A DNA stretch of 64,000 nt from a bacterium (lineage in GTDB: Bacteria > Electryoneota > Electryoneia > Electryoneales > Electryoneaceae), in the NCBI GenBank assembly GCA_020444265.1, contig JAHLLH010000003.1:372001-436000 (forward strand), written 5' to 3'. Under the pieces are notes generated by a model, which saw only the letters and a list, made by a program, of their open reading frames with translations, had not been told where the DNA came from and ran no database searches. The stretch's first letter is position 1. The number at the start of each line of letters is the position of its first letter. The position numbers and the translations under genes were made by a program. Shown in pieces: positions 1 to 64,000 of this stretch.

Positions 1-2
1 GG

Positions 3-1067
3 TACAACACCTTCTTCGGGTTGCAGGGGTATGGGCAGGTGATGTTCAGCGACGTGCTGGGAAACCATATCATCTTCCTCGGTACTGATCTCTACTACAG
101 CTTTGAGAACAGCAACTTCGATCTCTTCTACTACTATCTGCCCGAACGTACGGACATCGGCGGCGGGTTGTTCCATAATGTCTATTTCTTTAATTACGGG
201 AACGTTCGAGACCGTAACTACGGCGCCAGCATATCGGTAAACTATCCCTTCTCGCGGAACAAGCGGCTCGATTTTTCCGGTGCCTTCATCAATATCGATC
301 GTGATGCCTGGGACTACAACCTGGCCGATTACGTTCAGGCGGAGAAACGTCACTTTGTTCTGCCGACCCTCGCTTATGTCTTCGACAACACCCTTTGGGG
401 CTACACGGGTCCTGTGGCGGGGCAGCGGTACCGAGTTGCCTTCTCCTACAGCCCCAAGTTCAGCGAAGTGCCGGCGGATTCATCGGAGATATGGGGCTTT
501 GATTTCAAAACCCTCTCCTTTGATGCACGTAAATACTATCACGTTGGACGAGATTATTCCTTCGCTTTCCGTCTCGCCGGTGCGGCCAGCTTTGGCGAGC
601 ATCCCCAGCAGTTTTTCCTCGGTGGAGTAGGCAACTGGATCAATCGTCGCTTCAATGGCGACATCCGGATCAACATCGATGATATTTACTTCTCCGGGTT
701 CGCTACCCCTCTGCGTGGTGCAGATTACTACGAGAAGTGGGGGACACGCTACCTGTTGTCGAATACGGAATTCCGTTTCCCGTTGGTGCACCAGCTCTTC
801 TTTGGCTGGCCGTTGCCTTTCTTCTTCTACAACATCCGGGGTGCCCTCTTCTTGGATGTCGGGTCAGCCTGGACAGGCGATGATTTCCGTGGCACCATGA
901 CCGGTCCTCGAGGCGAGACGCGATTTGATGACATCGAACTGGGCTATGGCTGGGGTGCACGGCTCAACCTGGGATACTTCCTGCTGAAGTTCGATATTGC
1001 CTGGGAGAATGACCTTTATACCGTCAGCAAACCGAAATACTACTTCTCCCTGGGAGCGGATTTGTAA
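3..1067 (+). CDS. Outer-membrane beta-barrel protein, Omp85/BamA-like C-terminal part (5' truncated)
   Basis: The reading frame is open from the window edge, so the N-terminus is missing; a TTG at 21 is not a convincing start. The visible part is a run of alternating aromatic/polar strands (FFYYYLPERTDIGGGLFH near the start, then GGVGNWINRR, NTEFRFPL, ALFLDVGSAW, GWGARLNLGYFLLKFDIAW). The ending, with a barrel strand, a GSAW strand and a final strand, is typical of the surface-antigen D15 domain of Omp85 proteins. In FCB genomes similar barrels sit at the C-terminus of long TolB/tricorn-propeller-like proteins, so the missing part may be a periplasmic propeller or POTRA domains; that is inference. 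It is probably an outer-membrane assembly or secretion pore. A hairpin plus T-run follows it. Confidence 0.7.
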   Translation, partial: YNTFFGLQGYGQVMFSDVLGNHIIFLGTDLYYSFENSNFDLFYYYLPERTDIGGGLFHNVYFFNYGNVRDRNYGASISVNYPFSRNKRLDFSGAFINIDRDAWDYNLADYVQAEKRHFVLPTLAYVFDNTLWGYTGPVAGQRYRVAFSYSPKFSEVPADSSEIWGFDFKTLSFDARKYYHVGRDYSFAFRLAGAASFGEHPQQFFLGGVGNWINRRFNGDIRINIDDIYFSGFATPLRGADYYEKWGTRYLLSNTEFRFPLVHQLFFGWPLPFFFYNIRGALFLDVGSAWTGDDFRGTMTGPRGETRFDDIELGYGWGARLNLGYFLLKFDIAWENDLYTVSKPKYYFSLGADL

Positions 1068-1103
1068 CGGCCTGACAGCGAACAAGATTTGCTTTAGCGA
1101 TGG

Positions 1104-1136
1104 TTGAACGATTCCTGTTCAATCGTCGTATTTTTT
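1104..1136 (+). terminator. Probable intrinsic terminator after the barrel gene
   Basis: A short inverted repeat TTGAAC / GTTCAA (1104-1109 and 1117-1122, 7-nt loop) is followed a few bases later by a T-rich tract at 1128-1136. It lies 36 bases after the stop of the barrel gene and before the PLP enzyme. The stem is short, so the call is moderate. Confidence 0.45.
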
Positions 1137-1213
1137 ATATGTCTACGGGAAACTCTTGCCTTGAAAGATTTCTTATCAGACCTTTACCCCTGTCATTCTG
1201 GGGTGACACAACT

Positions 1214-2368
1214 ATGAACCGCTACATCATCAACCGTACCTCACGATTGGACCAGTGGGCCCCACGTCCCAGCCGGGATCCGATGGAGTTTCATCGCTGG
1301 CTGCCGGGCTATGAGCGAACTCCTCTGCACAATCTGACCCGTGTGGCGGGTGAGTTGGGCCTGCGTTCACTCTACCTCAAGGATGAATCCCGCCGTTTAA
1401 CGCTACCAGCCTTCAAGATTCTTGGTGCTTCCTGGGCTGTTTACCAATTTTTACTTCGTGAAACACGCACCTCCCCCGAAGAGTGTCAATCGCTCGATGA
1501 CCTACGCGCCCTCGCGGAAAAGCTGGGTCGTCGCAAGCTGATCACTGCTTCGGATGGCAATCATGGACGTGCTGTCGCACGAATGGCATCGTGGATCGGG
1601 TGGGATGCGAAGGTCTTCATGCCATTGGGGACGGTTCGGGCACGTATCGATGCAATCGAGTCGGAACGGGCAACAGTGCAGGTGGTGGACGGCTCCTATG
1701 ACGAGGCGGTCCGTTTGGCACGTGATGCCGAAGATGAGTACTCCCTCCTCGTGCAGGATACCTCCTGGCAGGGCTACGAGACCATCCCCGCATGGATTGT
1801 CGAAGGTTATTCGACACTGCTCTGGGAAGTGGACGAGGCCCTGCAGGAGGACTCCCTACCCCAACCCGACCTGGTGATTGTTCCGGTAGGAGTGGGGGCG
1901 TTGGCAGGAGCGGTCATTCGTCACTACCGACGCGAAGGGATTGTCAGCCCGCCAAGGATTCTCGCGGTCGAGCCCCTCGGTGCCGAATGCGCCCTCGAAT
2001 CGCTCACCTTCGATGAGATTGTCACCGTCCCAGGGCAGTCTGACACCATCATGGCAGGCCTGAACTGCGGCACGTTGGCATCCGTGGTCTGGCCCTACAT
2101 CCGGGATGGGTTGGACGGTGTGGTTGCGATGGAGGACCAGTGGGCACGAGAAGCAGTCCGCACCCTCGCGAGCAACCAGGTGATCGCAGGCGAATCGGGC
2201 GGCGCGGCGCTCGGGGCACTGATCGCCCTGCTGAAATCCCCCGACCTTTTCCCGATCCGCAAAGCGCTCAACCTCAACGCTTCCAGCCGTGTCCTCGCCT
2301 TCGCTACCGAGGGCATCACCGATCCGGTGATGTACGCCCGGATTCTGGGCGCTGGACGATCCGACTGA
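1214..2368 (+). CDS. Diaminopropionate ammonia-lyase-like PLP enzyme
   Basis: A 384-residue fold-type II PLP enzyme. Residues 65-72 (PAFKILGA) carry the Schiff-base lysine K68 in the place of the usual S-x-K-x-R-G-A motif. SDGNHGRA is the substrate-loop asparagine motif, and VPVGVGALAGAV plus GESGGAALGAL are phosphate/ring-binding glycine loops. The order and the phrase AGLNCGT match the family that splits 2,3-diaminopropionate to pyruvate and ammonia (YgeX/DpaL). The ATG at 1214 is chosen because family homology starts just after it; the open frame extends 38 codons further upstream without homology. No strong ribosome site is visible. Its 3' end is duplicated at 3665-3836. Substrate is inferred from family resemblance; threonine dehydratase-like activity is an alternative. 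Confidence 0.75.
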   Translation: MNRYIINRTSRLDQWAPRPSRDPMEFHRWLPGYERTPLHNLTRVAGELGLRSLYLKDESRRLTLPAFKILGASWAVYQFLLRETRTSPEECQSLDDLRALAEKLGRRKLITASDGNHGRAVARMASWIGWDAKVFMPLGTVRARIDAIESERATVQVVDGSYDEAVRLARDAEDEYSLLVQDTSWQGYETIPAWIVEGYSTLLWEVDEALQEDSLPQPDLVIVPVGVGALAGAVIRHYRREGIVSPPRILAVEPLGAECALESLTFDEIVTVPGQSDTIMAGLNCGTLASVVWPYIRDGLDGVVAMEDQWAREAVRTLASNQVIAGESGGAALGALIALLKSPDLFPIRKALNLNASSRVLAFATEGITDPVMYARILGAGRSD

Positions 2369-2496
2369 CACACAGCTTGGTCCTGACCAAATCAGCGTCT
2401 ATCTTTTTTTCAAGACCATTTCGGCGATTCGTCCGGTCATTGGATGACTAGGTTCGATGTTGTCCCGGATGCCACCAGCAGCAATGAGAAGACCCT

Positions 2497-3681
2497 ATGC
2501 GCACGATTTGGAAATACTGCCTCCTCTTTGCTGGAACCGTGACGCTCGAAGCCCTGGTGCTGCTCCTGATCGGCGGCTATGATCGCCCGCCGTGGGGCGA
2601 TGAGGGACACTTCATTGCAGCAGTCCATGCATTTGCCGCAAACCCACTCACCATTACCGATTACAAAGAAGTCACGACCCCGCTTACCTTTTACCTCTAC
2701 GCTGGCTGGGGGGCACTCTTCGGGATGGGAGTGGGGAGTTTACGGCTGCTTTCAATGTTGCTGGCGGGGGGGAGCGCTGTCCTCACGCTGCACCTGTTTG
2801 AACGATTCTCCTACCGTTCCTGGCTGGCAATTGCTTCCACCGGGTTCATGGTACTCTTTCCCTATGCACTCGGCTCGGGGATGTTTGTCTACACCGACAT
2901 GCTCTTCCAGCTCCTCGTCCTGATCACCACCATCAGCTTGCTGGAGAAGAAGTTGGTCGTCTGGACCGTTGCGCTCACCCTGGCGCTGCTGACACGGCAA
3001 TACGCTCTCTTCCTCGTTCTCGGTGCAGGCCTGCTCGGCTTGCGGCACATGATAGCGGGGGATTGGAAAGCGGGGACAGTCTGGTGGGGGACAAGCCTGC
3101 TGGCGATGATCCCGTTACTGGGACTCATGCTGGTCTGGGGCGGGATATCGCCACCGACCGGGCGAGAGATCTGGGGGGCGGACAGCGGGCACGGCTGGAA
3201 TCCGCACGCCTTCACCACCCTGGTCACCTTCAGCGGCCTCTACCTGCTGCCCTTTATCGCATTGTCCAGGAAACGGCTGATTCCGCGCGGACGGCAACTC
3301 TTTCTCTTGGTCCCAGCTCTGCTCTTTTTTATCCTCTTTCCCGTCCGTGCATCCGAAGTCACCCAATCTCAACTGGGCATCGAAACCGTTGGCCTGCTGC
3401 ACAAAATGCTGGTCCGTTTCCTGCCGGAAGTTTTCGTATGGATGGTTCTTGTGGTGGGCTTTGTCGCGGGGATAGTCCTGCTCATTTCGGTCGTGCGGTC
3501 ATTGGTGCAGGCGTGGCATCATCAGAACGGCAACGCATCCCTGATCCTCCCCCTGCTCATCCTCGCCTACCTCTTCCTGATGCCCTTCTCCTACCAGACC
3601 TGGGAGAAATACCTGCTGACCATCCTCCCAATGATGATCGCCTATTTGCTGTCTATCCATAAGCAGGGGATAGAGCAATAG
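2497..3681 (+). CDS. GT-C superfamily membrane glycosyltransferase
   Basis: A 394-residue polytopic membrane protein with about ten hydrophobic segments. After the first segment comes a luminal/periplasmic loop with PPWGDEGHF (about residues 31-39), the position where GT-C enzymes keep their catalytic acidic residues, followed by KEVTTPLTFYLYA. LLTRQYALFLVL later in the protein also recalls Alg10/PMT-type enzymes. These enzymes transfer a sugar from a polyprenyl-phosphate donor on the outer face of the membrane; donor and acceptor here are unknown. The last codons overlap, in another frame, the stranded 3' copy of the upstream PLP gene, so the gene end appears to sit on recombined DNA. Confidence 0.6.
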   Translation: MRTIWKYCLLFAGTVTLEALVLLLIGGYDRPPWGDEGHFIAAVHAFAANPLTITDYKEVTTPLTFYLYAGWGALFGMGVGSLRLLSMLLAGGSAVLTLHLFERFSYRSWLAIASTGFMVLFPYALGSGMFVYTDMLFQLLVLITTISLLEKKLVVWTVALTLALLTRQYALFLVLGAGLLGLRHMIAGDWKAGTVWWGTSLLAMIPLLGLMLVWGGISPPTGREIWGADSGHGWNPHAFTTLVTFSGLYLLPFIALSRKRLIPRGRQLFLLVPALLFFILFPVRASEVTQSQLGIETVGLLHKMLVRFLPEVFVWMVLVVGFVAGIVLLISVVRSLVQAWHHQNGNASLILPLLILAYLFLMPFSYQTWEKYLLTILPMMIAYLLSIHKQGIEQ

Positions 3682-3836
3682 GCAACCTGACCGCCCTAAT
3701 GAAATCTCCCGACCTCTACCCAATCCGCAAAGTCCTCAACCTGAACTCATCCAGCCGTGTCCTCACCTTCGCCACCGAAGGCATCACGGATCCCAAGATG
3801 TACGCGAAGATTTTGGGGCGGGGTAGTACTACATAA
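3665..3836 (+). pseudogene. Stranded 3' fragment of a second diaminopropionate ammonia-lyase gene
   Basis: Read in frame from 3666, this stretch encodes the last 56 residues of a protein matching the end of the PLP enzyme at 1214-2368. By hand alignment 40 of 56 residues are identical (KSPDLYPIRKVLNLN against KSPDLFPIRKALNLN; FATEGITDP identical), and the stop codon TAA lies at 3834-3836. No start or upstream domain exists: the preceding sequence belongs to the glycosyltransferase in another frame. It is a remnant of a diverged tandem copy or a gene-end duplicate left by an insertion event. Confidence 0.85.
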
Positions 3837-3866
3837 AAGCCGATTTATTAACATCATATAGCTATT

Positions 3867-5339
3867 CTACTCAAGAGATTCTAACTTACTAATGAAATAT
3901 TCTTTTTCAGGCTTACTGTGATACTTTTTAAGCATTTTAATAGCATATGATCGTTCATCGGAATATGGAAGGTTGTATTTGTGCTTAGCTAACGCAAAAT
4001 TGTACAATGCTATTGCTGCTCTCTCGTACTTTTTATCTCCTAGGAAGGATGCAATCGACTCGTCATATTTCTTAATACCTTCTTTAAAATTATTCTTCGC
4101 GAACTCAATTAGGCCATAAGTCGCCTTTAGGATAGGTTCAGCTTCCTTTTCTACAGTAATTGTTTCTAGAAGTTTTAATCCTGTCATGATACCGCCTATA
4201 TCCTCATCTAAAGCACATGCGTATAGCATATTATTAACTAACATAGAATTTTTGTTAATAGTAAGTCCCATTAATGCAATATCTTTAGATCTAACATAAT
4301 CTTCATGAAGCGATGCAGATATGTAGCTAGAAAATATCCAAGGATCTGGTGTTAATGGCTGGTAATGTGCCCATTTAATAGATTCATCAAGAGTATTGCT
4401 ATAATCCTTTCTGTAATATGCATCGATCGCTCTTGCCTCAAAAGCCAAGTCAACTCTCGGATTTTGGGAGTCAACCTCAATACTTAAGTCTTTAGTCGCC
4501 CATTCAGCCTGCGCAAGACTATTTTCGGTTGGATCATCTAGGCTATCTAAAAACAGTTTTCTGGACTTCTTTTTTCTTCCTGAGTTAAGTTCAAGTGTTG
4601 CATAACTACCGTTTAGTTCAGTTAAAAATCTTTTGCTGTAATTACTTGAATTTAGTATTGACTTTGCTTCCCGTGTCAACAGCTGTTTTAAGTCGTTTTT
4701 GTCTGCGATTGATATGTCCGTAGATAATAGCCATGGATCTAGCTTGGTTCTCGGAGATCTACGTAGGTAATGGAGTGCTTCATCTGGGTTTCCATGGATT
4801 TCTAGTAGAGCTGTCATTTGTCTCAATACATAACGACTATCGCCACCTAAGTTCAGAGCTACGCGGGCAGAATCTACAGCTTTCGATGTGTTGCCAAGCA
4901 TACTATGGAAAAAGGCCGCATCACACCAATCGATAGGATTGTAGGGGTCTGATCTAAGCCTTTTACGAACCTGCTTGATAGAATCAGACTTCTTTTTCCC
5001 ATCCCAAATAGGAGAGGGAGATTCATGAATACCCAAATTAAGTAGAAGAGATTTTATCGCTGGTCTCATTATTGGGGAGATCGGTTTATTCTTAAGAAAT
5101 AAAGCTGCCTTTTTTGCTTCAGTTGGATCTCCAAATATCGAAGAAGCAAGAGTGTATTCAATTGCATTTGCTACACTTTGATTATTATCCCATTTGTCTT
5201 TAGCCTCTTTATAGACCTCTTCTGTGTTGTAAGGTAACTTCGCAGGTGTTATAGAGGCCTGAGAAGGGGCCTTAAACACGGCAAACGGGAGAACTCGAGG
5301 TAGTAGGAATCGGTCATTGAAAGAATTGAAGGAAGTCAT
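3867..5339 (-). CDS. Hypothetical helical-repeat (TPR-like) protein coupled to a kinase
   Basis: A 490-residue protein with no family I recognise with confidence. Most of it is predicted helical with paired-helix periodicity. Segments such as NPIDWCDAAFFHSMLGN, KAVDSARVALNLGG and AAIALYNFALAKHKY have the small/large residue spacing of tetratricopeptide repeats. There is no signal peptide and no membrane segment, so it should be cytoplasmic. Its ATG overlaps the kinase stop (ATGA at 5336-5339), and a strong GGAGG lies 4 bases before the start, so the two are one operon and probably partners. AT-rich codon use sets it apart from neighbouring genes. A scaffold or substrate for the kinase is the simplest inference. 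Confidence 0.65.
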   Translation of the reverse strand: MTSFNSFNDRFLLPRVLPFAVFKAPSQASITPAKLPYNTEEVYKEAKDKWDNNQSVANAIEYTLASSIFGDPTEAKKAALFLKNKPISPIMRPAIKSLLLNLGIHESPSPIWDGKKKSDSIKQVRKRLRSDPYNPIDWCDAAFFHSMLGNTSKAVDSARVALNLGGDSRYVLRQMTALLEIHGNPDEALHYLRRSPRTKLDPWLLSTDISIADKNDLKQLLTREAKSILNSSNYSKRFLTELNGSYATLELNSGRKKKSRKLFLDSLDDPTENSLAQAEWATKDLSIEVDSQNPRVDLAFEARAIDAYYRKDYSNTLDESIKWAHYQPLTPDPWIFSSYISASLHEDYVRSKDIALMGLTINKNSMLVNNMLYACALDEDIGGIMTGLKLLETITVEKEAEPILKATYGLIEFAKNNFKEGIKKYDESIASFLGDKKYERAAIALYNFALAKHKYNLPYSDERSYAIKMLKKYHSKPEKEYFISKLESLE

Positions 5340-6397
5340 CTTCCCTCCAAAAGAATTTGTTCTGCTCTGTACGCTAGAGTATTAAAAACACCAACGTATG
5401 GAGCAACTGAATATTGCACCCCAGATTTTCCGAGAAGCCGTTTTCTGCCTCGTTTTTTGTACTCGGGTTCTGTTAGTTCTTTTAGAGCAGTGAAGAACTG
5501 CTCATGGAGTTGTTTGGGTAAATCTTCGTAGTATTCCTCAATTTCTATCAACACATGATTCCAGTATTTACGCCACATTTGCATGGCATCGTCTAAAGAT
5601 ACGGAAATACTTGGTGATGGGATGGCAATATCAGGCAACTTAGAAAGAACAGACTGAGTCATTCCTAAACCATAAAAATAAAAAGTGCACATAGACCCCA
5701 AATGATATAGTTCAATAGATCTACGGCATATGTCGATGTTATCATCGTGAATGTTATATATAATTTCAGGAGGAGCGTTCCAAAAAGCACCACAGTGAAT
5801 ATCAGTTGAGTAGTAGGGTTTAGCGGTCGACTCATTATCTAATGATCTACCAAGATCACCAATTTTAGTTTCCTTGTCTCCCATATTAAAGACATTAGAT
5901 GGTTTCAAATCCATGTGAAAAATATTGTTGAAATGCAATTCTGACAAGCCCACTGCTATATGATGAAGAGATCTAAATTTCCATGCAGTGTCAAAATTGT
6001 CAGAGAGAAGATGCAGTTCTTCGACATCTGAATCTGCTTTCTCGAATATTAGGAAAGGTACTGGGTAGGCAGGATAATCCTTTATCCGTACTTCACCATG
6101 ATCCAGCACCTTTAAAATCCGTTTCATGTTTCTATCTGAGCATTTTATTACAAGAGCTTTCTCATATTGATATGCCTGTGTAACTTCCTGAAGCTTTCCC
6201 ATGACATCTTCGTCATCTTGAAGTATGTGCCCCAGATCAATTGCTTTGCAAAAAGCTTCTTTACCAGAATCTATATTTTTAACATCGTAGCCATAAGAGA
6301 AATTACTCTTAGTAATTATGCGTGGGTGCCTAGAGGTAACTTCCCACTCGTTATTTAGGATTTTTCCTTTAAGTAAGGCTGACGGATTCATATTCAT
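5336..6397 (-). CDS. Serine/threonine protein kinase
   Basis: A 353-residue cytoplasmic Hanks-type kinase. Visible motifs: the ATP-anchoring lysine in AFCKAID (K51), a helix-C glutamate candidate E79, the catalytic loop HMDLKPSN (residues 161-168, D163, N168), metal-binding DLG (D181) in place of DFG, and APPE (208-211) for the APE motif. The glycine-rich loop is degenerate (NFSYGYDV). No transmembrane helix, PASTA or other sensor domain follows; about 140 helical residues after the kinase core are unassigned. GGAG lies 8 bases before the ATG. It is translationally coupled to the helical-repeat protein downstream and sits in an AT-rich island, suggesting horizontal acquisition. A signalling or defence role is inference. 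Confidence 0.85.
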   Translation of the reverse strand: MNMNPSALLKGKILNNEWEVTSRHPRIITKSNFSYGYDVKNIDSGKEAFCKAIDLGHILQDDEDVMGKLQEVTQAYQYEKALVIKCSDRNMKRILKVLDHGEVRIKDYPAYPVPFLIFEKADSDVEELHLLSDNFDTAWKFRSLHHIAVGLSELHFNNIFHMDLKPSNVFNMGDKETKIGDLGRSLDNESTAKPYYSTDIHCGAFWNAPPEIIYNIHDDNIDICRRSIELYHLGSMCTFYFYGLGMTQSVLSKLPDIAIPSPSISVSLDDAMQMWRKYWNHVLIEIEEYYEDLPKQLHEQFFTALKELTEPEYKKRGRKRLLGKSGVQYSVAPYVGVFNTLAYRAEQILLEGR

Positions 6398-6484
6398 TAT
6401 CTTTTCTCCAATGAATTTTGGTAAAAATGTTAGACTATCTCAGAATACTTACAATATATAAAAAGAGAACAGCGATCTTCCTAA

Positions 6485-9400
6485 TCATAAGACAATCCTA
6501 TCAAGCGGCAACCTGACCGCTCCCTGATCAAACCGATCCACCAGCAGCTCCCCATGCTCGAGGGCGTGGCGGAAGAGCTCCCAGGTTAAGCGGACGTCTT
6601 GTCGGCAGTATTTCTCGATCTCGTCGATTTTGCCTTCTTTCCACCATTGCAGGGATTGGAGGCCGTCGGCGGATTTGGCGGCGCCGAGGGTGGCTTTGCC
6701 GAGGTCGCCGAGTTTGACACGGAACCCGTGCCGGTTGTGGATTTCTTCCAGCAGGTCCAGCGAGGGCAGGCCGCGCAGGTCGGTGCCGGAATAGACCGAC
6801 AGGACGGCGTAGTCGAACCGTTTGTGATTGTACCCCACCACCAGATCCGCCTGCTCGAGCCGTTCGATCAGCTCGGGGACATCGTCCTCCATCCACGTCA
6901 CATAGGCGTCCTCTTTCGACTCGTAGGTCACCGCCAACGCGACACGCATCAAGTGCGCATTGTGCCAGCCACCGACCTCTTCGGCGGAAAGCTGGGTCTC
7001 GAGATCGAAGACGACAATGTCCTTGCCCTCGATCAAGGGAAGTCTGCTGACCCACGGCTCTTCCGCAGCTTCCTCTTTTGAGGAGGCGATGCTCTTCTTT
7101 TGCAGGGGGACCGTCTGCGCCGCGCCTTCGGTGCCGAAGGTGGTCCACGCCAATTCCGGGTCGGCTTCGAGTTTGTCGCCGCCGGTCAGGTGCTGTAGCA
7201 GACGGATGGCGCCCTGTTTGTCGAGGGGTTGGTTGCCGTGCCCGCATTTCGGCGAATGGATGCAGGAGGGGCAGCCATCCTCGCAGGGGCATTCCTCGAC
7301 CAGCTTGAGCACCGCTTCGAACAGCTCCGGCAGCACCTCGAAGGCACGATTTGCCAGGCCGACCCCGCCGGGGTGGCCATCGTAGAGGAACACCGTCGCC
7401 CCGCCCGTTTCCGGGTGACGGGTGAAGCTGATCCCGCCGAGGTCATTCCGATCACACAACGCGAACAGTGGCAGCAGCGCGAGGGAGGCGTGCTCGGTGG
7501 CATGCAAACTGCCCATCGGGTGTTTCTTCTCCTCGATCAGGCCAGCGGTCGCGGCATCGCCCGGCTCGAACCAGATGCCGATGGTCTTGTAGACAATGGG
7601 CGGCAGGTCGAGAGGGTGCTCGGACAGTTTTTCGCGCGATGCCGTGGACCGTTTCTCGAACCCAACCACCGTCTCGGTCACCTTCAGCTTGCCGAGGCTG
7701 ACCGTGTAACGCTCCTCCTTACGGACCTCGTACACTTCGAGAATGTCAGTCTGTTTGTCGCCACGTACCTGCGTGTAGTAGGGCACCTCCGCCTTACGGA
7801 CCCAGGCCTCCTCTTTGCCGGTGTCGAGCTTGCTGACGAGGTAGGTTTCCCCATGATGCAGGTAGATCGCGCCGGGATGGCACTCGGACAGCGCCTGCCA
7901 GCCGGAGACCCTTCCGATGAGTCGTTTCTGCGTCTCCTCGAAGATGGTGAAGGTCGCGCCGCCAGCACGAATATCGATCTCCCGTTGCGGCTGTTTCCGT
8001 TTCGAGAAGTACACCTTTCCGCCTGCTGCCTCCAGCAGGTCGCCCTTCTGCACGAGCGCACGGATCGCCGGTTCGAGGGTGGTACGTGGCCATATCGGCT
8101 CATCGAGGCGCAACGGCACCTCTTGCGCCGCGCAGGCGAGATGGCTGCCGAGCAGGTAGGGGTTGGCGCCATCGACCACCGCCGATTCGACGGGGCGACG
8201 GAAAAAATCGTCCGGGTGACGCATGAAATACTGGTCGAGCGCATCGGGCAGGGCAATCAGGAAGACGGCGGAGTCGCGTTCCTGACGGCCCACTCGTCCG
8301 CCGCGCTGCCAGGTCGCCGCGATGGTGCCGGGGTAGCCGACCAGAATCGCGACATCGAGGCCACCGATGTCGATCCCCATCTCGAGGGCGGAAGTGGCGA
8401 TGACCCCATCCAACTCCCCGGAACGCAATTTTCCCTCGATCTCACGCCGTTCGCTGGGCAAATAGCCGCTGCGGTAGGCGGAGAGTCGCGCACCAAGGCC
8501 GGGGTCGGATTGCAGGGTCCAGCTGTGGATCAGTTCGGTGATCTTGCGCGCCTTGGTGAAGACAATCGTCTTCAGGCCGCTGTCCACCGCTTCGGTCAGC
8601 AAGCGGACGGCGCTGGTGTAAAGCGAGGTCATCGGGTTGATGAAGAGGAAGTTCCGTTCGGCAGTCGCCGCACCACTTTTTTCGACCACCTCAAAGTCGA
8701 GCCCGGTCAGCTCCTTGGCCAACCCGCCTGGATTGGCGATGGTGGCCGAGGCGGCAAGGAATTGCGGCTTGGCCCGGTAGAACCCGGCAATCCTGCGCAG
8801 GCGATGGAGAATCTGCAGCACATGGCTGCCAAAAATGCCCTTGTAGCCGTGGAGCTCATCGACCACTACAAACCGAAGGTTGCGGAAGAGCTTCTCCCAT
8901 TGGGTATGGAAGGGCATCATCCCCTGGTGCATCATGTCGGGGTTGGTCAGCAGCAGGTTGGGTGGATCTTTGCGGATCTTGGTCCGCTCAGCGCGCGGAG
9001 TGTCTCCATCATAAATCGCCGTCCGAATGTGATCGAGCCCGGGACGAGCCGTCATCTCCTGGATACGTTTCAACTGATCCTGCGCGAGTGCCTTGATGGG
9101 GAAGATGAGAATAGCGCGTGCGTCCGGGTCTGCGACCATCGCCTCGAGAATCGGCAGCAGGAAGTTGAGGGTCTTGCCGGAAGCGGTGGGGGTGACAGTG
9201 ACCACATTGTTCCCATCCCGTGCCCCTTGCACCCCTTCGACCTGGTGGCTGTAAAGCCGTTGGATACCCTCAGCCCGAAGCGCTTCGGCAAGCGGGGGCG
9301 GCAGAGGCGGATTCAACGCCGTGAAACGGGCCGGAGAAGCGGCAATCCGTTCACGATGCACCACTTCCTTGCCATACCGTTCATCCTGCTCAACCCGGAG

Positions 9401-9493
9401 CAGGAAATCGGCGAGGGGTGTGGCGCTGATGGGGGCTGTTTTCCGCAAGGCTGGTTCCCGGTTCGATTCACTACCTGAACAAATGTAACACAT
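6485..9493 (-). CDS. DEAD/DEAH helicase with DUF1998-type Cys cluster fused to a DEDD exonuclease (MrfA-MrfB-like)
   Basis: A 1002-residue fusion. Residues about 60-420 are an SF2 helicase: TPTASGKT (101-108), DELH (212-215), SATIANP (249-255), QRGGRVGRQ (396-404). Residues about 640-770 resemble the C-terminal DUF1998 region of YprA-type helicases, with a cysteine cluster C735, C737, C741, C744, C750. Residues about 825-985 form an RNase H-like exonuclease with VVFDLET (D830, E832), GYNHKRFDY (N889, D894) and YCRQDVRLT (D966). In Bacillus subtilis the helicase MrfA (YprA) and exonuclease MrfB (YprB) are separate proteins that repair mitomycin C lesions; here they appear as one chain. The start at 9493 has no obvious ribosome site, so a later start is possible. 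The last codons run into AT-rich island sequence. Confidence 0.85.
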   Translation of the reverse strand: MCYICSGSESNREPALRKTAPISATPLADFLLRVEQDERYGKEVVHRERIAASPARFTALNPPLPPPLAEALRAEGIQRLYSHQVEGVQGARDGNNVVTVTPTASGKTLNFLLPILEAMVADPDARAILIFPIKALAQDQLKRIQEMTARPGLDHIRTAIYDGDTPRAERTKIRKDPPNLLLTNPDMMHQGMMPFHTQWEKLFRNLRFVVVDELHGYKGIFGSHVLQILHRLRRIAGFYRAKPQFLAASATIANPGGLAKELTGLDFEVVEKSGAATAERNFLFINPMTSLYTSAVRLLTEAVDSGLKTIVFTKARKITELIHSWTLQSDPGLGARLSAYRSGYLPSERREIEGKLRSGELDGVIATSALEMGIDIGGLDVAILVGYPGTIAATWQRGGRVGRQERDSAVFLIALPDALDQYFMRHPDDFFRRPVESAVVDGANPYLLGSHLACAAQEVPLRLDEPIWPRTTLEPAIRALVQKGDLLEAAGGKVYFSKRKQPQREIDIRAGGATFTIFEETQKRLIGRVSGWQALSECHPGAIYLHHGETYLVSKLDTGKEEAWVRKAEVPYYTQVRGDKQTDILEVYEVRKEERYTVSLGKLKVTETVVGFEKRSTASREKLSEHPLDLPPIVYKTIGIWFEPGDAATAGLIEEKKHPMGSLHATEHASLALLPLFALCDRNDLGGISFTRHPETGGATVFLYDGHPGGVGLANRAFEVLPELFEAVLKLVEECPCEDGCPSCIHSPKCGHGNQPLDKQGAIRLLQHLTGGDKLEADPELAWTTFGTEGAAQTVPLQKKSIASSKEEAAEEPWVSRLPLIEGKDIVVFDLETQLSAEEVGGWHNAHLMRVALAVTYESKEDAYVTWMEDDVPELIERLEQADLVVGYNHKRFDYAVLSVYSGTDLRGLPSLDLLEEIHNRHGFRVKLGDLGKATLGAAKSADGLQSLQWWKEGKIDEIEKYCRQDVRLTWELFRHALEHGELLVDRFDQGAVRLPLDRIVL

Positions 9494-9528
9494 CCAGAGC
9501 CGGGATTGGGACTTGAAAGCGATCCAAA

Positions 9529-10020
9529 TCAGTCGGAGAATCGATCATCCGCCGTGCCGCTGTGCCCGGAATGCTCCGCCCTGTCCAGCCACCCGGCACG
9601 AGCATCCGGAAAGCAATCGAACTGCGGGGCATAGGGTTTGATGTCGAGCAAAGGGGTGCCATCAAGGATGTCGATGTCGGCGACATGCAGAGTACTGCCC
9701 TCGACCTTCAGCAGACGGACCGGGGAGATGCCAATGGGGTTGGGACGATTTGGCCCACGGATCGCGAAGATGCCGCGCTCGTTGTCGTCGAGGAAGGGCC
9801 GCGCCTTCAGCTTGACCTCTCCCGCACGATCAAACCAGTACACCAGCCAGATTCGCTCGAACAACTCCAGATCAGCCAGTCCCTCAGCGTATTCATCACG
9901 TACTACTACTTGTCCCTCTACCCCCTCTGCACGAGCCGGCTGGATCGGTGTTCCGGCCCGTTCTATAAACGGACTATGGATGATCCCGATGGGGGAAAAG
10001 GTGACAGAATGAACACTCAT
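9529..10020 (-). CDS. trmO: TrmO-like tRNA methyltransferase (N6 of t6A37)
   Basis: A 163-residue protein with the TsaA/TrmO beta-barrel signature: FSPIGIIHSPF near the N-terminus, GLADLELFERIWLVYWFD, then RGPNRPNPIGISPVRLL and DIDILDGTPLLDIKPY, the two conserved SAM/tRNA-binding motifs. In E. coli TrmO methylates t6A37 of some tRNAs that read ACY threonine codons. The ATG at 10020 is preferred over the upstream in-frame one at 10047 because GGAGG sits 7 bases before it. The length is close to the catalytic core of short TrmO proteins; there is no C-terminal extension. Confidence 0.85.
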   Translation of the reverse strand: MSVHSVTFSPIGIIHSPFIERAGTPIQPARAEGVEGQVVVRDEYAEGLADLELFERIWLVYWFDRAGEVKLKARPFLDDNERGIFAIRGPNRPNPIGISPVRLLKVEGSTLHVADIDILDGTPLLDIKPYAPQFDCFPDARAGWLDRAEHSGHSGTADDRFSD

Positions 10021-10209
10021 GGTCAGCCTCCGAGGATGTCCATGCAAAGCACGAAAAGAGATTGCTACGGGAGTCTTATGTGGAATGTTTCATCTCTTGC
10101 CTCCCCGGGCGCTTGACCTTGGCAAACGGCATTCATACCATCAATCCACCTAGAGGAAGATTGAAAATTGAAAATAGCTGGAATTGGGCCCATTGAATAG
10201 ACTCTCAAA

Positions 10210-12183
10210 TTATGTAGTTTTGGAAGATAATTCGCCATCTATTGCATCATATACCTTAGAACCAATATTGCTATCCCTTGTGTACTTATCTTTCATAATA
10301 AATTCATCTAATGATGTCTTGCGATTTATTATCGATTTTTTATTAATACTATAGTCACATATTCCATGTAATATTTCGTTATTTACCATTATGTAATTAT
10401 ATTTCAAAAAAGCTATTTTTTTTAATGCTATATGACAGCATGTATAGGTATAATGACGCTTATTATATCTTGTTAACCTTTCTAGGCGCTTTAGAAGCCA
10501 CTCAGATTTGATGTAATCTACCGTACCGACCATATATACATATGCAAGGTGAAGGAGAGCATCTGGCAGATCGAAATTTCTTGCTAAGTACTCTAAGATA
10601 GATTTTCCTCTTCTGTAATCTCTAAGTAAAAAGAGGATTACAGCATATGTATGCAAGTGATTTTCATAAGGATAGTATATAGGTCTTTTATGAGATTTTT
10701 CGAGTTCATTAAGACGTATCTGTGCTTTTGTTATATGTTTTATCGCATTCTTAATGTATCTATCGTAGTTAAAGCTTCCGTATTCGTAGTTACTTTTGTC
10801 AATGATCATACAGTAGCTATATGCAATACGGTTGTGAAGTAGGCTATTTTCAGGATGTATTTTAAGTCCTGCTTTACAGTATTTAATAATTTTGTTGTTA
10901 TCTATCTCAATATTTTCATTATTGTCACATACTAACATTAGCTCAGTAGCTGCATAATATATGTAATATACATCTTCTTTTGTTCTGGTAGGCTTTGTAT
11001 TAGATACAAATCTGTTGTGTTTATTCGTGACTAATTTCTTCTTCCATAAAAGCGCAATACTTTTGGCCTCGTTTATCTTCTCGATCTCAATAAGTGATTT
11101 TATAACACAGGAGTATATAATTCCGTCATCTAGTTCTTTGGATAACAGTTTGTCGTAATAGCGCGATACTATCGATTCATATCGTTTGTCGATGAGTAGT
11201 AACCTAGCTCTGATCTTGGTACGTTCTAGCCGAAAGGTATGTGGGTAGAATATGCTATTATAGATTAGTGGTATCTGTGCAATTAATGTTTTTCCGAAAC
11301 GAAGGCTATAATCGGCTAGAGCCAGTGATTTATTATTATATTTTAATTTATAAGAAGATTCGTAATTAGAAATAGATGTAATGTGTTTCTTAAGGTGATT
11401 AGAGTCTCTTTTTATAGTTAAACTTCTTGAATTTAACAAATTCAATGATATAAATAATATTGTTAAGAATAATACAATGATTAACTGTAAAGGAGAGGCA
11501 AGATCAAAAAATAACAAGAGGATAAAAAGAAAAGACATTAAAGCGAAAGAGGATAAAAAAAATGGCTTAAGTAAGATGCTAATATCAGTAAATATTAAAT
11601 TGTACAAATAGTAATAGCGATAGAAGATTAGTAAATACAAATAGATAGAAAGTAATACCAATAGATATCTAGGGTTGTCGAGTATGTAATACTTAACAAG
11701 ACTTATTGAGTTATTTGGAGAAAAATAATGTGTTAAAGATATGGATGAAATGATAATTATTAAAATAGGAGTAATGTAATATAATGAGCTTTTTCTATTT
11801 ATATATAAAAAAGGTTTTCCTGCATGATAAAAGAATTCGTTAAAAATTACGCGATCTGGTCTACTTAGTCGAAGTAAGGCACGATATGAGGTACTGTCAA
11901 GCGAGGCAAGGACTTTACTGTGAAAATTTAATAATGTCTTAGTATTTGCCTGGAAGCCATATTCATTATTGCGTCTTTCGATGAGAGTCAAATGCTTCAT
12001 AATATTAATTGTTAAGTAAATCAATAAGGTTAAAGATAGGAAAAAAATATAGAAAATGGAATATAAATAATCATAGGAATGCATCAAATACAAAAAAAAC
12101 AAAAATAAAACGCAAAAATAAGAAATGATGGAATAAAAAGTCAAATTTTTTCTTAAAATAACTTTTAAGCGTAGGAATAGCAT
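10210..12183 (-). CDS. Hypothetical membrane protein with a helical-repeat C-terminal domain
   Basis: A 657-residue protein of unrecognised family. The first half has about six hydrophobic segments (for example SIISYFCVLFLFFLYL, ILIIIISSISLTHYF, LIIVLFLTILFISLNLL). The second half is soluble and helical, with TPR-like pairs (KYCKAGLKIHPENSLLHNRIAYSY; GKSILEYLARNFDLPDALLHLAYVY). The open frame reaches 12234, but the ATG at 12183 is chosen because AGGAG lies 5 bases upstream and this removes a 43-base overlap with the preceding gene, whose TAG forms part of the ribosome site. The domain plan (membrane anchor plus cytoplasmic repeats) suggests a sensor or scaffold. Strongly AT-rich codon use points to transfer. 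Confidence 0.6.
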   Translation of the reverse strand: MLFLRLKVILRKNLTFYSIISYFCVLFLFFLYLMHSYDYLYSIFYIFFLSLTLLIYLTINIMKHLTLIERRNNEYGFQANTKTLLNFHSKVLASLDSTSYRALLRLSRPDRVIFNEFFYHAGKPFLYINRKSSLYYITPILIIIISSISLTHYFSPNNSISLVKYYILDNPRYLLVLLSIYLYLLIFYRYYYLYNLIFTDISILLKPFFLSSFALMSFLFILLLFFDLASPLQLIIVLFLTILFISLNLLNSRSLTIKRDSNHLKKHITSISNYESSYKLKYNNKSLALADYSLRFGKTLIAQIPLIYNSIFYPHTFRLERTKIRARLLLIDKRYESIVSRYYDKLLSKELDDGIIYSCVIKSLIEIEKINEAKSIALLWKKKLVTNKHNRFVSNTKPTRTKEDVYYIYYAATELMLVCDNNENIEIDNNKIIKYCKAGLKIHPENSLLHNRIAYSYCMIIDKSNYEYGSFNYDRYIKNAIKHITKAQIRLNELEKSHKRPIYYPYENHLHTYAVILFLLRDYRRGKSILEYLARNFDLPDALLHLAYVYMVGTVDYIKSEWLLKRLERLTRYNKRHYTYTCCHIALKKIAFLKYNYIMVNNEILHGICDYSINKKSIINRKTSLDEFIMKDKYTRDSNIGSKVYDAIDGELSSKTT

Positions 12184-12191
12184 ATATGCTC

Positions 12192-12821
12192 CTAAGAGCT
12201 TAGGTATACTTGTATGAAAGACGCGGTAAAACAAGAAAAGATGAAGAGAAAGCTGTTTATGATGAAGTATAAAAAGAAAAAAATGGCTTTATCGGCTTTA
12301 GTGGATATAATAGTTCCTGTATTAGTATTTCTGCCATTTTGCAGGCGACAGTAGATGCTTGCCAATGAACCGTTCTTTAGATAGTAGGTAAGGTGAGAAG
12401 TAGCAATGGAGGTTAGGAAAACTACTAAAGAAATGCAAAATGCATAAAAACTTGCCTTATCTATGGTGAAGTTCGGATTTTCGGAAGGAGAAGAAAGAAA
12501 TGATTTTATGACAGAAAAACTAATGAGAATGAAAATGTTTAAAGACAAAAAGATTGAGTAATGTCCCCCAATAAAGTATGGCAATTCAAGAGATATATGG
12601 AATGATCTGGACTTATGTGGAGGTATATTATTCAAACGATGGTTAAAAAATAGCCTATCACTCCTATTGATGATTAGATCATTAGAGAATTTATTTAGAA
12701 GCGCGTAAAAAAACGTTATAATTAAACCTAGAGAAAAATATACTGCGAAATATAGTAAAAAGTTCCACGTGATATCTATGGCAAAAGTGTGCTCGAAGTA
12801 TAGAATAAGTTTTCGAAACAT
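12192..12821 (-). CDS. Hypothetical small membrane protein
   Basis: A 209-residue protein with about four to five hydrophobic segments (NFLLYFAVYFSLGLIITFFYALL, SIFLSLNIFILISFSVI, FYAFCISLVVFLTSI, IFFFLYFIINSFLFIFSCF). No catalytic motif is recognised. AAGGA lies about 9 bases before the ATG at 12821. Its stop overlaps the ribosome site of the following 657-residue membrane protein, so the two are coupled and probably form one complex. Both are confined to the AT-rich island. A membrane-effector role in a defence or signalling cassette is possible but unsupported by any motif. Confidence 0.55.
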   Translation of the reverse strand: MFRKLILYFEHTFAIDITWNFLLYFAVYFSLGLIITFFYALLNKFSNDLIINRSDRLFFNHRLNNIPPHKSRSFHISLELPYFIGGHYSIFLSLNIFILISFSVIKSFLSSPSENPNFTIDKASFYAFCISLVVFLTSIATSHLTYYLKNGSLASIYCRLQNGRNTNTGTIISTKADKAIFFFLYFIINSFLFIFSCFTASFIQVYLSS

Positions 12822-12921
12822 AGCACGGTGTCCTTAATTTGAAATGAAAATACTTTTTATCCTTGTCTTGGTCAACTGTTGAAGAAAAAGAAATTGGTGG
12901 AGTACTATTGTGGAGAGACTG

Positions 12922-14295
12922 ATGGCCACGATCTCGCAGCAGATTGCCGCCTGGGCGGCGAAGGCAACCTTTGATGATTTGTCGCCGGAAGCAATCGAGG
13001 CGGCGAAGACCATTCTCTATGATTCGATCGGCTGCGCGTTGGGCGGATCGAAGACCCATGATGTCGGCATCATGCGTGACTACCTGCAGGAAAAGGGCGG
13101 CAGGGAACAGGCTACGGTGATCGGGACGGGGTACAAACTGCCCGTCTCCGAAGCGAGCCTGCTGAACGCCTTGATGGTCCGTGCGCTGGACTACAACGAC
13201 ATCTACTGGAAGCAGGATCCCAGCCACCCCTCCGACATCATCCCCGGCCCCCTTGCCTTGGGTGAGATGCTTGGTAAATCCGGAGAAGACTTGTTGTTGG
13301 CGATCGCGATCGGCCATGAAGTTGAGATGCGCTTGTGCGAGGCGGGCTTCCCGGGGATCCGTGAACGGAAATGGCACCATGCGACCTTGACCGCCTTTGC
13401 CAGTCCGGTTGCGGCGGGTGCAATGATGGGGCTTTCCGCCGAGCAGATCGCGCATGCGATTGGTATTAGTGGTAGCCGTCACGCCACCTTTGGAGCCATC
13501 ACCGCCGGTCACCTGACCATGATGAAGAATACCGCCGACCCGATGGCGACCCAGTCCGGTGTCATCGCGGCGGAACTGGCAAGCCGTGGCTATGAAGGCC
13601 CCGAGCATGTCATCGAAGGCAAGGAAGGTCTGTTCGAAGCGTACGGTCCCGACTGGAAGGGCGAAATCCTCACCGATGGCCTCGGCGAAAGCTGGCGCAT
13701 CCCGCAGTGTGGGCTGAAAGCCTTCCCGACCGAGGCACTGACCCATGCACCATTGACCGCCGTCATCGACCTGGTGACCGAGCATGATCTTCAGCCGGAT
13801 GACATCGAAACCATCCTGATCAAAACCATTGGACGTGCTGCCGATATCCTTTCCGATCCGAGCAAGTACAACCCGCAGACACGTGAATCGGCTGATCATT
13901 CACTGCCCTATTGTGTCTCGGTGGCGGTGGTGGACCGCGCTGTCGTACCCTCGAGTTTTGACGAGGAAAAGATTTTCAACCCGGTGGTGCGAGCCCAGCT
14001 CAACAAGCTGAAAGTGGTTGCTGAACCGAAATTCGAGGCGATGTTCCCGGCGAAGCAGCCCAACGAGGTGACCATTCACACCACCGATGGACGGGACCTC
14101 GTCAAGTACGTCGAATTCCCGATGGGCGATCCACGTCACCCGATCCCGCAGTCTGGACTCGACGCAAAATTTACGTCGCTGGCGGATGGCGTTCTTTCCG
14201 ACGGACGGCAGCATGAAGTGAAGCAGTTGGTCTACGATCTCGAGTCCGTGGGGCACATCGGGGAACTGACTCGCCTGCTCGTGCGTGATGTTTGA
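12922..14295 (+). CDS. MmgE/PrpD family protein (2-methylcitrate dehydratase-like)
   Basis: A 457-residue protein matching the family in length and layout: an N-terminal helical domain starting ISQQIAAWA, YDSIGCALGG, ALDYNDIYW followed by HPSDIIPGPLALGE, the histidine-rich stretch GISGSRHATFGA, and a C-terminal alpha/beta domain with PMGDPRHPIP. Family members dehydrate 2-methylcitrate in propionate oxidation or act on related acids; no other methylcitrate-cycle gene is nearby, so the substrate is open. The open frame begins at a GTG at 12910, but the ATG at 12922 follows GGAGAG at suitable spacing and is preferred. Confidence 0.85.
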   Translation: MATISQQIAAWAAKATFDDLSPEAIEAAKTILYDSIGCALGGSKTHDVGIMRDYLQEKGGREQATVIGTGYKLPVSEASLLNALMVRALDYNDIYWKQDPSHPSDIIPGPLALGEMLGKSGEDLLLAIAIGHEVEMRLCEAGFPGIRERKWHHATLTAFASPVAAGAMMGLSAEQIAHAIGISGSRHATFGAITAGHLTMMKNTADPMATQSGVIAAELASRGYEGPEHVIEGKEGLFEAYGPDWKGEILTDGLGESWRIPQCGLKAFPTEALTHAPLTAVIDLVTEHDLQPDDIETILIKTIGRAADILSDPSKYNPQTRESADHSLPYCVSVAVVDRAVVPSSFDEEKIFNPVVRAQLNKLKVVAEPKFEAMFPAKQPNEVTIHTTDGRDLVKYVEFPMGDPRHPIPQSGLDAKFTSLADGVLSDGRQHEVKQLVYDLESVGHIGELTRLLVRDV

Positions 14296-14373
14296 TCAAT
14301 CAGGTACTCCGAACACGTTTCGTGGGAATGGATGCCTATATTGATCGAGCGTGGGAAGGGAGGGCAGAGGGAG

Positions 14374-14805
14374 ATGGCCAAAGAAGGTCTGCATTTCATC
14401 GATGAGGGCCTCGCGGACAAATTGAAAGCCGCAGTCGCTCAATTCGCCAAGGGTGATACATCCCCGGAGCAATTGCTTGCGAAACTGAAAGAGCTGCTGC
14501 CGGTGCACAAAACCGATCGGGATACCTGGAAGTCGAGGGTGGAGGGATTCCACTTGATTTCCTCGGACTTGATCGAGCGAGTTGTCGCATCTAACGGTCA
14601 CTTCGATGGGAAACCGATCACGGAGGAATCCGTGGTGAAGCAGGCACGTCTCCGCCCGCTCAGCTACTACCACTATGTGACTGGGTCACGTGAACCAGCC
14701 GCCAATGTCCGGACCGAGGAGGATTACTTCAACGATCCAACCACCTCGCTGGTCAAGCTGGAAGATGACATCATCGCCCTGGCAAAACTGGTCCGGAAGG
14801 TGTAG
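14374..14805 (+). CDS. Hypothetical small cytoplasmic protein
   Basis: A 143-residue protein, mostly helical and charged, with no family I recognise. It has two short helical repeats at the N-terminus (GLADKLKAAVAQFAKGD, QLLAKLKELLP), a central segment with SSDLIERVVASNGHFDG, and a C-terminal helix LEDDIIALAKLVRKV. The internal ATG at 14374 is preferred to the one at 14332 because purine-rich GGGAG lies upstream and the preceding 14 codons look non-coding. A clear terminator follows 24 bases after the stop, and the codon use matches its neighbours, so it is likely real. Confidence 0.6.
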   Translation: MAKEGLHFIDEGLADKLKAAVAQFAKGDTSPEQLLAKLKELLPVHKTDRDTWKSRVEGFHLISSDLIERVVASNGHFDGKPITEESVVKQARLRPLSYYHYVTGSREPAANVRTEEDYFNDPTTSLVKLEDDIIALAKLVRKV

Positions 14806-14829
14806 CAATCTGGAACGATGTAATTACAG

Positions 14830-14856
14830 ACGCCCCGGTTCACTGGGGCGTTTTTT
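14830..14856 (+). terminator. Intrinsic terminator
   Basis: Stem ACGCCCC / GGGGCGT with an 8-base loop is followed by a run of six T. It ends the PrpD-hypothetical unit. Confidence 0.85.
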
Positions 14857-14975
14857 GTAGCTCGAGGCTGGAAGTGGGAGGTCCAGTTCCCGTGCTGGCC
14901 GGTTCCTGAAGGATTCATTTGTTCAACAGTATATCGAGTGATCGATTCACGGGTCACCAAATTTTCGGGGGGGTA

Positions 14976-15326
14976 ATGGCTGAAATAGTGCTGGTCTGCG
15001 GAATCGTTGTACTGATCTTTGCAACGGGATTTTGGCTGACCCGGATGGGCAGACCACCGCAGATCTGGTTGGTCACGATCCATAAACTCCTCGTCCTTGC
15101 TGGTATCTTCTATTTTAACATCCTCTTTTTTCGAGAGAACAACGTGGGAGGGGATGGCTGGACCACGATGGTCGCGATGAATCTCGGCTTCGTCGCAGCA
15201 ATCGCATCTGGATCCATGCTGACGGCACAACGAGATTGGCCCCGTTCGATTCAGATCCTGCATCGGGTCACGCCCTGGATCACGGCTGGAACCAGTCTGC
15301 TGATGCTCTATTTTATCGGGTGGTAG
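14976..15326 (+). CDS. Small integral membrane protein
   Basis: A 116-residue protein with four hydrophobic segments: IVLVCGIVVLIFATGFWL, LVTIHKLLVLAGIFYFNILFF, MVAMNLGFVAAIASG and ITAGTSLLMLYFIGW. Histidines stand near the second and fourth segments (TIHKLL, ILHRVTP). That pattern fits small four-helix proteins that bind heme, but this is only a suggestion. The ATG at 14976 follows a G-rich ribosome site; the longer frame to 14919 adds 19 polar residues unlikely to be coding. An intrinsic terminator follows. Confidence 0.6.
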   Translation: MAEIVLVCGIVVLIFATGFWLTRMGRPPQIWLVTIHKLLVLAGIFYFNILFFRENNVGGDGWTTMVAMNLGFVAAIASGSMLTAQRDWPRSIQILHRVTPWITAGTSLLMLYFIGW

Positions 15327-15348
15327 GGGCCATCTGGAACGAGGGGAA

Positions 15349-15377
15349 AGGGCTCGCGATCATCGCTAGCCCTTTTT
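15349..15377 (+). terminator. Intrinsic terminator
   Basis: Stem AGGGCT-C-GCG / CGC-T-AGCCCT with a short loop is followed by TTTT. It lies between the membrane protein and the convergent receiver-domain gene. Confidence 0.75.
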
Positions 15378-15395
15378 CTAAAGATCAATCGTGGG

Positions 15396-15764
15396 CTAGT
15401 TCGAAACCGACTCGATGACACGAATCAGTTCACGCAGGGCGAAGGGCTTGCGCAGAAGAGCATCCGGGGTAACATCCATATCCGTATCATTCGCATCCAG
15501 ATAGGAATAGCCCGTAATCAGGATCACCTTCCGATCCGGGGAGTCTTTCTTGATCTCACGCAGGAGACGAATCCCATCGAAACGCGGCATGTAGATGTCG
15601 GAGACAATCAGTTCTGGTTTGTGGCGATGATACAGCTCGAGCGCCACATCGCCATCATCGGCGACATACGTTTCGAAGCCAAAGCTTTCAAGCGCAGTAC
15701 GGAGGACATCCCGCATATCCGGATCGTCATCCACTACCAAAACGTTTTTCGGTCTATTGGCCAT
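15396..15764 (-). CDS. Single-domain response regulator (CheY-like receiver)
   Basis: A 122-residue stand-alone receiver domain. Acidic cluster VVDDDPD (D12-D14), phospho-acceptor D56 in LIVSDIYMP, switch threonine T84 in LITGYSY, and K106 in LLRKPF are all present. There is no output domain, so it must act by protein-protein contact or in a phosphorelay. The partner kinase is not nearby; it is transcribed away from the asparagine synthetase gene. Confidence 0.9.
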   Translation of the reverse strand: MANRPKNVLVVDDDPDMRDVLRTALESFGFETYVADDGDVALELYHRHKPELIVSDIYMPRFDGIRLLREIKKDSPDRKVILITGYSYLDANDTDMDVTPDALLRKPFALRELIRVIESVSN

Positions 15765-15906
15765 TCGAGTCTCGAAAGAGCGAATTCCTGTAATGGGTTT
15801 TTATCGCTGTCGAAATATGGTCTATCTTGCCTACCGATGCAAGCAAAGGGCGAGTTGAACCCAAGCTTACGGGGATAATCTGCCCCATGATGATTGTGGA
15901 GACAAT

Positions 15907-17838
15907 GTGTGCGGCATTGCCGGGCTGATGGCCCTCGACAAAACGCGACAAGTTGATCCGGAGCTCCTCGACAGGATGACTGATGTGCTCGTCCATCGAG
16001 GACCGGATGGACGAGGTACCTGGATCCGTGAAGGAATTGGTTTTGGCCATCGTCGGTTGGCGATCATCGATCCTCGTGATGGGGCACAGCCCTGGGTGGA
16101 TGAGCAGGGACGAGGAGTTCTGACCTACAATGGAGAGCTCTACAATCATGTTGAGCTGCGCCATGACCTCGAGGCGAAGGGTGAACGCTTCCGAACGTCC
16201 TGCGATACGGAAGTCGTGCTGAAGGCATTGATTGTCTATGGAGTAAACGAGGCACTCGACCGTTTTCGTGGCATGTTCGCCCTCGGTTTCTACGAACCCC
16301 AGGACCATCGCCTGACCCTGGCACGTGACCCGCTTGGCATCAAACCTCTCTACTGGACCCTGCGTGATGGACTCGTGCGCTTTGGGAGCGAGATGAAGTC
16401 TATCCTCGCCGATCCCACCTTTCCACGCCAGGTCGAGACCACCACTCTGGTCAATTACCTCGCGCACTATCGCTTAAGCTTCCGTGACCGTACTCTCTTT
16501 AAACAGATTCGAGAGGTACCAGCGGGTTCTTACCTGCAATGGGAAGGGAGACGGCGCAATGAGAAGCGTTACTGGTCCTTGCCACGCATCCCTGAAGCGG
16601 AAAAGGTGGATCGTGGCGCAGAAGCCACCGCGACAGAGTTTCGTGAAAAGCTGACCGCAGCGGTCCAACGTCGACTGATGGCAGATGTGCCGCTCGGTGC
16701 CTACCTCTCTGGTGGAATCGACAGCACCGTACTGGTCCACCTGATGCACCAACTGGGGCACCCGAATTTACGTACCTACTCCATCGGCTTCCCGGAGGAG
16801 GGTGGTAACGAGTTCGAGTATTCGATGCTGGTCGCCAAGGAACTCGGTATAAAGCATCACCAGGTTACACTCACTGAAGAAGGCTATTTCAAAGAGTTCG
16901 CCCCGTTGATTGGATTGAAGGATACTCCGCTTTCAGTTCCCAATGAAGTGCCGCTGCGCTTTTTATCGCGTCACCTCAAGCACAAGATCACTGTGGTTCT
17001 CTCAGGTGAGGGGGCTGATGAACTGTTGGGCGGCTATACACAGCTTGTCCGCAGTCCCCATGATTTTCTTCTTTCCAAGGCGTTGCAGGAGGAAGGCGGG
17101 GCCTTTTCCTCTGATGAACGCGCCCGTCTCGAGTCGAGCCTCGTGAATTTGTATGGCACCAGCCGCCTCGACAATCAACGAGACCAGTTCCTCGCCCTCT
17201 ACCAGTGGGTGCCGGGGATGCAGCGTCAGGCTCTCTTTGGGGACTCAGCGTTTCTGCGTGAGGCGGAACGTGAAATACGCGACGATTGGGAAGAGACTTG
17301 GGCAGAGTTGGACAACAGTGGTCTCGATCCCTACGAGAAAGTGCTTCACGTCCTCGAACTGCGTCACCTGCCCGTATTATTGCAGAGACTTGATGCGACC
17401 ACCATGGCCGAGGGAGTGGAAGGGCGTGTTCCCTTCACTGACCGTGACCTTGTCGAGTATTGTTCCAGCCTGCCTCTGCACTACAAGATCCGTTGGAAAG
17501 GGGAGGCGGAAGCGGAACAGGCTGCTAAGATGAATGCGCTCGAAGTCGCCGGGTCACTTGATCTGACCAAATATCTTCTGCGCCTCACCTTCGCTGGTGA
17601 AATACCTGATGCCATCCTGATGCGACCCAAAACCGCCTTCCCGGTCCCGGTCGATGCCTGGTTCTTCGGGACACGGCATGAGTGGGCACGCCAACACATC
17701 CTGACCGAACGGATGGGAAGCCTGTTCGACCTGAAGGAAACGGAGCGCTTGCTCGGTTCAGCTCGCGCGGTTCAAGAGGGTATGAAGATCTGGATGCTGG
17801 CAAACATTGGTATTTGGCTGGATAGCTACTTCTCCTGA
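15907..17838 (+). CDS. asnB: Asparagine synthetase, glutamine-hydrolysing
   Basis: A 643-residue two-domain enzyme. The GTG start at 15907 places the nucleophile cysteine at position 2 (MCGIAGLMAL), exposed after methionine removal; GGAG lies 5 bases upstream, and an overlapping ATG two bases earlier is out of frame. The glutaminase domain shows HRGPDG (30-35), YNGELYN (74-80) and CDTEVVLKAL. The synthetase domain has the ATP pyrophosphatase loop SGGIDS (268-273) and SGEGADELLGGY. The C-terminal part keeps MRPKTAFPVPVDAW. It heads a glycan locus, where AsnB homologues often amidate sugar acids or modify surface polymers, so a role beyond asparagine supply is possible. Confidence 0.9.
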   Translation: MCGIAGLMALDKTRQVDPELLDRMTDVLVHRGPDGRGTWIREGIGFGHRRLAIIDPRDGAQPWVDEQGRGVLTYNGELYNHVELRHDLEAKGERFRTSCDTEVVLKALIVYGVNEALDRFRGMFALGFYEPQDHRLTLARDPLGIKPLYWTLRDGLVRFGSEMKSILADPTFPRQVETTTLVNYLAHYRLSFRDRTLFKQIREVPAGSYLQWEGRRRNEKRYWSLPRIPEAEKVDRGAEATATEFREKLTAAVQRRLMADVPLGAYLSGGIDSTVLVHLMHQLGHPNLRTYSIGFPEEGGNEFEYSMLVAKELGIKHHQVTLTEEGYFKEFAPLIGLKDTPLSVPNEVPLRFLSRHLKHKITVVLSGEGADELLGGYTQLVRSPHDFLLSKALQEEGGAFSSDERARLESSLVNLYGTSRLDNQRDQFLALYQWVPGMQRQALFGDSAFLREAEREIRDDWEETWAELDNSGLDPYEKVLHVLELRHLPVLLQRLDATTMAEGVEGRVPFTDRDLVEYCSSLPLHYKIRWKGEAEAEQAAKMNALEVAGSLDLTKYLLRLTFAGEIPDAILMRPKTAFPVPVDAWFFGTRHEWARQHILTERMGSLFDLKETERLLGSARAVQEGMKIWMLANIGIWLDSYFS

Positions 17839-17987
17839 TCTGATTCACCATTCCCGCGCTCCACATATTGACCCTGTGTTCGCGCACGCATTGATGCGCG
17901 ACTCTTGACAGGTTCGGAAGCCCTACCTACTTTGAGAAGGAACACCTGCCTGGCCAAGAGCCGATTACTGTTCAACAAGAGGAGAGC

Positions 17988-19175
17988 ATGGTTCGGGAGC
18001 AGTGTCCCGTCTGCAGCGCCAGCGACATTGAGGAGCTCATTGTTCTCGATGACTACCCCTTTGCTGGTAACGGAGTTGTTCGCGCGGATGTGGCAAAGAA
18101 AGTCCCTACCGGCACCTTGAGTGTCGGAGTATGCAGAGTCTGCAGCACACTCTTCCAAATGGATCCCATCTCGATGGATGACCTCGATGCCATGTTGCAA
18201 CGGCAACCCTATCCGTTGACCCAGGCGGAAACGGGGATGGAGGTCGCCGAAACCGATCGATTCCTGGAAGCCTTCCGCAAGTACGCACCGCCACAAGGAA
18301 AAGTTCTCGACGTTGGATGTGGTACCGGCAGCCTGATGAATACTCTGAAGAAACTCGGGTACGAAGTCTCAGGTGTCGAAGCCAATCCGAAGGCGGTCGA
18401 AGTTGCGAAAAAACAAGGCTTCGATGTTGTTGAAGGTCGATTCGAAGAAGGGATGTTCCCCGACGAAACGTTTGACATTATTGTCACACGTTCCGTCCTC
18501 GACCATGCGATCGAACCGAGCACCCTGCTCGCGACGATGGAGAACATTCTGAAACCGGGAGGTATCCTGGCTTGCGAAGTCCCCAACATCAGCCGAGTTT
18601 TCCGTCGCAGTGCATTTGGCGGTTTTAATCATCATCATTTGATGTACTGGACCACGCCAACCCTGCGCTACGCCTTGACCTATCAGGGGCTCGACCTTTT
18701 GGGCGGCTTTGAGGAATCCTACATCGCAATGTTCGGCCAGAAAGCGGACAAAGGTGAGGATGCCATCGAGCCGGTTCCGCCGACAGATGTGGACATCGAT
18801 CAGGCGTTTGAGGATGTCGATCGCTTCCTTGAACGAAAAGATCGTCTCGCCGAAGAACTCCCCGCAGAACTCGAGAAACACTGCCCGAACGGGGTTGTGG
18901 TGCTCGGTGCAGGGACTCCGACCGTTGACATGCTGTACTACACCGGCATGGAGGAGATGGTCAACAAGGTGACGACTACAGACAAAACTCGAGTCGGTGG
19001 AGTGCTTGGCGGTTACGATTTTGAAATCGCTCAGATGGATTTCGACAAGCATGATACCGAGGCAGTGTTGGTCTCATCGGAACGGCGCCAGGAAGAGCTG
19101 CTGGAACATCTCGAATCGTACCTGGACCACGGTGGTCGGGTCATTCGTTTCCGGCCCGGAATCGAAATGATCTAG
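17988..19175 (+). CDS. Zinc-finger SAM-dependent methyltransferase (sugar C-methyltransferase-like)
   Basis: A 395-residue three-part protein. Residues 1-60 hold a zinc-binding pair of CxxC motifs (C6, C9, C49, C52); residues about 100-210 are a class I SAM domain (VLDVGCGTGSL, then GILACEVPN); the C-terminal 130 residues have an independent alpha/beta fold with VVLGAGTPTVDMLYY. This order matches the putative-zinc-binding / methyltransferase / C-methyltransferase family, members of which methylate nucleotide-linked deoxysugars. GGAG lies just before the ATG. It follows asnB by 149 bases and is closed by a terminator, in the glycan gene cluster. Confidence 0.8.
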   Translation: MVREQCPVCSASDIEELIVLDDYPFAGNGVVRADVAKKVPTGTLSVGVCRVCSTLFQMDPISMDDLDAMLQRQPYPLTQAETGMEVAETDRFLEAFRKYAPPQGKVLDVGCGTGSLMNTLKKLGYEVSGVEANPKAVEVAKKQGFDVVEGRFEEGMFPDETFDIIVTRSVLDHAIEPSTLLATMENILKPGGILACEVPNISRVFRRSAFGGFNHHHLMYWTTPTLRYALTYQGLDLLGGFEESYIAMFGQKADKGEDAIEPVPPTDVDIDQAFEDVDRFLERKDRLAEELPAELEKHCPNGVVVLGAGTPTVDMLYYTGMEEMVNKVTTTDKTRVGGVLGGYDFEIAQMDFDKHDTEAVLVSSERRQEELLEHLESYLDHGGRVIRFRPGIEMI

Positions 19176-19198
19176 GGAAGGCTTGTGGATCAGAATCT

Positions 19199-19227
19199 AA
19201 CGCCGGCGATTAGCGTCGGCGTTTTTT
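19199..19227 (+). terminator. Intrinsic terminator
   Basis: Stem ACGCCG / CGGCGT is followed by six T. It closes the asnB-methyltransferase unit before the convergent GT9 gene. Confidence 0.8.
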
Positions 19228-19234
19228 ATGCCTC

Positions 19235-20335
19235 TTATTCGATGAGATGTAACAGAGCAGCCGTGACCTCGAGGGGGTCGATACGAGTCAAATCCCCAAC
19301 ACGATCCGTTGAACCACCGCGAAAAACAATCGACGGTGCATCATAGACGGGCCACCATCGCCAGGGGACTGCGGGACCCATCGTGGAGACGGTCGGAGTC
19401 TGGAGACCACCAGCAACATGGAGCGGCCCGGTGTTGTTGGTCAGCAGGGCGCCCGCTGTTGCGAGCAAATCCATTAATTCAATCATCGTGGTGCCTGACT
19501 TCAACGGCACATCTAAACGATTCGCCAGCTCGGCACCAAGTTCCAGCTCACCCGGTCCCGCGATGATCGCGACTGGAACCTGCTGGTTTTGTAAAGCTCT
19601 TCCAACCTTTTCGAATCCATCTATCGACCAGCGTGCTTCGGGGTAGTTCGATCCAGGCATCAGCACCACCGGTTTGTCGAGTTTCATCTGCTTCCAGTGG
19701 GCTCGTCCTCGGCGGAGGCGATCTTCACCTCGCGGGAGACGAGGAATCTCATCCGGCGCTTCGGCACCTACAATTGAAACGAGTCGGGTGTGGAGCTGTC
19801 GAGTGGGGACAGTGATCTCGGGCATCGGGCGGGGGATGTTATAGTAAACTCCCCGTCCTGCACGTTCATAGCCGATGCGTACCGGGATGCTGCTGTGCCC
19901 GATACGACGTGCGTTTTTAATCTCGACGCGATTCGTCAAGTCAATGACTATGTCAAAGGGCGGCACTTGGTGACCGATCTCATCGAGGTAATCCTCCGTG
20001 GTGATGGTCCCCCAACCCGATCCTGCGAAGAGGTCAGCGGCAAAGGGTGGGGCAACCAGAACACGTTCCGCGTGAGGATAGTGCATGCGCAAAGCACGCA
20101 AGGCGGGTTCGGTCAGGACAAGATCGCCCAGTCCCTCTACCTGTACGACGAGAAGTCGTTTCACCTGGTCCGGTTTGGGGATCAGAGGGGTAGGAGGTTG
20201 ACGGTGGGTAGCACGCATCACCAGGGATCGAAGCCCGTACACCAGGCGGCCTCGCCAATGACTGGAGTCATGTTGGCGAAGATCACCAGATGGCACCGGC
20301 GGCTGATCTCCGAACTCCACCCACCTCTCGTTCAT
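19235..20335 (-). CDS. Glycosyltransferase family 9 (heptosyltransferase-like)
   Basis: A 366-residue GT-B enzyme. The N-terminal Rossmann domain begins RLLVVQVEGLGDLVLTEPAL, the typical start of ADP-heptose:LPS transferases. The C-terminal domain has VVLMPGSNYPEARW and the nucleotide-sugar motif NNTGPLHVAGGL. It likely adds a heptose or similar sugar to lipopolysaccharide core at the inner membrane. The ATG at 20335 has GGAG 8 bases upstream. A GTG at 20416 overlaps the stop of the preceding GT4 gene and would add 27 residues; it cannot be excluded. Confidence 0.8.
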   Translation of the reverse strand: MNERWVEFGDQPPVPSGDLRQHDSSHWRGRLVYGLRSLVMRATHRQPPTPLIPKPDQVKRLLVVQVEGLGDLVLTEPALRALRMHYPHAERVLVAPPFAADLFAGSGWGTITTEDYLDEIGHQVPPFDIVIDLTNRVEIKNARRIGHSSIPVRIGYERAGRGVYYNIPRPMPEITVPTRQLHTRLVSIVGAEAPDEIPRLPRGEDRLRRGRAHWKQMKLDKPVVLMPGSNYPEARWSIDGFEKVGRALQNQQVPVAIIAGPGELELGAELANRLDVPLKSGTTMIELMDLLATAGALLTNNTGPLHVAGGLQTPTVSTMGPAVPWRWWPVYDAPSIVFRGGSTDRVGDLTRIDPLEVTAALLHLIE

Positions 20336-20412
20336 CGTTTTAACTCCGCTGGTTGGATGCGTAGGAAGGATAACCGTTTCCAGCCTCTCTGGCAAGAGGA
20401 CCGGGGGCACAA

Positions 20413-21489
20413 TCACCCCTTATACAGGATAAGGAGCCGCTGAAGGTAGCGCTCCATCGAGAACTGCGACTCAAACCGTTGCCTTGCAGCCTTCCCCATC
20501 TCGTGTCGACGAGTTTTGTCCTTCATCAACTCGCGAATGGCATTGACAATGGAATCCGGTGATTCGGGTGAGACAAGCAGCCCGGAACTTCCATCCACGA
20601 TCACCTCAGGAATTCCGCCAGTGCGAGTCCCAATGGCAGGAATCCCCGCGCGTTGCGCCTCGATCAGGGACAATCCCAATCCCTCGCGCGGCGAACTGGC
20701 GAGGATAGCCAAGTCAGATGCAGAGTAAAGGGCGTGGACATCGTCAACCTGCCCAAGGAAGTGTGCACGATCCGCGATACCGAGCTGCCTGCCCTGCTCG
20801 CGCAGATCCGATTCCAATCGTCCCACTCCTGCCAGGGCCAGGTGAACACCCGGAAGTGAGGCGAGCGCGTTCAGTACATCTCTGTGCCGTTTCACTGGGG
20901 TGAGCGAGGCTACTTGCGTTACGATGAAAGCATCTTCTGGTAAATCGAATAGGGCGCGCGTAGTGTCCCGTTCCAACGGTTGGCAATCAGGCACACCGCC
21001 GGGGAGAACGTCGACTCTTGATGATGGAATGAGAAAGGTAGATGTGTAATCTTGCCTGACCGACTCGCTGACTGTTACAATCCTCCCGGGCAGGAAGGAA
21101 AGCATCCGTTCACGGAAACGCATGCCCGCTGTGGGTCGGTGCGCTTCGCTGACTGCGGTGTGCAGGTGGTAGACAGTACGGATGCCAGAGCCGATCGTTG
21201 CAAGACGACCCAGTGTACCACAGGGCAGTCCATGCAGATGGAGGACATCCGGGTTCAGGGATTGAAGGGTATCTCGTAAGTTGGTTAAGTCACGCATCCC
21301 GTTGACCGGCGGACGGCAGATGACTACAGGGAAACCGTCACCCTGAAGCTGGTTGGCTACAGGTCCACCTTCGCTAAGGGCGACAATGGTTACCTCATGT
21401 CCGTTGTCGCGCAGCGCAACGGCGAGTCGATGGATTAATACTTCCAGCCCCCCGAGCCCTAAACTCTGCGCAACCTGCACGATTTTCAT
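20413..21489 (-). CDS. Glycosyltransferase family 4
   Basis: A 358-residue GT-B enzyme. SLGLGGLEVLIHRLA forms the N-terminal glycine loop, LNPDVLHLHG the interdomain segment, and SSPREGLGLSLIEAQRAGIPAIGTRTGG the C-terminal E-x7-E motif that holds the donor phosphate and ribose. It probably acts in the cytoplasm on a lipid-linked oligosaccharide. It is the first gene of a two-gene minus-strand unit with the GT9 gene and is divergent from the next GT4 gene across 61 bases. Confidence 0.85.
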   Translation of the reverse strand: MKIVQVAQSLGLGGLEVLIHRLAVALRDNGHEVTIVALSEGGPVANQLQGDGFPVVICRPPVNGMRDLTNLRDTLQSLNPDVLHLHGLPCGTLGRLATIGSGIRTVYHLHTAVSEAHRPTAGMRFRERMLSFLPGRIVTVSESVRQDYTSTFLIPSSRVDVLPGGVPDCQPLERDTTRALFDLPEDAFIVTQVASLTPVKRHRDVLNALASLPGVHLALAGVGRLESDLREQGRQLGIADRAHFLGQVDDVHALYSASDLAILASSPREGLGLSLIEAQRAGIPAIGTRTGGIPEVIVDGSSGLLVSPESPDSIVNAIRELMKDKTRRHEMGKAARQRFESQFSMERYLQRLLILYKG

Positions 21490-21550
21490 GATATTCCTGT
21501 ACCCGGCATCTCGTCAGTCTCGGCCAACTCTGTCAAGCCAAAGGTAGAGC

Positions 21551-22693
21551 ATGAAGACTTCATCCGCTAGACGACCGTATCGTGTCCTCTACCTCAGTTT
21601 GTTTGGTGATCTCTCACGTGGTGGGCAAAATAGCATCCTGCTTCTGCTGAACGGGCTCGATCGCAACCGAGTTGAACCGATCCTTGTGGTCCCCAAGGAA
21701 GGCAATCTCGCCGAACGAGCGTGTGAACTGGATATCCCGGTTCATGTTGTACCGTGGACAAGGTTCCGTACCCTGAATCTGGTTCAGATAGGACGATCTG
21801 TGTTGGCACTCTGGCGAGTCCTGAAGCAGGTCAAACCGGACATCATTCACACCGATTCACCCCGCAATTCCCACCTTTCAGCGATGATGAAGGGTGGTGC
21901 AAAACTTTTGGTCCACCTCCGGGTCTCCACACCAGATGGCCTCTCGGATCGCTTCCTCGCTGCCGAGTCGGATGCCATGATCGCGGTGAGTGAAGGGGCC
22001 GCCCTTCGATTCAAGGGTTATCCTCAAAAGATACAGCAAAAGATCTTTCGTGTGCCGAATGCGGTCCACGTGGACCGTTTTGTGCCAGTAGACGAAGATG
22101 TTCGCAAGCAACTTCGCAATGAGATGAACCTGCCGCAGGATAAACCTGTGGTCGCCTTCCTCGCCTCCTACGATCCTGTGAAACGGCATGACTTTTTTCT
22201 CGAACTCTGGCCAGAGGTGGTGAAACGTGTGCCCGATGCAACGCTCGCCCTCGCAGGGAAGGGACTGGATGAAGCATGGGCGAAGTGGGAGCACCATCTA
22301 CGCCAGCAGGGTGCAGCGGAAAGCATGAAGGTGTTGTCGTTCGTCGATCAACCGGCGCAATTCCTCGCCGCGTCCGACCTGCTGGTTCTGCCCTCGTCCG
22401 AAGAGGGTTTTCCGCGTGCCGCTATTGAAGCGGCGGCGTGCGGCCTGCCGTGTGTCGTGTCTGATCTTCCCGGGGTGCGTGAGGGAATCGATGATGGCAC
22501 GACCGGGGTAGCTGTTCCCGCCAATGATCCCTCTGCCTGGGTGGATGCATTGGTCAACTTGCTCGAGGACGAGAAAAAGCGGCAGAAGATGGGCCGAAAG
22601 GCTGTCGAATATGTGCGCGAGCATTTCTCTGCGGAAAGCCATGCCGACCGGGTGATGGCCATTTACGATCAGGTGCTCGGGGTATCCTTCTGA
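21551..22693 (+). CDS. Glycosyltransferase family 4
   Basis: A 380-residue GT-B enzyme with LFGDLSRGGQNSILLLL near the N-terminus, KQVKPDIIHTDS between the domains, and PSSEEGFPRAAIEAAACGLPCVVSD as the donor-binding E-x7-E region. AGG precedes the ATG. It is unlike the neighbouring GT4 in detail, so it probably adds a different sugar. Its last 25 bases overlap the end of the convergent flippase gene. Confidence 0.85.
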   Translation: MKTSSARRPYRVLYLSLFGDLSRGGQNSILLLLNGLDRNRVEPILVVPKEGNLAERACELDIPVHVVPWTRFRTLNLVQIGRSVLALWRVLKQVKPDIIHTDSPRNSHLSAMMKGGAKLLVHLRVSTPDGLSDRFLAAESDAMIAVSEGAALRFKGYPQKIQQKIFRVPNAVHVDRFVPVDEDVRKQLRNEMNLPQDKPVVAFLASYDPVKRHDFFLELWPEVVKRVPDATLALAGKGLDEAWAKWEHHLRQQGAAESMKVLSFVDQPAQFLAASDLLVLPSSEEGFPRAAIEAAACGLPCVVSDLPGVREGIDDGTTGVAVPANDPSAWVDALVNLLEDEKKRQKMGRKAVEYVREHFSAESHADRVMAIYDQVLGVSF

Positions 22694-24213
22694 CGAGACC
22701 GTTTGACCAGGTCGCGCATCTCGTCCCAGGTCATCACTCCCAGCAAATGAGCAACGAGAACGAAGACGAACAGGAACCCGATTCCTGATACGATGCAAAA
22801 TGGAAGAGCGGCGAGACGGTCCGCGGTTGGAGCCATTACTCCCATAACCCTCATCACTCCCCAGCCACCCGCAGCACCAATCAGGGCGACCATAAACGGG
22901 CGAACATAGCCATCGAGCAGGAGACGTTTCCACGCGAGTTTTAGCCCTCGTATAATGGCGAGGATCATACTGCCGTTTGCGATCAGCGAGGCGAGCAGGG
23001 TTCCGGTCAAGACACCCTTCAGACCATAGAAGTGATAAAGGACAATGCTGAGGATGACGTTTATTGTCGCCTGCAAAAGGGAGTAGCGTGCTTCCCAGCC
23101 TGGTTTACCAGCACCGCGTGCCGCGAGCCTGACCGGCAGGCTGAGTGAGTTGCCGATGTAAGCGAATATGAGAACACGAAGCGCCAGGACAACCGACTCT
23201 TCCGGTGCCCCTCCCAGCCAGAAGGTGAGCAGGGGACGGGCAGCGATAGTCAGGTAGGCTGCCAGACCGAAGGAAAGCACAGCCATGTAGCGTGCGCTAC
23301 GATTGACCAGCTGCTGGAAACGGTCCATCGAACCGGTGCTGTGGAAGGCAGTAGCGACTGGTTCGACAGCGTAGAGTATGATCTGAGTGACCAGGTTGGA
23401 GGAGGTTGCGGCTTTTGCGCCGAGGTCGTAGTGGGTGACCATCCCAAGTTGAGACACCTTCCCCAGCAATACACGGTCGAACTGGTTGTTGATTACGTCT
23501 GCGATTCGTGCCACCTGCAGGGTCATGCCGAACTTCCATAGCAGGTTGAAGACATCTCGTTTGACACGGCTGATCTTCAAATGCAGTCCGCCCATCGTGA
23601 CCGTAGCCGCAATGGAAAAGGTGGTAAACCGGATGATCGCTACGCAGAGTGACCCTGCTGCCAGTCCGATCAATCCCCAACCTTTACTGAGGACAAAGAG
23701 GATCATCCCGGCATTCAACATGGCAAGGATGATCTGGATGCTCGCCATCCGGTCCGTTCTGTGAAGAGATACCAAAAGCGATCGATAATAATTGGTCAGG
23801 TAGCTAAGACCAAGGATCACCATCAGGCAACGATACACCCAATTTGCCGTGCTACCGAAAGGGGTCAGGGTGGGGAAGAAGCCCAGGAGCCATCGCTCGA
23901 CGGCTAGCGTGATGAAAATGACCAGCGCGCTGAAGGCAGCCATGGTAAAGAAGGCAGTGGAGAGGACTTCCTGCTGGTCTCGCTCATTCCCGGAAGCGAT
24001 TGCCTTCGAAAAGTGTCGGTTCAGGCTGGAAGAAAACCCGAGGTCGGCAAGGTTGATGTAGCCTGTGATTGCGAACATCAAGGCCCAAAGGCCATAGGCA
24101 TCGGTACCAAGGCGGTGCAGCGTAAAAGGGACAATCGCAAGCCCGAGCAAGCCATCGACCACTCGATTAATCGCGACGACAAACGTTCCACGGACGAGTC
24201 CGCGTGAGATCAT
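22669..24213 (-). CDS. Polysaccharide flippase (Wzx/MATE-like, MOP superfamily)
   Basis: A 514-residue protein with about 12-14 hydrophobic segments in the arrangement of oligosaccharide flippases: an N-terminal RGTFVVAINRVVDGLLGLAI helix, then LHRLGTDAYGLWAL and LGFSSSLNRHFS, the signature early loop. It should move an undecaprenyl-linked oligosaccharide across the inner membrane for surface polymer assembly. The ATG at 24213 is chosen because homology begins there; the frame extends to a GTG at 24339 with 42 residues lacking character. No strong ribosome site is seen at either. Its 3' end overlaps the convergent GT4 gene by 25 bases. Confidence 0.8.
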   Translation of the reverse strand: MISRGLVRGTFVVAINRVVDGLLGLAIVPFTLHRLGTDAYGLWALMFAITGYINLADLGFSSSLNRHFSKAIASGNERDQQEVLSTAFFTMAAFSALVIFITLAVERWLLGFFPTLTPFGSTANWVYRCLMVILGLSYLTNYYRSLLVSLHRTDRMASIQIILAMLNAGMILFVLSKGWGLIGLAAGSLCVAIIRFTTFSIAATVTMGGLHLKISRVKRDVFNLLWKFGMTLQVARIADVINNQFDRVLLGKVSQLGMVTHYDLGAKAATSSNLVTQIILYAVEPVATAFHSTGSMDRFQQLVNRSARYMAVLSFGLAAYLTIAARPLLTFWLGGAPEESVVLALRVLIFAYIGNSLSLPVRLAARGAGKPGWEARYSLLQATINVILSIVLYHFYGLKGVLTGTLLASLIANGSMILAIIRGLKLAWKRLLLDGYVRPFMVALIGAAGGWGVMRVMGVMAPTADRLAALPFCIVSGIGFLFVFVLVAHLLGVMTWDEMRDLVKRSRQKDTPST

Positions 24214-24393
24214 CGTGGAGCTGGGCTGCTGCAACCGTTTCTCTCCATCGCTGAGATTCTGGGAACCTGAGATCCTCAATACAGGTGATTCGCCAAGATG
24301 GCACGTGGAGGAGAAGGACTGCAAGCGGTTCGCGTACACGCGTGCGACCCGCGCTGGGAGAAACGTACATTAAGGGATCAGATGGAGGAGGTC

Positions 24394-25326
24394 ATGAGCC
24401 TGCCCTGGTTCAGTATCATCATGCCGATGTACAACCGCGCGGCGACAGTCGAACGTGCTATCCGTAGCGTCCTCGATCAGGAATTCGAAGAGGTTGAGGT
24501 TGTGGTGGTGGATGACGCATCCGAGGATGAGTCCGCGAAAGTGGTCGAAGCAATTATGGACGAGCGGGTCCGCTTATTGTGCCATACAGTTAACCGTGGG
24601 GTCTGCCCGGCACGAAACACAGCCATTGATGCGGCACGTGGCAGATGGCTGATCATGCTTGACAGCGATGACACGCTTACCCCTGGATCGCTGGAGATGA
24701 TCCACGGGCGGACAGCAGAAGCGCCTGAACAGATCGGACGGCTGCTGTTCAACAACAAACTCGATGACGGCAGCTTCAGCCCTCAACCTCCCCTGACTGA
24801 AGCCACCTGGGATTACGTGGACTGGATTCAGTGGACAGGGATGGTTGGTGCAGTCAGCGATTGTGTCCATGTCTTCCGACGTGAAGTCTTTGAACGGGTA
24901 CGCTTCCCGGACAGCCATGCTTTCGAAAGCCGTTTCCACTTTGATGTGGCAAAACATTTTCCTGCGTTGACCTACCCGGAGGTTGCGGGGAATCATCATG
25001 ACGATGCAACAAACCGTCTCATTCAGGAAGATCCGGATCATCGTCGGAAACGTTCCCTTGATCAGGGAGAGGAGTTGGCTGGGTTGCTACAGGATCATGG
25101 CAGGATGATCAAACGGCATGCCCCGGTCAAATTCTGGAACCTGGTTGGGCAGACTGCGTCGGCCTTTTTCAGTGGTGGAGCACGGTGGCGTGGAGCGAGG
25201 TTTGCCATCCACTACATCGCGGCAAATCCTTCTAATCTCCGGATGTGGGGGGTGATGTTCGGTGGACTGGTCGGTTGGCGTACCCTGCTCTGGATGCAAA
25301 AGGCACGTGCACGCTTCAATCGCTGA
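24394..25326 (+). CDS. Glycosyltransferase family 2
   Basis: A 310-residue GT-A enzyme. The N-terminus PWFSIIMPMYNRAATVERAIRSV is the classical family start, VVVVDDASEDES binds the nucleotide, and LDSDDTL carries the metal-binding DxD. A very strong ribosome site GGAGGAGG ends 3 bases before the ATG at 24394 and decides the start over earlier in-frame codons at 24298 and 24382. It is transcribed divergently from the flippase and ends the glycan locus. Confidence 0.85.
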   Translation: MSLPWFSIIMPMYNRAATVERAIRSVLDQEFEEVEVVVVDDASEDESAKVVEAIMDERVRLLCHTVNRGVCPARNTAIDAARGRWLIMLDSDDTLTPGSLEMIHGRTAEAPEQIGRLLFNNKLDDGSFSPQPPLTEATWDYVDWIQWTGMVGAVSDCVHVFRREVFERVRFPDSHAFESRFHFDVAKHFPALTYPEVAGNHHDDATNRLIQEDPDHRRKRSLDQGEELAGLLQDHGRMIKRHAPVKFWNLVGQTASAFFSGGARWRGARFAIHYIAANPSNLRMWGVMFGGLVGWRTLLWMQKARARFNR

Positions 25327-25746
25327 TCACTCCTCCAGCTTCGCCGCAGTTTTGATCAAGGCGACAGCTTTGCGACAGGCAGAACCAATGTAATCGGATG
25401 GGTCCTCGGCATATACCTTCAGCACGGGGAGATGAGGCAGGATTGCTTCTGGGTGAATGTCCGCCATCGCGGCCAATGCCAGAGCGGCATTGGGGCAATT
25501 GTTACCCGATTCCTCGTTCAGCAACCACATCAGACGGCGTGCCAGGTCCAGCCTGCGCTCCTCGTCTAAGACGTCGGCAGCCATACGGAATCCGTTCAGC
25601 ACGCCTCCCAACTCCTCGTCGTCAGTGGCATGCAATCCGCTGATCAAGTAGCGCACCGCTCCAGGATGGTCTTCCAACAGGCCTACCAGTTCAGCAACTT
25701 GCTTTTTCCGAATAGCTTCCATCATTTTGCTTTTCAGCGACCCCAT
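25327..25746 (-). CDS. Small HEAT-repeat-like protein
   Basis: A 139-residue helical protein. Repeated helix pairs (QVAELVGLLEDHPGAVRYL; CPNAALALAAMADIHPEAILPHLPVL; IGSACRKAVALIKTA) resemble HEAT repeats and proteins of the PBS-lyase class. No catalytic residues are visible, so it is probably a protein-binding module. The ATG at 25746 is preferred; the frame opens at a TTG at 25782. Its stop abuts the stop of the convergent GT2 gene with no gap. Confidence 0.6.
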   Translation of the reverse strand: MGSLKSKMMEAIRKKQVAELVGLLEDHPGAVRYLISGLHATDDEELGGVLNGFRMAADVLDEERRLDLARRLMWLLNEESGNNCPNAALALAAMADIHPEAILPHLPVLKVYAEDPSDYIGSACRKAVALIKTAAKLEE

Positions 25747-25961
25747 CCATCCCCCAGGATTCCCTCTGATACTGTCTCTCAAGATAAGGTATCAGGCTAG
25801 AGGGAGGGCGACTGAGCTCCATGTGGAAAACAGATTACAAAACGAATGGAAGTTGTGAATTGGTATGGCGGCTAATCAATAAGATGATTGGCCAAAGGCT
25901 TAAAGAATAGCGCTTTGACTATTCTTGTAAGGAGTGAACAATCGACTCGTTAGGGGCCTCA

Positions 25962-27326
25962 TCAAGCCAGATGCAGACCCTGCAGGTCTGCAAGAATGGT
26001 CCCGCCCGCCTGCCAACCGGCACGCGCCGCCGATTCGAGGGTAGCTGGAAGCCCTGTTCCAGCCCAGTCCCCCGCATAGTAGAGGGTGTCTGCTTGACGG
26101 ATCGTGGGTCGGGAGGTTCTGGTGTCCAACAAAGGGGTCGCGAAGGGGTAGTAGCGGAATTCATGATGCAGTAACTCAGTGCTGCCAGTCCAAATTTCGG
26201 CATTCTTGATGAACTGATCCATCAGTGCACTAAAATCAGGTGGTGGCGAGGAGGGGAGGGCAGACAGTACACGTTCCACGAGCACACCGCCCTCAGGATG
26301 AGGTTCGGAGAACCAGATTGCCATATCCCCACCCTCTTCTGCGAGAGGACCGGGGAAAGGGGTACCTTCGGCGAAATGGCCACGAAGAGTCGCGATCCCA
26401 TGTCCTTCCACCTTTTGCGCCTGCTCGACAAGCGGTGTTGCTGCATCAACACCTTTCAGCAGGCCCAGTTGGTTGGGTGGTAGGGTTATTAGTAACACAT
26501 CTGTCGTTTCAGTCTGATGACGTGTCTCAAGAGTCCAACCGCTGACATTCCGCGATACCGAAGTGACTCGCTGTCCCATGCGGAGGTCCACACCTGCATC
26601 CTGCAGGGCTCGTTGCGCCGGGAGGGTGATGACCTCACCCAGGTTCCCCCGTCCCCAGCCGATCAACCGCTCCGGGTCGAGCAGTACTCGCTTCAGCGCA
26701 TTGATAAAGGGGACTGCATCCGTTTGGGCTGGAATAGCGTTAAACATGCCAACACTCACCGGCTCACCGAGACGCCGAATCAGGCTGGTGGGCCATTGGG
26801 TTGTCTTGAAGAGGTCGTGGATCGTGATGGTGCTGGACGGGATGAAACGATCCTCAGAATTGCCGGACAGGCTCTCATCACCAGGTTCGGACACCTGCTG
26901 ACGCAGTACGCGATTCAACGCGAGCAGGGAGGGGAGACGGTCCCGTCCAGGGATCAACGGAGAGGCAAGCAATGACCCTGCCGCGCCGAGGTGTCCTTGG
27001 GGAACAGGGGGCCCAAATGGCCACCAGAGTGGACGATCTCCAATACGAGTACCGAACGATGCCGGTTGCCAGTGGATCGTGTCGCGTGACCCGATACGAT
27101 CCAGCAGTCTGAGGAAGGAGGTATAGGAGGTGGTGATCATGTGACGGCCTGTGTCAAAGCTCTCACCAGCAGCCCCTCGTCCACCGAGGTGAGGCAGAGC
27201 CTCGAAGAGGGTTACCTCGGTACCAGCATCACGGAGAGCCAGAGCGGCACAGAGGCCTGCGACCCCACCGCCAATGATCGTAACTCGTTTCTGAACGCTG
27301 TCTACCACTCCTGGCATCTCCTCCAT
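25962..27326 (-). CDS. FAD-dependent desaturase/oxidoreductase, HpnE/phytoene desaturase-like
   Basis: A 454-residue flavoprotein. RVTIIGGGVAGLCAALALRDAG (first glycine near residue 19) is the dinucleotide-binding fold, followed by VTLFEALPHLGGRGAAGE, the conserved second segment of the amine oxidase/phytoene desaturase class. The C-terminal LYYAGDWAGTGLPATLESAARAG closes the FAD site. The residue string GRHMITTSYTSFLRLLDRIG and the GMFNA segment resemble hydroxysqualene dehydroxylase (HpnE). No squalene or hopene gene is nearby, so a carotenoid or other isoprenoid substrate is equally possible. Confidence 0.75.
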   Translation of the reverse strand: MEEMPGVVDSVQKRVTIIGGGVAGLCAALALRDAGTEVTLFEALPHLGGRGAAGESFDTGRHMITTSYTSFLRLLDRIGSRDTIHWQPASFGTRIGDRPLWWPFGPPVPQGHLGAAGSLLASPLIPGRDRLPSLLALNRVLRQQVSEPGDESLSGNSEDRFIPSSTITIHDLFKTTQWPTSLIRRLGEPVSVGMFNAIPAQTDAVPFINALKRVLLDPERLIGWGRGNLGEVITLPAQRALQDAGVDLRMGQRVTSVSRNVSGWTLETRHQTETTDVLLITLPPNQLGLLKGVDAATPLVEQAQKVEGHGIATLRGHFAEGTPFPGPLAEEGGDMAIWFSEPHPEGGVLVERVLSALPSSPPPDFSALMDQFIKNAEIWTGSTELLHHEFRYYPFATPLLDTRTSRPTIRQADTLYYAGDWAGTGLPATLESAARAGWQAGGTILADLQGLHLA

Positions 27327-27462
27327 TGGACGGGGAACAAACTAGCCCCCGATAGCCCGAAAGGCCATAGGGAGTCATGATGTTCCATTTTTCTCATGGG
27401 GGGGTAGGCTTTATATTCGATCATTCAGTCGATTCATGACCAAACAAGCAATGGAGGCGAGC

Positions 27463-28212
27463 ATGAACATCGCGGTGCTGGTAAAACTGGTACCCGACAC
27501 GGCTGCTCAGATCCGTCTGAACTCCGATCATAGCTGGATCGAGACACGGGATCTGAACTGGGTGCTGAGTCCGTACGATGAGTACGCGGCGGAAGAAGCA
27601 CTGAAGACAGCCGAAGCACAGGGTGGCGAAGTAACAGCGATCACCTATGGCTCGGATGCATCTGCGGAAGCGCTGCGGAAGGCGCTCGCAATGGGCGCGC
27701 ACAAAGCCGTGCATGTGAAAAAAGATGGATTTACCGATCTACTCGGAACCGCCAATGCCCTGGCCAACGTGCTGAAGGATGGTGGATTCGATTTGATCTT
27801 TGCTGGGTACAAGGCGACTGATGATGATTGCGCCGCCATCGGCCAGATGGTCGCGACCCTGCTTGATATACCCTGCATTACAGAAGTCAACAAGCTTGAG
27901 GTCGGCGACGGTACCCTGACCGCCAATCGTGAAATCGAAGGTGGTCATGAAGTTGTCGAAGCTCCCCTGCCATGTGTTATCACCGCGCAGAAGGGATTGA
28001 ACGAGCCGCGTTACCCCTCGCTCAAGGGGATCATGATGGCAAAGAAGAAGCCAATCGATGTGGTGGAAGCGGATGATGTCGCTCCCCGCGTCGAGACCGT
28101 TTCCATGGGTTATCCGCCGGAGCGCCCCGCTGGCAAGATTGTTGGCGAAGGTGTGGAGGCGGTGCCGGAACTGGTCCGCTTGCTTCGTGAAGAAGCCCGA
28201 GTGATCGACTAA
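27463..28212 (+). CDS. etfB: Electron transfer flavoprotein beta subunit
   Basis: A 249-residue protein starting MNIAVLVKLVPDTAAQIRLN, with the AMP-binding fold and the signature ENR/EIEGGHEVVEAPLPCVITAQKGLNEPRYPSLKGIM. With EtfA it carries electrons from acyl-CoA and related dehydrogenases to the quinone pool. The ATG at 27463 is chosen because GGAGG lies 5 bases upstream; an in-frame ATG at 27436 is less likely. It is followed by etfA after 16 bases. Confidence 0.95.
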   Translation: MNIAVLVKLVPDTAAQIRLNSDHSWIETRDLNWVLSPYDEYAAEEALKTAEAQGGEVTAITYGSDASAEALRKALAMGAHKAVHVKKDGFTDLLGTANALANVLKDGGFDLIFAGYKATDDDCAAIGQMVATLLDIPCITEVNKLEVGDGTLTANREIEGGHEVVEAPLPCVITAQKGLNEPRYPSLKGIMMAKKKPIDVVEADDVAPRVETVSMGYPPERPAGKIVGEGVEAVPELVRLLREEARVID

Positions 28213-28228
28213 GCGAAGGGAGTGAACG

Positions 28229-29176
28229 ATGAACGTTCTTGTTTATATCGAAGTACGCGATGGCGAGGTGAAGAAGGCTTCCCTCGAGTCGCTGAGTGAA
28301 GGGCACCGGATCGCGTCCGCATCAGGCGGCGCAGTATGCGCAGTGATCCCAGGCGCCAACCTGGATGCGGCTGTTGCCGCAGCGAAGGGGCATGGCGCTG
28401 CCAAGGTCTTTACCAATGATTCCGCCGACCTGGCGAACTACGTGCCCGAAGGCTACCTGGCGTCCGTCGTCGAGGCAGCTAGTCAGTGTAATGCAGAGGT
28501 GGTTCTGTTGGGCGCCACCTCCCAGGGACGTGACCTTGCACCACGTGTCGCCGCAAAGATGGGCGTCATGTTCCTGCCAGATGTCACCAAAATTTCGACT
28601 GATGATGGGCTCGTCGCCACACGTCCTGTTTACGCCGGCAAGGTGAATATCAGCTTGAAGGCGAAAGAGCTGCCGGTGGTCATTTCAACTCGTCCGAATA
28701 CCTTTGACCTGGCCGCAAATGAGGGCGCCGGTGAACTGGTTGCTATCAGCCCCGAATTCAATGCGAAGGCGAAGGTGGTCGAGGTGGTGGCTTCGGGTGG
28801 CGAGAAGCTCGATGTCGCTGAAGCGGATCGTATTGTCGCTGGTGGACGTGGCCTGAAAGAGCCAGAAAACTTCAAAGTGCTCGAAGACCTCGCGGACAGC
28901 CTCGGTGCGGCCGTCGGCGCGAGCCGTGCGGTGGTCGATGCCGGATGGCGGCCCCATTCCGAGCAGGTTGGCCAGACCGGGAAAACCGTCGGCCCGACCC
29001 TCTACTTCGCGGTCGGTATCTCCGGCGCGGTCCAGCATGTGGCCGGTATGCGCACCTCGAAGGTGATTGTCGCCATCAACAAGGATGCCGATGCCCCCAT
29101 CTTCAAGCTCGCCGATTATGGTATCGTTGGCGATGCGATGGAGGTTGTCCCGGCCCTGACAGCAGCTTTGAAGTAG
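28229..29176 (+). CDS. etfA: Electron transfer flavoprotein alpha subunit
   Basis: A 315-residue protein. The C-terminal FAD domain is canonical: [51 protein letters not shown] and [27 protein letters not shown] precedes the ATG. It forms an operon with etfB and ends in a strong terminator. No ETF-quinone oxidoreductase or dehydrogenase gene is in the window. Confidence 0.95.
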
Positions 29177-29198
29177 AGCAGCTATGGCAGAAGAAGTA

Positions 29199-29230
29199 AC
29201 GGCCAGCACCCGGGGGTGCTGGCCGTTTTT
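29199..29230 (+). terminator. Strong intrinsic terminator after etfBA
   Basis: A perfect 12-base stem ACGGCCAGCACC / GGTGCTGGCCGT with a 4-base loop is followed by five T. Confidence 0.9.
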
Positions 29231-29254
29231 ACTTCGATCAATCGGTAAGTATGC

Positions 29255-30076
29255 CTACTTCACGAAGGTAACTCGCAGGGATGTTTGCTGGTCGTATGCT
29301 TCCATCCGAACGATGTAGGTACCGGAGGCAACCTTCTGCTTGCTTGTGTCTTCGCCACGCCATGCCGCCAGGTGTGAACCGGCGGTGACACGGCCTTCCT
29401 TCAGGACGGTCACCGCTTCACCGAGCAGATTGTACACCGTCAACTTCACATCCGTGGTCTCGTCAACGTGGTAACGGATAATCGTCATCGAGTTGAACGG
29501 GTTCGGATAGGCAGCGGATAGGTTGAATCCTTCCGGCTTGGAGGTATCCTCGATCGGGACACTGTTGACCGACAGGAAGGTGAAGCTGCCCCCGCCATTA
29601 CCAGCAGGAACCATCTCTTCGCCATCCGTCGCATGCACGGTCCAGGTGTAGTGCACCTCGGAATCCGGCAGCGGGGACGTGTTTAAGTCGAGGACGTCCA
29701 CCGTATCAACCACCTCCTCGTGGGTTACATGTCCATCGAGGAGACGAGTAATCTCGAGGACATAGGTAACATTGTCCCCATCCGGATCGACAGACTGATT
29801 CCACTGGAAAACGATCGGATCTGCACGATCCAGCAAGGCTTCCTTTCCAGGTGCCAGCCGGTTGAAGGACGATGGCGACTGATTATTGGAAGGAGAATCC
29901 GTTTCGACGGTATCAGAATCCCCGACAGCAAATTCATCTGCTGAAGGAAGGGTAGTGATCTTGTTGGGAGTTTCATCTTCCACGGAGGGAACAGAAACCT
30001 GGCCTTGCGAAAATGATGTTGTCGCAAGGAAGAACATCAGGGCAAGAGAAACCGTCTTTTGCAACACCAGCTTCAT
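29255..30076 (-). CDS. Secreted protein with fibronectin-like domain and type IX sorting domain
   Basis: A 273-residue exported protein. Residues 1-24 are a signal peptide (KTVSLALMFFLATTSFSQG). A central domain, about residues 75-165, has the strand pattern of a fibronectin type III fold (VTYVLEITRLLDGHV; VHYTWTVHATDGEE). The last 80 residues are a Por-type sorting domain with AAYPNPFNSMTIIRY, VKLTVYNLLGEAV and VASGTYIVRMEAYD. Type IX machinery should export it and process the tail; none of that machinery is in this window. The ATG at 30076 is preferred for its signal peptide and an upstream GAGG. The frame upstream of it looks non-coding. Confidence 0.8.
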   Translation of the reverse strand: MKLVLQKTVSLALMFFLATTSFSQGQVSVPSVEDETPNKITTLPSADEFAVGDSDTVETDSPSNNQSPSSFNRLAPGKEALLDRADPIVFQWNQSVDPDGDNVTYVLEITRLLDGHVTHEEVVDTVDVLDLNTSPLPDSEVHYTWTVHATDGEEMVPAGNGGGSFTFLSVNSVPIEDTSKPEGFNLSAAYPNPFNSMTIIRYHVDETTDVKLTVYNLLGEAVTVLKEGRVTAGSHLAAWRGEDTSKQKVASGTYIVRMEAYDQQTSLRVTFVK

Positions 30077-30277
30077 GCGGGGAAACCTCAAAACGACGTT
30101 AACAGCTCCTGAAACTACCTTCTCATCAATTGAGAGGAGTACACGCCCCCATGCAATCGCAAGGAGACGTGTACCCAAAAATAAGGGATGCAATAAGCAA
30201 AACAAAAGGAAAAAACAGAAGTTGACTCTATTTCAATCCTTTTGAAGATTAGAATGCACCGTCTGTCTCGAGATGAA

Positions 30278-32575
30278 TCAGAATTCCAAGCTTAGACCAA
30301 TCGACGGAAGCAATCCGATGGAGCTGTCCTCGATTGTCCTGCCTTTACGCCCGTCCCATCGAGGTGCACCGACATATCCATTGTTGTAAACGTTCTGTAT
30401 ATCAATGTAGCCAATCAGCGTATAGTTGTCGAAGAACCAGCGACGATCCGTACGTAAGTCCAGACTGTGATTGATCTTCGTTCGTTCGGTGTTGTACTTC
30501 GCCGGGTCCTGGCTGCCATCGCTTTCGAAGGGTGTGTAGGGACGGCCTGTTGCGAGACGGAAGCGGAAACTCATTTCCCAAGTCCGTGAAAAGAGGAAGC
30601 CACCACCGATGTTGAAGATCCAGCGCTGGTCATAGCTCGAAGGCCGTTCCACACCATCCAGACCGGTGAAGCGTGCCTCGTTCCAACTGAGGCTCGCGGT
30701 AGCATAGTGCGGTAGCTCACTCGCCTTTTTCTGCAAGAAGAGTTCCAGGCCACGCGCCCACCCTGTTCCTTCGGATACAAGCGGCTCAAGCCCGTACGCG
30801 CTGAAATTGTTCTCCGCACCACCATAGCCAGCACCGGTGTTCGCCAGCACGAGATAAGGTCGACTTGTGCTGGTCGGGTAGTTGGCGTACTGCTTGTAAT
30901 ACCCCTCGATGCTGACACGAACATCGAATCGGATCAAGTGGTCAAATCCGAGGACGACCTGGTCAGCTTGTAAGTGATCCAGCTTCCTGTTCAACGGATT
31001 TGATACCAGCCAGATGTAGCTTGGCGCCTGGTGGTAGCGGCCCACACTTGCATTAACATTGGTCAGCATCGACAAGGGATACGTCGCGGAAAGCCGCGGG
31101 GAGAATGCGTAGGGGTTGTCGATCATAGTAAAGGCGTCCAGACGTCCCCCGGCGGTAATGAGCAGATCGCCGAATTCCTGCGATACCTGACCGTAGGCTG
31201 CACTTTTTGTCGAGAGAGTGTCGTAACTCTCATCGACCGTTATCACCTCGCCATAGCTGGTTGTAAACGGGGGCAACAGGAGGTCCGCGTTGAACCCAAC
31301 AAACTTCTGCTGAACACCTGCGGTGAATTCAGTATTCTCCGATATCCTCGCGACCACTTCAGCGCGCAGGCTCGTTTCCGCTTCACGTGAACTGTTGCTG
31401 AAAACAGGGTTCAGCAGACTGTCAAGCTGAATCGTGTTGAATTCGGTTACGGTCTGCCCGAGGGTGACGTTCGTAAACCCATTGCCAAAAAGGTGTTTCC
31501 AGGTTACACCGCCGATGTAGGTGTTCTGATCGGTGGCGGGGATGCGTGCGTTATCATATCGCTGATCTTGAGAATCATTGAACAGTTTTACATTATCCAG
31601 CGCTGCGATACCGAGTACGCTGATCTGGTTTGTTGCGTTGATCGATGTATTCGCTTTCGCAAGAAAATCCCAATATTCAGGCACAAAGGCGAACCCTGCC
31701 GCCTCGAAAATGAAGTCGAGATAGCTGCGTCGAGCCGAGAAGAGGAAGGAACCATCCTCTCCCACCAAAGGGCCTTCAATATTCAGTCCAAATTGCGAAG
31801 CGGAAATCGTCGCTTTTCCACCGATCTTGTCCTTTCGACCTTCGCGCAGGTCGATGGTCAGTACACTTGAAAGACGGTCTCCGTACCGTGCACCAAACCC
31901 ACCTGTCGAGAAGGACGTCCTGTCGATATAATCGAGGTTGATGAAGCTTTGAGGACCTCCGGATGCGCCCTGGGTGCCGAAATGGTTGATGTTGGGGACA
32001 TCAATGTTATCAACGAGGTAGAGGTTTTCGCTGGGTGCCCCGCCACGTACCACCAGGTCATTTCGTCCTGGGGAGGGTTGGCCGACACCCGGCAGAATTG
32101 AAATGGCACGAGCGACATCTTCAAACCCGCCGGGGAGACGCCGGATTTCTTCGCTACTTTGGACAACGGTGCTCAGTTTCGCATCCGGATCCTTCTCGAA
32201 GAAACCGGCACGGAAGGTTACCTCTTCGAGGGCAACGGAGGTTGGTTCCAGTTCCACATCCAGTTCGGTTGGACGAGCGGGTGAGATGGAAATGTCCGTG
32301 CGCACCACCTGTCCGTAGCCCACGCTCGAAAACTGAATCGCATACACTCCAGGCGGAATGGTGGCAATAGAATAGTTGCCGTCAAGATTGGTCGCGGCAC
32401 CGATATTGGTACCTAGCAGGAGGATGTTCGCTCCCGCGAGTGGTTCATTCGAGTTCCGGTCAGTCACTCGCCCGGTCAAAGTACCAGTCGGTGAGTTGAC
32501 AGCCGCCTGAAGAGAAGCAGTGGAGCCCAGCAAGACAAGAAAAAGGACGAGGACCAACGGGCCAGCTTTCTTCAT
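30278..32575 (-). CDS. TonB-dependent receptor with carboxypeptidase-like regulatory domain
   Basis: A 765-residue outer-membrane protein. Signal peptide (GPLVLVLFLVLLGSTASLQA), then a carboxypeptidase-regulatory-like beta-sandwich (GTLTGRVTDRNSNEPLAGANILL to about residue 110), a plug domain with LPGVGQPSPGRNDLVVRGGAPSENLYLVD, and a C-terminal 22-strand type barrel. GGGGGA precedes the ATG at 32575. The ligand is unknown; there is no SusD partner or transport operon beside it. An open frame to 32632 is probably not used. Confidence 0.85.
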   Translation of the reverse strand: MKKAGPLVLVLFLVLLGSTASLQAAVNSPTGTLTGRVTDRNSNEPLAGANILLLGTNIGAATNLDGNYSIATIPPGVYAIQFSSVGYGQVVRTDISISPARPTELDVELEPTSVALEEVTFRAGFFEKDPDAKLSTVVQSSEEIRRLPGGFEDVARAISILPGVGQPSPGRNDLVVRGGAPSENLYLVDNIDVPNINHFGTQGASGGPQSFINLDYIDRTSFSTGGFGARYGDRLSSVLTIDLREGRKDKIGGKATISASQFGLNIEGPLVGEDGSFLFSARRSYLDFIFEAAGFAFVPEYWDFLAKANTSINATNQISVLGIAALDNVKLFNDSQDQRYDNARIPATDQNTYIGGVTWKHLFGNGFTNVTLGQTVTEFNTIQLDSLLNPVFSNSSREAETSLRAEVVARISENTEFTAGVQQKFVGFNADLLLPPFTTSYGEVITVDESYDTLSTKSAAYGQVSQEFGDLLITAGGRLDAFTMIDNPYAFSPRLSATYPLSMLTNVNASVGRYHQAPSYIWLVSNPLNRKLDHLQADQVVLGFDHLIRFDVRVSIEGYYKQYANYPTSTSRPYLVLANTGAGYGGAENNFSAYGLEPLVSEGTGWARGLELFLQKKASELPHYATASLSWNEARFTGLDGVERPSSYDQRWIFNIGGGFLFSRTWEMSFRFRLATGRPYTPFESDGSQDPAKYNTERTKINHSLDLRTDRRWFFDNYTLIGYIDIQNVYNNGYVGAPRWDGRKGRTIEDSSIGLLPSIGLSLEF

Positions 32576-32749
32576 GCTTTCATTCCCCCTTAGGTTGGTG
32601 GCGGATAGATTTTCGCCACAGCTTTGTATCAAGATCGAACGATACGACTTTGGTTATCCTAACATTGCCAATGGTATGCCAGATTTTTGAAGATGTTCCA
32701 GGTATAGTATGCCTGCTGGAGTAAGGTATATGACGCACCAGGGCGGATT

Positions 32750-33409
32750 GTGAAGAAAGATCCTCGTTCTATCACGTTGGTAGATCAACGCCGCTTCATC
32801 GGCGAGATTGCGGAAGCATATACCGGTGAACGTTTTGCTGCGGCATCCAGCATCCAGGAAGATCTCGCAGCAATTCTGGCAAAGGTCTCCGATGATCCTC
32901 TCCTCGAGTTGGGAGCAGGGGGTGGAGTGGTCCTCGAGTTACTGCGCAAAGCGGGCCGTTCCGCCTGGGGGGTGGAAGTTGTCGACGAGATGATCTTACA
33001 GGCACGCAGACGTGGCGTGAAGGGGATGATCCAGGCGGATGGCTGCGATCTGCCATTTCCTGATGCGCGTTTCGCACTGATTACTCTCTGGGGGAATACA
33101 CTGGGGCCAATTCCCGGACGAGACAATCGGCTAAGGCTTCTGCGAGAGAGCAGTCGAGTTCTCCGGCCGGATGGTTGGCTGGCAGTGACTGCTCTTAATC
33201 GCTTCGCGGGACCGAGACGGATGCTGAAGCAGCAGGAGTTTTCCTTCCGTTTCCAACTTCAATCGGGGCGGTGGTCGAGTTTATCCGGCTACAATCGGTA
33301 CTACACGCGGGGTCAGCTCAAGCGAGAGCTGCGGGAGGGTGGATTCAGTCGATTCAGGATTCAGAGCGGGTTTACCGACTACATGCACATCCTGCTGGCG
33401 GGGAAGTGA
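32750..33409 (+). CDS. Class I SAM-dependent methyltransferase
   Basis: A 219-residue methyltransferase. The SAM-binding motif I is PLLELGAGGGVVLELL, motif II follows as WGVEVVDEMILQA, and DGCDLPFPDARFALITLWGN is the acidic/motif III region. The substrate is unknown. It starts at a GTG with a weak ribosome site; no in-frame ATG lies upstream. It converges on the TrmH gene with a 3-base gap. Confidence 0.75.
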   Translation: MKKDPRSITLVDQRRFIGEIAEAYTGERFAAASSIQEDLAAILAKVSDDPLLELGAGGGVVLELLRKAGRSAWGVEVVDEMILQARRRGVKGMIQADGCDLPFPDARFALITLWGNTLGPIPGRDNRLRLLRESSRVLRPDGWLAVTALNRFAGPRRMLKQQEFSFRFQLQSGRWSSLSGYNRYYTRGQLKRELREGGFSRFRIQSGFTDYMHILLAGK

Positions 33410-33412
33410 GGA

Positions 33413-34099
33413 TTATTTCTCGCGCGCAGCAAAGAACTGGCCTTCGAGATTCTGGAATCGTTTCAAAACTTTCTTGAGCCATGCCAACCGAAGTTCCGTT
33501 TTTTCCTCTTCACTCAGTTGCCATTCCACATCGCTGTCGCGGACACGTTGGACGATATCGTACAGCGAAAGGGCAACTGATACCGAAATGTTAAAACTTT
33601 CGGTGAATCCAACCTGTGGAATCTTCATGTAGACATCGGCCAGCTCGAGGGCCGTGTCGCTAAGACCGGTATCCTCGGTTCCGTAAACCAGTGCGATTGG
33701 TTTGACGATGGGCAGGTCTGGCAGCAGTACATCGTCCTGATGGGGTGTCGTGGCTACAATTGTATAGCCCTGTTGTTTCAGCCCGACCAGGCAAGGGGCA
33801 GTGTTGTCCCGCTCGCGAGTGTTATAGCGATGGAGGTTGAGCCACTTCGAGGAGCCAACGGTGACCCCGGGATTGACAGTGAAACGATTGGTGTTCTCGA
33901 TGATGTGGACGTCCTGCACCCCGAACAGATCGCACGAGCGCATGACAGCGCTCGCGTTGTGTGGCTGATAAATATTTTCAAGAGCCACCGTCACATAGCG
34001 TGTTCTGTAAGCGAGCACCTCGTCGAACTTTGCCAATTTATTATCAGTGACAAAGCCGCTCAGAAAGTCGATCAACTCTTGACGGGTCTTAGGATCCAC
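33413..34099 (-). CDS. trmH: tRNA (guanosine-18 2'-O)-methyltransferase, SpoU/TrmH family
   Basis: A 228-residue SPOUT (trefoil-knot) methyltransferase. The three motifs are clear: NIYQPHNASAVMRSCDLFGVQDVHII (motif 1 with the catalytic arginine), ALVYGTEDTGLSD (motif 2) and KIPQVGFTESFNISVSVALSL (motif 3). The short N-terminal helical part and basic C-terminal tail match TrmH rather than RlmB. It should modify G18 in the D-loop of tRNAs. Confidence 0.88.
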   Translation of the reverse strand: MDPKTRQELIDFLSGFVTDNKLAKFDEVLAYRTRYVTVALENIYQPHNASAVMRSCDLFGVQDVHIIENTNRFTVNPGVTVGSSKWLNLHRYNTRERDNTAPCLVGLKQQGYTIVATTPHQDDVLLPDLPIVKPIALVYGTEDTGLSDTALELADVYMKIPQVGFTESFNISVSVALSLYDIVQRVRDSDVEWQLSEEEKTELRLAWLKKVLKRFQNLEGQFFAAREK

Positions 34100-34341
34100 T
34101 GGAGATCAGTCCTCATGGGAGTGTCGCGAAAGATGCGTCTGTACGTGCCTGCTGTCAAGCCTCGCTTGCGAGCGGAAAGCTAACGACATCCAAACAAACA
34201 TTATGTACTTCATCGACGACCGATATTCACGTCCAGCCCGCTTCACGGTGGACTTGGAGGTGATGGTCGGATTAGATTTGCTCCAGATGAATTCGTGAGC
34301 ACAGGCTCGTCAAACATCCTGCACAGGCTTGGGAGGCCAAG

Positions 34342-35034
34342 ATGGCCAGGGAACACATTCTCATCGTTGAGGATGAAGAGGATATTCGAGAACTGATGCG
34401 GTACAACCTCTCGCGGGAGGGATATACGGTTACTGAGGCAGGAACCGGGGAGAAGGGGATTCGGCTCGCACGAGAGAAGAAGCCGGAGCTAGTCATTCTC
34501 GACTTGATGCTGCCGGGAATTGATGGACTCGAAGTGTGCCGGACCCTGAGAAACGACGATGCGCTGAAGAGCCTCGCGATTGTGATTGTGACAGCAAAAG
34601 GTGAGGAGCCGGACATTGTTACCGGCCTCGAACTTGGTGCCGATGATTACGTGACCAAGCCCTTCAGCCCGCGAGTCCTGATCGCACGAGTGCGTGCAGT
34701 ATTGAGACGGAAAGCGGGTGAGGAAACAAACGCAACCGAGGACAGCATCATCCAGCGGGAAGGGATGAAAATTCACCCGGGCCGTCACGAAGTCATCATT
34801 GATAACGACCCTGTCGATCTCACCTACACCGAATTTAAGATCCTCCACTTGTTGGCAAGGCGCCCCGGCTGGGTCTTCACCCGGTACCAGATTGTCGACG
34901 CGGTCCGTGGAGAGGATCATCCTGTATCGGATCGCAGTGTGGATGTCCAGATTGTTGGCCTCCGTAAAAAGCTTGGCCGTTATGCGGACTTGATTGAGAC
35001 AGTTCGTGGTGTTGGCTATCGATTCAAGGAGTAG
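34342..35034 (+). CDS. phoB: PhoB-like response regulator
   Basis: A 230-residue OmpR/PhoB-type regulator: receiver domain with acidic pair in VEDEED, phospho-acceptor D54 in LVILDLMLPG, switch residues in IVTAKG and lysine in VTKPFSPR, then a winged-helix domain with TYTEFKILHLLARRPGWVFTR and SVDVQIVGLRKKLG. GGGAGG lies 5 bases before the ATG. The histidine kinase starts 3 bases after its stop. A Pho-box-like site and a TonB receptor follow, supporting PhoB rather than another OmpR-class regulator. Confidence 0.85.
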   Translation: MAREHILIVEDEEDIRELMRYNLSREGYTVTEAGTGEKGIRLAREKKPELVILDLMLPGIDGLEVCRTLRNDDALKSLAIVIVTAKGEEPDIVTGLELGADDYVTKPFSPRVLIARVRAVLRRKAGEETNATEDSIIQREGMKIHPGRHEVIIDNDPVDLTYTEFKILHLLARRPGWVFTRYQIVDAVRGEDHPVSDRSVDVQIVGLRKKLGRYADLIETVRGVGYRFKE

Positions 35035-35037
35035 ACT

Positions 35038-36846
35038 GTGCGACGTCGCCGGCTGCTCTGGCAGCTTTATCCATCCTATCTGCTCATCACTCTTTTATCC
35101 CTGCTTGCAGTGACCGCGTACTTTACGCGGTCGCTCCGTGCGTTTTATGAAAGAGAGACGATCTCCAACCTGGAAGCACGTGCCCGTCTGCTCGAACATG
35201 AGGTGGCGGAACGGCTTCCCCTGGATGGATACGGCGATATTGATGAACTTATTAAGATTCTCGGCGAGCGGAGTCAAACTCGTATTACGGTGATTATGCC
35301 GGATGGAGTGGTCATTGCCGATTCCGAGAAGGATCCCGCCAGCATGGACAATCATGCAGGCCGCCCTGAAGTTGTTCGGGCTATGCATGAGCGGCGAGGT
35401 AGCAGCTCTCGCTACAGCGATACCGTCCACGAAAAGATGATGTATGTCGCTCTTCCGCTGCTTGATGACGAAAAACTGATTGCGGTCATCCGTACCTCAA
35501 CCCCGATCAGCGAGATCGACCGTACAATGGGGGACATTTACAGCCGTCTCGCCATCGCCTGGCTTATCATTGGTGTTCTAGCCGCCTGGATCAGCTGGGT
35601 CAACGCCCGCCGTATCAGTCATCCTCTAGAGGAAATGAGGCTCCGCGCCAAACGAATCGCAGGGGGAGACCTGAGTGGACGGTTACCTGTCGAAGGCAGC
35701 GAAGAAGTTGGTGCCCTTGCGGAAGCGCTGAACCACATGGCGGAGGAGCTGGATGACCAGATCAAGACCATTCTCCGTCAACGCCGTGAGCAGAAGGCGG
35801 TCTTTGCCAGCATTTCCGATGGTGTCCTCGCAGTAGATGCCGATGGTCTCCTCATCTCCATCAACAAAACCGCTGCGAAACTATTTGGTGTGGATCGTAA
35901 AAAGGTCCGTGGTCATACGATCCAGGAAGTGATTGCCAACGCGGACATTCGCTACTTCGTCGTCCAGGCGCTGAGGACGACGGACGATGTTGAAGATGAA
36001 ATTTATCTGGAAAACGAGGATCGTTACCTCCAGGCGCATGGAAGGCCTTTGCGTGATGAAGAGGGCAAGTCAATGGGCGCGGTGGTGGTGCTGAACGATG
36101 TTACCCGTTTGCGTCGCCTGGAGCAGACCCGTCGTGACTTTGTCGCCAATGTTTCCCATGAACTGCGCACGCCTGTCACCTCGATCAAGGGTTTCGTCGA
36201 AACCTTGAAAGATGGTGCGCTCGAGGACCCGGAGGCTGCCCATCGCTTTATTGATATCATTGCACGTCAGGCCAATCGTCTCGATGCCATTATCGAGGAT
36301 CTGTTGAGTCTCGCACGCATTGAGCGCGATGCGGAACGTGAAGAAATCACCTTGGATCAGGCACCTCTTGAGGAAATCATCCATCACGCTGTCATGGCGA
36401 CCGAACCGATTGCTCGAAGGCGTGGGATCGAAGTATCTGAAAGATGTAATGGAACGCTGATTGCGACTGTCAATCCACCCCTCATCGAGCAGGCAATTGT
36501 TAATCTGATCGAGAACGCGATCAAATACTCTGACCCGGAAACTCCGGTTGAGGTGACCGCGGATGTGCAGGACCAGGAGATCGTTATCCGTGTTACCGAC
36601 CGGGGTGCAGGCATTGCCCCAGAACACCTTTCGCGGCTTTTCGAACGTTTCTATCGTGTGGATAAGGGACGTAGCCGTGAAGTAGGCGGCACTGGGCTGG
36701 GTCTGGCCATTGTTAAACACATCATGATTGCACATGGTGGAAGGGTCGAAGTTGAGAGTACGGTTGGAGAAGGGTCCTCTTTCAGCCTGCATATCCCCGT
36801 TGATAAAGAGCTTACCTCGCAACTCTCCCTGCTGGAGCACTCCTGA
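35038..36846 (+). CDS. phoR: PhoR-like sensor histidine kinase
   Basis: A 602-residue membrane kinase. N-terminal helix LLITLLSLLAVTAYF, a periplasmic domain of about 120 residues, second helix LAIAWLIIGVLAAWI, HAMP (about 185-240), PAS (about 255-350), HisKA with FVANVSHELRTPVTSIKGF (H374), and HATPase with LIENAIKYSD (N box), RVTDRGAGIAPE and GGTGLGLAIVK. Unlike E. coli PhoR it has a large extracytoplasmic domain, as in Bacillus PhoR. It starts at a GTG and is co-transcribed with phoB. Confidence 0.85.
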   Translation: MRRRRLLWQLYPSYLLITLLSLLAVTAYFTRSLRAFYERETISNLEARARLLEHEVAERLPLDGYGDIDELIKILGERSQTRITVIMPDGVVIADSEKDPASMDNHAGRPEVVRAMHERRGSSSRYSDTVHEKMMYVALPLLDDEKLIAVIRTSTPISEIDRTMGDIYSRLAIAWLIIGVLAAWISWVNARRISHPLEEMRLRAKRIAGGDLSGRLPVEGSEEVGALAEALNHMAEELDDQIKTILRQRREQKAVFASISDGVLAVDADGLLISINKTAAKLFGVDRKKVRGHTIQEVIANADIRYFVVQALRTTDDVEDEIYLENEDRYLQAHGRPLRDEEGKSMGAVVVLNDVTRLRRLEQTRRDFVANVSHELRTPVTSIKGFVETLKDGALEDPEAAHRFIDIIARQANRLDAIIEDLLSLARIERDAEREEITLDQAPLEEIIHHAVMATEPIARRRGIEVSERCNGTLIATVNPPLIEQAIVNLIENAIKYSDPETPVEVTADVQDQEIVIRVTDRGAGIAPEHLSRLFERFYRVDKGRSREVGGTGLGLAIVKHIMIAHGGRVEVESTVGEGSSFSLHIPVDKELTSQLSLLEHS

Positions 36847-36857
36847 GCCATCGAGGC

Positions 36858-36890
36858 TCTCCTAACAGTCTTCTAACCATCGTCTCATTG
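36858..36890 (+). promoter_or_regulatory. Putative Pho box: three 11-base direct repeats
   Basis: TCTCCTAACAG (36858-36868), TCTTCTAACCA (36869-36879) and TCGTCTCATTG (36880-36890) form contiguous direct repeats of 11 bases, the third degenerate. Known PhoB/PhoP boxes are also direct repeats with an 11-base period, and the CTAAC core resembles the cyanobacterial form. It lies 12 bases after phoR and 75 bases before the TonB receptor start. A loose -10 candidate TAAAAC follows. Likely bound by the adjacent PhoB homologue. Confidence 0.55.
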
Positions 36891-36965
36891 GAGTAAAACT
36901 CGCCACGTACTCATTACCGCCGTTCCAGGGTAGCAGGACAAACAGGGTAACAGGGTACGTAGACG

Positions 36966-39749
36966 ATGAACATTCACCGCTTTCAATTCCGCCTCAAGGG
37001 TGTCGGGACGGTTCTACTCCTTTTGATGCTGGCTGTGGCCGCCCAGGCCGGGTCGCTTCGAGGAACCGTGGTTGACAAAGAGACCGGAGAACCCCTCACA
37101 GGGGCAAATGTTGTTCTGGATGGCACCAGCCGTGGCGCAGCCACTGATCTCGATGGTGTATACATCGTATTCGGCGTCAATCCAGGCACATACAACCTCA
37201 AGGTATCAATGCTCGGCTACGAGCCGACCACTGTTGTTGGGGTCGAGATCGGCGAGGGAACGACAGACCATGCGATCAAGCTGACCTCTTCCGCGATGAA
37301 GCTCGAGGATGTTACCATTACCGCCGGTGCTCCGAAGGGGTCCGACGAAGAGGAGCTGGAGAAGCGTCTCCAGACAGCGGCGATCACCGATGCGATCAGC
37401 GAAGAAGCGCTGAAGCGTCTTCCCGACCCGGATGTAGCGAACGTGGTCCGTCGTTCTACTGGTGTCAGTGTCGAGAAGGGTGACCCGGTCATTCGTGGTC
37501 TTGGGGTGCGCTATTCAAAGGTGACCCTGAACAATGCCGCTGTGGCCGGTACCGAGCCGAACCGCAGCGCAGTGTCACTTGAATTGTTCCCCTCCAGCCT
37601 GATGAGTGGGGTGACAGTATCCAAATCCTTCCTGCCGGATCAGAACGGTGAGTTCGGTGGCGGGACGGTGAACATGCAGACGTTCAACCTGCCGACCAAT
37701 CTTGAAGTGACCGCCTCGGTCTCGTCCAGCTTTAACTCACGGACGACCTTCAAGAACTTCAAAACCTACGATGGTGGCGGGCTGGACTGGCTTGGCTACG
37801 ATGATGGTACTCGTGCCATGCCAAATGCACTGTCCAGTGCGACAAAGAAGATCAAGGACGGCAACTACGACCGGACCCAGTTGCAGGAGTTCGGGCAGTC
37901 CTTCAGCGACAACTGGGAACCCTACAACATTACTGCGTCCCCGAACCGGAACATGTCAGTCTCGATTGGCAATCGTTCCGCCCTGTTTGGACGTCCCTTC
38001 CAATTTGTCGTATCCGGATTGTATGGCTATGGGTATGAGACCCGTGCCAATGCTGACCGCATCATGTACCAGGGTGGCAATCAACCAGGTCGTGTGGCGG
38101 AGTGGCATACCTACAAGTACAACCAGTACACCCGTAAGGTGAATCTTGGGTCAATGGCGGCGTTGAAGTACCAGGTCTCCGAGTTGAGCAACCTCAACTT
38201 CAATTTCCTGTTCAGCCGCGATGCCAACGATGTTACTCGCGAGTTCAGTGGTTACAACGATGATCGTTCGACGGACATTGATGTGACCAAGTTGCACTTC
38301 ACGGGTGAGACAACAGCTACCAGCCAGCTCTTCGGCAACCATGCCCTTCCCGGTCTGATGAACTCGACTCTAGACTGGCAGGTGACCTACAGCAGTGGTA
38401 CTCGCACCGAACCGGATCGCCGCGAAGTTCAGTATGAGGTCGATTCCCAAGGCAATTGGGTGTATGCCGATGAGACCTACTCCGGCGCACGGATCTTCTC
38501 GGACCTGAACGACAACACCTACAGCGGTAACCTTAACTGGCTTGTCAAGCCTTGGGGTGAGTACGCGCAGGTCGAATTCAAGACAGGCCTGGCCGTGGTC
38601 AGCCGGGAACGTGAATTCACTTTCCATCGCTATGAATACGAAGTGTCGGAAAGCGCCAACTTCGACACTGAGTTCATGATGCAGTCACCGGAAGAGTTAT
38701 TCGCGAAGGATAACATCCACTTCCTCGGATGGGAGCTGACAGAGTACACCAAGGACAACGACTCCTACAACGCAACCCAGGAGTTGCAGGCCGCCTACAT
38801 GATGGGTAGCGCCCCGGTTACATCACGTCTCTTCCTCTCCGGCGGCGTTCGCTATGAGCACAGCGACCAGCGTGTCTCCTCCTTCGAACCCTACGACCAG
38901 GCGACGTCAAACAGCAAGGTTCGCAGTGGTATCGAGACCGGTGACCTGCTGCCGGCGCTGAGCGCTCGCTACATCATCCAGCCACGCATGAACCTGCGTT
39001 TCGCTGCCAGTCAGACTGTATCCCGACCAGACTTCCGCGAGATGTCCGAATTCGAGTACCAGGACTTCATCGGCGGCCAGGCAGTCAAGGGAAACCCGGA
39101 CCTCAACCGTGCCCTGATCCGTAACTACGATATGCGCTGGGAAATGGTGCATGGTGTGGCGGATTTGATGGCCGTCAGTGTCTTCTACAAGAACTTCATC
39201 AACCCGATTGAAACCGTCATCGAAAACACAGCCCAACAGCGCATCTCCTATGAGAACGCCAAGGCTGCGAACAACTACGGTGTTGAATTTGAAATTCGTC
39301 AGAATCTCGGCTTCATGGCGGACATGCTTCGCACGGTAACGATGACCACCAACCTCTCCCTGATTCAGTCCCAGATTGAACTGAACAGCGGAGTGGCGAC
39401 CAACATCCAGACGTCGACCGAGCGTCCCCTTGCGGGTCAGTCGCCCTATCTCTTCAACATGGGGATGGCGTACATGCACCCGACTTTGGGCACCCAGGTC
39501 AACATGTTTTACCACACGTTCGGCACGCGAATCGCTTCGGTCGGTTCGTCCGGTTTGCCGGATATTTACGAGATGCCTCACCAGGACCTCGACATCGGCT
39601 TCAAGCAGCCGATCAACCGCAATCTCAGCATCAAGGCTGGGATCGGAAACATCCTCGACTCGCAGGTACGTTTCGAACAGGATGGTCAGGTCACAGAGGG
39701 GTATTACAAGGGACGTTCCTTCTCCATCGGTTTCAACTACACCAATTAA
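36966..39749 (+). CDS. TonB-dependent receptor, candidate phosphate-responsive
   Basis: A 927-residue outer-membrane receptor. Signal peptide ends near AAQAGS; residues about 30-110 are a carboxypeptidase-like domain (GTVVDKETGEPLTGANVVLDG); the plug contains LPDPDVANVVRRSTGVSVEKGDP and VIRGLGVRYSKVTLNN; the rest is a barrel ending GRSFSIGFNYTN. It follows phoBR and a Pho-box-like site, so uptake of phosphate esters or another phosphorus source is inferred; the ligand cannot be read from the sequence. A lipoprotein gene follows after 169 bases and is probably its partner. Confidence 0.85.
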   Translation: MNIHRFQFRLKGVGTVLLLLMLAVAAQAGSLRGTVVDKETGEPLTGANVVLDGTSRGAATDLDGVYIVFGVNPGTYNLKVSMLGYEPTTVVGVEIGEGTTDHAIKLTSSAMKLEDVTITAGAPKGSDEEELEKRLQTAAITDAISEEALKRLPDPDVANVVRRSTGVSVEKGDPVIRGLGVRYSKVTLNNAAVAGTEPNRSAVSLELFPSSLMSGVTVSKSFLPDQNGEFGGGTVNMQTFNLPTNLEVTASVSSSFNSRTTFKNFKTYDGGGLDWLGYDDGTRAMPNALSSATKKIKDGNYDRTQLQEFGQSFSDNWEPYNITASPNRNMSVSIGNRSALFGRPFQFVVSGLYGYGYETRANADRIMYQGGNQPGRVAEWHTYKYNQYTRKVNLGSMAALKYQVSELSNLNFNFLFSRDANDVTREFSGYNDDRSTDIDVTKLHFTGETTATSQLFGNHALPGLMNSTLDWQVTYSSGTRTEPDRREVQYEVDSQGNWVYADETYSGARIFSDLNDNTYSGNLNWLVKPWGEYAQVEFKTGLAVVSREREFTFHRYEYEVSESANFDTEFMMQSPEELFAKDNIHFLGWELTEYTKDNDSYNATQELQAAYMMGSAPVTSRLFLSGGVRYEHSDQRVSSFEPYDQATSNSKVRSGIETGDLLPALSARYIIQPRMNLRFAASQTVSRPDFREMSEFEYQDFIGGQAVKGNPDLNRALIRNYDMRWEMVHGVADLMAVSVFYKNFINPIETVIENTAQQRISYENAKAANNYGVEFEIRQNLGFMADMLRTVTMTTNLSLIQSQIELNSGVATNIQTSTERPLAGQSPYLFNMGMAYMHPTLGTQVNMFYHTFGTRIASVGSSGLPDIYEMPHQDLDIGFKQPINRNLSIKAGIGNILDSQVRFEQDGQVTEGYYKGRSFSIGFNYTN

Positions 39750-39827
39750 CCGGAGTGCAGGGTACGCATGAACGGTCATGCAGAAAACCCTTTGGAACGT
39801 TCTTTCACAACATGGATGGGCATCAAC

Positions 39828-39844
39828 GGTCACAAGCTGTGACC
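39828..39844. other. Perfect palindrome between receptor and lipoprotein genes
   Basis: GGTCACA-AGC-TGTGACC is a 7-base perfect inverted repeat with a 3-base centre. No T-run follows, so it is not a standard terminator; it could be an operator or an mRNA-stabilising hairpin in the 169-base gap. Confidence 0.35.
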
Positions 39845-39918
39845 TGTTCGATAGATGATTCGTTATTCACAGTGAAAAGAGCATTCAAAGGGCAAGTAAT
39901 CCAGGAAGGGTAAAACAC

Positions 39919-41526
39919 ATGCGTACCAGCACAAAGAAGTGGAAGTGGCTTACGGCGTTGCTCGCCGCCAGCCTGATCGTGTTCGCAGTTGGTTGTGATG
40001 AGGACGATGATGAGGATCCGGTAGGACCGGGTTCGAATGCACCGGATCTGACCATGCCGGCCAATGGTGCGACCATTGATCTAGCTGATTACATCGATGC
40101 CGATTTCACCCTCGAGTGGGATGCGGTGGATGGTGCGGTCACCTATGAAGTGCAGATCGCTGCAACCAACAGCTTTTCAGCTTCCTCGATCCTGACAGAA
40201 GCGATGACTGAGGATGATGCGACCGAGTATGTCGTTGTCCAGGTCAACAACTTCATTATCGATGGCGCCCACTACTGGCGTGTCCGTGCGGTGATGGATT
40301 CCGCCGGCACAGATTTCGGTGACTGGGCCAGCGCCTTCAGCTTCACCCCGACGGCAGCGCCGAAGGATGTGGATGAAGTCCTTGTTGGCGATATCACCTC
40401 GAACAAGACCCTGACAACGGGCAACACCTACCTGCTGCGTGGTGGAGTATTTGTCACCAACGGCGCGACCCTGACCATTCAGTCTGGCGTCACGATCTAC
40501 GGTGAAGCTGCAACAGATGGAATGCTGGTCATCGCGCAGGGCGCGAAGATCATGGCTGAAGGTACAGCTGATGCCCCAATCGTCTTCACCTCGGACCGTC
40601 CCGATGGTTCCCGTGGCCGTGGCGACTGGGGTGGTGTGATCATCAATGGTCGCGCACCGCTGAACACCGGTAGCCAGGCTTTCGGTGAAGGCGACACTGG
40701 TGCCTACGGTGGCAGCAGCCCCGCAGATAACAGCGGTACCATGCGCTATTGCCGCATCGAGTTCGCTGGCCGCGAAATCAGCCCGGACAACGAGCTGAAC
40801 GGTCTCGCGCTGCAGGGTGTCGGTTCCGGAACAACCATTGAATACATCCAGATTCACATGAACCAGGATGATGGCATCGAGTTCTTCGGTGGTACCGTCA
40901 GCGCCAAGTACATCTATGTCACCGGCGCCGCGGATGACTCCTTTGACTGGACGGACGGCTGGGTTGGCAATGGCCAGTTCTGGGTCGCCCAGCAGTATGC
41001 GGACGATGCCAACCGTGGGATGGAATGCGACAACAGTGGTGATGACAACCTCGCCACCCCGTACTCGAACCCGACCGTCTACAACTTCACCCTCGTCGGC
41101 GCTTCCGCTGGTGACCGTGGCATGCTGCTGCGTGAAGGCACCAAGGGCAAGTTCTACAACGGCATCATCACGAACTTCACCGAGTACAGCTTCCGCATTG
41201 ATGGCGACGTCAGCGCGGATAACTTCGACAACGGTGAATTGTTCCTGATGAACAGCATCCTGAACAGCGATGAGAACTACCACGATGACGAGGCTTCTGA
41301 AGCTGCCGTCACCGATGAGCAGTACATGAACGAGGAAGCTGATCCGCAGCTTACCGCCCCGCTGAACGTCAACGCTCCGGATTATACCCCGGTTGCGGAC
41401 GGTCTCGCGGCAACGAAGGAAGCGGCTCAGCCGACTGGTTCCTGGTTTACCGAAGTTGATTTCATCGGCGCCGTGGACCCCGCCAACAACTGGCTTGCTG
41501 GCTGGACCACCTCCGAGCAGAACTGA
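39919..41526 (+). CDS. Lipoprotein with right-handed beta-helix-like domain
   Basis: A 535-residue lipoprotein. The N-terminus has a basic start, hydrophobic stretch and cysteine at FAVGCDEDDDEDP, followed by an acidic run that suits surface export in FCB bacteria. Residues about 40-140 form a fibronectin-like domain (VTYEVQIAATNSF; HYWRVRAVMDSAG). The rest shows strand-turn repeats (GATLTIQSGVTIYGEA; GDWGGVIINGRAP; MRYCRIEFAGRE; IEYIQIHMNQDDGIEFFGG) typical of parallel beta-helices. Positioned after a TonB receptor, it is probably its cell-surface binding or hydrolytic partner. A terminator closes the unit. Confidence 0.7.
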   Translation: MRTSTKKWKWLTALLAASLIVFAVGCDEDDDEDPVGPGSNAPDLTMPANGATIDLADYIDADFTLEWDAVDGAVTYEVQIAATNSFSASSILTEAMTEDDATEYVVVQVNNFIIDGAHYWRVRAVMDSAGTDFGDWASAFSFTPTAAPKDVDEVLVGDITSNKTLTTGNTYLLRGGVFVTNGATLTIQSGVTIYGEAATDGMLVIAQGAKIMAEGTADAPIVFTSDRPDGSRGRGDWGGVIINGRAPLNTGSQAFGEGDTGAYGGSSPADNSGTMRYCRIEFAGREISPDNELNGLALQGVGSGTTIEYIQIHMNQDDGIEFFGGTVSAKYIYVTGAADDSFDWTDGWVGNGQFWVAQQYADDANRGMECDNSGDDNLATPYSNPTVYNFTLVGASAGDRGMLLREGTKGKFYNGIITNFTEYSFRIDGDVSADNFDNGELFLMNSILNSDENYHDDEASEAAVTDEQYMNEEADPQLTAPLNVNAPDYTPVADGLAATKEAAQPTGSWFTEVDFIGAVDPANNWLAGWTTSEQN

Positions 41527-41590
41527 TAGAGTACCCTGGAAGGCGTCGTTACCCTGCGCCGCCTTCACCTGCTGCCCACACACGGGCAAT

Positions 41591-41623
41591 GGGACGTCTC
41601 GCAAGAGACGTCCTATTTTTTTT
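41591..41623 (+). terminator. Strong intrinsic terminator
   Basis: Stem GGACGTCTC / GAGACGTCC with a GCAA loop is followed by TA and eight T. It ends the phoBR-downstream unit. Confidence 0.9.
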
Positions 41624-41631
41624 GTTTTAAA

Positions 41632-42141
41632 CTACCAGCTATCGCGATGGATCCGGTCGGGCTGCTCACGCTCTGGCGGTTCCTTGATCTCCGCGGGATG
41701 ACCGATAGCGACAAGGGAGAGAGGCTGGATGTTCTTCGGTAACTTTAACGCATCACGCACCAGCTCCATCCGTTCCTCGCGCGGATAGATCCCCAGCCAG
41801 ACAGCACCCAGTTTGCGTGCATGTGCGGCCAACAGGATGTGAGTCGTAGCGATCGAGCAATCCACCACCCAGTAGCCCGGGTGATTCTCTTTCGTCACAT
41901 CTCCACAAACAGCGATCACCACCTTCGCCTGGAGCAGCATCTCGGCGGAGGGGTGTTTCTCGTGAATCGCTTCGATCACAGACCGGTCACGGATGACCAC
42001 AAAGTGCCAAGGCTGTTCGTTCATGGCGGAAGGGGCCGCCATCGCGGCCTGCAACAGCAGGTCAACATCATTTTCCGTGACTTCTTCGTCACGGTACTTT
42101 CGTATGCTGCGTCGTGTCAGCAACGCTTCGAGGGCATCCAT
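41632..42141 (-). CDS. Nitroreductase family protein
   Basis: A 169-residue FMN-dependent reductase. LLTRRSIRKYRDEEV is the FMN phosphate-binding start, MAAPSAMNEQPWHFVVIRD the second FMN segment, and KLGAVWLGIYP with VAIGHPAE the C-terminal flavin contacts. It is shorter than NfsA/B types and resembles small stand-alone nitroreductase-like proteins of anaerobes; the natural substrate is unknown. ATG at 42141 has GGAG 6 bases upstream and is preferred to 42156. Confidence 0.85.
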   Translation of the reverse strand: MDALEALLTRRSIRKYRDEEVTENDVDLLLQAAMAAPSAMNEQPWHFVVIRDRSVIEAIHEKHPSAEMLLQAKVVIAVCGDVTKENHPGYWVVDCSIATTHILLAAHARKLGAVWLGIYPREERMELVRDALKLPKNIQPLSLVAIGHPAEIKEPPEREQPDRIHRDSW

Positions 42142-42224
42142 CCAACTCTCCGGCATTGATCGTATTTTCTGCAGGGTAGTACATTCATAGATTCGTCGTC
42201 AATGGTATCTGCTCTTGGCGGCAC

Positions 42225-43145
42225 ATGGAACAGGGAGCTGCTGTCACCATGCACGATCATCATCACCACCATCGGGTAGACGAAGCACGAGGAGTGCGGC
42301 GGAAGGCTCTCTTATGGGCGTTCGGGATCAATGCTGCCTTCCTTCTGATTGAAGTCGTTGGTGGATTCCTGAGTGGTTCGCTGGCCTTGCTAGCGGATGC
42401 TGGCCACATGCTTTCAGATGTCGCGGCCCTCGGCGCATCCCTCTGGATCGCCCATGTCATTACCCTGCCAGCAACTCGCAACCGGACGTATGGCTATGGT
42501 CGTGCGGAGGTACTGTCGGGCTTGCTGAATGGTCTCTCGCTCTGGATTATCGTCGTCGTCATCCTGGTCGAAGCTTCACGTCGTTTCAACACACCCCAGC
42601 AGATTGATGTCAGCATCATGTTGCCGGTCGCTATCGTGGGATTCCTGGCAAATGTCGCCTCCGCATGGGTCCTGATGAGCCATCGCGACGCAGACCTGAA
42701 CGTGAAAGCGGCGTTCCTGCACCTCGCAGCGGATGCTGTCGGTTCGGTTGGTGCGATTGTCGCCGCGCTGGCGATTCATTTCGGCGGCTGGACCTGGGCG
42801 GACCCAGTCGCATCTGTCCTCATTGGCTTGCTGATCCTCTGGAGCAGTTGGGGGCTGGTCAAGGATTCGCTGCATATCCTGCTGGAGGGCACACCGCCTC
42901 ATTTGGAATTGGACAAAGTCCGCACTGATCTGGAAGGTCTGGAAGGGGTCTCAAGCTGCCATGACCTGCATGTCTGGCTGGTCGGCAGCGGTGAACCGAT
43001 CATGACCGCCCATCTTGTTTTGCCTGATGGCGCTCCGCGTGACAGAGTACTCGAACGTGCTCAGCATCTGATGGTCGAGAACCATGGTATCCATCACTGC
43101 ACCTTTCAACTCGAGGGCAATCCCTGTCCGGACCTGCATGCCTGA
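42225..43145 (+). CDS. Cation diffusion facilitator (zinc/cobalt/cadmium exporter)
   Basis: A 306-residue CDF protein. The N-terminus has a histidine run (HDHHHHHR), six membrane segments follow, with LLADAGHMLSDVAAL in TM2 and HLAADAVGSVGAIVAAL in TM5 supplying the H-x3-D and D-x3-D-type metal site. A C-terminal cytoplasmic domain (about 85 residues) starts near LLEGTPPHLELDKV and ends HHCTFQLEGNPC. It expels divalent metals by proton antiport. The ATG at 42249 (GGGAG 12 bases upstream) is an alternative start that keeps the histidines. Confidence 0.9.
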   Translation: MEQGAAVTMHDHHHHHRVDEARGVRRKALLWAFGINAAFLLIEVVGGFLSGSLALLADAGHMLSDVAALGASLWIAHVITLPATRNRTYGYGRAEVLSGLLNGLSLWIIVVVILVEASRRFNTPQQIDVSIMLPVAIVGFLANVASAWVLMSHRDADLNVKAAFLHLAADAVGSVGAIVAALAIHFGGWTWADPVASVLIGLLILWSSWGLVKDSLHILLEGTPPHLELDKVRTDLEGLEGVSSCHDLHVWLVGSGEPIMTAHLVLPDGAPRDRVLERAQHLMVENHGIHHCTFQLEGNPCPDLHA

Positions 43146-43230
43146 CTCCGGTTCGTGGGGTACATTCTTGCGTTGACAGGTCCTCTGCGACTATCCTCGC
43201 TGCAACCATGACCAACCACAAAGGCTCATC

Positions 43231-44115
43231 GTGGATCTACTAACCCTGATCAAGCGCAGTCTCATTGCGCTGAATGTGCCCGAACCGACGCGTGTAAGGA
43301 TGCGGGAAACCTTCATGCGGCTGCGGGACAAGGATCCACGACCCAAGATTGATCCCGACTTCCTGCTCATCGGTGCGCAAAAAGGTGGCACATCATCCGT
43401 TTTTTTGAATATGATGCAACACCCAAATATCATCCCGCCGCTACACAAGGAAATCTTCTTCTTCAACGAGAAGTATGAGAAAGGTTTCAGATGGTACCGA
43501 AACCGTTTCGCACCTGTATCCGTGAAGAAGAAACGGGAAGCCTCGCTTGGCACAACATGTGTCACGGGTGAAGCGACAATCACCTACTTGTGCGATGAGG
43601 AAGTACCGGCACGCGTCAAGAAGCACTATCCCGACATTCGACTGATGGTCATCCTGCGCAACCCGGTCCTGCGAGCGCATTCCCATTTCAAACACGCGAT
43701 CCGGATCAAAAACGAGTCCCGTGATTTTCTAACCGCTATAAAGACAGAATTGGCACGTCTCGAGAAGGGCATCCTCGAGTACGATGATCCCGAAGTTCCC
43801 TACATCGAGAACACGCAGTATATCGTTCGGGGACGGTATGCTCCGCAATTGGAGAACTGGTTCAACCATTTTCCACGTGAACAGCTCCTGGTATTGCGCA
43901 GTGAAGATTTTTTCGAGCAGCCCGCCGAAGTGTTTCGCCAGATTAATGCCCACCTCGAAATTCCCCAGTGGCAGCCTGAAACGTTTCAGTCGATCAACAT
44001 TGCACCGAACAAGGTTCCATTCGGGGAGGAGGAACGACAGCTCCTCGCCGACTATTTCCGTCCTTACAATCAGCAACTGAACGATCTGATGGGACGTGAT
44101 TTTGGATGGGATTAA
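43231..44115 (+). CDS. Sulfotransferase (PAPS-dependent)
   Basis: A 294-residue soluble protein of the Sulfotransfer/NDST-like class. The 5'-phosphosulfate loop is FLLIGAQKGGTSSVF (residues about 47-61) and the 3'-phosphate motif MVILRNPVLRAHSHFKHA. HKEIFFFNEKYEKGFRWY is the usual next conserved stretch. It should transfer sulfate from PAPS to a carbohydrate or protein acceptor. It starts at a GTG with AAGG upstream. The acceptor is unknown; the glycan locus is about 18 kb away. Confidence 0.85.
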   Translation: MDLLTLIKRSLIALNVPEPTRVRMRETFMRLRDKDPRPKIDPDFLLIGAQKGGTSSVFLNMMQHPNIIPPLHKEIFFFNEKYEKGFRWYRNRFAPVSVKKKREASLGTTCVTGEATITYLCDEEVPARVKKHYPDIRLMVILRNPVLRAHSHFKHAIRIKNESRDFLTAIKTELARLEKGILEYDDPEVPYIENTQYIVRGRYAPQLENWFNHFPREQLLVLRSEDFFEQPAEVFRQINAHLEIPQWQPETFQSINIAPNKVPFGEEERQLLADYFRPYNQQLNDLMGRDFGWD

Positions 44116-44140
44116 GCCCGGATGGTGAAAGAAGATTGAT

Positions 44141-44171
44141 GAGCGAACCGGCTGGTTCGCTCGTTTCGTTT
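44141..44171 (+). terminator. Intrinsic terminator between convergent genes
   Basis: Stem GAGCGAACC / GGTTCGCTC with a 4-base loop is followed by GTTTCGTTT. It serves the sulfotransferase; on the other strand it lacks a T-run. Confidence 0.7.
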
Positions 44172-45093
44172 AGAGCGCTTCCAGCAGGTATTTGAGCACA
44201 ACGATAGCGATGAGCAGGGCGAGCAAAAGCTTGATCAGCCGAGCCGGGATAAACCTCTGCAGCAAGGCCCCAAGGTACATTCCCACCGCACCTCCAGCGC
44301 CGAAGAGCAGCCCCAACAGCCAGTCTGGACGAACCGGCACAGCACCCGCGACCAGTTCCGGTGCAACAAAGGCGAAGAAGAGGACACCGACAATCGATGT
44401 CAGGAATGTCCCCATCAAGGCTGCCCCGGCGATGGTGTAAACCGGCAATCCGAAAACTGTCACCAGGAAAGGCGCGATGATCGCCCCTCCACCGATACCA
44501 TAGGTGCCGCCAATAATGCCCACTACAAAGCTGAGCAGCATGATAGCAGGAGTGCTGATCTCGTAGCGTTCTCCTTCGAATGTAAAGCCAAGGCGACGCA
44601 GTCCGAAATACTCCTCGCTGACGCGGAAACTGCCACGTTTTCCCGTGCCGTCGAGCTCGCCTTTGAATACCTGCTGAAGGAGACGGAACCCGACAAACCC
44701 CAACACTGCGGCGACAAAGAGTTTGAAGGCCGTCGGATCGGGCAGAAGGGTGACACGGATGAACACTCCACCTATGACACCAGGCAAGGTTCCGATGACG
44801 ACTGCCCAAGTGATCGGCCAGACCATACGGCCTTCACGGATGTATCGATAGACACCGCTGGGTATGGCGACCACGTTAAACAACAAATTGGTAGGGGTGA
44901 CCGCCGGGCTGACAAAGCCGAGGACACTCATTTGGAAGGGGAGCAGGAGGAAAGCACCGGACAGACCACCCACCGAGGTCAGGGTCGAGATCACCATCGC
45001 CGTCAGGAAAGGCAGCCACCAGTGCGTTTCGACTCCACTAACCGCAAACTCGACCATCGAAACAACTCCCACGTTGATCGCCCCAAAATCCAT
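44170..45093 (-). CDS. TauE/SafE-family sulfite (sulfur anion) exporter
   Basis: A 307-residue polytopic membrane protein with about eight segments. The duplicated signature is visible: GGLSGAFLLLPFQMSVLG near the N-terminus and GIIGGTYGIGGGAIIAPFLVTVFG in the second half, together with VTPTNLLFNVVAIPSGVYRYIREG. Family members export sulfite, sulfoacetate or related anions. A 137-base gap separates it from divergent arsR, whose promoter lies there. A link to the neighbouring sulfotransferase is possible but not shown. Confidence 0.85.
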   Translation of the reverse strand: MDFGAINVGVVSMVEFAVSGVETHWWLPFLTAMVISTLTSVGGLSGAFLLLPFQMSVLGFVSPAVTPTNLLFNVVAIPSGVYRYIREGRMVWPITWAVVIGTLPGVIGGVFIRVTLLPDPTAFKLFVAAVLGFVGFRLLQQVFKGELDGTGKRGSFRVSEEYFGLRRLGFTFEGERYEISTPAIMLLSFVVGIIGGTYGIGGGAIIAPFLVTVFGLPVYTIAGAALMGTFLTSIVGVLFFAFVAPELVAGAVPVRPDWLLGLLFGAGGAVGMYLGALLQRFIPARLIKLLLALLIAIVVLKYLLEAL

Positions 45094-45166
45094 AGTTCTT
45101 TCCTGGAATTCAAGTGTAAGGGGTGGGGCGGAGCAGGTGGCTCACGAGCCCCGTTGCTGAAACCGT

Positions 45167-45211
45167 TTGCAACAGCAATGCTTGATTCGTATCATTTGCA
45201 TGATTGTGCAA
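45167..45211 (+). promoter_or_regulatory. Promoter and ArsR-type operator of the arsenic operon
   Basis: A -35 candidate TTGCAA (45167-45172) and a -10 TATCAT (45190-45195) are separated by exactly 17 bases. Directly after the -10, TTGCA-tgattg-TGCAA (45196-45211) is an inverted repeat, extendable to 7 bases with one mismatch. It covers the expected transcription start, 20 bases before the arsR ATG. This is the geometry expected for autorepression by ArsR and release by arsenite. Confidence 0.65.
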
Positions 45212-45230
45212 GTGAACAAGTGAGGGATGT

Positions 45231-45614
45231 ATGGCTGAGCAAAATGACCAGTTGGCGATGAGTGTCGAGGAGGCTACCCTCGATGCCGCAGTCTGCTGTC
45301 CGGGGATCGAAGATCAGTTTGACCCACGCTTTTTCAAGGCGCTGGGTGATCCGAACCGTATCGCCATTCTGGTTCAGCTCGCACGCTGTATGCGTCCCTG
45401 CACCGTCACAGAACTGGCAGACTGCTGCCCGGTTGATTTCAGTGTTGTATCGCGTCATCTCGTGATCCTGCGAGATGCAGGAATTGTCGAGGCAGAAAAG
45501 CAGGGGAAGCAGGTCTACTACTCGGCCCGTCTGATAGATATCGCCGGACGCATGAGTCAGATTGCAGACTCCTTGACCCAAGCGGCATTTGTCCGTTCAA
45601 AAGTATGTTGTTGA
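45231..45614 (+). CDS. arsR: ArsR-family arsenic-responsive repressor
   Basis: A 127-residue winged-helix repressor: FKALGDPNRIAILVQLA is the family start, ELADCCPVDFSVVSRHLVILRDAG the recognition helix, GKQVYYSA the wing. It has many cysteines: C22-C23, C53, C57, C65-C66 and a terminal C126-C127. This differs from the C-V-C pair of E. coli ArsR, but C53/C57 and C65/C66 lie in the equivalent part and could form the As(III) site. GAGGG precedes the ATG. It heads arsR-arsM-arsC and overlaps no gene once the arsM start is corrected. Confidence 0.88.
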   Translation: MAEQNDQLAMSVEEATLDAAVCCPGIEDQFDPRFFKALGDPNRIAILVQLARCMRPCTVTELADCCPVDFSVVSRHLVILRDAGIVEAEKQGKQVYYSARLIDIAGRMSQIADSLTQAAFVRSKVCC

Positions 45615-45645
45615 CCCACAGCGAAGGCTGTTTCAGGAGGTTTTG

Positions 45646-46506
45646 ATGGAATCGAATGATGTGGTACGTGGATTTGTCCGTGACGCCTACAAATTGGCGG
45701 TCGAAGGGAATACGGGTTGCTGCGGTGGAGATAGCAAGGGGACCGTGGTCCACTGGGCGGGGTACGATGAGGATATCCTTTCGACCCTGCCGGACGAAGT
45801 GGTCAACAATGCCTTTGGTTGTGGCAATCCGCTCGCCTTCAGCGAGGTCAAACCGGGTGAGGTGGTGCTTGACCTCGGAAGTGGCGCAGGCATCGACCTG
45901 CTTCTGGCATCGAGGATTGTTGGTCCGGAAGGCAAGGTCATTGGGGTGGACATGACCGATGAGATGATCGAGAAAGCGCGTCAGAACATCGCCGCCGATG
46001 GCGCGATCAACATCGACGTGCGCAAGGGGATCATCGAGGAGCTGCCCGTTGAGGATGGATCGGTCGACTGGGTCATCTCCAACTGTGTGATCAACCTGTC
46101 CCCGGAGAAGGATCGCGTTTTTGCCGAAATCGCACGAGTGCTGAAGCCGGGTGGACGGATGCAAGTGTCCGACCTGGTGGCTGTCGATCTGCCCGGTTAT
46201 GTCAAAGAGAACCAGTTCCTGCGCAACACCTGCATCGCCGGGGCGATCAGCGAGGAAGAGTACGTCGCCGGGTTGCAGGAGGTGGGGATGACGGATGCTT
46301 CGGTTCTCGAGAGAATCCGCTACGATGCATCTCAGGTCAAGGGTCTGCTCGATTCCGAACGTTACAATGTGGACACCGGTTCCTCCTGTGGCTGTGGTTG
46401 TGGTGTGGGGGCGGAGGGACTCGCCGGTGAAGCACTTGAGAGGGCAATCCGTGACCTGACCGGCAAGGTCTGGAGCGCGAAAATCCACGCACGTAAACCG
46501 GAGTAG
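45646..46506 (+). CDS. arsM: Arsenite S-adenosylmethionine methyltransferase
   Basis: A 286-residue methyltransferase. SAM motif VVLDLGSGAGIDLLLA (about 73-88) and GVDMTDEMIEKAR are clear. The three cysteines conserved in ArsM are present in context: FGCGNPL (C59), SNCVINLS (C147) and RNTCIAGA (C196). Extra Cys pairs occur at C25-C26 and in a C-terminal CGCGCG-like tail. It methylates As(III) to volatile or less retained forms. The ATG at 45646 is fixed by AGGAGG 5 bases upstream; the frame to 45589 would overlap arsR. Confidence 0.93.
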   Translation: MESNDVVRGFVRDAYKLAVEGNTGCCGGDSKGTVVHWAGYDEDILSTLPDEVVNNAFGCGNPLAFSEVKPGEVVLDLGSGAGIDLLLASRIVGPEGKVIGVDMTDEMIEKARQNIAADGAINIDVRKGIIEELPVEDGSVDWVISNCVINLSPEKDRVFAEIARVLKPGGRMQVSDLVAVDLPGYVKENQFLRNTCIAGAISEEEYVAGLQEVGMTDASVLERIRYDASQVKGLLDSERYNVDTGSSCGCGCGVGAEGLAGEALERAIRDLTGKVWSAKIHARKPE

Positions 46507-46510
46507 GGGA

Positions 46511-46936
46511 ATGGCAAACCCGAAGAAGGTGCTGATACTCTGTACGGGAAACTCCTGCCGCAGCATCATGGCCGAAGCCCTGATCAATCATGATCTCGCC
46601 GACTTTTGGCAAGCTTTTTCGGCGGGTGTGGAACCCTCGAAGCTCAACCCGCGGGCCGTGCAGGTAATGGCGGAGCTGGGGATCTCACTGGACGGCTACG
46701 AGTCGAAAGGTGTGGAGGAATTTCTGCAACGAGACGATCTCGACCTGGTGGTGACCGTCTGCGACCATGCACGCGAAACCTGCCCCGTTTTCCCGCACCC
46801 GGTTGAGCAGGTCCATGTCGGCTTCGAAGACCCTGCACCGTTTACCGACGAACCCGACTCCATCGCCCTCCCGAAGTTCCGCGAGGTGCGTGACAAAATC
46901 AAGGTTGAACTGATCGAGTTTCTGCAGAGCAGGTAG
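46511..46936 (+). CDS. arsC: Arsenate reductase, thioredoxin-coupled (LMW-phosphatase type)
   Basis: A 141-residue protein. The P-loop CTGNSCRS (C11, C16) binds arsenate, and the redox pair C84 and C91 in VCDHARETCP completes the relay known from Staphylococcus/Bacillus ArsC. PHPVEQVHVGFEDPAPF closes the active site. It reduces As(V) to As(III) for export or methylation by its operon partners. It starts 4 bases after arsM. Confidence 0.92.
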   Translation: MANPKKVLILCTGNSCRSIMAEALINHDLADFWQAFSAGVEPSKLNPRAVQVMAELGISLDGYESKGVEEFLQRDDLDLVVTVCDHARETCPVFPHPVEQVHVGFEDPAPFTDEPDSIALPKFREVRDKIKVELIEFLQSR

Positions 46937-46948
46937 TGCTTTGACTGG

Positions 46949-46974
46949 CCCGACACTTCAATGTCGGGTTTCTT
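46949..46974 (+). terminator. Intrinsic terminator after arsC
   Basis: Stem CCCGACA / TGTCGGG with a 6-base loop is followed by TTTCTT. It separates arsRMC from acr3, so acr3 may have its own promoter or depend on read-through. Confidence 0.7.
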
Positions 46975-47004
46975 CGGAGGTTCCAAACCGAAGGGATTTC
47001 CGAT

Positions 47005-47048
47005 GTAGACCGGGGCTTGCCTGCCTGTGGATGGTTTCCAACCCCGGC
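47005..47048. repeat. GTAG-headed palindromic repeat, copy 1
   Basis: GTAG at 47005-47008, one variable base, then a 39-base block at 47010-47048 starting CCGGGGCTTG and ending CAACCCCGGC. The ends pair (CCGGGG with CCCCGG, plus TTG with CAA) to form a hairpin. The block is identical to the one at 48275-48313. A GTAG head before an imperfect hairpin is the layout of REP sequences mobilised by REP-associated tyrosine transposases. Confidence 0.8.
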
Positions 47049-47051
47049 AAA

Positions 47052-47173
47052 GATGGGCCACGCCCATCGACCTTACCGCGCGAAAGCGCGAACGTCAGTG
47101 GCTTGGGTGCCCCGCCACCCAAGCGTGCAGATCAGCAGAGACTGTCAGGTCCTTAGCGCAGCGGTGACCTGAC
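47052..47173. repeat. Cluster of four further palindromes upstream of acr3
   Basis: Directly after repeat copy 1: GATGGGC-cac-GCCCATC (47052-47068); CGCGC-gaaa-GCGCG (47077-47090); GCTTGGGTG / CACCCAAGC with a 6-base loop (47101-47124); GTCAGGTC / GACCTGAC with a 14-base loop (47144-47151 and 47166-47173). The region is non-coding. Together they make nearly the whole 170-base leader of acr3 foldable. Confidence 0.7.
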
Positions 47174-47213
47174 GGTGTACGTTTCAAACAGCAACCAACA
47201 ACCCGAGCCCATC

Positions 47214-48272
47214 ATGATCAATTCCCACATCCCGGGACGTAAAAAACGCCTCTCCACCCTGGACCGATACCTCACCCTCTGGATCTTCCTCGCGATGGCG
47301 GCGGGGGTGATGCTGGGAGCGTGGGCGGAAGCCGTGCCACGTGCCATCACCGCGATGTCCATCGGCACCACATCCATCCCGATTGCCGTCGGCCTCATCC
47401 TGATGATGTTCCCGCCCCTCGCGAAAGTACGCTACGAGGAGCTGCCGCGAGTCTTCCGCAATGGCAAAGTGCTGGGGCTGTCGCTGCTGTTGAACTGGGT
47501 GATCGGGCCTCTCTTGATGTTCCTCCTCGCCGTCCTTTTGCTACCGGACAAACCGCACTACATGACCGGCCTGATCCTGATCGGGCTGGCGCGTTGTATC
47601 GCGATGGTGATTGTCTGGAACGACCTCGCCGAGGGGTCCGCCGAATACGCAGCCGGACTGGTTGCCTTCAACAGCATCTTCCAGATCCTCTTCTACCCGG
47701 TCTACGCATGGCTTTTCATCACCGTCCTGCCGCCGCTGTTTGGCCTGGAGGGCTTCGAGGTACACATCACCGTCGCCCAAATCGCCGAAAGTGTGGCGAT
47801 CTACCTTGGCATCCCCTTCGCCGCCGGGTTCCTCACACGCCTGACCCTGCGACGTCTCAAAGGCGACGACTGGTACACGAAAAAATTCGTCCCGGCGATC
47901 AGCCCCATCACCCTGAGCGCGCTGCTCTTTACGATTGTCGTCATGTTCAGCCTGAAGGGCGGCACCATCCTCGAGCTGCCGCTTGACGTACTTCGTGTCG
48001 CCGCTCCGCTGCTGATCTACTTCATCGCCATGTTCCTCATCACCTTCTGGATGGCGAAACGGATGGGCACCGACTACTCCAAATCCGCATCCCTCAGCTT
48101 CACTGCCGCCTCGAACAACTTCGAGCTGGCCATCGCTGTCGCGGTTGCCGTCTTCGGCATCCACTCCGGTGAAGCCTTTGCTGCGGTGATCGGACCATTG
48201 GTCGAGGTACCGGCGCTGGTGGGATTGGTGGGAGTATCCCTCTGGATTCGGCGACGCTTTTATCAAGCGTAG
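47214..48272 (+). CDS. acr3: Arsenite efflux pump, Acr3 type
   Basis: A 352-residue membrane protein with ten predicted helices. [20 protein letters not shown] carries the conserved functional cysteine of TM4 (C128 from the ATG at 47214), and [20 protein letters not shown] is the TM9 signature of the BASS/Acr3 class. It exports As(III) driven by the proton gradient. The frame extends to a GTG at 47175, inside the palindrome cluster, so the ATG at 47214 is preferred although its ribosome site is weak. Its stop codon TAG is part of the GTAG head of repeat copy 2. Confidence 0.92.
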
Positions 48273-48313
48273 GCCGGGGCTTGCCTGCCTGTGGATGGTT
48301 TCCAACCCCGGCG
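48270..48313. repeat. GTAG-headed palindromic repeat, copy 2
   Basis: GTAG (48270-48273) overlaps the acr3 stop; after one variable base the 39-base hairpin block at 48275-48313 is identical to copy 1. Same orientation, 1265 bases apart, with acr3 between them. Confidence 0.8.
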
Positions 48314-48316
48314 ATG

Positions 48317-48372
48317 TCCGGCAACTGCCGGACGTTCCTCCTAAAAGGTGTCCGGGGTCCGATGGGACCCCA
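48317..48372. repeat. Two additional palindromes downstream of acr3
   Basis: GTCCGGCA-ac-TGCCGGAC (48317-48334) and GGGGTCC-gatg-GGACCCC (48355-48372) follow repeat copy 2. The rest of the gap to the next gene (48373-48574) is increasingly AT-rich and I see nothing else in it. Confidence 0.65.
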
Positions 48373-48574
48373 ATAGACCACAATAAAACAGAGATGTCCA
48401 AAAATCCTATCTATATCTTTTCTATGGACCGGCAGCTTGACAATGATAGATTCTTAGGGGAGGTTAATTCAAAGAATATTATTAGCATACTTGATTTTCC
48501 TCTTTTGTCTTAAAACATAGATAATAGTAGCAATGAACGACGATGATATCTGAAGCAGACACAGGAAACAGAAA

Positions 48575-50764
48575 ATGATACGACTCAATGACAGCTTGAT
48601 TCCCTCGCTTTCTTTTCTACTGGTTATTTCTTTCATTCCGATTTTCGCCCTTCATGCACAAGATGGTTGTCCTACCATTGTCAACCCCCCTGCTTCTGAA
48701 GGTGTTCAGCACATTGTTTTCGGACAGTCGATTGATTTCGAGACTGAACCAGTCGAGTGCCAGGACTTTTACGAGCAGGATGAGCCGAATTGGACCGCCT
48801 ACCACGCAACAGAAACCTCGAAATCGGGGTATCAAGTCAGGTATACCTGGTTAAAAGATCCAAATGGTGGATATGTCCAGGGCATTTTGCTCGACTTTGT
48901 TCAACTTCATTGCGGAGGAAGCTGTGGCGAGGATGTTATGCGGGAAGTTAGGATCCATGATCAAAATCAGATTGTTCGATTACTGCATGAACCAGCAACA
49001 AAGAGAGTTGTAGGTGAAGTGGTTAATATCGATGCAAAGCACACAATGGGGAATATGGGAAGTCTTGTGGATGAAGATGATTTTGATTTACACTGTATGA
49101 ATGGCTCCTCGCTAGATTATCAAGTCCTTGGTAAAGAAATGATAGCCGATAATATTTGTAGGTTTAAGGTAGCTATGAGACGAGAATGTGATATATCATT
49201 TTCTGTTGAGTTTAATATCCCAAATAATAATAATGGTTTTCCTTCAGGCACTTATTATTCAGATAATAGCGATGTCTATATAGTAAGAAAACCATTTGTA
49301 GTTTCAGTCAGTATAAAACCCTATGATTATCTCGCGGATGCAGTATCTGAAAATAATATTATACTTTGGAAAAACAAAATAGAGTATTTCCCGCCACACC
49401 CTCGTATATATGAACCTGGTACCAGAAATTACACGATATCGGAAGATTTTCAAGAGCCAATTTCACTTCCAAATTTTCTCTACTCAGATCAATACGAAAA
49501 TCTAAATAACGAGTGTTTCTTTTATAGGCGGGATGAAGGTGAGCAGATAGGGTTGGTTCTTGAGGTCAAGTGTGGTATTGATTGGGAAGGTGATGGGGAG
49601 GAAGTTCACAAGATTCCAGAGAGGGTTCAACTACAATTATCCTTCAATACTGAAGGTGACCCGAGTTCGATAACTATTGAACCGAGTAATTATCGGACAT
49701 ATGCAAAACTAAAAAGTGGAGACAATAACTATTATATACCGAATAAAGTAGATTATAAAAGATTATTAGTAAGTGGTATTAGCTATAAGGTCCAGGATGA
49801 CAGTTATAATGGCGATTTGTCATCACTCTACGAGTTGTTATTAGAAGATGATGGTCAAATAAATTTAGATAATAATTTATATTATGCGAATACAGTAATA
49901 GAAAATAATGATATGGAATATATGGGTAAGTATGCGCCATTGGTGATTAAGTATCTCTGCGAGAAATTTAGAGGAAGTGTTGATAATAGTAATATACCAA
50001 AAGAAATAGGGTATGATATTTGGAATTCATCGAAATTTACGTATGATACTTATATGGGTATGCCCTATAGTAGTATTCATCGAACTCAAGATCAGTATGA
50101 AATGCTACGTTGGTTCTTTGAGGGCGATACAGAAAGACTAGCATGTTGCTATGATTTTGCTTATTTGTACGGTATTCTATTAAAGACAATGGGCTATTCA
50201 TTGAATTATGAATTTATACACGCACTTATTCAATATAATGATCCTGTGAGAGGTCTAATAATTAGATATATGCCAATATACCTTAAAATAGTATACTTGC
50301 ATGGTGTAAAAGATGGAAATGATGAATATCAGCTAATAAATAGCCCATTTCCGTTTGAATTCGACGAAGATGGAGAAATAATTGCAGAGCATGAAAAACT
50401 ACTGCCGGGATATTATAATAATTATGTATTCAGAAGGCCATTCGGGAATCATGTATTATTAAATGTTATCGACAATGGCATTAATAAGTCATGTGATATC
50501 ACTGTGATGGCTATAGATGGAAATGAGAATGGGAATTATGATGGCACTGATACGATGCCAAATTTGAGCCAAAGAGATCCAGAAATAATGGCGATGGTGT
50601 CGCCGAGTCAATATGATGATTATATAAGAGATGAATATGTGTCAAGAAGTGTTGTTCCTCACCCTAATGACGAGGAATTCTGGCCGCTACCTTCATCAGT
50701 GTATTATGAGGATCATGAAATCTATTTTCCGCCTGCATTACTTAACTGGAGAAACCGACCATGA
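48575..50764 (+). CDS. Secreted protein with transglutaminase-like Cys motif
   Basis: A 729-residue exported protein of no firmly recognised family. Residues 1-29 are a signal peptide (FLLVISFIPIFALHAQ). Eleven or so cysteines occur in the first 350 residues, some paired (HCGGSC). Around residue 525-545, ERLACCYDFAYLYGILLKTMGY resembles the catalytic-cysteine helix of transglutaminase-like proteases, and RPFGNHVLLNVID further on could supply the histidine and aspartate. The first 400 or so bases look like ordinary host sequence; then the gene turns AT-rich, with asparagine, tyrosine and aspartate runs. Its stop overlaps the next start (ATGA at 50761-50764), so they are coupled. Confidence 0.6.
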   Translation: MIRLNDSLIPSLSFLLVISFIPIFALHAQDGCPTIVNPPASEGVQHIVFGQSIDFETEPVECQDFYEQDEPNWTAYHATETSKSGYQVRYTWLKDPNGGYVQGILLDFVQLHCGGSCGEDVMREVRIHDQNQIVRLLHEPATKRVVGEVVNIDAKHTMGNMGSLVDEDDFDLHCMNGSSLDYQVLGKEMIADNICRFKVAMRRECDISFSVEFNIPNNNNGFPSGTYYSDNSDVYIVRKPFVVSVSIKPYDYLADAVSENNIILWKNKIEYFPPHPRIYEPGTRNYTISEDFQEPISLPNFLYSDQYENLNNECFFYRRDEGEQIGLVLEVKCGIDWEGDGEEVHKIPERVQLQLSFNTEGDPSSITIEPSNYRTYAKLKSGDNNYYIPNKVDYKRLLVSGISYKVQDDSYNGDLSSLYELLLEDDGQINLDNNLYYANTVIENNDMEYMGKYAPLVIKYLCEKFRGSVDNSNIPKEIGYDIWNSSKFTYDTYMGMPYSSIHRTQDQYEMLRWFFEGDTERLACCYDFAYLYGILLKTMGYSLNYEFIHALIQYNDPVRGLIIRYMPIYLKIVYLHGVKDGNDEYQLINSPFPFEFDEDGEIIAEHEKLLPGYYNNYVFRRPFGNHVLLNVIDNGINKSCDITVMAIDGNENGNYDGTDTMPNLSQRDPEIMAMVSPSQYDDYIRDEYVSRSVVPHPNDEEFWPLPSSVYYEDHEIYFPPALLNWRNRP

Positions 50765-51620
50765 GACGGTTGCTGACATTAACAGTTTTTCTAGTCGCTT
50801 TTATCACGACTGGTGTAACTCAGGTAAGATATACAATTGAATGGCTAAAAGATTATTATGATTTCGATAACTGGCCTGGATTAACATCTGATATAAAACA
50901 ACCTCTGAATTTACTGGAGGGAGTTGAAGCATATCTAGGATTGATTAAAAACTCAAGTGTTCGTCTATATGGAGGATCGGCCATTTGTGAAGCAGGAGAA
51001 ATCACTTGGACGGCATATGATAATAGTAATATGGCGAAAGAAGTTATGTTGAGGAGCTATGAATATTCAACATTAGATGATTATGAGTTATCAACAATCC
51101 TTGATTCTCTGCAATACAATATAATAGGTGATGTAATGTCTTTTAACAGGCTGGGAAGTTATAATCAAAGCCCTTATTATACGATATCTGTTTCGAGGAA
51201 CAATTATATGTTTGGTGTTACAACAAGTGATTCGTTCCTCTGTGTTCAGGTTGCTCAGGCAATGGTCAACCGAATTGATGCTGCTCCTTCAATCGTATCA
51301 TTGGATGATTCCCCATCGCTTCCGTACATATCGGAAGTCAGAATACCTGATGATTTCTGGCAGCGTGAAGAGAGTAGACGTGCCTGGATAGAATTTGTTA
51401 TCCCCGCTGGACCGGATGAATTGGTAGAGACTTCGTTCAGGGCTTGGATTGGAGAATGGAGTGTCGTAAACCCGGGATTCAGAACAGTTGATGGGTATCG
51501 AATACCTATATTGTGTGAAGAAATACCAATGGCTGATCACATTAATTTGCGGGCCCGCTTGATGAACAATAGAGGTGAACGGACAGATACAACAATTGTG
51601 TTGGAAGAAGAATAGGATAG
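48990..51620. other. AT-rich island 3
   Basis: Composition becomes AT-rich inside the transglutaminase-like gene, stays so through the first of the paired secreted genes, and recovers across the second. The boundaries fall within coding sequence rather than between genes, unlike islands 1 and 2. Confidence 0.6.
50761..51615 (+). CDS. Secreted protein of an unrecognised tandem family, copy A
   Basis: A 284-residue protein with a signal peptide (residues 1-20, LTLTVFLVAFITTGVT). The mature start QVRYTIEW is followed by DFDNWPGLTSDIKQPLNLL and GGSAICEAGEITW; VQVAQAMVNRIDAAPS is a predicted helix; MNNRGERTDT lies near the end. Each of these matches copy B. No enzymatic motif, lipobox or sorting domain is present. 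Coupled by ATGA to the transglutaminase-like gene. AT-rich. The last 85 residues (WIEFVIPAGPDELVETSF onward) look like a separate beta-sandwich that may bind a partner. Confidence 0.65.
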   Translation: MRRLLTLTVFLVAFITTGVTQVRYTIEWLKDYYDFDNWPGLTSDIKQPLNLLEGVEAYLGLIKNSSVRLYGGSAICEAGEITWTAYDNSNMAKEVMLRSYEYSTLDDYELSTILDSLQYNIIGDVMSFNRLGSYNQSPYYTISVSRNNYMFGVTTSDSFLCVQVAQAMVNRIDAAPSIVSLDDSPSLPYISEVRIPDDFWQREESRRAWIEFVIPAGPDELVETSFRAWIGEWSVVNPGFRTVDGYRIPILCEEIPMADHINLRARLMNNRGERTDTTIVLEEE

Positions 51621-51672
51621 GAAGTTCTCCAATATACAAATCTGAGCAAAGTTTATCGGTGAGGCGCAACCA

Positions 51673-52530
51673 GTGAAGTGTAAGGTATCCATATTATCTC
51701 TGTTGGCGCTGCTGTCCTCCACGATTACACTCAACGGACAGGTAGCCTATACCGAGACGGACGTAAAACAGGCTTTCGATTTTGAATCGTGGCCAGGGTT
51801 GGATAGTCCACTGAAACAACCCTTGGGATTCCTCGATCTTGTAGAAACGTTCATTGCGCCCCTGGATAGGATCAGAATTGAACAGAGAACTGGGTCGGCT
51901 TATGGAGAAGGTGGGGAAATTAGTTGGTATGTGGATGATAGTTCAGAAGGAGCAAAATACTCATTGATAGCTTCAAATGAAGTCATCTCGTACCCCATTG
52001 AATACGCAGTTCAAGCTTATGTGATTGATACCACAGGGATAGGAGAAGTCTCAGTTTTTTCTTATGGGATTGATTCTACATCGTACACGATATGTGCAGC
52101 TCAGAACAACCATTGGATAAAAGTGACATCCTATGTGGATTCTATCGTCTGCGCCCAGATCGCTCTGGCTATGATTGATCGGATCGTTGCTGCATCTGCC
52201 GTTTTGGATATGGAAAATAGCCCGACCCAACCTGTCATCGGAGAACTGTCATCATCCAGCAGTCTCTTTACCACTGACCCGCACCATATCATTGATGTTA
52301 GCATTCCCATTACTCCTTATCCGACTGAAATATGGAAAGCAAACAGTGCTATCAAGAAGGACGATGGTGAATTCAAACCCTACGGTTGTGAAGTGACGGA
52401 GACTGGAATCAGCATGTCGATTCTTTCAAGTCGTATTGTTGATGCCACGACGGTTACGATCCAAGTATCCGTGATGAATAATCGTGGTGAGGAAGCGTTC
52501 AGAGTCTACACATTGTCGAACGAGGATTGA
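51673..52530 (+). CDS. Secreted protein of an unrecognised tandem family, copy B
   Basis: A 285-residue paralogue of copy A: signal peptide (SILSLLALLSSTITLNG), QVAYTETD, DFESWPGLDSPLKQPLGFL, TGSAYGEGGEISW, CAQIALAMIDRIVAAS and MNNRGEEAFR. It starts at a GTG with GAGG 8 bases upstream. Composition is closer to the host than copy A, so the two copies either diverged under different mutation histories or arrived separately. It lies 57 bases after copy A and 176 bases before the large type IX cargo protein. Confidence 0.65.
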   Translation: MKCKVSILSLLALLSSTITLNGQVAYTETDVKQAFDFESWPGLDSPLKQPLGFLDLVETFIAPLDRIRIEQRTGSAYGEGGEISWYVDDSSEGAKYSLIASNEVISYPIEYAVQAYVIDTTGIGEVSVFSYGIDSTSYTICAAQNNHWIKVTSYVDSIVCAQIALAMIDRIVAASAVLDMENSPTQPVIGELSSSSSLFTTDPHHIIDVSIPITPYPTEIWKANSAIKKDDGEFKPYGCEVTETGISMSILSSRIVDATTVTIQVSVMNNRGEEAFRVYTLSNED

Positions 52531-52706
52531 CCTGCATAATCAGGATTTCAAGAGATTTAGAGATAGTCGAAAAGCGCAACACAGGAAACTACACCAGTCT
52601 TTACGGTTTCAAAACGTGATCTGACTGGGAAACGATACGACCTGCTACCGGGCAGAACAGGATTTTATAAATCAGGATGTCAATCTTCAGACTTCATGAG
52701 GCTGCC

Positions 52707-55700
52707 ATGTATAACCGAATAGTATGCGCGATTATCACACTTCTTTTCTCTGCCGGGCTGGCACAGGCGACAGAGTATTACATGGACGTATCCTATCCGG
52801 GGCATACGGATGAGGCGGTTATCCTGATCCCGCATCCTATTTTCCCACCAGATAGCATCGTCATTCATCATCCAAGCCTGCTCTCTGCCTATAATCACCT
52901 TTACACCAAACCACACGAACGAATTGAGCAGATATTCCCCGAAGAACTGCCTGGGGCGGAGAAGAAATCAATCGGCGAAAAAGTGAATCACTTTGTGACT
53001 GCCTACAATGATTCGCTGGAAGTATTTATGATGTACCAGGACGAGGTGTTTGAACACGTCAATGTGAGCCTCGATGAAATCTACCGTCCTGATCAACATG
53101 CCTATATGTACGATCTCAATGTGGAATACACGCTGGGCGACTGTGAGTTCGGTGATCAATACCACATCGTCGTTGGCGTAAAAGTGCCAGCGGTCAACCA
53201 GGTGCTCCAGACCTATGATCTGAAAGTAATGGTTGCGGATGAAGCAGGGTATGAGTCCTTCAACGGGAAAATGAATCCGCCACCTACCAGGATCAATTGC
53301 TGTTATCAGTGTACGTCAAATGATTCAATGGCGTACGTGAACGAAATGAACTACTACGATGGCGACGTTGTACGTGTTGATGCATCAGGTGGGAATTGCA
53401 ATTCTATCCGGATTGCAGTTGCCAACCACCTCGGCTGTGGAAATGTTGTTGGGTTTGCCGAAGTGGCACGTGTCGATCAAGATGGGACAATCGTTCCCAG
53501 GGATCCGGTCGTCAACAATCAGAACTACACGCAGGTGCAAGTCTTCAATCTCGCCGAAAATGGAGTATTCGCGTTCCACCTCGGTGGGGCTCACTATGGA
53601 AGAACATCAGTATTTGTGATCTGTAGCAACTGTGAAGCGGGGGACTATGGGTGGGGGTTGCAGTGGGATAGACAACAATATCTTGTGAAACAAGATGAAG
53701 AACTGGAACCAGTTTGGGACGAACATATTCCTTTCGACAATGATGTGCCATCTTTCCTGATGGGGCACTACAACAATTCATCTCTCGAGTTTGACATTAG
53801 CTGTGAAGGTGTTTCAAGCTGGACGACTGTTTTTGATACGGCTTACGCGACACAGGAGTTCCCTGAACGCATAGCGACGGACGGTTCGGGACCATCCGTG
53901 ATTACAATCCAGATGCCAACAAAAGACCCATGGCTGACTTCAGTGTGCGAGGGTGGATTTCATGTGATCCCGGTTGCGGTTTCAAGTTCAACAGGTCAGG
54001 CAACGATACGAGTGACTTGCCCTGAGGCAACACAATTACCAGGGCCTTTCGATATTACCATTGATGCAACAGATCCAATTGGTCCTCATGGTATCATGCT
54101 TGGCCAAATCTTCCCGGTTAACAACGCATTCAGCATTACCATGGAACTGATCGAAGGTGACTATGTCATTTTTGACCAAGTTGCCCTGTTGTCAGATGAA
54201 CCACCTGCACCCGGCGATTCGCGATTAGTTAAACCGGATTGGGTGCATGTTTCCAGTCCGCGTATGGTTGGTCACGAAGTTTCCTTCACCACTATGATCA
54301 ATGCTTTTGCATCGGCCGATGTGGAAGATGCTATCATCGACTTGTCTGTCGAAGATGAAGCGGGGACATTGGTGTACGGTCCGGTTTCCGTGACTGTTGA
54401 TAGTGATTATCCTGCCTTTGACGTCTCAAAGGTTTACAATGTGATTTCGCCAGATCAAACCTGGATTCCTGAGACTCCCGGAACATACGCCGTCAACCTT
54501 CTTGGTCATGTAACATCCATCGAAAACTGTACGGAGACCTCTAAACTCACATCAAGCTATTTCGAAGTATATTCTGATGGTTATTGTGTCTTCAGCAGTG
54601 AAAATTTGAACGATAGCCGTTTTAATTCTCCCTTGTATACGGATAGTCAGACCTTTGGGCGAGTGGTTGTCTCCAAGGATGATTTTTTTCTTCGCACCAT
54701 TGAAACGAAATGGACTCGTGCAGGTGATGCGACACTTTCTATCCACAATTGGAGTAATGGTGTCCCAGGCGCCATGATTGGTGATCCAATTCAACTCGAT
54801 GTAGATGAGTCGGATCTTTATCCCGGATCGAAAGTCATTTCAATGCCCTCTGATTCTGATTTCGCAGATTTGTCAACCTTTTTTGTGAAGGTGACGACAC
54901 CATCAGAGAACGGAGCAATTCTCGCCGTGAGGCCTCATGGTTCAACAACATGGAACCACTATTACAGCCATGGTCAGCGCATCAATGAAGAGGTTTATGG
55001 TGAATGGTGGCTCGTTCCTTCAGGTGTGCAGGGTGGTACGGCGGTTTCTGGGAGTGTCTCTGGAAAGTGGACTGTTAACGATTCTCCCTATATTCTGGTA
55101 GGTGACGTAGAAGTTGAATCGGGTCAAGTTTTAGAGATAGATCCTGCTGTCACAGTGCTGAGTATGGGGAACTACCAGTTCCAAGTAAACGGAGCCCTTC
55201 AGGCGAATGGAACAAGCGAGAACCCAGTTAGGCTTGAGACCGCGCCAGGAGCAAACGAGTGGTATGGCCTTATGTTCTCAGCGTCGTCGAGCCAGAATAA
55301 ACTCAACAATTGTGTTATTAAGAATGCTGAGTTCGGAGTCATAGGGATTAAGGCAGATTTCAAGAGTATTCAAGGGCTTAGGATATCTGGTTGTGATACA
55401 GGGCTTTCGTTTGAATCAATGACTGTAGGTATTTCGCAATCTGAAATTTTTAATTGTGTAACCGGCGTCTATTCCTATTACAGTGATTTGATGCTGAAAG
55501 ATTTGTATGTCCATGATTGTGTCATGAACGGTGTCTTGCTCGACAATCTTCAGAGTGGAACAATAATGAATACCAGGATCGAACGGAACGGTCAAAAGCC
55601 TGGTGCAGAAAGTGCAGGTCTACTCCTGTACAGGTCATCGCCACTCATTGATGGATGTGTGATAAAATACAATGGTGGGAACGGGATTGAACTAATGAAT

Positions 55701-56867
55701 AAATCCAATCCTATTTTAGCATTTGATCCCCCAACAGGAAATGGAACAAATATCATCGCGATGAATGGCACAGGAGTTCAACAAGAGACTGAAATGGATG
55801 CTGAGCTGGCTGTTTACGGTGAATCGCTGCCCTTCATGAAAGGCGGACACAACGATATTTGGGATGAGGCAGATTCCTATCTTATCTATCGCAGCAGTTT
55901 GCCCGGGGAACCGGTTCTTGACGTGAAAGAAAACTACTTCGATTCGAAACTTGATAAAGGTCCAGATGAATGGTTTGTTGGGGATATCAATTTCCTGCCG
56001 TATGACACATCGCCAAACAATCCGCCATCGACAGCAACGGCGACTTCAGAAGACGAACTCCTATTGATATCCGCTCTTCAGATGGAGCGGGACAGCCTTT
56101 TTTCAGCATGTTATCCGGAATATTTACAGATTGTAGAGGATTATGCTGATAGTGCTTCGGCAGCCATCGCAATAACTCGAATGATTGCTGTTGCTCACTC
56201 TCTTGGTGATGGTTTAGATGAAGTTATAGCCGATCTCGGTGATATTGAGGATACGACTCCCAGCGACCTGCTTGCTTGGAAAGCCCAGGACTTGCGCTTG
56301 CGAGTTCAAGCCTACGATGAGCTATTCGTCCCGGCTTTAACGCACTATGCGGATATTATAGAGAACCCCATCTCTTCAGTCGATTCTATATTTGCCGTGA
56401 TTGATTCTCACCGTGTGGCGATGGATAGCGAACTAATACTGGGTAAGCGCGGAGTGCAGAATTGGGGGAACGTGGGTAAGGAGATCAGTTCAAACCGAGC
56501 GATCTATATCGACAGTACAGCAACCTATCTTTCTCGTGCCAGAGGTGAATGGGAAGAAAGGAAACCTCGTGAGCGTTTAGCACTGCCAGATCGATTTGAA
56601 CTAGGTACTTTGTATCCTAATCCATTTAATCCTCAGATTACCATACAGTATGCACTACCTGAGCAGACGAACCTACGTATTGAGATTTACAATGTGTTGG
56701 GCCAAAGAGTTCGTGAATTGGTCAACTCGCCGATGAAGGCAGGATTTCATCGTTTGCAGTGGGATGGCCGAAATGATCATCGAACGCAAGTGGCAAGTGG
56801 GATTTACTTTGTGAAGATGTCAGCGCAGAAGTATGTCAAAACTAAAAAGATTGTGATGCTCAAATAA
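52707..56867 (+). CDS. Very large secreted protein with beta-helix and type IX sorting domain
   Basis: A 1386-residue exported protein. Signal peptide VCAIITLLFSAGLAQA; an unassigned N-terminal region with several cysteines (INCCYQCTSND); beta-sandwich segments in the middle; residues about 790-1030 form a right-handed beta-helix (YILVGDVEVESGQVLEIDP, then NNCVIKNAEFGVIGIKA and repeated short strands). A helical linker follows (SALQMERDSLFSACYPEY, probably repeat-like), and the last 85 residues are a Por sorting domain with GTLYPNPFNPQITIQY and VASGIYFVKM. The ATG at 52707 has GAGG 5 bases upstream and gives a good signal peptide; 52677 does not. Probably a cell-surface adhesin or polysaccharide-binding protein. 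Confidence 0.8.
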   Translation: MYNRIVCAIITLLFSAGLAQATEYYMDVSYPGHTDEAVILIPHPIFPPDSIVIHHPSLLSAYNHLYTKPHERIEQIFPEELPGAEKKSIGEKVNHFVTAYNDSLEVFMMYQDEVFEHVNVSLDEIYRPDQHAYMYDLNVEYTLGDCEFGDQYHIVVGVKVPAVNQVLQTYDLKVMVADEAGYESFNGKMNPPPTRINCCYQCTSNDSMAYVNEMNYYDGDVVRVDASGGNCNSIRIAVANHLGCGNVVGFAEVARVDQDGTIVPRDPVVNNQNYTQVQVFNLAENGVFAFHLGGAHYGRTSVFVICSNCEAGDYGWGLQWDRQQYLVKQDEELEPVWDEHIPFDNDVPSFLMGHYNNSSLEFDISCEGVSSWTTVFDTAYATQEFPERIATDGSGPSVITIQMPTKDPWLTSVCEGGFHVIPVAVSSSTGQATIRVTCPEATQLPGPFDITIDATDPIGPHGIMLGQIFPVNNAFSITMELIEGDYVIFDQVALLSDEPPAPGDSRLVKPDWVHVSSPRMVGHEVSFTTMINAFASADVEDAIIDLSVEDEAGTLVYGPVSVTVDSDYPAFDVSKVYNVISPDQTWIPETPGTYAVNLLGHVTSIENCTETSKLTSSYFEVYSDGYCVFSSENLNDSRFNSPLYTDSQTFGRVVVSKDDFFLRTIETKWTRAGDATLSIHNWSNGVPGAMIGDPIQLDVDESDLYPGSKVISMPSDSDFADLSTFFVKVTTPSENGAILAVRPHGSTTWNHYYSHGQRINEEVYGEWWLVPSGVQGGTAVSGSVSGKWTVNDSPYILVGDVEVESGQVLEIDPAVTVLSMGNYQFQVNGALQANGTSENPVRLETAPGANEWYGLMFSASSSQNKLNNCVIKNAEFGVIGIKADFKSIQGLRISGCDTGLSFESMTVGISQSEIFNCVTGVYSYYSDLMLKDLYVHDCVMNGVLLDNLQSGTIMNTRIERNGQKPGAESAGLLLYRSSPLIDGCVIKYNGGNGIELMNKSNPILAFDPPTGNGTNIIAMNGTGVQQETEMDAELAVYGESLPFMKGGHNDIWDEADSYLIYRSSLPGEPVLDVKENYFDSKLDKGPDEWFVGDINFLPYDTSPNNPPSTATATSEDELLLISALQMERDSLFSACYPEYLQIVEDYADSASAAIAITRMIAVAHSLGDGLDEVIADLGDIEDTTPSDLLAWKAQDLRLRVQAYDELFVPALTHYADIIENPISSVDSIFAVIDSHRVAMDSELILGKRGVQNWGNVGKEISSNRAIYIDSTATYLSRARGEWEERKPRERLALPDRFELGTLYPNPFNPQITIQYALPEQTNLRIEIYNVLGQRVRELVNSPMKAGFHRLQWDGRNDHRTQVASGIYFVKMSAQKYVKTKKIVMLK

Positions 56868-56892
56868 GTTAGTGAGCTGACTATTATCGGGA

Positions 56893-56918
56893 ACAGCCCG
56901 GGCATTCACCCGGGCTGT
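56893..56918. terminator. Hairpin between convergent genes
   Basis: A perfect 10-base stem ACAGCCCGGG / CCCGGGCTGT with a 6-base loop lies 25 bases after the large cargo gene and 28 bases before the convergent ccsA stop. No good T-run follows on either strand, so termination may be weak. Confidence 0.5.
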
Positions 56919-56946
56919 GTATTATCCTTATGATCCCACCAATCGC

Positions 56947-58272
56947 CTACGTCACTTCAAACGAGTGCAGGCCGCCGAAGAAGTAGTTGCCGAAGAAGCT
57001 GACGAAGACGAAGACCATGCCGAGGACCAGCAGGACTGCGGCACGTTTGCCGCGCCATTCACGCTGGTAGCGGGCGTGAAGGAAGCCGGTGTAGAAGAGC
57101 CAGATGATCAGGGCGCCGACTTCTTTCGGGTCCCAACTCCACCAGGTGCCCCAGGCCTGTTCGGCCCAAATGGCTCCGGCGAACAGCGCGCCGACGGTAT
57201 ACAGCGGGTAGCCGATGGCGACGGCGGCGTAGCCGATTTCCTCGAAGACGGTCCGTTTCAGGCCGAGCGATTTGACCCAGGCGCCCTGGGCACGGCCCAT
57301 GAAGAACCAGAGGATCGGTGACAGCGCCCAACTGATGACCAGTACCGGTCCGAAAAACTCGAAGATTTTCAGGTAGGAACGGCCGGTCAGCATGACAGTA
57401 CCGTTCTTGATCAGGAAGCCGACAATGATCGCTGACAGCAGCAGTGCGGCAACCACCACCATGAACATCCGCGACCCGGCACCGGCCAGCTTGCTCTGCT
57501 TGACAATACGTCCGTGGTAGAGCGGCCAGGCGATTGCGGCAACAACAAGTCCAATCCCGAGGCCAATCGCGGTCCGTCCCCAGTAGAGGGGGCCATCGCT
57601 CGCCATCAAGGCGAACTGGGTGACCGCAGAGCCGGTGAGACGGCCCATCATGTTGGCCGGAACCTGGTTGATCGGGGTGGGGAGGATGCCGATGAGCTTC
57701 AGCAGAACCGCCACAACAATCGGCACTGCAATCCAGAAAATCGCGAACAGGTTCCACTCACGGCGAACACTTTCCCGCCCGACTTTCACCGATTCATCAT
57801 CCGTCAGCAGGTAGAGGGTACCGCCTGCGAAGCTGATTAAGAAGGCACCCGATCCGAGGGCTGCGAGGGTGACATGGATTGCCAGCCAGTTTGACTGCAG
57901 GGCCGGCATCAGTTGACGGTTTACCTCGTTAGGCAGCAGGCTCGCAACCACCAGCATCATCACCGGGATCGGTGAGACAAAGACACCAATTTTGTGGTTC
58001 TTGTAACGGATCACAAAGTAGATCAGGCCGGCGACTACCATCCAGCTCATCAAGCCCATGTACTCGTACATGTTGGCGAGCGGGATGTGGCCCTGGTGCG
58101 CCCATCGTGTGCCAAAGGCAATCGAGTGAGGGATCAGCCCGATCCCGGCGACGATGGTCGCATACAAACCCACCTTTTCCTTCTTCAACGCCACGTGGAC
58201 GATGTAAAGCAGGAATGAGGCGAGGTAGGCATAGAAGGTTATGCTGTAAAAAATGGCATCGGGACGGTTCAT
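56947..58272 (-). CDS. ccsA: Cytochrome c assembly protein CcsA (ResC type)
   Basis: A 441-residue membrane protein with about ten to twelve helices. The tryptophan-rich heme-handling motif WGTWWSWDPKEVGALIIWL and conserved histidines (WAHQGHIPLANMYEY; FYTGFLHARYQ) identify CcsA/ResC. With ResB it moves heme out of the cytoplasm and attaches it to apocytochromes c (system II). Its ATG overlaps the stop of the 190-residue upstream gene (58269-58272). Confidence 0.9.
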   Translation of the reverse strand: MNRPDAIFYSITFYAYLASFLLYIVHVALKKEKVGLYATIVAGIGLIPHSIAFGTRWAHQGHIPLANMYEYMGLMSWMVVAGLIYFVIRYKNHKIGVFVSPIPVMMLVVASLLPNEVNRQLMPALQSNWLAIHVTLAALGSGAFLISFAGGTLYLLTDDESVKVGRESVRREWNLFAIFWIAVPIVVAVLLKLIGILPTPINQVPANMMGRLTGSAVTQFALMASDGPLYWGRTAIGLGIGLVVAAIAWPLYHGRIVKQSKLAGAGSRMFMVVVAALLLSAIIVGFLIKNGTVMLTGRSYLKIFEFFGPVLVISWALSPILWFFMGRAQGAWVKSLGLKRTVFEEIGYAAVAIGYPLYTVGALFAGAIWAEQAWGTWWSWDPKEVGALIIWLFYTGFLHARYQREWRGKRAAVLLVLGMVFVFVSFFGNYFFGGLHSFEVT

Positions 58273-58841
58273 CCTTCGGCTCCTTCGTGCGCATGGCCCT
58301 CGTGTCCCTGTCCCGCCCCCTCAGGGAGTTTGAGGCCATCATAGGTCATCAGGGTGAAGGCAAGACGGTCCGTCGAACCGTGCGCATTGTCGCCCTGGTT
58401 GTGCATCGTCATCCGGAAGAAGGGGACGTTCTTAAACGCCCAGCCGGCATACTGCAACGTGCCGTCCTTATATACTTCCACCTTCAACGCCGGGTTTGCC
58501 TCATCGTAGCTGAGGTTGATCGCGTGCTGATCCCAATTCCACTGCGTGTAGAACTCGGTCGCCTTCAGGCTGTAGTCGGTGCCTTCCAGCTTGACCAGTT
58601 CGTTCGGGGTCAGGTCAGCCGTACCAATCGTCTCACCCGCTGCATCCTGCACGACCACCTTCGCTGCGGTGATGCTGGGAAGCTCAAGGCCATGGTTATG
58701 CGGTGCGGAGTCGGGCATGCCACCCATCTGATTGGTCGTCATCTGCTGCTGCTGGGGCGCACGGCCACTCTGACCGGACCACCAGAAGAGGGCGGCTAAC
58801 GCCACGATGGCGACGACAAAAATGATCCACTTGGATTTCAC
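58269..58841 (-). CDS. Membrane-anchored small protein in the ccs operon
   Basis: A 190-residue protein with an N-terminal anchor (WIIFVVAIVALAALFWW), a linker rich in Q and M, and a periplasmic domain of about 120 residues. The run NPALKVEVYKDGTLQYAGWAFKNVPFF resembles a segment found in the C-terminal part of some ResB proteins, so it may be a detached ResB module. The tail is rich in H, G and E (GHEGHAHEGAEG), suggesting metal or heme binding. Both ends overlap neighbours by ATGA, so it is tightly coupled to resB and ccsA. Confidence 0.7.
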   Translation of the reverse strand: MKSKWIIFVVAIVALAALFWWSGQSGRAPQQQQMTTNQMGGMPDSAPHNHGLELPSITAAKVVVQDAAGETIGTADLTPNELVKLEGTDYSLKATEFYTQWNWDQHAINLSYDEANPALKVEVYKDGTLQYAGWAFKNVPFFRMTMHNQGDNAHGSTDRLAFTLMTYDGLKLPEGAGQGHEGHAHEGAEG

Positions 58842-60169
58842 GATGCCTCCTTCGTACCCCGGGCCGAAGCCTCCCGGATGGCTGAAACGATCGTCTCAAA
58901 ACGATCTGCGAACAGGGCCCGGTTACGCTCACTGCGCCCTGCGACAAACACTTCCTGGTCTTTCCCTTCACCGCGAACAAGCGCGTACATGCGTTGCGGC
59001 TCGAAATACATGCCGACCAGCAGTCCGAAGGAACAGATAATGATCCCAAGCCAGACAAAGGGCGCGCCCTTGTCTTTACGGACATTGAGGATCGTCATCC
59101 ATCGTCCCTGGTCGTCGCTGACGCGGTCATTGAAACTGGACTGGTAGAAACGGTAGCCGTTGTGACGCAGGGGACGGTTAACTTCCACCGTTTCCGTGCG
59201 AATCTCCTGTCCATTTTCAATGATGGTCAGGGTGGCGACATAGTCGGCGATGTTGGTCTGGTCGAGACGGCCTCCCTGCATGCGCCGATCAATACGGTTT
59301 TCCACGCGGGCCGGGTCGACACTGCTGATGGTACGTGCGCTCGGCGAGAAGATTTCGATGTCGAAGGTGCCGTCCTCGTTTTCATCGAAGATGCGGCCGA
59401 TCATCGCTCCGCCATCCACCTGGACATACTGCCCGACTTGGACGGGGTGGTAGATGATCTCGAAATCGTCCACGCGGATGTTGAAGCCCCATTCGGTTTC
59501 ATCAGGCTTCAGCAGATCGCCCGGCAGACCGCCGGCGTTGCTCTGGTAGGAGCCGCGTGCGATCATCGCTCCGCCCAGTACGAGCAGGATGAAGCCGACA
59601 TGGACCAGCCAGGGACCGGTATGCGCCCAGACATTGCGGGAACCTGCTATCAACTGCTCGCCTGCTTCGTTGGACGTGCGCGACAGCAGGAAGCCTCGAC
59701 GCTTGAACACTTTTTCCATCGCCGCCGCAGCTCCCGCGCCCTTTATCGTATCATGCTGCGGGACATCCGTGAAGTCGGCCGAACTATCCAGGAAGCGCGG
59801 CTTGGTCACCAGACGCCAGACAATTGGACCACGGTCGATTACACAGACCAGCAGCGACAACAGCAGAAGACCCAGCAGCACCGAATACCACCATGATGTG
59901 TACGGGCTGTACATCTGCATGAAGGTCAAGATGCCAGCGCGCAGGCCACCATACGCCTGATCGTAGGTCGCGTAGGCTTGCGATGCTCCGCCGCGAACCG
60001 GGACGATAAACTCGTTGGCAAAGAGGTTAAAAATGGACGCTGCGGCAAGGATCAGCAGGATGACAATGGCAAACTTCATCGACTTCAGCAGGTTCCATGC
60101 CTGGTCGATCATCTTGTCAAAGCCACCGTCCTGCTTGGCCTCTCGCTTTTCGGGAGGGGTGGGGGACAT
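58838..60169 (-). CDS. resB: ResB/Ccs1-like cytochrome c biogenesis protein
   Basis: A 443-residue protein: helix FAIVILLILAAASIFNLFA, second helix YSVLLGLLLLSLLVCVID, the conserved PRF segment after it (KPRFLDSSADF), third helix WLVHVGFILLVLGGAMIARG, a periplasmic domain of about 200 residues, and a last helix FVWLGIIICSFGLLVGMYF. This is the ResB layout. VWAHTGPWLVHVG holds the conserved histidine of TM3. The ATG at 60169 is preferred to 60235 and has GGAG 9 bases upstream. First gene of the operon resB, small anchored protein, ccsA. Confidence 0.85.
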   Translation of the reverse strand: MSPTPPEKREAKQDGGFDKMIDQAWNLLKSMKFAIVILLILAAASIFNLFANEFIVPVRGGASQAYATYDQAYGGLRAGILTFMQMYSPYTSWWYSVLLGLLLLSLLVCVIDRGPIVWRLVTKPRFLDSSADFTDVPQHDTIKGAGAAAAMEKVFKRRGFLLSRTSNEAGEQLIAGSRNVWAHTGPWLVHVGFILLVLGGAMIARGSYQSNAGGLPGDLLKPDETEWGFNIRVDDFEIIYHPVQVGQYVQVDGGAMIGRIFDENEDGTFDIEIFSPSARTISSVDPARVENRIDRRMQGGRLDQTNIADYVATLTIIENGQEIRTETVEVNRPLRHNGYRFYQSSFNDRVSDDQGRWMTILNVRKDKGAPFVWLGIIICSFGLLVGMYFEPQRMYALVRGEGKDQEVFVAGRSERNRALFADRFETIVSAIREASARGTKEAS

Positions 60170-60600
60170 GCGTTCAAGCTCCGTGGGAAAATGACGGGAC
60201 GGCGTGAATGTAGCCAGATCCCGTCGTCCTATCAAGCAATCTGCATCCTTCGTTCAGGGAATCACGTCTTGAGTGACAAACCGGTTCCCGTCTCTAAGGG
60301 TCACAAAAAACACAAGCTGCGTTTCCTGCTGGCCACCCGGTCCCCCATACCGGATCAACGCATTGCTTGCGAAACTCTGCACTTCCAAGTGCAAGTTTGT
60401 AACGGTGGATAATTTGTGAAGTAGAACGCATGAACGCAAGGAAATTCGGGGAAGTTGGAGGCGGAGAGTCATGTTAAACTCTTGATATTCCGTCGAGTGA
60501 TGGGTTTTGCGACAGGGGTGAGTAGGGAGGAAGCGAGAAAAAGAAATCCCCTCGCCCATGCGGACGAGGGGATACTGCCATTATCAATGTTCATCCTGCC
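60170..60600. other. Non-coding gap of about 430 bases
   Basis: It should hold the promoter of the resB operon and, at its right end, the terminator of the gene at 60601. A 101-codon minus-strand frame (60254-60559) overlaps that terminator and has no signal peptide, domain or ribosome site that I can see. No repeat or RNA gene was recognised. Confidence 0.5.
60536..60573 (-). terminator. Intrinsic terminator, minus strand
   Basis: Stem ATCCCCTCG / CGAGGGGAT with a 10-base loop, followed on the minus strand by a T-rich run (the A-rich 60536-60545 on the plus strand). It ends the secreted-protein gene at 60601. Confidence 0.8.
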
Positions 60601-61761
60601 TTATTTCATCAACACCAAACGTCGCGTTTTGCGCAGCCCACCTTCAACCTCGACCCGGTAATAGTAAACTCCGCTCGCGAACCTGGATGCATCCACTGGT
60701 ATCGTGTGCAATCCGGGCGGTAAGCGTTGATCCATCAAGGTAGCCACCTTCCTGCCAAGGGTATTGAAGAGTGTTACCCGGACCTGTTCACGTTCCCGCA
60801 GCTCGAAGCGAATGTTCACGGTTCCGTTGAAAGGGTTGGGGTAGGCGGGAAGGAGGGCGATGGTAGAGGGCAGGTGCTCAGTGGCTCCCTCGGGAATGGC
60901 GGTCGAATAGGTGGAAGAATAAAGTTCAAAAACAGGCCCCTCACCGATCTGTCGTTTCTTCACCGTCCAATCGAGGGTGATCGAACCATCCTCGTTTCCC
61001 GTTTCAAGGTGGTCGATCTCATAAAGAAATCCTTCCTCGTCAAGGTGCCAAACGTACTCGCCGAGTTCTACATCGTACCAGTGAAAATGATGCTGGTTCG
61101 GGACGATCTGCTCACGGAAGGCGAGGACCGGTTGCTGCCCATTGCATCGGTCAATGGATTGGTACGACTCCCAGGAGTAGTCCTCAGGAAAGGGATTCAG
61201 CACAAACACCGGGTACCAGGGAGAATCGTCCACCTCTTTACGATAGAGGCTGAAAACCCGCTGTCCGGATGGTCCTTCCTGAACCATTCCGATGAACAGC
61301 GGGTGGTCCGCTCTCCACGGGTAATAGGTGGATCTTAGCGCACGTAAACTGGTGATCGGGTAGGAAATCGTTGGCTGAAAAACGAGTTCTGTCCCCGGTT
61401 CATTAACGATCGAATATTCATGAACCTCGGTACCAAACGTAGAATACATCGCTTCCCAGCCATCATCAAAATCATAACCGTACCGGGAGGGTAACCCCCG
61501 CATGGTAGTATTGTCACCAAGCAGGAAGGTTGTGATGGTCTCATTCTCGGGAAACGTTGAGAGGATTGAAATGCCAGCACCCATTCGCCTGAACACCCAA
61601 GTCCCCGTTTCCATGTAGTCCGGGGAAGGAAAAATGAAGGGACGGGGCAAACCTGGGCGGATTTCCTCGCTGTAGATAAGAATCGGTTGGGCAACCGTGA
61701 GAGTTGCTGGCAAGATAAAAACCAGCAAAATCAGGATGGCACGCGTCAATTGGCGTCGCAT
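60601..61761 (-). CDS. Secreted protein with type IX sorting domain
   Basis: A 386-residue exported protein. Signal peptide AILILLVFILPATLTVAQ; an unrecognised body of about 280 residues rich in aromatic strands; and a C-terminal Por sorting domain with LPAYPNPFNGTVNIRF, VRVTLFNTLGRKVATL and FASGVYYYRVEVEGG. AGGAGG lies 5 bases before the ATG at 61761. It overlaps the end of the preceding secreted-protein gene by 16 bases, so they are co-transcribed. Confidence 0.8.
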   Translation of the reverse strand: MRRQLTRAILILLVFILPATLTVAQPILIYSEEIRPGLPRPFIFPSPDYMETGTWVFRRMGAGISILSTFPENETITTFLLGDNTTMRGLPSRYGYDFDDGWEAMYSTFGTEVHEYSIVNEPGTELVFQPTISYPITSLRALRSTYYPWRADHPLFIGMVQEGPSGQRVFSLYRKEVDDSPWYPVFVLNPFPEDYSWESYQSIDRCNGQQPVLAFREQIVPNQHHFHWYDVELGEYVWHLDEEGFLYEIDHLETGNEDGSITLDWTVKKRQIGEGPVFELYSSTYSTAIPEGATEHLPSTIALLPAYPNPFNGTVNIRFELREREQVRVTLFNTLGRKVATLMDQRLPPGLHTIPVDASRFASGVYYYRVEVEGGLRKTRRLVLMK

Positions 61762-62714
61762 GGCTGCCTCCTGAATCCGTGGATTCCTGCAATCTCAGGC
61801 TTTGAGAGGGCAATTCCCGGATCATAAGGAGGGTGGGTCAGTGCCAATCCGGGTGGCGACATCACTTCATACAGCTTGGAATCGTCCTCGTACGTGGTCA
61901 GCAGTTCGTAGTAGACTTCGACCAGGGGCAATTCCGGAAGGTAATTCCAAATGATCTGTAGGTTGAACGGATCCTCACGCTCCTCGGTTTGCCAAGCAAT
62001 TTCTTGAGTCTCCACTTCATACACCATGATCGCATTTCCAGTGCTCCAGCCGTATCCATCCACTGCATGAAGCAGGATCATTTCCAGACCAGGATCGTCA
62101 TCGGCATCGAATTGGCTCAGGCTGTTGATCGTCCAACCTGGTTCAATTTCCACATGCTGCCAGATCGGAAACTCGCCGCTTATATCGTTCAGTTTGTAAA
62201 GGTCAACGGAGAGGTCGTCCTCCGCATCCCGATAGCTGACTCCCCAGCAGGTTTCCGCTTCATTGAGACCGATAGAATCCCACAAGCTGATGCGCCCAAG
62301 GAATTCGTCAAAACCATCAGCATGGGTGAATTCAAACAGGTTTTCGCCGGTTTGGAGATCCGTGATGTAATAATCATACAGGTAGGGATGTTGGTAGGTG
62401 ATTGGATGGGACCAGACGATTTCGATACCCGCATCTATATCGAACGAATGGTTTGTGACAAATTTAATCTGGTCACCGTCCTCCAACTCGATTGTGCCAA
62501 GATTGTCTACGTCGGGAAAGGTGTACAACGTGTGATTCTGACCTGATTTCTGAATGATCAGTTCTTGCTCATCCAGATAAAAATGATACTGATCTGCGAT
62601 TTCGTCCCACTGCCTGAGATCCACAGTCTGGACGAGTGTGGGCGGGAATTGTGCGATTGCGGGGTATGCAGAGATGAGGAACAGGCATACAATACCTGCA
62701 AGGAGAGATTTCAT
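61746..62714 (-). CDS. Secreted hypothetical protein
   Basis: A 322-residue protein with signal peptide (LLAGIVCLFLISAYPAIAQ). The body has repeated short strand-turn units with acidic tips, for example LSQFDADDDPGLEMILLHAVDG, which recalls FG-GAP/VCBS-type beta-propeller blades binding calcium; this is tentative. It lacks a type IX sorting domain although its downstream partner has one. AGGAGG lies 5 bases before the ATG at 62714, which is preferred to 62741. Confidence 0.65.
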   Translation of the reverse strand: MKSLLAGIVCLFLISAYPAIAQFPPTLVQTVDLRQWDEIADQYHFYLDEQELIIQKSGQNHTLYTFPDVDNLGTIELEDGDQIKFVTNHSFDIDAGIEIVWSHPITYQHPYLYDYYITDLQTGENLFEFTHADGFDEFLGRISLWDSIGLNEAETCWGVSYRDAEDDLSVDLYKLNDISGEFPIWQHVEIEPGWTINSLSQFDADDDPGLEMILLHAVDGYGWSTGNAIMVYEVETQEIAWQTEEREDPFNLQIIWNYLPELPLVEVYYELLTTYEDDSKLYEVMSPPGLALTHPPYDPGIALSKPEIAGIHGFRRQPCDAN

Positions 62715-62791
62715 ATTCGCCTCCTGTGCTGATTCGTACATCTATCAATATGGATGATGTCCGCATTTTGGCGAACGATCACCCGGGGATG

Positions 62792-64000
62792 TCAATTCGA
62801 TGCAATCAATTCCATGGCCACCAGCGCAGCGTCAATGGTGTGGTCGATCACCCGGTTGCTATGGGCTGTTGAGAGGAACCACGATTCATAACTGCTTGGG
62901 GGGAGATGGATGCCCTGCGCGAGCAGGGAGTGGAAGAACGTCGCGAACCGGTTGTGATCGGCTTTACGAGCATCCTCATAGTTGCGGACTGGTTCATCGC
63001 GGAAAAAGAGGGTTAGCATGGAGCCGACTCGTTGTACGGTTGCCGGGATGTGGTATTCGCTGGCAGCTTCAACCAACCCTTCTTCAAGACGTGCGCCCAA
63101 CGATTCAAGAACCTTGTATTTCTTGTCATCAAGCAGAGCCAACGTCGCAGCGCCTGCTGCCATCGCGAGGGGGTTGCCGGAAAGTGTGCCCGCCTGGTAA
63201 ACCGGTCCTTGCGGGGCAATCATGGACATCAATTCTTCGCTGCCGCCAAAGGCGCCTACAGGAAGCCCGCCGCCGATGATCTTGCCGAAGGTGGTGAGGT
63301 CGGGACGAATTCCGTACAATTCCTGTGCGCCACCTTTGTGGACACGGAACCCGGTCATCACCTCGTCAAAGATCAGCAAAGCGTCATGGTCGTAGCATAG
63401 CGATCTCAATCCGGCGAGAAACCCTTCAGCCGGAGGAATAACCCCCATGTTCCCGGCAACCGGTTCCACAATCACCGCCGCGATTTTTCCCGTCTGCTTC
63501 TCCAGAATTGCCTTGACCGAGTCGAGATCGTTGTAGGTCGCGACAAACGTATCCTTTGCCGCTCCTTTGGTAACCCCGGGGCTGTCTGGAAGGCCAAGGG
63601 TCGCGACCCCTGACCCAGCATGGATGAGGAATGGGTCCGCATGACCGTGGTAGCATCCTGCGAACTTGATGATCCCATCGCGCTTCTTTGCAGCTCGTGC
63701 GAGACGGATCGCACTCATGGTCGCTTCGGTTCCTGAATTGACAAAACGCAGCTTCTCTAAGGAGGGTACTCTTTTCAGGATCATCTCAGCGAGGGAAATT
63801 TCAGTTGGGTTGGGTGTGCCGAAGCTGGTCCCGCGTTTTGCAGCATCAATAACAGCGGCGGTAACCGAGGTGTGCGCGTGCCCAAGAATCATCGGACCCC
63901 AGGATCCGATGTAATCGAGGTATTCCCGTCCATCAGCATCACTCAGACGACAACCTGATGCTGAAAGGATAAAGGGAGGGGTTCCGCTGACGGAACGGAA
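62792..64000 (-). CDS. hemL: Glutamate-1-semialdehyde 2,1-aminomutase (5' truncated)
   Basis: The frame runs off the window edge; 402 residues are visible and about 30 N-terminal ones are missing. FRSVSGTPPFILSASG begins the visible part, then YIGSWGPMILGHAH, SGTEATMSAIRLARA, CYHGHADPFL, LIFDEVMTGFRVHKGGAQ and the PLP lysine in LTTFGKIIGGGLPVGAFGG, all diagnostic of GSA aminomutase. It makes 5-aminolevulinate in the C5 pathway of heme synthesis, so the cell makes tetrapyrroles from glutamate; this fits the nearby cytochrome c assembly operon. Confidence 0.95.
   Translation of the reverse strand, partial: FRSVSGTPPFILSASGCRLSDADGREYLDYIGSWGPMILGHAHTSVTAAVIDAAKRGTSFGTPNPTEISLAEMILKRVPSLEKLRFVNSGTEATMSAIRLARAAKKRDGIIKFAGCYHGHADPFLIHAGSGVATLGLPDSPGVTKGAAKDTFVATYNDLDSVKAILEKQTGKIAAVIVEPVAGNMGVIPPAEGFLAGLRSLCYDHDALLIFDEVMTGFRVHKGGAQELYGIRPDLTTFGKIIGGGLPVGAFGGSEELMSMIAPQGPVYQAGTLSGNPLAMAAGAATLALLDDKKYKVLESLGARLEEGLVEAASEYHIPATVQRVGSMLTLFFRDEPVRNYEDARKADHNRFATFFHSLLAQGIHLPPSSYESWFLSTAHSNRVIDHTIDAALVAMELIASN

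Follow-up and report, generated by a model that had tools for sequence, protein, structure and literature searches.

The acr3 locus and its two repeat units

The window, which is the whole stretch of 64,000 nucleotides that was analyzed, carries an ars operon on the + strand in which arsR-arsM-arsC lies upstream of acr3. The arsR gene (45231-45614) codes for an ArsR/SmtB-type regulator, arsM (45589-46506) for an arsenite methyltransferase (PRK11873, 264.6 bits, cut-off 263), and arsC (46511-46936) for a protein of the thioredoxin-type arsenate reductase family with scores below the curated cut-offs. The acr3 gene (47214-48272) codes for an arsenite efflux permease (TIGR00832, 436.8 bits); its open reading frame can begin at a GTG at 47175 (47175-48272), the ATG at 47214 being the likelier start.

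A 44-base unit, GTAG[A/G]CCGGGGCTTGCCTGCCTGTGGATGGTTTCCAACCCCGGC, lies on each side of acr3, at 47005-47048 (copy 1) and at 48269-48312 (copy 2), and both copies are on the + strand. The initial annotation had described two direct 44-base repeats with one variable base, 1265 bases apart; both were located and differ only at base 5, and the distance measured from start to start is 1264 bases. The head motif of the unit was matched twice in the window and never in 100 shuffles. A repeat search of the window paired the two copies over 57 bases at 88%, and thus the similarity between them ends with the unit; their flanks are unlike each other on both sides. In both copies GTAG stands directly 5' of the palindrome, and both are the long form of a GTAG-tagged REP. 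In copy 1 the tag is at 47005-47008, the arms are CCGGGG (5', 47010-47015) and CCCCGG (3', 47042-47047), and a 19-base insert, CTTGCCTGCCTGTGGATGG, occupies 47016-47034. The hairpin of the 44-base unit has a stem of 6-7 bp around a loop of 26 bases and is therefore imperfect, as had been described.

Both copies run on into a second hairpin which is different in each, a feature that the initial annotation had missed, as it had the further palindrome families of the spacer and the arsR-arsM-arsC genes upstream. Copy 1 has retained hairpin 1, and its second hairpin, GATGGGC/GCCCATC with the tail GACC (47049-47072, + strand), is of a type that is also found behind a GTAG REP at position 55821 of contig C16. 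The remainder of copy 2 (48313-48371, + strand) is made up of a second hairpin, GTCCGGCA/TGCCGGAC, at 48316-48333 with the tail GTTCC, a linker, and a third hairpin, GGGGTCC/GGACCCC, at 48354-48371. Folded as single-stranded DNA, copy 2 with its second hairpin reached -17.8 kcal/mol (z -3.3 against shuffles) and copy 1 was weak against shuffles (z -1.1). An Rfam search of the units returned no family, and the terminator and promoter scans made no call at either unit.

It had also been claimed that acr3 lies between the repeats and takes its stop codon from the second one, and this holds: the TIGR00832 match identifies the gene, and its stop TAG (48270-48272) is made up of bases 2-4 of the GTAG of copy 2. 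In six relatives of the same family the C-terminus of Acr3 ranges from KRKFY to about 13 residues beyond, and thus copy 2 is placed where the protein naturally ends at a variable length. On contig C2, a putative acetyltransferase gene (locus L004, 1628-2185) whose protein ends in YQA likewise has its TAG stop within a GTAG REP, and the bases before that REP, TATCAAGC, are the same as those in acr3. Elsewhere in the window, 2219-2349 and 3687-3817 form a direct repeat of 131 bases that is 82% identical, the copies being 1468 bases apart.

The long unit is a variant of a larger GTAG hairpin family

The long unit is a side-arm variant of a GTAG hairpin family with about 70 members, many of which are paired head to head as REPINs. 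Genome-wide counts come from pattern searches and the other analyses from sampled stretches. The pattern GTAGRCCGG..CCGGC had 70 matches in the genome, a few of them overlapping or fortuitous, and the reversed pattern had 4; GTAGGCCGGATTCTTGAATCCGGC and its variants occur at dozens of sites. These units, about 70 in all, are dispersed over many contigs, and at the loci where genes were read they sit in gaps or at gene ends; the crude ORF mask, which also covered some true REPs, is an unreliable guide to intergenic placement. In the 552 kb sampled, GTAG was the commonest tetranucleotide ahead of two-hairpin compounds, with 11 cases, including both copies beside acr3, or 6.5-fold over expectation; in plain single-hairpin head counts, in which each hairpin is counted twice, its enrichment was only weak.

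The order in a complete element is hairpin 1, inner hairpin, linker, hairpin 2, and inverted hairpin 1. Head-to-head pairs account for 17 of 49 hand-listed elements, and the elements are clustered, with 9 gaps of less than 2 kb against 1.1 expected; as the elements were listed by hand and delimited by a distance rule, their counts are approximate. At acr3 there are no two close inverted REPs such as define a REPIN, for both units are singletons and both are on the + strand. Read from its GTAG, copy 2 matches a complete element from the hairpin-2 end through to the inner hairpin; its remainder corresponds to the inner part of complete REPINs and the distal inverted REP is missing. Judged by its sequence, then, copy 2 is a truncated REPIN.

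Compared with the short form, GTAGGCCGGGG-TTTCCAACCCCGGC, the long unit has 19 extra bases, CTTGCCTGCCTGTGGATGG, in its 5' arm. A similar insert is present within another stem type at C11:247104 and C1:129991. As read from the sequence, the insert at C11:247104 and those at some other sites are able to fold as a short hairpin, and this pairing is mostly lost in the copies beside acr3. We tentatively suggest, as a possibility that is rather doubtful, that REPs with different stems have received a mini-hairpin module of 19 bases (about CTTG-YCYGCC-TGK-GGMTGR) at one and the same position of their 5' arm, giving branched REPs, and that a related form of this module is present in the CATTGCGAG..GAAGCAA palindromes of the same genome.

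The 38-base core of the long form has four clean copies in the 4.33-Mb genome (19 contigs), namely, the two beside acr3, one at C1:335245, and one at C2:254287; a fifth, decayed copy is at C11:108238. The whole-genome count that had been proposed as a check thus found two further clean copies away from this locus. These two are halves of inverted pairs (1496/1631 in L004 and 1496/1769 in locus L001) and have unrelated genes and no acr3 alongside. The long form had no match in 80 other genomes searched, and the exact 34-base core is absent from the GTDB collection, from which the genome of the window and near genomes were perhaps left out; the suggestion that the unit may be a clade-specific REP is in keeping with this, the long variant being lineage-specific at this level. 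With random placement, two of the five long-form copies would lie within 1.3 kb of each other with a probability of 0.5%, and a local duplication or a hot spot is therefore possible.

Two further observations were made on these repeats. Three hairpins (GTCAGGTC.., TCGCGCC.., GTGTCAGATCTGAGGATCTGACAC) recur together as one composite unit on contig C16 at 12807-12889, 15599-15681, and 51435-51517, and L001 has a copy of this composite within a GTAG element (about 1580-1675). Several contigs (the ends of C1, C3, C10, and C11) break off no more than a few hundred bases from a REP, and REPs may have broken the assembly there.

RAYT-like genes and the arsC-acr3 spacer

Searches with Y1_Tnp and with a model of the REP-associated tyrosine transposase (RAYT) found five RAYT-like genes in the genome. 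Three of the five proteins are over the cut-off of NCBIfam NF047646 and two are below it; the HUH motif, the catalytic Tyr, and an NP(L/V)(R/K)xG-like motif, with the variants NPVLAG and NPVRAN, could be read in all five. Each of the five genes is accompanied by inverted copies of a palindrome family of its own. The GTAG family is linked in this way to the RAYT gene at C1:155-541 (127 bits, over the NCBIfam cut-off), which has a GTAG REPIN directly upstream at C1:571-727; REPs are on one side only of this gene, the contig ending on the other side. A cognate RAYT is thus present at the level of the family, and the long form itself was not found at the flanks of any RAYT gene in the genome. In 33 RAYT loci, most of them from relatives, GTAG was the commonest hairpin head, with 26 cases (10.7-fold). 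The initial annotation had recognized the GTAG format as that of REPs processed by RAYTs and had called for a search for such a transposase gene; the GTAG head, the RAYT-linked family, and a RAYT gene with a GTAG REPIN directly upstream all bear it out. Of the other RAYT-like genes, the one at C10:120901 (locus L072, around 9902-10546) is bracketed by near-perfect AT-rich palindromes, TTATTAGTGACAGTTACTAATT.., of which the C16 sample contained no copy. The family relative G001 has 20 RAYT matches and GTAG palindromes of its own (GTAGCCCGGAT..ATCCGGG).

The 277-base spacer between arsC and acr3 (46937-47213) holds palindromes of four families, each tied to a different RAYT-like gene elsewhere. 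Besides copy 1 these are, all on the + strand, a palindrome at 46945-46985 of the family (CTGGCCCGACACTTCARTGTCGGGTTTCTTCGGAGG) that brackets the RAYT-like gene at C2:142690, one at 47101-47137 of the family (GCTTGGGTGCCCCGCCACCCAAGCGTGCAGATCAGCA; 52 genome sites with up to 3 mismatches) that brackets C1:341041, and one at 47141-47176 of the family (GTCAGGTC..GACCTGAC) that brackets C11:414336. A CGCGC-GAAA-GCGCG hairpin at 47077-47090, also on the + strand, is a candidate member of a further family or of one of these. In 456 kb of contig C16 this spacer is the only place where four RAYT-linked families meet within 280 bases. Simulations with placement in gaps gave 0.19% for four families together and 9% for three or more, figures that are only indicative because the ORF mask is crude and the test was picked after the place had been seen. 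The 7 sites at which the GTAG and C1:341041 families lie close together are not a significant excess (3.6 expected with placement limited to gaps, P 0.065).

Origin of the repeats beside acr3

The initial annotation had raised the idea that the repeats may have moved acr3. If recombination between REPs had shifted acr3 to another place in the ars operon, or if the gene had moved as a REP-bounded cassette, one would have an explanation for the exact bracketing of acr3 by two near-identical repeats, for the proximity of the two long copies that chance gives at only 0.5%, and for the gene order, since acr3 directly precedes arsC in four relatives of the family (G002, G004, G005, and G006; in G005 arsM comes next) and follows arsC here. 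The change in operon order is real; any link of it to the repeats is conjectural, and the order varies in further relatives, arsC and acr3 being on different contigs in G001 and G017. Against relocation, the two units share one orientation, whereas the boundaries of RAYT genes and of REPINs are inverted pairs. Nor does a cassette transposon fit, for acr3 is single-copy in the genome, the other long copies have no acr3 next to them, and the outer flanks are unrelated. Bracketing is also not peculiar to acr3. At 55.8-58.5 kb of contig C16, REPINs occupy one gap after another among genes for subunits of a 2-oxoacid:ferredoxin oxidoreductase, an identification made from the translated sequences and not from a family search. 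The gene for the alpha subunit (56862-57998) stands between two REPINs of the same orientation 1.47 kb apart; bracketing is therefore something that the GTAG family does between genes. The gene itself is native by its distribution and its place in the tree: acr3 is present in 7/7 genomes of the family, compared at one genome per species, and in many genomes of the phylum, and in the Acr3 tree this protein adjoins three proteins of the family (98/73), in a clade made up mostly of the family. The best named matches of Acr3, up to 73%, are spread over many phyla. Of the two findings that had been named as speaking against the earlier proposal, acr3 in all relatives was obtained for the family, and confinement of the unit to this locus was not, further copies lying elsewhere. 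Taken together, relocation of acr3 by the repeats is quite improbable.

We also regard it as unlikely that selection maintains the units for a function in the ars operon at the RNA or DNA level, as a terminator, an mRNA-stability hairpin, or a protein-binding site, with mobility being incidental. In favor of such a function are the strong hairpins right at the acr3 stop, a typical place for REPs, which are mostly found downstream of coding regions (PMC3733652). The lack of a terminator call and of an Rfam family, the unrelated genes beside the two other long copies, and the relatives that have acr3 and no such units all argue against such a role. That the similarity is due to chance or to duplication in assembly is hardly credible: the genome is in 19 contigs, several of which end close to REPs, but the shuffles gave no match in 100, the flanks differ, and two further copies are at other loci.

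The most likely explanation, to which we give a probability of roughly 0.8, is that both units are GTAG-tagged REPs of a RAYT-associated family, each of which most likely entered its gap next to acr3 in an event of its own, and that acr3 is native and was not carried by them. Copy 2 would be a REPIN without its distal partner that landed at the 3' end of acr3, where its GTAG now closes the reading frame, and copy 1 would belong to one of the four families of RAYT-linked palindromes that have built up between arsC and acr3. Mobilization would presumably have been by a RAYT that recognizes the single-stranded GTAG hairpin, as established RAYT biochemistry suggests. Two observations weigh against this reading: the long form is at the flanks of no RAYT gene in the genome, and two of its five copies lie closer together than random placement would lead one to expect.

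Relation to known REP systems

Earlier work has described GTAG REPs and their dimers, their association with RAYTs, and the TAG stops that they give to ORFs (Di Nocera et al. 2013, PMC3733652), and the RAYT motifs have been defined (PMC2817692). The family described here, compared at the level of format with the 24 published families of the GTAG super-family, shares with them an unpaired GTAG at one end of a dispersed GC-rich stem-loop, many head-to-head dimers, adjacency to RAYT genes, and TAG stops for flanking ORFs (PMC3733652). It differs in that the 5' arm of some units bears a side arm of 19 bases and that most units have a second hairpin. Stems in the published families mostly measure 6-9 bp (13 at most) and loops mostly 2-4 bases, some families having long complex loops (PMC3733652). 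Cleavage of E. coli REPs needs GTAG and irregularities in the stem (PMC8266576). As in REPINs (PMC3116915), inverted pairs are the commonest multi-unit form in this genome, but the two units at acr3 are singletons of the same orientation. In REPtrons and TIRtrons the RAYT gene has REPs or double palindromes at its flanks (PMC2817692, PMC3733652), and each of the five RAYT-like genes here similarly lies beside inverted palindromes of its own family. Double palindromes that combine a GTAG unit with another stem-loop are already described from Pseudomonas (PMC2817692, PMC3733652); what sets the present genome apart is the meeting of four such families within a single spacer of 277 bases.

The locus is a clear case of a repeat-bracketed resistance gene that resembles a mobile cassette but whose movement as such is not supported. 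The genome presents a RAYT/REP landscape outside the usual proteobacterial models, with five enzymes that each apparently have their own palindrome family. For studying how RAYTs discriminate between REPs, the spacer with its four families and the REPs with a side arm offer themselves as natural substrates, and the mini-hairpin module, if it is true, would be a route by which REP families could swap parts and perhaps change their RAYT partner.
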